Origin: Candidatus Alcyoniella australis
GTDB taxonomy: Bacteria > Lernaellota > Lernaellaia > JAVCCG01 > Alcyoniellaceae
Direction of reading: 5' to 3'
Length of the DNA: 11,213 nt
Assembly: GCA_030765605.1 (NCBI GenBank)
Contig: JAVCCG010000027.1
Coordinates: forward strand, 1-11,213
Shown one piece after another: positions 1-11,213 of the stretch. The notes under the pieces were generated by a model. It ran no database searches. It saw only the letters and a program-made list of their open reading frames with translations, and was not told the DNA's origin. A program made the translations under genes and the position numbers. How positions within the stretch are numbered: position 1 is the stretch's first letter; each line of letters begins with the position of its first letter.

Positions 1-2
1 AA

Positions 3-38
3 AAATGCGTGGAGAACCCGGAACGGCTGACCTACTGA
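3..38 (+). CDS. possible 3' end of an upstream gene (partial)
   Basis: The first bases can be read in frame 3 as the last 11 codons of a gene entering from the left edge, ending ...NPERLTY and a TGA at 36-38. Nearly every third codon position in this frame is G or C, as in the confirmed genes of the window, while the other two forward frames have lower third-position GC. The stretch is far too short to identify a product, and the call rests on codon bias alone. It would be convergent with the esterase gene at 158-1051, consistent with the hairpin between them acting as a shared terminator. Confidence 0.25.
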   Translation, partial: KCVENPERLTY

Positions 39-124
39 CTGTTGAGGGTCGCGGATAATGTTAGAGGCGGCATGCAGAACGATATTAAGAAATTTCGTTC
101 CAATGCCCCGCGAGCCCTACACAC

Positions 125-146
125 AAAGATCGTTTTAACGATCTTT
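125..146. terminator. probable bidirectional intrinsic terminator
   Basis: A perfect inverted repeat has arms AAAGATCGTT (125-134) and AACGATCTTT (137-146). RNA from either strand can form a 9-10 bp stem with a tiny T-rich or A-rich loop. It lies about 12 nt beyond the TAA stop of the minus-strand esterase. The A-run/T-run at the stem base supplies U residues on both strands: CTTTGTGTGT on the minus strand and CTTTATCTCT on the plus strand. The stem is not very GC-rich and the U-tracts are interrupted, so efficiency may be moderate. The position between convergent gene ends supports the call. Confidence 0.6.
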
Positions 147-157
147 ATCTCTCCCTG

Positions 158-1051
158 TTACTTGGCCGTTCCGGTGACCCGGTGGATGAAAGCCTTAACG
201 CGCTCGGCGGTTGAGTCGTTTTCGTAACCAAGCTTGAAAAGCAGGCCTATGTGCCCTTTGCGCGGCACGATCGCCAGTTCGGCCGGAGGCGTGGGGTCCT
301 CGCGTTTGGCGTTGAGCGCATCGCAAAAGCGGCGGCTGACCTCCTCGGTAGTCAGGCGGTCGCGCTCGCCGACCACGATCAACGTCGGTGGGAAGTGCGG
401 CGACGCGTGATGGATCGGTGAGTACTCATCCCACATAGCGGGATCGTCGCCGAACACCCCTTCGAGCTTACGGCGGGTCATGTTGCCGGATTTCGCGTTG
501 CTTATCGAATTGGCGATATCGTAGGGGCCTGAGAATCCAATTGCGCCGCTGAACACCTGCGGGGTCAGACCGACCTGCGCCAGGTATTGCGGATCAAGGG
601 CCACGATCGTGGCCAGATGCGCACCGGCCGAATGCCCGCTGATCACGATCTTCTGCGGATCGCCGCCGTAGGAGGCGACGTTGTTCACGGTCCAGGCCAC
701 GGCCTGAGCCACATCGCGCGCGTGTTCGGGGAAGGCCACCCGCGGTGTCAGGCGGTAGTTGATCGAGACGCAGACAAAACCAAGTTGGGCAAAGTTGCGG
801 GCCAGCGCGGTGTGGGGCGGGTTATCCTTGTCGCCGATGCGCCAGGCCCCGCCGTGCACGAAAATCAGCACCGGGTAGGGCCCCGGTCCCAGCGGCGAGA
901 ACACGTCGAGCAGGTGGTATTCCCAGTCCTGCTGATCGCCCTGGAAGTAGCTGATGTCGCGCGCCTCGCGAAGATCCGCGGCCTGGGCGCTGAGCGCCAG
1001 GCACAGCGTGGCAAGAAGAATCAGTACGAGTAATCTGTTGCGATTGAACAT
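158..1051 (-). CDS. secreted carboxylesterase-like alpha/beta hydrolase
   Basis: This 297-residue protein is probably exported and hydrolyses carboxylic esters. Residues 1-25 form a Sec signal peptide: basic start, long Leu-rich core, and an AQA-type cleavage site near residue 24. The mature part has the hallmarks of the esterase/lipase family containing BD-FAE-type enzymes: oxyanion motif HGGAW (66-70), nucleophile elbow GHSAGAH (139-145, Ser141), an acid in GERD (Asp231) and a catalytic His in KGH (His267). Length is typical for a complete family member. GGGAGAG at 1055-1061 gives a good ribosome binding site for the ATG at 1051. The gene is transcribed alone, divergent from the hydrolase/oxidase cluster across a 109 bp spacer, and ends before a hairpin. 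Substrate cannot be read from sequence; feruloyl, acetyl or short-chain acyl esters are all possible. Confidence 0.88.
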   Translation of the reverse strand: MFNRNRLLVLILLATLCLALSAQAADLREARDISYFQGDQQDWEYHLLDVFSPLGPGPYPVLIFVHGGAWRIGDKDNPPHTALARNFAQLGFVCVSINYRLTPRVAFPEHARDVAQAVAWTVNNVASYGGDPQKIVISGHSAGAHLATIVALDPQYLAQVGLTPQVFSGAIGFSGPYDIANSISNAKSGNMTRRKLEGVFGDDPAMWDEYSPIHHASPHFPPTLIVVGERDRLTTEEVSRRFCDALNAKREDPTPPAELAIVPRKGHIGLLFKLGYENDSTAERVKAFIHRVTGTAK

Positions 1052-1124
1052 GTTCTCTCCCGGTCGATAATCCAGGCAAGCATTCTATATCGCCTTGCGC
1101 AGTCGCGGTATAGCCCCGGCCGGT

Positions 1125-1130
1125 TATAAT
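1125..1130 (+). promoter_or_regulatory. candidate sigma-70 -10 element
   Basis: A perfect TATAAT lies 30 bp upstream of the ATG at 1161, in the 109 bp spacer between the divergent hydrolase genes. A start near 1137 would leave a leader of roughly 24 nt containing the ribosome binding site. No convincing TTGACA-like -35 box is found at 16-18 bp, so the promoter may be weak or activator-dependent. It would drive the hydrolase-GlcD-GlcF cluster and perhaps the sigma factor beyond. Confidence 0.42.
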
Positions 1131-1150
1131 GCCTGCGCAAACGCAGCGCG

Positions 1151-1156
1151 AGGAGA
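1151..1156 (+). promoter_or_regulatory. ribosome binding site fixing the start at 1161
   Basis: AGGAGA followed by a 4 nt spacer precedes ATG 1161. The frame is open further upstream to an ATG-equivalent at 1095, but the extra 22 residues are Ala/Arg-rich, match no hydrolase N terminus, and overlap the likely -10 element. The start at 1161 is therefore preferred. Confidence 0.75.
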
Positions 1157-1160
1157 AGCG

Positions 1161-1907
1161 ATGAGCGTGGCCTACAAGATCGGCGAAGCGCAGCTCGATG
1201 GCCGACCGCCGATAGTGGCGATCCACGGTGCGGGCGGAGATAAAAGCGCCTGGCAGGCCGTGCAGCGGCTGGCCGGTTCGCACTGGCCGCTGTTGGCACT
1301 GGATTTGCCCGGACACGGAGCGAGCGACGGCGAATCGTGCGACACGGTGCGCGGCTACCTGGCGCAGGTGATCGCGCTGTGCGACCAATTGGAGATCGCG
1401 CGCGCAATCTGGCTGGGCCACAGCATGGGCGGGGCCATCAGCCAGCTCGCGGCATTGGAGCATCCGGAGCGCGTGGCCGGGCTGGCGCTGGTGGCGACCT
1501 CGGCGCGTCTCAAGGTAGCCGACCAGATTCTGCTTACCCTGCGCGAGGAGCCCGAGCAGTTCTTCATGCTCTTCGAACGCTTCGCCTTTGGCCCCACGGC
1601 AACGCCGCAGATCATCGACCAGTCACAACAGGTGATGCGCGCTGTGGGCGTTGAGGTGCTGATTAACGACTTTCGCGCCTGCAACGCCTTTGACGTGCGC
1701 GAACGCGTGGCGCAGATCGACGCGCCGTGTCTGGCGATCGGCGCGCAGCACGACCTGTTGACCCCGGCCAAACACGTGCAGTGGCTGGCCGAACAGATCC
1801 CGGGCGCGCGCTTCGAGCTGATCGAGGATTCGGGCCACATGCTGCCGCTTGAGGCCTACAAGCAGGTGTCGCAGTTGCTGCTTGATTTCTGCCGGGGGAT
1901 CGGATGA
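1161..1907 (+). CDS. cytoplasmic alpha/beta hydrolase
   Basis: This 248-residue alpha/beta hydrolase fold protein has no signal peptide, so it probably acts in the cytoplasm. Visible elements are the oxyanion region HGAGG (22-26), the strand DLPGHGAS (48-55) typical of the AB-hydrolase 1 family, the nucleophile elbow GHSMGG (86-91, Ser88), a catalytic acid in QHD (Asp198) and the His in SGHM (His226). The triad is complete and the length is standard. Related folds include esterases, lactonases, C-C bond hydrolases and haloperoxidase-like proteins, and sequence alone does not decide among them. Its stop codon overlaps the start of the GlcD-like oxidase gene (ATGA), implying translational coupling. 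A role in releasing or trimming the 2-hydroxyacid used by that oxidase is a reasonable inference, not shown. Confidence 0.85.
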   Translation: MSVAYKIGEAQLDGRPPIVAIHGAGGDKSAWQAVQRLAGSHWPLLALDLPGHGASDGESCDTVRGYLAQVIALCDQLEIARAIWLGHSMGGAISQLAALEHPERVAGLALVATSARLKVADQILLTLREEPEQFFMLFERFAFGPTATPQIIDQSQQVMRAVGVEVLINDFRACNAFDVRERVAQIDAPCLAIGAQHDLLTPAKHVQWLAEQIPGARFELIEDSGHMLPLEAYKQVSQLLLDFCRGIG

Positions 1908-3283
1908 GTGCGCCGACCCGCGGCTCGCTGCTCGATCTGGTGCAAATCGTGGGTCGCGACAACGCGTTGAGCGCGCGCGAGGATCTAGTGCCGTTCGCCG
2001 CCGACGCCAAGGTCGAGGGCGCGGCCCCGGCGCTGGTGCTCTTCCCGCGCGAGGAGCAGCAGGTGTGCGACGTGCTGCGTTATTGCTCGCAACGCGGATT
2101 GCCGGTAGTGCCGCGCGGCGCGGCCACCGGGACCATCGGCGGTGCGATTCCCGAGTTCCCCGGAGCGGTGGTGCTTAGCCTGGAGCGGATGAACCGCATC
2201 GTCGAGATCAACGCGCGCGACGGCTACGCGGAGGTCGAGCCCGGCGTGGTTTGCGACGCGCTCAAGGCCGAGGCCCGCGCGCACGGGCTGTTCTATCCGC
2301 CCGACCCGGCCTCGGCCGACACCTCGACCGTGGGCGGCAACGCCTCGACCAACGCCGGCGGATTGCGCGCGGTGAAGTACGGCGTGACCCGCGATTACGT
2401 GCTGGGGTTGCACGCGGTTCTGAGCTCGGGCGAGCTGATCCGCACCGGCGTGCGCACACGCAAGGGTGTGATGGGCTACGACCTGACGCGGCTGCTGGTC
2501 GGCTCCGAGGGAACCCTGGCCGTAATCACGCGGCTGATCCTGCGGCTGGCGCCCGCGCCGGAGTCGGTGCTCACGCTCAGCGCGTCTTTCGCCGGTATGG
2601 AGCAGGCGGGCGAGGCGGTGGTGGCGCTGATGCAGGGACGCGTATTGCCCGCGGCGCTGGAACTGATGGATCGCGCCAGCCTCGAGGTCGTGCAGGCCGA
2701 ACTTGCGCCGGGCTGCGAGGCGCTGCTGCTGATCGATTGCGACGGCGAGACGCAGCAGGTGCAACGCGAGATCGAACAAATCGAACGGCTGATGCAAGAG
2801 CGCGGCGCGTTGCAGGTCGAGGTGGCGCGCGACCAGGCCCAGTCCGAGCGGCTGTGGAAGGCACGGCGCTCGATCAGCCCGGCGATCTACAAGATCAAAT
2901 CGCGCAAGTTCGCCGAGGACGTGACCGTGCCGATCTCGCGCATTCCCGAGCTGCTGCGCCGCGTGGCGGACGCGGCCGCCCAAAACCGCGTGCTCAACGT
3001 CAACTACGGCCACGCCGGGGACGGCAACATCCACGTCAACGTGTTGTTCGATCCCGACGACCAAGACGAGCGCGCCCGGGCCGAACAAACCGTGCAGCAG
3101 GTATTCCGTATTACCCTCGAACTGGGGGGCACGCTCTCGGGCGAGCACGGCGTGGGCCTGGCCAAACGCGAGGCGTTGCGGCTCGAGATCGACCCGACGC
3201 AGATCGAGTTGCAGCGCCGGATCAAGGCCGCATTCGACCCGGCCGGAATCCTCAATCCCGGGAAAGGGCTGCCCCCGCGCTGA
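1904..3283 (+). CDS. glcD: FAD-linked 2-hydroxyacid oxidase subunit, GlcD-like (D-lactate/glycolate dehydrogenase)
   Basis: This 459-residue flavoprotein oxidises a 2-hydroxyacid such as D-lactate or glycolate to the 2-oxoacid. The N-terminal half is a PCMH/FAD-binding-4 domain: PRGAATG near 70-76, PPDP (132-135), GGNASTNAGG (144-153), YGVTRDYV (159-166) and GSEGTLAVIT (200-209). The C-terminal half is the FAD-oxidase cap with GHAGDGNIHVN (369-379) and SGEHGVG (412-418), which carry the conserved His residues of the family. It ends with FDPAGILNPGK (444-454). It is slightly shorter than E. coli GlcD but looks complete. It overlaps the preceding hydrolase by 4 nt and is followed 6 nt later by a GlcF-like gene, so electrons probably pass to that iron-sulfur partner and on to quinone. 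No GlcE subunit is present. Substrate assignment between lactate and glycolate is open. Confidence 0.92.
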   Translation: MSAPTRGSLLDLVQIVGRDNALSAREDLVPFAADAKVEGAAPALVLFPREEQQVCDVLRYCSQRGLPVVPRGAATGTIGGAIPEFPGAVVLSLERMNRIVEINARDGYAEVEPGVVCDALKAEARAHGLFYPPDPASADTSTVGGNASTNAGGLRAVKYGVTRDYVLGLHAVLSSGELIRTGVRTRKGVMGYDLTRLLVGSEGTLAVITRLILRLAPAPESVLTLSASFAGMEQAGEAVVALMQGRVLPAALELMDRASLEVVQAELAPGCEALLLIDCDGETQQVQREIEQIERLMQERGALQVEVARDQAQSERLWKARRSISPAIYKIKSRKFAEDVTVPISRIPELLRRVADAAAQNRVLNVNYGHAGDGNIHVNVLFDPDDQDERARAEQTVQQVFRITLELGGTLSGEHGVGLAKREALRLEIDPTQIELQRRIKAAFDPAGILNPGKGLPPR

Positions 3284-3289
3284 ACGCAG

Positions 3290-4573
3290 ATGGACCGTGA
3301 AAGGCTGAACTCCATCATCGACGAGCAGGCCCAGCGTTGCGTGCGCTGCGGCAAGTGCCGCTCGGTCTGTCCGGTTTTCGGCGAAGCGCTAAGCGAGCCG
3401 CTGTCCGCGCGGGGCAAGCTTTCGCTGCTGCGCGCGCTACAGGACGGTGAACGGCTCGATCCGCGGCAGGTCGTGGAGCGCCTCGAGGCCTGCCTGCTGT
3501 GCGGACGCTGCGCAGAGGTCTGCAACGCGGGGGTCGAACCGCAGCTCGCGATACGAGCTGCACGCGAACTGCTTCGCGGACGCGAGGGCCTGGGATCGCT
3601 GTGGCGTTTGGCCTACGAGCAGGTGCTGCCGCGGCCCGCGCTGCTTGGTCCGGCGCTGCGCATTGCAACGCGCCTGGCCGCGTTGACCGGCAGCGGACCG
3701 GACGAGGGCAGCGGGATTTTCTATCGCCTGTCACGGCCCGCAGCAATGGAGGGCAGGGCCCTGCCGCGGGTCAGCGGCGAGTTTTTTATCGAGCAGCCCA
3801 GCCAGCCGCGGGCCCGGGGCGAACGACGGGGCAAGGCCGTGCTGTTTTGTGGCTGCGTTCACAACTACGTCGAGCCCGAGGTCAGCCACGCCACGGCGCG
3901 GATGGTCGCGGCCCTGGGATACGATGTGAGCGTGCCGACCGACCAGTGCTGCTGCGGCTTGGCGGCCCACGGTGCGGGGGACGCTCCTGCCGCACAACGC
4001 ATGGCGCGGCGTAATATCGACGCACTGCTGCGCGACGATCCGGACTGGATCGTCACCAACTGCGGTTCGTGCGGCGCGATGCTCAAACACGGGCTGCCCG
4101 AGCTTTTCGAGCATGACGACCCGCAGCGCGAGCGGGCCGAGAAGCTGGCCTCCAAGGTGATCGACGTGCTCGATCTGGTCGACCGTGAGGCGCGGCCGGG
4201 GCTGATTAGGCGTATCGAGCCTGAGGGCGGCGGCAAGGTGACCTACCACGACTCATGTCATCTGCGGCTGGAGATGCAGGTGCGCGATCAGCCGCGGCGG
4301 TTGCTGCGCAGCGCCCTGGGCGAAAATTTCGTCGAGATGCCCGGAGCGCAGTTGTGCTGCGGATCGGGAGGTGCGTTCAGCCTGCACTGCCCGCAGCTCA
4401 GCCGTGCGATACTCGAGCGCAAGCTCGATGGTGTGCGCCGCAGCGGAGCGCAATCCGTGGCCGCGGCCTGCGGCGGATGCCTGTTGCAGCTGCGCGACAT
4501 GGCGCTGAAGATCCCGGGCCTGCGCGTGGAGCACCCGCTGTATTGGCTTGAACCGACCGAGCAAAGTGATTAG
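3290..4573 (+). CDS. glcF: iron-sulfur electron-transfer subunit, GlcF-like (4Fe-4S plus CCG domains)
   Basis: This 427-residue partner of the GlcD-like oxidase most likely carries electrons from its flavin to the membrane quinone pool. Two ferredoxin-like 4Fe-4S motifs sit near the N terminus: CVRCGKCRSVCP (17-28) and CLLCGRCAEVC (68-78). After a variable middle come two cysteine-rich CCG domains. The first includes FCGCVHN, DQCCCGLAAHG and NCGSCGAM. The second includes YHDSCHLR, QLCCGSGGAF and AACGGC. This architecture is that of GlcF, heterodisulfide-reductase-D-like and LutA/LldE-related proteins; direct adjacency to the GlcD gene favours the GlcF role. No transmembrane segment is evident, so association with the membrane would be peripheral. 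There is no clear ribosome binding site; its start lies 6 nt after the oxidase stop, suggesting translational coupling. Confidence 0.9.
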   Translation: MDRERLNSIIDEQAQRCVRCGKCRSVCPVFGEALSEPLSARGKLSLLRALQDGERLDPRQVVERLEACLLCGRCAEVCNAGVEPQLAIRAARELLRGREGLGSLWRLAYEQVLPRPALLGPALRIATRLAALTGSGPDEGSGIFYRLSRPAAMEGRALPRVSGEFFIEQPSQPRARGERRGKAVLFCGCVHNYVEPEVSHATARMVAALGYDVSVPTDQCCCGLAAHGAGDAPAAQRMARRNIDALLRDDPDWIVTNCGSCGAMLKHGLPELFEHDDPQRERAEKLASKVIDVLDLVDREARPGLIRRIEPEGGGKVTYHDSCHLRLEMQVRDQPRRLLRSALGENFVEMPGAQLCCGSGGAFSLHCPQLSRAILERKLDGVRRSGAQSVAAACGGCLLQLRDMALKIPGLRVEHPLYWLEPTEQSD

Positions 4574-4610
4574 TCTTTTCATGCTGTAATTAGTGGAAAA
4601 AGCGAAAGAG

Positions 4611-5585
4611 ATGTCGGACGAAAAGCAGAAAGCAACGCAGGAAAATACCAGCGATGACGTGGAGGTAATACCTCCTACGGATTCGTCCGACCACGGCGGC
4701 AAACCGGCCGAGCCGTTTCCGACGATAGACAAAAAGGGCGAGCAGGTCGGCCTGGTCTCGCTGACCCCGCTGCAGCGCTACTTGGCCGAGGTCCGGCGTT
4801 TTCCGCTGCTCACGCGCGAGCAGGAGAAAGATCTGGCCGTGCGGCTGTTTGAAAAGAACGACGCCGAGGCCGCCTACCGATTGGTGGTGAGCAATTTACG
4901 GTTAGTAGTAAAAATCGCCATGGACTTCCGCCGGGCGTTCGTCAACGTGCTCGACCTGATTCAGGAGGGGAACATCGGCCTGATGCAGGCGGTGTCCAAG
5001 TACGATCCCTACCGCGGCACCAAGCTCTCGAGCTACGCCGCGTGGTGGATCAAGGCCTACATCCTGCGCTACATCCTCAACAACTGGCGGATGGTCAAGG
5101 CCGGTACGACCCAGGCCCAGCGCAAGCTGTTCTACAATCTGCAGAAAGAGAAGGAGCGGCTCTCGGCGATGGGCATCGAGCCCAGCGCGCAGCTGATCGC
5201 CAAGCAGCTCGACGTGCCCACCCGCGAGGTGGTCGAGATGGAGAAGCGCATGGAGCGGCCCGAGATGTCGCTCGACGCTCCGCTGTCCCGGGACGGCAGC
5301 GGCACGGCGATGGACCTGATTCCCGCCAGAACGCAGCAGCCCGACGAGCTGGTCGAAAAAGCCGACCAGGCCCAGCGCGTCAGCGATCTGCTCGAGGAGT
5401 TCAGCCTGACCCTGAATGAGAAGGAGAGCTTCATCTATCGCAATCGGATGCTCGCCGAGGACCCGATGACCCTGCAGGAGATCGGCGACGAATACGACAT
5501 CAGCCGCGAGCGCGTGCGCCAGATCGAGAAGAAGCTGATGTCCAAGCTCAAGGACTTCATGGTACAAAATGATTTTGAATACTGA
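4611..5585 (+). CDS. rpoH: RNA polymerase sigma factor, RpoH (sigma-32) type
   Basis: This is an alternative sigma-70-family factor of 324 residues from ATG 4611; an in-frame GTG at 4593 would add six. Region 1.2/2 starts at LTPLQRYLAEVRRFPLLTRE (51-70). Region 2.1-2.4 spans about 88-163, including VLDLIQEGNIGLMQAVSKYD. The RpoH box QRKLFYNLQKEKERL (170-184), the signature separating sigma-32 from RpoD, RpoS and flagellar sigmas, follows directly. Region 4 has the helix-turn-helix TLQEIGDEYDISRERVRQIE (287-306). There is no region 1.1, which argues against RpoD. The first ~48 residues are a polar, acidic, Pro-rich extension not seen in the 284-residue E. coli protein. The gene begins 37 nt after the GlcF-like gene. 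In known bacteria RpoH directs heat-shock chaperone and protease genes; which promoters it uses here is not visible. Confidence 0.88.
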   Translation: MSDEKQKATQENTSDDVEVIPPTDSSDHGGKPAEPFPTIDKKGEQVGLVSLTPLQRYLAEVRRFPLLTREQEKDLAVRLFEKNDAEAAYRLVVSNLRLVVKIAMDFRRAFVNVLDLIQEGNIGLMQAVSKYDPYRGTKLSSYAAWWIKAYILRYILNNWRMVKAGTTQAQRKLFYNLQKEKERLSAMGIEPSAQLIAKQLDVPTREVVEMEKRMERPEMSLDAPLSRDGSGTAMDLIPARTQQPDELVEKADQAQRVSDLLEEFSLTLNEKESFIYRNRMLAEDPMTLQEIGDEYDISRERVRQIEKKLMSKLKDFMVQNDFEY

Positions 5586-5622
5586 CCGCGGGTTTCTGGA
5601 CCCACGAGATCGAGGGGGCGCG

Positions 5623-6051
5623 ATGAGAACGACGTTGGCATTGACCGCCGTACTGGCCGCGGCGCTGCTGCTCTTTGGCTGCGGCGTGGACGAGGGAGTG
5701 CAGTCCCAGATCGTGCTGTTTCTCGAGCAGAACGCGCAGCATGCCGGGCAGGAGAACATCGAGGACTACATGGGCGACCTGTCCAGCGACAACGTGCAGC
5801 GCGATACGACCCGCGATCGCGCGGCCGAGCTGTTCGAGGATTACGATCTGAGCTACACCCTGGACGAGGTCGTGGTGCTCAAGGCCGACGCCGACCGCGC
5901 CGAGGTCAGCGTCAAGCAGTCCACGCGCAAGGTCGCGGGTGACGAGCCGTTCAACGACAACCAGGTGGAGCTGGTCTACACCCTGGTGCGCCAGGACGGC
6001 GCGTGGAAGATCCAGGACTCGCGGGTCAAGAGCATCCATCGCATCTATTAG
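5623..6051 (+). CDS. small lipoprotein with NTF2-like fold, function unknown
   Basis: This 142-residue protein starts at ATG 5623 behind the purine-rich CGAGGGGG (5611-5618). The frame is open back to 5569 inside the sigma-factor gene, but only the later start puts a signal peptide at the N terminus. Residues 1-20 are a lipoprotein signal with lipobox LFGC (Cys20), so the protein is expected to be membrane-anchored and exposed to the periplasm. The mature part has an amphipathic helical stretch, then alternating strands ending in VELVYTLVRQDGAWKIQDSR. That pattern recalls NTF2-like/SnoaL-like domains with a W-K-I final strand. The fold call is from pattern only, and no catalytic residues stand out. 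It follows the sigma factor after 37 nt and may be co-transcribed with it. Confidence 0.7.
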   Translation: MRTTLALTAVLAAALLLFGCGVDEGVQSQIVLFLEQNAQHAGQENIEDYMGDLSSDNVQRDTTRDRAAELFEDYDLSYTLDEVVVLKADADRAEVSVKQSTRKVAGDEPFNDNQVELVYTLVRQDGAWKIQDSRVKSIHRIY

Positions 6052-6070
6052 TGGGATGACGGAGTTGGTT

Positions 6071-6874
6071 ATGCGCCGAAATGCCGGACTGATCGCGGTT
6101 CTGCTGATGTTGCTGATCGCCGTTCCAGCCCTGGCCTGGGAGCCGCCGCAGATCTTCAACACGCCGTGGTACCAGCCGCTGCAGTACGACTACGCACGCT
6201 TCCCCTACGACCGCGAGGCCGCGACCGCGCTGCTTCAGGCCCTTGACCCGGGCCATGCGGTGGGCCTGGACGCGCGCGGTTTTCTCGAGACCCAGAAGTA
6301 TCGCGCGCACTTCATCTTCGCGCCGTCCCCGGCCTCGCAGCCGCAGACGCGGGTTGCGCTGATCTATCAGAAGCGCCTTGATTTGGACGGCGGCGATTGG
6401 CTGCTGATCGAGCACAACGCCCGCGACGGCTCGACACGCGAACTGGTGCGGGCCATGACCTTGCTGCTGCGGCCGGTGGATCTCGATGGCGACGGCGTCT
6501 ACGAGCTGCACCTGACCCAGGGCGAGATCGCCGACGGCTATCAGAACTACCGCGACCGCGTGCTGCGCCTCGACGCGTCCGGCGCGTTTCAGGAACTACT
6601 CAGCATCAACTCGATGGACACCTCGGGCCTGATCCCGCGTCACCCGACGGTGGACCGCGACTGCCGCTTGCAGATCACGGACCTCGACGCGGATGGCGAC
6701 CTGGACGTCAGCTCGCTGTGCTGCATTCGCCATTACACCAGCAGACGCAGTAAAGACCCGGCCGTGCTCTCGCTTACGCAGTACCAGGCCACGCAGTACC
6801 TGCTCGAGAACGGCGCGTTGGTCAAGGGCCGCATTGACGAGGTCGGTCGCGTACTGCCGCCGCGCTCCAACTGA
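6071..6874 (+). CDS. secreted protein with DxDxDG calcium-binding-like motifs, function unknown
   Basis: This 267-residue protein starts at ATG 6071, chosen because GGAG (6061-6064) precedes it by 6 nt and the N terminus is then a clean Sec signal peptide (MRRNAGLIAV..., AxA cleavage near residue 22). An ATG at 6056 is the alternative. There is no lipobox Cys. Two acidic loops, DLDGDGVYEL (137-146) and DLDADGDLDV (204-213), match the DxDxDG calcium loops found in FG-GAP/VCBS beta-propeller and dockerin-type proteins. Each follows a predicted strand ending in a hydrophobic residue, as in FG-GAP repeats. Two repeats are too few for a full propeller. A CC pair lies near 217-218. I do not recognise the family. 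It lies 19 nt after the lipoprotein gene and probably shares its transcript. Confidence 0.65.
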   Translation: MRRNAGLIAVLLMLLIAVPALAWEPPQIFNTPWYQPLQYDYARFPYDREAATALLQALDPGHAVGLDARGFLETQKYRAHFIFAPSPASQPQTRVALIYQKRLDLDGGDWLLIEHNARDGSTRELVRAMTLLLRPVDLDGDGVYELHLTQGEIADGYQNYRDRVLRLDASGAFQELLSINSMDTSGLIPRHPTVDRDCRLQITDLDADGDLDVSSLCCIRHYTSRRSKDPAVLSLTQYQATQYLLENGALVKGRIDEVGRVLPPRSN

Positions 6875-6889
6875 TGCTCGCGCCGCTGA

Positions 6890-6905
6890 CCGGCGGGTCC
6901 GCCGG
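6890..6905 (+). repeat. GC-rich inverted repeat ahead of the EndoQ-helicase gene
   Basis: CCGGCGG (6890-6896) and CCGCCGG (6899-6905) are perfect complements around a GT centre and can fold into a 6-7 bp very GC-rich hairpin. It sits in the 48 nt gap between the secreted protein stop (6874) and ATG 6923. No U-run follows, so it is not a standard intrinsic terminator. It may attenuate read-through or affect translation initiation, since no ribosome binding site is visible in the remaining 17 nt. Confidence 0.4.
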
Positions 6906-6922
6906 CGATCGATTCGCATTCG

Positions 6923-9900
6923 ATGAAATTTGTAGCTGACCTACATATCCACTCCAAGTACAGCCGGGCCACCAGCGGGCGTAGCGATTTGCCCAACCTC
7001 TGGCTCTGGGCACAGCTCAAGGGAATCGGCGTGGTGGGCACCGGCGACTTCACCCATCCGGCGTGGTCCGCCGAGCTGGCGCAGAGTCTGGAACCGGCCG
7101 AGCCGGGCCTGTACAAGCTCAAACGCGAACTGCGCGCGCCGCTGGAATCCGAGATCCCCGCGAGCTGTCGCAGCCAGGTGCGCTTCATGCTCAGCTCCGA
7201 GATCTCGACGATCTACAAGCGCGACGGCCGCACGCGCAAGGTTCACAGCGTGATTCTCGCCCCGGACCTGGAGGACGCGGCGCGGATCAGCGCGCAGCTC
7301 GATCGCATCGGCAACATCCGCTCCGACGGTCGGCCGATCCTGGGCCTGGACCAGCGCGACCTGTTGCAGATCGTGCTCGATTGTTCGGAGCGGGCGGTGA
7401 TGATCCCGGCGCATATCTGGACCCCGTGGTTCTCGGCCCTGGGCAGCAAGTCGGGCTTCGAGTGCCTCGAGGATTGTTACGGCGAGCTGTACAAACATAT
7501 CTTCGCCGTGGAGACCGGCCTGAGCTCGGACCCGGAGATGAACTGGCGGCTCAGTGCCCTGGACGGCCTGACGTTGGTCTCCAACTCCGACTGCCACTCG
7601 CCGGAAAAGCTCGGCCGCGAGGCCAACCTCTTCGACTGCGAACTTAGCTACGATGCGATAATCCGCGCACTGCGGCGCGAGAGCGGGCCGGACCAGTTCC
7701 TGGGCACCATCGAGTTCTACCCGCACCAGGGCAAGTACCATTACGACGGCCATCGCAAGTGCGGCGTGCGCCTCGACCCCGCCCAGACACGCGAGTGCGG
7801 CGGCCTGTGCCCCGAGTGCGGCAAGCCGGTGACCGTGGGCGTGCTCAATCGAATCGATCAGCTTGCCGACCGCGAGCTTGGCGACAGGCCCGACCAGGCG
7901 TTGCCCTACGAAAGCTTGATCCCGCTTAGCTCGGTGATCGGCGACGCGCTGGACCGCGGCGAGAACACCAAGGGCGTGCGTAGCGCCTACTTCGACGTGC
8001 TCCAAAAGCTCGGCCCCGAGCTCGATGTACTGCGTAGCGCGCCCATCGAAAGCCTGCGCTCCATTGACCAGCCGCTGGTGGCCGCGGGCGTGGATCGCGC
8101 GCGGCGCGGCGAGGTGCACATCGACGCGGGCTACGACGGCGAGTACGGAACGGTGCGGCTTTTCGGCCCGGACGAGCGCCAACGGATTCTCAAGCAATCG
8201 GCGCTGTTTGATATCGCGCCCAAGGCAGCGGCGTCCAAGGCCAAGCCGCGTCCCAGGCGACCGCGCGTCAAAGTCGCGGCCGTTGTTGGCGACGATCCCG
8301 AGCCAGCGGACGCCGAGCCGAGCCAGGAGCGGGACGGTCTCAACCCCGAGCAGCTTGCGGCCGCGCTGATCGATCGTGGTCCGCTGCTGATCGTGGCCGG
8401 CCCGGGCACGGGCAAGACGCGCACCCTCACGCGCCGCATCGCCCGGCTGGTAAACGAGGCAATTGTAAAACCCGAGAACGTGCTGGCCGTGACCTTTACC
8501 AACCGCGCGGCGGACCAGATGCGCCAACGGCTGTATGCGCTGCTCGACGCGCGCGACGCGACGCGGCTGACGGTCTGCACCTTCCACGCCCTGGGGCTCT
8601 CGATTTTGCGTGAGCTGGGCGACCCGGAACTCTCAATCGTGGGGCCCGACGCGCGTCTGGAGTTGATCGCCTCGATCGAGCCGGGGCTCAAGCGCTCCGA
8701 GGTGCGGCGGCTGGCCGAACGGATCTCGCTTTGTAAGGCGCGGCTGGCCGAGCCCGATCAAGAGCTGAGCCGAACTTATCAGGCTTACGACGAGGCCCTG
8801 CGCCAGGGGCGGCAGTTGGACTTGGACGACCTGATCGTACGTTGCGTGGAGCTGCTGCGCGCAGATGACGCGGCGCTATGCGTTTTGCGCGAGCGTTATA
8901 CGAGCATGTCGGTGGACGAGTACCAAGACGTCAATCCGGCGCAACAGGCGCTGCTGGAGCTGCTCGCGCCGCCGGGCGCGGACCTGTGCGTGATCGGCGA
9001 TCCGGACCAGGCGATCTATGGCTTCCGCGGGGCGGAACAAGGATTCATCGAGCGCTTCGAGCAAGGCTACCCCGGAACGCGAACCGTCGGATTGGTGCGC
9101 AACTACCGCTCCAGCGGCCGCATCATCCAGGCCTCGGGCCAGGTGATCGAGGCCGGTCGCGGACGGCTGGCCGCGCGCATCAGCGGGCAGGGGCCGGGCG
9201 GCACGCTGCTGGTGCGACAGGCCTGCGCCACGGACCGTGCCGAGGCCGAGTTCGTGGCCCACAGCATCGAGCGCTTGATCCAGGGCACGGGCTTTTTCTC
9301 CATCGACTCCGGCCGCCTCGAGGGCGAACAGCAGCCCGACGAGGAACTGGGATTTTCCGACATCGCGGTGCTTTACCGACTCTCGGCCCTGTCCAAGCCG
9401 GTGCAGCAGGCGCTCTCGCGCCTGGGCGTGCCGTTCCAAATTGCGGGCGAGGGCTCGTTCTACGAGCGGCCCGAAATCGCGCCGTTGATCCAGCGGCTGG
9501 ATAAGTTATGTCACGATCCGCAGGCGGCGCAGCGCCCGGCATGCGAGGCGATCGAGAGTTTGGCCGCAGAGTGTGTGGCGGACGAGCCGTGGGTCGGATT
9601 GATCTCGCGCGCCCGGGCAATGGGCGATCTTGATTTGCGCGCATTTTGCGACCGCGCGGTTTTGAGCAGCGCGGCGGACGAGCACGACCCGCGGGCCCAA
9701 GCGGTCTCGCTGATGACCATGCACGCGGCCAAGGGGCTGGAGTTCCCCGTGGTGTTCATCGTCGGCTGCGAGGCCGGGGTGCTGCCATTTGTGCGCGAGG
9801 ACGACGGCGAACGCCAGCTCGAGGAGGAGCGCCGGCTGCTCTACGTGGCCATGACCCGCGCCCAGCACCACCTCTATCTGAGCTACGCCCGCTCGCGCAT

Positions 9901-10033
9901 GCTGTTCGGCAAGCGCCTGCCCGGCGAGCCCTCGCCGCTGATCGAGCAGATTCAGGCCGAGCTGACGCGCTGCGAACAACGCCGCGGCAAAGCTCGGGAA
10001 CGTTGCAACGGCGGACAACTCGAGCTGCTATAA
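6923..10033 (+). CDS. endonuclease Q-like PHP nuclease fused to UvrD/Rep-type SF1A helicase
   Basis: This is a 1036-residue two-enzyme fusion. Residues 1-431 match the EndoQ family (formerly the TIGR00375 PHP family): metal motifs DLHIH (6-10), GTGDFTH (39-45), SSEIS (91-95), His108, PAHIWTPW (162-169) and NSDCHS (221-226). A four-Cys zinc finger follows at C280, C292, C296 and C299. EndoQ nicks DNA 5' of deaminated bases and abasic sites. Residues 432-471 are a basic-then-acidic linker. Residues 472-1036 form an SF1A helicase with all motifs: Walker A GPGTGKT (493-499), VTFTNRAA (Ia), DEYQD (665-669), GDPDQAIYGFRG (692-703), NYRSS (727-731), LMTMHAAKGLEF (930-941) and LLYVAMTRAQ (972-981). 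The 2B subdomain is unusually short. The start is fixed by the N-terminal PHP motif, though no ribosome binding site is seen. Likely role: repair of deaminated DNA. Confidence 0.92.
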   Translation: MKFVADLHIHSKYSRATSGRSDLPNLWLWAQLKGIGVVGTGDFTHPAWSAELAQSLEPAEPGLYKLKRELRAPLESEIPASCRSQVRFMLSSEISTIYKRDGRTRKVHSVILAPDLEDAARISAQLDRIGNIRSDGRPILGLDQRDLLQIVLDCSERAVMIPAHIWTPWFSALGSKSGFECLEDCYGELYKHIFAVETGLSSDPEMNWRLSALDGLTLVSNSDCHSPEKLGREANLFDCELSYDAIIRALRRESGPDQFLGTIEFYPHQGKYHYDGHRKCGVRLDPAQTRECGGLCPECGKPVTVGVLNRIDQLADRELGDRPDQALPYESLIPLSSVIGDALDRGENTKGVRSAYFDVLQKLGPELDVLRSAPIESLRSIDQPLVAAGVDRARRGEVHIDAGYDGEYGTVRLFGPDERQRILKQSALFDIAPKAAASKAKPRPRRPRVKVAAVVGDDPEPADAEPSQERDGLNPEQLAAALIDRGPLLIVAGPGTGKTRTLTRRIARLVNEAIVKPENVLAVTFTNRAADQMRQRLYALLDARDATRLTVCTFHALGLSILRELGDPELSIVGPDARLELIASIEPGLKRSEVRRLAERISLCKARLAEPDQELSRTYQAYDEALRQGRQLDLDDLIVRCVELLRADDAALCVLRERYTSMSVDEYQDVNPAQQALLELLAPPGADLCVIGDPDQAIYGFRGAEQGFIERFEQGYPGTRTVGLVRNYRSSGRIIQASGQVIEAGRGRLAARISGQGPGGTLLVRQACATDRAEAEFVAHSIERLIQGTGFFSIDSGRLEGEQQPDEELGFSDIAVLYRLSALSKPVQQALSRLGVPFQIAGEGSFYERPEIAPLIQRLDKLCHDPQAAQRPACEAIESLAAECVADEPWVGLISRARAMGDLDLRAFCDRAVLSSAADEHDPRAQAVSLMTMHAAKGLEFPVVFIVGCEAGVLPFVREDDGERQLEEERRLLYVAMTRAQHHLYLSYARSRMLFGKRLPGEPSPLIEQIQAELTRCEQRRGKARERCNGGQLELL

Positions 10034-10034
10034 T
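10026..10034 (+). promoter_or_regulatory. candidate extended -10 promoter for the final lipoprotein gene
   Basis: TGCTATAAT is a perfect extended -10 element (TGn plus TATAAT) and overlaps the TAA stop of the helicase gene. A transcript beginning near 10041 would leave a leader of about 25 nt before ATG 10066. A TTGCAA at 10003-10008 lies 20 bp upstream, too far for a usual -35 box, but extended -10 promoters need little -35 contact. In such GC-rich DNA a chance match is less likely, though two codons of it are fixed by coding. Confidence 0.5.
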
Positions 10035-10065
10035 CCGCAAACCGGTCTCGCAACGCGGGTGGCAG

Positions 10066-11213
10066 ATGAACAAGCACATTGCATTGAGATCGCTGTTGTC
10101 GTTGCTGCTGATTCTGGCCCTGGTCTGCTGTGCGGCCTGCGGGCCCGATAGCGGCGACGACGATGACCACAGCGGCCCGGACGACGACGATCAGCAGTCC
10201 CCGCCCGCCGACTCCCAACGGCCCTGGGACGACCTATGCCGCTTCGAGCGTTGCGACGAGCCGCGCTCGCTCGACTCCCTGGGCTACGAGCTGTTGCAGT
10301 CCGGCGCGAGCTACTGCGGTTCGATCACGCCCGAGTCCTCATTCCACGACGTGCTCAAAATTACCGACCTGCTGGCCACGCGCTTCGAGCGGCCGGTGGA
10401 ATACTACGTTCAATCGACGCAGACCACGGCCGATTACACCCAGTACCGCATCGTGTTTAACGACCCGGTCGTGGGCACGTTCATGGCATTGCTTAGCGTA
10501 CCCAGTGCCGGAACCCCTCCGTACTCCGCGGCGTTGATGACCCACGGTCACGGAGATCCGGCGGGCAACGCGCAGCAGATGTTCGAGCTCGGCGGGCCGG
10601 TGCTGGCGCTGTTGGGTGTGGTCACGCTGAGCTGGGACGTCAAGGAGATGGGAATTCCCACGGGGGACGACAAGAGTCTGTGGTCGGATGAGCTGGCCGT
10701 GCGCCTGGCGGCTTTTAATCGCACAACCTACGGAGTGATGGTTTTCAAGGCGGCGCTGCTGTTTGATTTCCTCGCCTCGGGCGCACTGGTCCAGGTCGAC
10801 GATTCGCGCATCGGATTGTTCGGCCACTGCGGCGGCGCATTTTTCAGCTACAACATGCTGGCGCTGGATAGTCGCGCCAAGGTAGCGGTGACCGATATCT
10901 GGTCGTCGTTCCCCGAGCCCGGGGAGGGCTACGCCGAGGGCACACCCTACGACGAGATTCTGCCCCAGCTCTTCTGCTGGGGCGGCGGCGGCCGCCTGGA
11001 TGCGCTGGCCGCGCTCAGGCCGAGTTTCAGTTACGAGTACGGCTACCCGGACTATACGGTAGTCACCGCGGCCCAGACCCTGACCGCCGAGTTGGCGAAA
11101 CCGGCCGATTGCACCGATGGCGTGTGCGGCCCGGGAGATACGCCGATCAATTGCCCCTCCGAGTGCGCCGATCCCGGAGCGAACGCGCCGTTCAGCTCGG
11201 CTGCCGCGCCGAT
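10066..11213 (+). CDS. lipoprotein with alpha/beta hydrolase fold and Cys nucleophile elbow (partial, 3' end missing)
   Basis: From ATG 10066 the frame stays open for 382 codons to the window edge. The N terminus MNKHIALRSLLSLLLILALV leads to a lipobox ending at Cys25 (CAAC), so an exported lipid-anchored protein is expected. Residues 26-50 are an Asp/Ser/Pro-rich low-complexity linker with two DDDD runs, probably a spacer from the membrane. The globular part shows alpha/beta hydrolase features: a strand ending in THGHG (159-163) as the oxyanion region, and IGLFGHCGGAFF with the elbow GHCGG (253-257). Cys255 replaces the usual Ser. Dienelactone hydrolase shows that Cys can serve in this position. 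Several more Cys lie near the edge (CTDGVC, NCPSEC) and may form disulfides. The acid and His of the triad would be expected further on and cannot be judged. Substrate unknown. The ribosome binding site is weak (GGGTGG at 10057-10062). Confidence 0.75.
   Translation, partial: MNKHIALRSLLSLLLILALVCCAACGPDSGDDDDHSGPDDDDQQSPPADSQRPWDDLCRFERCDEPRSLDSLGYELLQSGASYCGSITPESSFHDVLKITDLLATRFERPVEYYVQSTQTTADYTQYRIVFNDPVVGTFMALLSVPSAGTPPYSAALMTHGHGDPAGNAQQMFELGGPVLALLGVVTLSWDVKEMGIPTGDDKSLWSDELAVRLAAFNRTTYGVMVFKAALLFDFLASGALVQVDDSRIGLFGHCGGAFFSYNMLALDSRAKVAVTDIWSSFPEPGEGYAEGTPYDEILPQLFCWGGGGRLDALAALRPSFSYEYGYPDYTVVTAAQTLTAELAKPADCTDGVCGPGDTPINCPSECADPGANAPFSSAAAP

Follow-up and report, generated by a model that had tools for sequence, protein, structure and literature searches.

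In Candidatus Alcyoniella australis, an EndoQ-like PHP nuclease and a UvrD/Rep-type helicase are encoded as one protein chain, which probably acts as a sliding-clamp-tethered nick-and-unwind enzyme in the repair of deaminated and abasic DNA. The gene lies in the stretch of 11,213 nucleotides analyzed here (contig JAVCCG010000027.1; hereafter, the window), where its frame runs from an ATG to a stop codon with no internal stops. In the assembly, the frame spans 1047 aa from stop to stop, also unbroken, so that the nuclease and helicase form one chain, as the initial annotation had claimed, and neither a frameshift nor two separate genes is seen. That annotation holds for the homologies, the helicase, the single frame and the existence of similar fusions in databases, but not for the composition of the zinc site. 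It also overlooked two clamp-binding motifs and a reduced 2B subdomain, and the fusion, far from being an oddity of this window, occurs widely among bacteria.

EndoQ is described chiefly as an archaeal stand-alone enzyme that is present in "some" bacteria. A widespread bacterial form equipped with both a motor and a pair of clamp-binding motifs suggests what may follow the nick, namely strand displacement at the lesion guided by the clamp, and brings this question within experimental reach in culturable organisms. No paper on an EndoQ-helicase fusion was found in the literature searched, and the fusion appears never to have been studied before.

Domain architecture of the fusion protein

The following features were mapped on the fusion gene.

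6923–10033 (+): EndoQ-UvrD fusion gene, 1036 aa, single open frame; AF2 model with mean pLDDT 85.6
6923–8206 (+): EndoQ-like PHP nuclease domain, residues 1–428
6944–6952 (+): PHP metal-ligand motif HIH (H8, H10), aligned to PfuEndoQ H8/H10
7751–7819 (+): putative zinc site H277-C280-C296-C299
8195–8209 (+): internal clamp-binding-like motif QSALF, residues 425–429
8210–8332 (+): disordered linker, residues 430–470, pLDDT <50 in the AF2 model
8336–9982 (+): UvrD/Rep-type SF1A helicase domain, residues 472–1020
8396–8419 (+): Walker A AGPGTGKT (motif I); glycines, K498 and T499 invariant in 42 sequences
8915–8929 (+): motif II DEYQD; D665, E666, Q668 and D669 invariant
9293–9316 (+): family-specific insertion FFSIDSGR in 2A, found by alignment
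9458–9712 (+): reduced 2B subdomain region
9716–9862 (+): motifs V and VI (TMHAAKGLEF ... EERRLLYVAMTRA), from SF1A motif mapping
10016–10030 (+): C-terminal clamp-binding motif QLELL, residues 1032–1036

The EndoQ homology of the N-terminal half, originally assigned to residues 1–431, was confirmed. Residues 5–416 match PfuEndoQ (5zb8, 7k30-33) from end to end (E 3.6e-48; ~33% identity, 124/375), covering the full EndoQ similarity and fold with its PHP domain, zinc finger and C-terminal domain, and the predicted model of residues 1–428 superposes on PfuEndoQ with Z 43.3 over 391 residues. The NCBIfam model TIGR00375, a hypothetical equivalog, matched residues 5–410 (E 7.9e-50), but its score of 170.3 bits stays well under the curated cut-off (326.6 bits); the EndoQ half is therefore a homologue that stays outside the TIGR00375 filing.

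The PHP metal-ligand set is complete, as proposed earlier: H8, H10, E93, H108, H164, D223 and H225 correspond to PfuEndoQ H8, H10, E76, H84, H139, D193 and H195, and all seven are invariant across 77 relatives (61 fused and 16 other). Each of the 61 fused relatives checked also has H164, G199 and S201, the equivalents of Pfu H139, G169 and S171, whose role in excluding normal bases has been reviewed (PMC8307549). The presumed four-Cys zinc finger, however, reads His-Cys-Cys-Cys when aligned in register with PfuEndoQ C249/C252/C268/C271. Position 277 is a histidine in 60/61 fused and 15/16 other relatives, the remaining three positions are cysteines, and C292, presumably the fourth cysteine of the initial annotation, falls outside the conserved columns. 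From these similarities, the EndoQ half is predicted to nick 5' of uracil, hypoxanthine, xanthine and abasic (AP) sites.

In the C-terminal half, the Pfam models UvrD-helicase (3.4e-61) and UvrD_C (1e-40) match residues 473–990, both over their gathering scores. The complete SF1A motif set, previously placed at residues 493–981, was located at 492–980: motif I at 492–499, Ia at 524–527, a further segment at 553–555, II at 665–669, III at 692–703, IV at 727–730, V at 932–941 and VI at 968–980. Rep, UvrD and PcrA have the same motifs and 1A/1B/2A core, and the predicted model superposes on them with Z ~40 over ~525 residues. The fusion differs in that its 2B subdomain is about half-size (~85 residues versus 171 in the host's own UvrD), and it carries an insertion of the form G.T.FFS.DSGR, which is absent from the host's own PcrA/UvrD and is also seen, in similar form, in six split helicases (see below). 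The equivalog scores for PcrA, UvrD and Rep (385, 315 and 325 bits) all miss the curated cut-offs (911, 1144 and 951 bits, respectively), indicating that the helicase half is not an orthologue of any of the three.

Candidate clamp-binding motifs

The clamp-binding motifs of the fusion are a new observation. The C-terminal motif lies on a disordered tail (residues 1022–1036, pLDDT <50) and is present in 51 of 56 complete fused proteins, compared with a shuffled expectation of 0.16% and none of 464 unrelated ORFs; its Q1032 is an invariant alignment column. The internal motif directly follows the EndoQ domain at the start of the linker, where the pattern Q..[LMIF][FLMV] occurs in 46/60 fused proteins and 13/15 stand-alone EndoQs (shuffled expectation 1.5%). 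Both QLELL and QSALF are QxxL(F/L) peptides in accessible segments, and would be expected to bind the DnaN ring. The bacterial clamp-motif consensus is QL[S/D]LF or QxxLF (PMC12309361), and both peptides deviate from the exact QL[S/D]LF form.

In archaeal EndoQ, a C-terminal PIP box binds PCNA, whose binding stimulates nicking, and the same study remarked that bacterial EndoQs carry beta-clamp motifs C-terminally (PMC4858679). The TkoEndoQ-PCNA complex described there is an analogue of the clamp tethering proposed here, although for the fusion the clamp and the motif are bacterial and the interaction is predicted from sequence. The host's own UvrD, unlike the fusion, has no clamp-binding tail.

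Phylogenetic distribution and co-inheritance of the two halves

A survey of the nearest named relatives found 61 of 80 to be clearly fused, in ~10 phyla, in line with the earlier suggestion that databases may already contain similar fusions. An identical layout in dozens of phylogenetically spread homologues argues that the architecture is not due to chance. Among the Desulfobacterota, 104 of 148 sampled genomes bear EndoQ, 42 of these 104 with a long frame. The fusion was also found in independent assemblies that include complete or isolate genomes, such as Desulfonema magnum, Actinopolyspora, Phytoactinopolyspora and Frankia. Omnitrophota encode the two parts as separate genes, the helicase gene being immediately downstream in five of eight loci and within 5 kb in two more. 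In the tree, these split helicases cluster with the fused ones, apart from canonical UvrD (support 98).

The two halves have been inherited together, as demonstrated by the congruence of their trees. The KSB1/Omnitrophota clade was recovered in both half-trees (support 99 and 98), and the distances of the EndoQ and helicase halves correlate with r 0.84, a value reached in 0 of 1000 permutations. Frequent adjacency of the split genes, congruent trees and clamp motifs on both halves lend independent support to the functional coupling inferred in the initial annotation. The genes dnaN and gyrB are the most frequent neighbors of the fusion in one Desulfobacterota clade; since dnaN adjacency, though striking, is confined to that clade, it counts as approximately one event and was rejected as general evidence. 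Searches of plasmids, phages and PHROGs gave no match to the EndoQ half, nor did viral contigs in the P0001 scan; a phage or plasmid origin was therefore rejected.

Repair genes and genomic context in the host

The host genome (98% complete; 157 contigs) contains one DnaN, one PolA-type 5' nuclease and a separate canonical PcrA/UvrD, and has no detectable UDG, EndoV, EndoIV (Nfo) or ExoIII (Xth). Six of six relatives from its small phylum possess UDG and lack EndoQ, whereas the host shows the reverse. This pattern suggested that the fusion might replace UDG as a general rule, an idea that was rejected because 34 of 38 fused genomes elsewhere retain UDG. Outside the host, the fusion mostly coexists with UDG and is not its general substitute, and repair of deaminated bases need not be its main job. 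For the host itself, given that no UDG superfamily protein, EndoV, EndoIV or ExoIII was seen, we tentatively consider that the clamp-bound fusion may be the sole dedicated starter of uracil, hypoxanthine and abasic-site repair, with one-protein nick-and-unwind replacing base excision repair, although we regard this as less probable than not. The organism seems to lack UDG as well as both families of AP endonuclease, and would offer a natural test of whether nick-and-unwind can carry the whole load. A Pfam scan of the window ORFs identified no other repair genes; the neighbors encode hydrolases, an FAD-oxidase/Fe-S pair, a sigma factor and unknown secreted proteins or lipoproteins.

Proposed mechanism and alternative explanations

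We infer the following biochemical steps. Judging from homology and the conserved residues, the EndoQ half would flip a uracil, hypoxanthine, xanthine or abasic residue into the PHP/zinc pocket and nick the backbone 5' of the lesion, a cut that would yield a 3'-OH and place a 5'-phosphate on the lesion. Starting from the nick, the UvrD-type motor would then load onto the undamaged strand and run 3' to 5' along it, past the lesion, peeling off the lesion-bearing 5' end as a flap. The 2B subdomain is autoinhibitory in Rep, and the small 2B of the fusion may permit unwinding by a monomer. Finally, QSALF and QLELL could dock into the DnaN ring, which has two identical pockets; this tether would keep the enzyme on replicated DNA and pass on the 3'-OH to a polymerase that is bound to the clamp. 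Beyond the fusion, the pathway would still need a polymerase, a ligase and an enzyme that removes the flap or strand; flap removal and sealing could be the task of a Pol I-type 5' nuclease and ligase.

The order of the two activities could also be the opposite, the helicase acting before the nick on the same lesion by exposing single-stranded DNA at forks or clearing obstacles for EndoQ scanning, and ordinary enzymes processing the nick. Such an order would fit the reported higher activity of EndoQ on uracil and hypoxanthine in single-stranded DNA (PMC11354406) and the clamp motifs, which suggest action at replicated DNA. However, EndoQ also cleaves double-stranded DNA (PMC8307549, PMC4357722), so unwinding before the cut is not required, and a nick-preferring helicase would find no nick at that stage; we consider this order unlikely.

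A nick-and-unwind enzyme might instead serve another pathway if its EndoQ half had drifted to a different substrate, for example misincorporated ribonucleotides, branched DNA or abasic sites only. The ~33% identity to PfuEndoQ and the frequent coexistence with UDG leave room for such a shift, as does H268-Q269, specific to the window protein, where fused relatives have Glu-Glu (Glu in 58/61 and Gln in three at the first position; Glu in 61/61 at the second). Nevertheless, the residues that admit uracil and hypoxanthine and exclude thymine and adenine are invariant in the fused relatives, and the stand-alone B. pumilus EndoQ is active on uracil, hypoxanthine, xanthine and AP sites (PMC6202378), making a changed substrate improbable.

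Slightly less probable still is an anti-phage enzyme, whose EndoQ half would nick phage DNA containing uracil or hypoxanthine while its motor unwinds the invading DNA. Bacillus EndoQ has been suggested to act in defence (PMC8307549), and PADLOC GajB helicase models match the fusion, but they do so in the helicase half only, as generic UvrD similarity. The Pfam scan revealed no GajA-like gene among the window ORFs, which places the locus outside Gabija, no defence genes adjoin the fusion in the window, and none were recognized among its most frequent neighbors. The absence of the EndoQ half from the plasmid, phage and PHROG sets and of P0001 from viral contigs also speaks against defence, and in Desulfobacterota the gene appears to be distributed as a housekeeping gene would be. 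A fusion that arose by accident or in assembly and has no functional meaning, conceivable from the number of contigs in the source assembly and the two-gene encoding in some relatives, is already refuted by the fused relatives, with recurrence in independent assemblies and congruent halves leaving it a negligible chance.

Relation to known repair systems

Over its N-terminal half, the fusion shares the fold (Z 43), the PHP ligands and the base-excluding residues with the characterized EndoQ enzymes PfuEndoQ (PF1551), TkoEndoQ (TK0887) and B. pumilus EndoQ. A further likeness is the clamp-binding motif directly after the domain, a PIP box in archaea and QxxLF in the fusion. The characterized enzymes are stand-alone proteins of ~420 aa, whereas the fusion continues into a helicase and ends in a further clamp motif, has a histidine at the first zinc-ligand position and scores below the TIGR00375 cut-off. 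The excision pathways of MutH/MutL-UvrD and UvrC-UvrD likewise proceed by a nick followed by UvrD-driven strand displacement; in contrast to both, the fusion combines nuclease and motor in one chain, and its nick would be directed by the lesion without separate recognition factors.

Domain architecture and conserved sites of the fused protein

The initial annotation had placed an EndoQ-like nuclease and a UvrD/Rep-type helicase in one uninterrupted frame, and the features concerned are the following.

6923-10033, + strand: fusion gene, a stop-free frame of 1036 residues
8195-8209, + strand: second candidate clamp-binding motif QSALF, after the EndoQ domain, with a motif at the equivalent place in relatives
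10016-10030, + strand: candidate C-terminal clamp-binding motif QLELL, at the end of the protein

Residues 5-416 align end to end with the stand-alone EndoQ of Pyrococcus furiosus (PfuEndoQ; E 3.6e-48), as had been anticipated. In a predicted full-length structure (42-sequence alignment input, mean pLDDT 85.6), residues 1-428 superpose on PfuEndoQ (Z 43.3, 391 residues) and residues ~470-1020 match the folds of Rep, UvrD and PcrA, with a Z of about 40 across some 525 residues; the pTM of 0.57 leaves the mutual placement of the two halves poorly determined. Residues 430-470 and 1022-1036 are predicted to be disordered. The protein reaches none of the curated equivalog cut-offs of TIGR00375, PcrA, UvrD and Rep, and it is therefore regarded as a homologue of each of these families and an orthologue of none.

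The PHP metal ligands of PfuEndoQ (H8, H10, E76, H84, H139, D193 and H195) are all present, as H8, H10, E93, H108, H164, D223 and H225. PfuEndoQ loses its activity when E76, H84 or H139 is mutated to alanine, and T and A are kept out of its pocket by H139, G169 and S171 (review PMC8307549). Both the PHP ligands and the base-excluding residues are invariant in an alignment that includes 61 fused relatives and 16 others. The predicted zinc site lies in register with the four cysteines of PfuEndoQ; its ligands are not four cysteines, as first read, but H277, C280, C296 and C299, and a histidine is the rule among the bacterial relatives compared. Beside the GKYH stretch, which is invariant in the EndoQ domain, residues 268-269 (7724-7729) are His-Gln, where Glu occupies the first position in 58 of 61 fused relatives and the second in all 61.

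The helicase half contains the complete set of SF1A motifs claimed for it, together with a family insertion (consensus GGTSFxSxDSGRV) that is missing from the host's own PcrA/UvrD. Its 2B subdomain is about 85 residues long, versus 171 in the host's UvrD. Rep without 2B is an active helicase. Spacing between motifs III and V is bimodal among relatives (234-278 or 302-332 residues), being 240 in this protein.

Distribution and evolution of the fusion

In a scan of named genomes, the EndoQ half had at least 552 relatives. The expectation that similar fusions already sit in databases was borne out, since helicase motif II lies in the same long frame in 61 of the best 80 of these relatives. Fusions occur in Desulfobacterota, KSB1, Chloroflexota, Myxococcota, Gemmatimonadota, Acidobacteriota, Planctomycetota, Actinomycetota, Binatota, SAR324 and others. 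In the phylum of Desulfonema, the EndoQ half was found in 104 of 148 genomes, 42 of these 104 having a frame of at least 890 aa. Each half is of a known kind. No description of the fusion was found in the running text of the openly available papers searched; one of these, PMC4357722, depicts the domain structures of bacterial EndoQ homologues in its figure 9A and names Bacillus and Desulfovibrio in its text. The fusion is common in sequence databases and apparently uncharacterised. In L087 (Sorangium), L048, L034 and L042, the fusion frames are truncated, or are missing the clamp motif or part of the helicase motifs, reflecting frameshifts, pseudogenes or assembly errors; in L048 the helicase resumes in a different frame, ending in QLKLF.

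A UvrD-type gene lies directly downstream on the same strand at six stand-alone EndoQ loci (L014, L018, L044, L054, L056, L080) and 0.9 to 4.6 kb away at three others (L036, L058, L072). The remaining reading frames of every fused locus contain no second UvrD-type gene. All seven helicases from Omnitrophota, of which five are adjacent and two near, group within the fused helicase clade with KSB1 (support 98), apart from canonical UvrD, which is represented by one outgroup sequence; the L058 helicase falls outside this clade. The KSB1/Omnitrophota clade recurs in the EndoQ tree (support 99), which requires at least eight changes between fused and stand-alone forms. Across 62 proteins, the pairwise distances in one half correlate with those in the other (r 0.84; none of 1000 permutations as high), part of which is expected from vertical inheritance alone. 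The simplest reading is an ancient fusion followed by several splits, after which the genes mostly stayed close.

Clamp-binding motifs

The bacterial sliding clamp DnaN is dimeric, and its two identical pockets bind the motif QL[S/D]LF or, more generally, QxxLF (PMC12309361). A candidate motif, Q[LM]x[LM][FLI], occurs within 15 residues of the C-terminus in 51 of 56 complete fused proteins, versus 0.16% of shuffled tails, and near-motifs (QLPF, QLRLV, QLSF) end three of the other five. It was also found in seven of 471 other ORFs of the loci, all seven being UvrD-type helicase frames adjoining or near EndoQ genes, so that none of the remaining 464 ORFs carries it. The motif following the EndoQ domain is present in 46 of 60 fused proteins and in 13 of the 15 EndoQs that stand alone, against 1.5% expected from shuffling. 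In archaeal EndoQ, a C-terminal PIP box binds PCNA and stimulates nicking, and beta-clamp motifs at bacterial EndoQ C-termini have already been remarked on (PMC4858679). What is new is the near-universal putative motif at the helicase end, shared by the split helicases.

Within a single clade of Desulfobacterota, the EndoQ(-UvrD) gene stands beside dnaN-gyrB in divergent orientation (L016, L019, L025, L026, L034, L035, L037-L039, L042, L052, L055, L060, L062, L064, L071 and L074), which counts as about one evolutionary event. One or two conserved genes (clusters c4, c5) intervene at about ten of these loci.

Proposed mechanism and repair gene content of the host

UvrD-type helicases have 3'-5' polarity. 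EndoQ nicks leave a 3'-OH and a 5'-phosphate beside the lesion (PMC4357722). We infer that a motor loading on the uncut strand at the nick would move past the lesion and displace it as a 5' flap. From the motifs we likewise infer that the protein may hold the clamp by one or both of them, and a polymerase bound to the clamp could fill in behind the motor. The flap route proposed for archaea relies on polymerase displacement and Fen1 (PMC4357722); if our scheme is true, an archaeal-type flap route becomes active and helicase-driven.

The window's genome (98.05% complete) encodes a single DnaN, a single 5' nuclease of the PolA type and, separately, a PcrA/UvrD. It gave no match for the UDG superfamily (PF03167), EndoV, EndoIV (Nfo) or ExoIII (Xth), an absence that missing contigs or divergent enzymes could explain; PF03167 was detected in 13 of 14 control genomes and Nfo or Xth in all 14. 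Among seven genomes of its small phylum, EndoQ is found in this one only, the other six all having UDG (6/6) and none EndoQ (0/6). Elsewhere, UDG co-occurs in 34 of 38 fusion-bearing genomes. In this lineage the fusion may thus have become a replacement; usually it is an addition.

Other genes of the window are as follows.

1904-4573: gene pair for a FAD-linked oxidase (GlcD-like) and an Fe-S/CCG protein (GlcF-like), likely a 2-hydroxyacid dehydrogenase
4608-5585: sigma factor of the sigma-70 family, comprising regions 1.2, 2, 3 and 4
10067-11213: putative start of a gene for a lipoprotein-like product with an Asp-rich stretch, its far end lying beyond the window, which is the whole contig (11213 bases)
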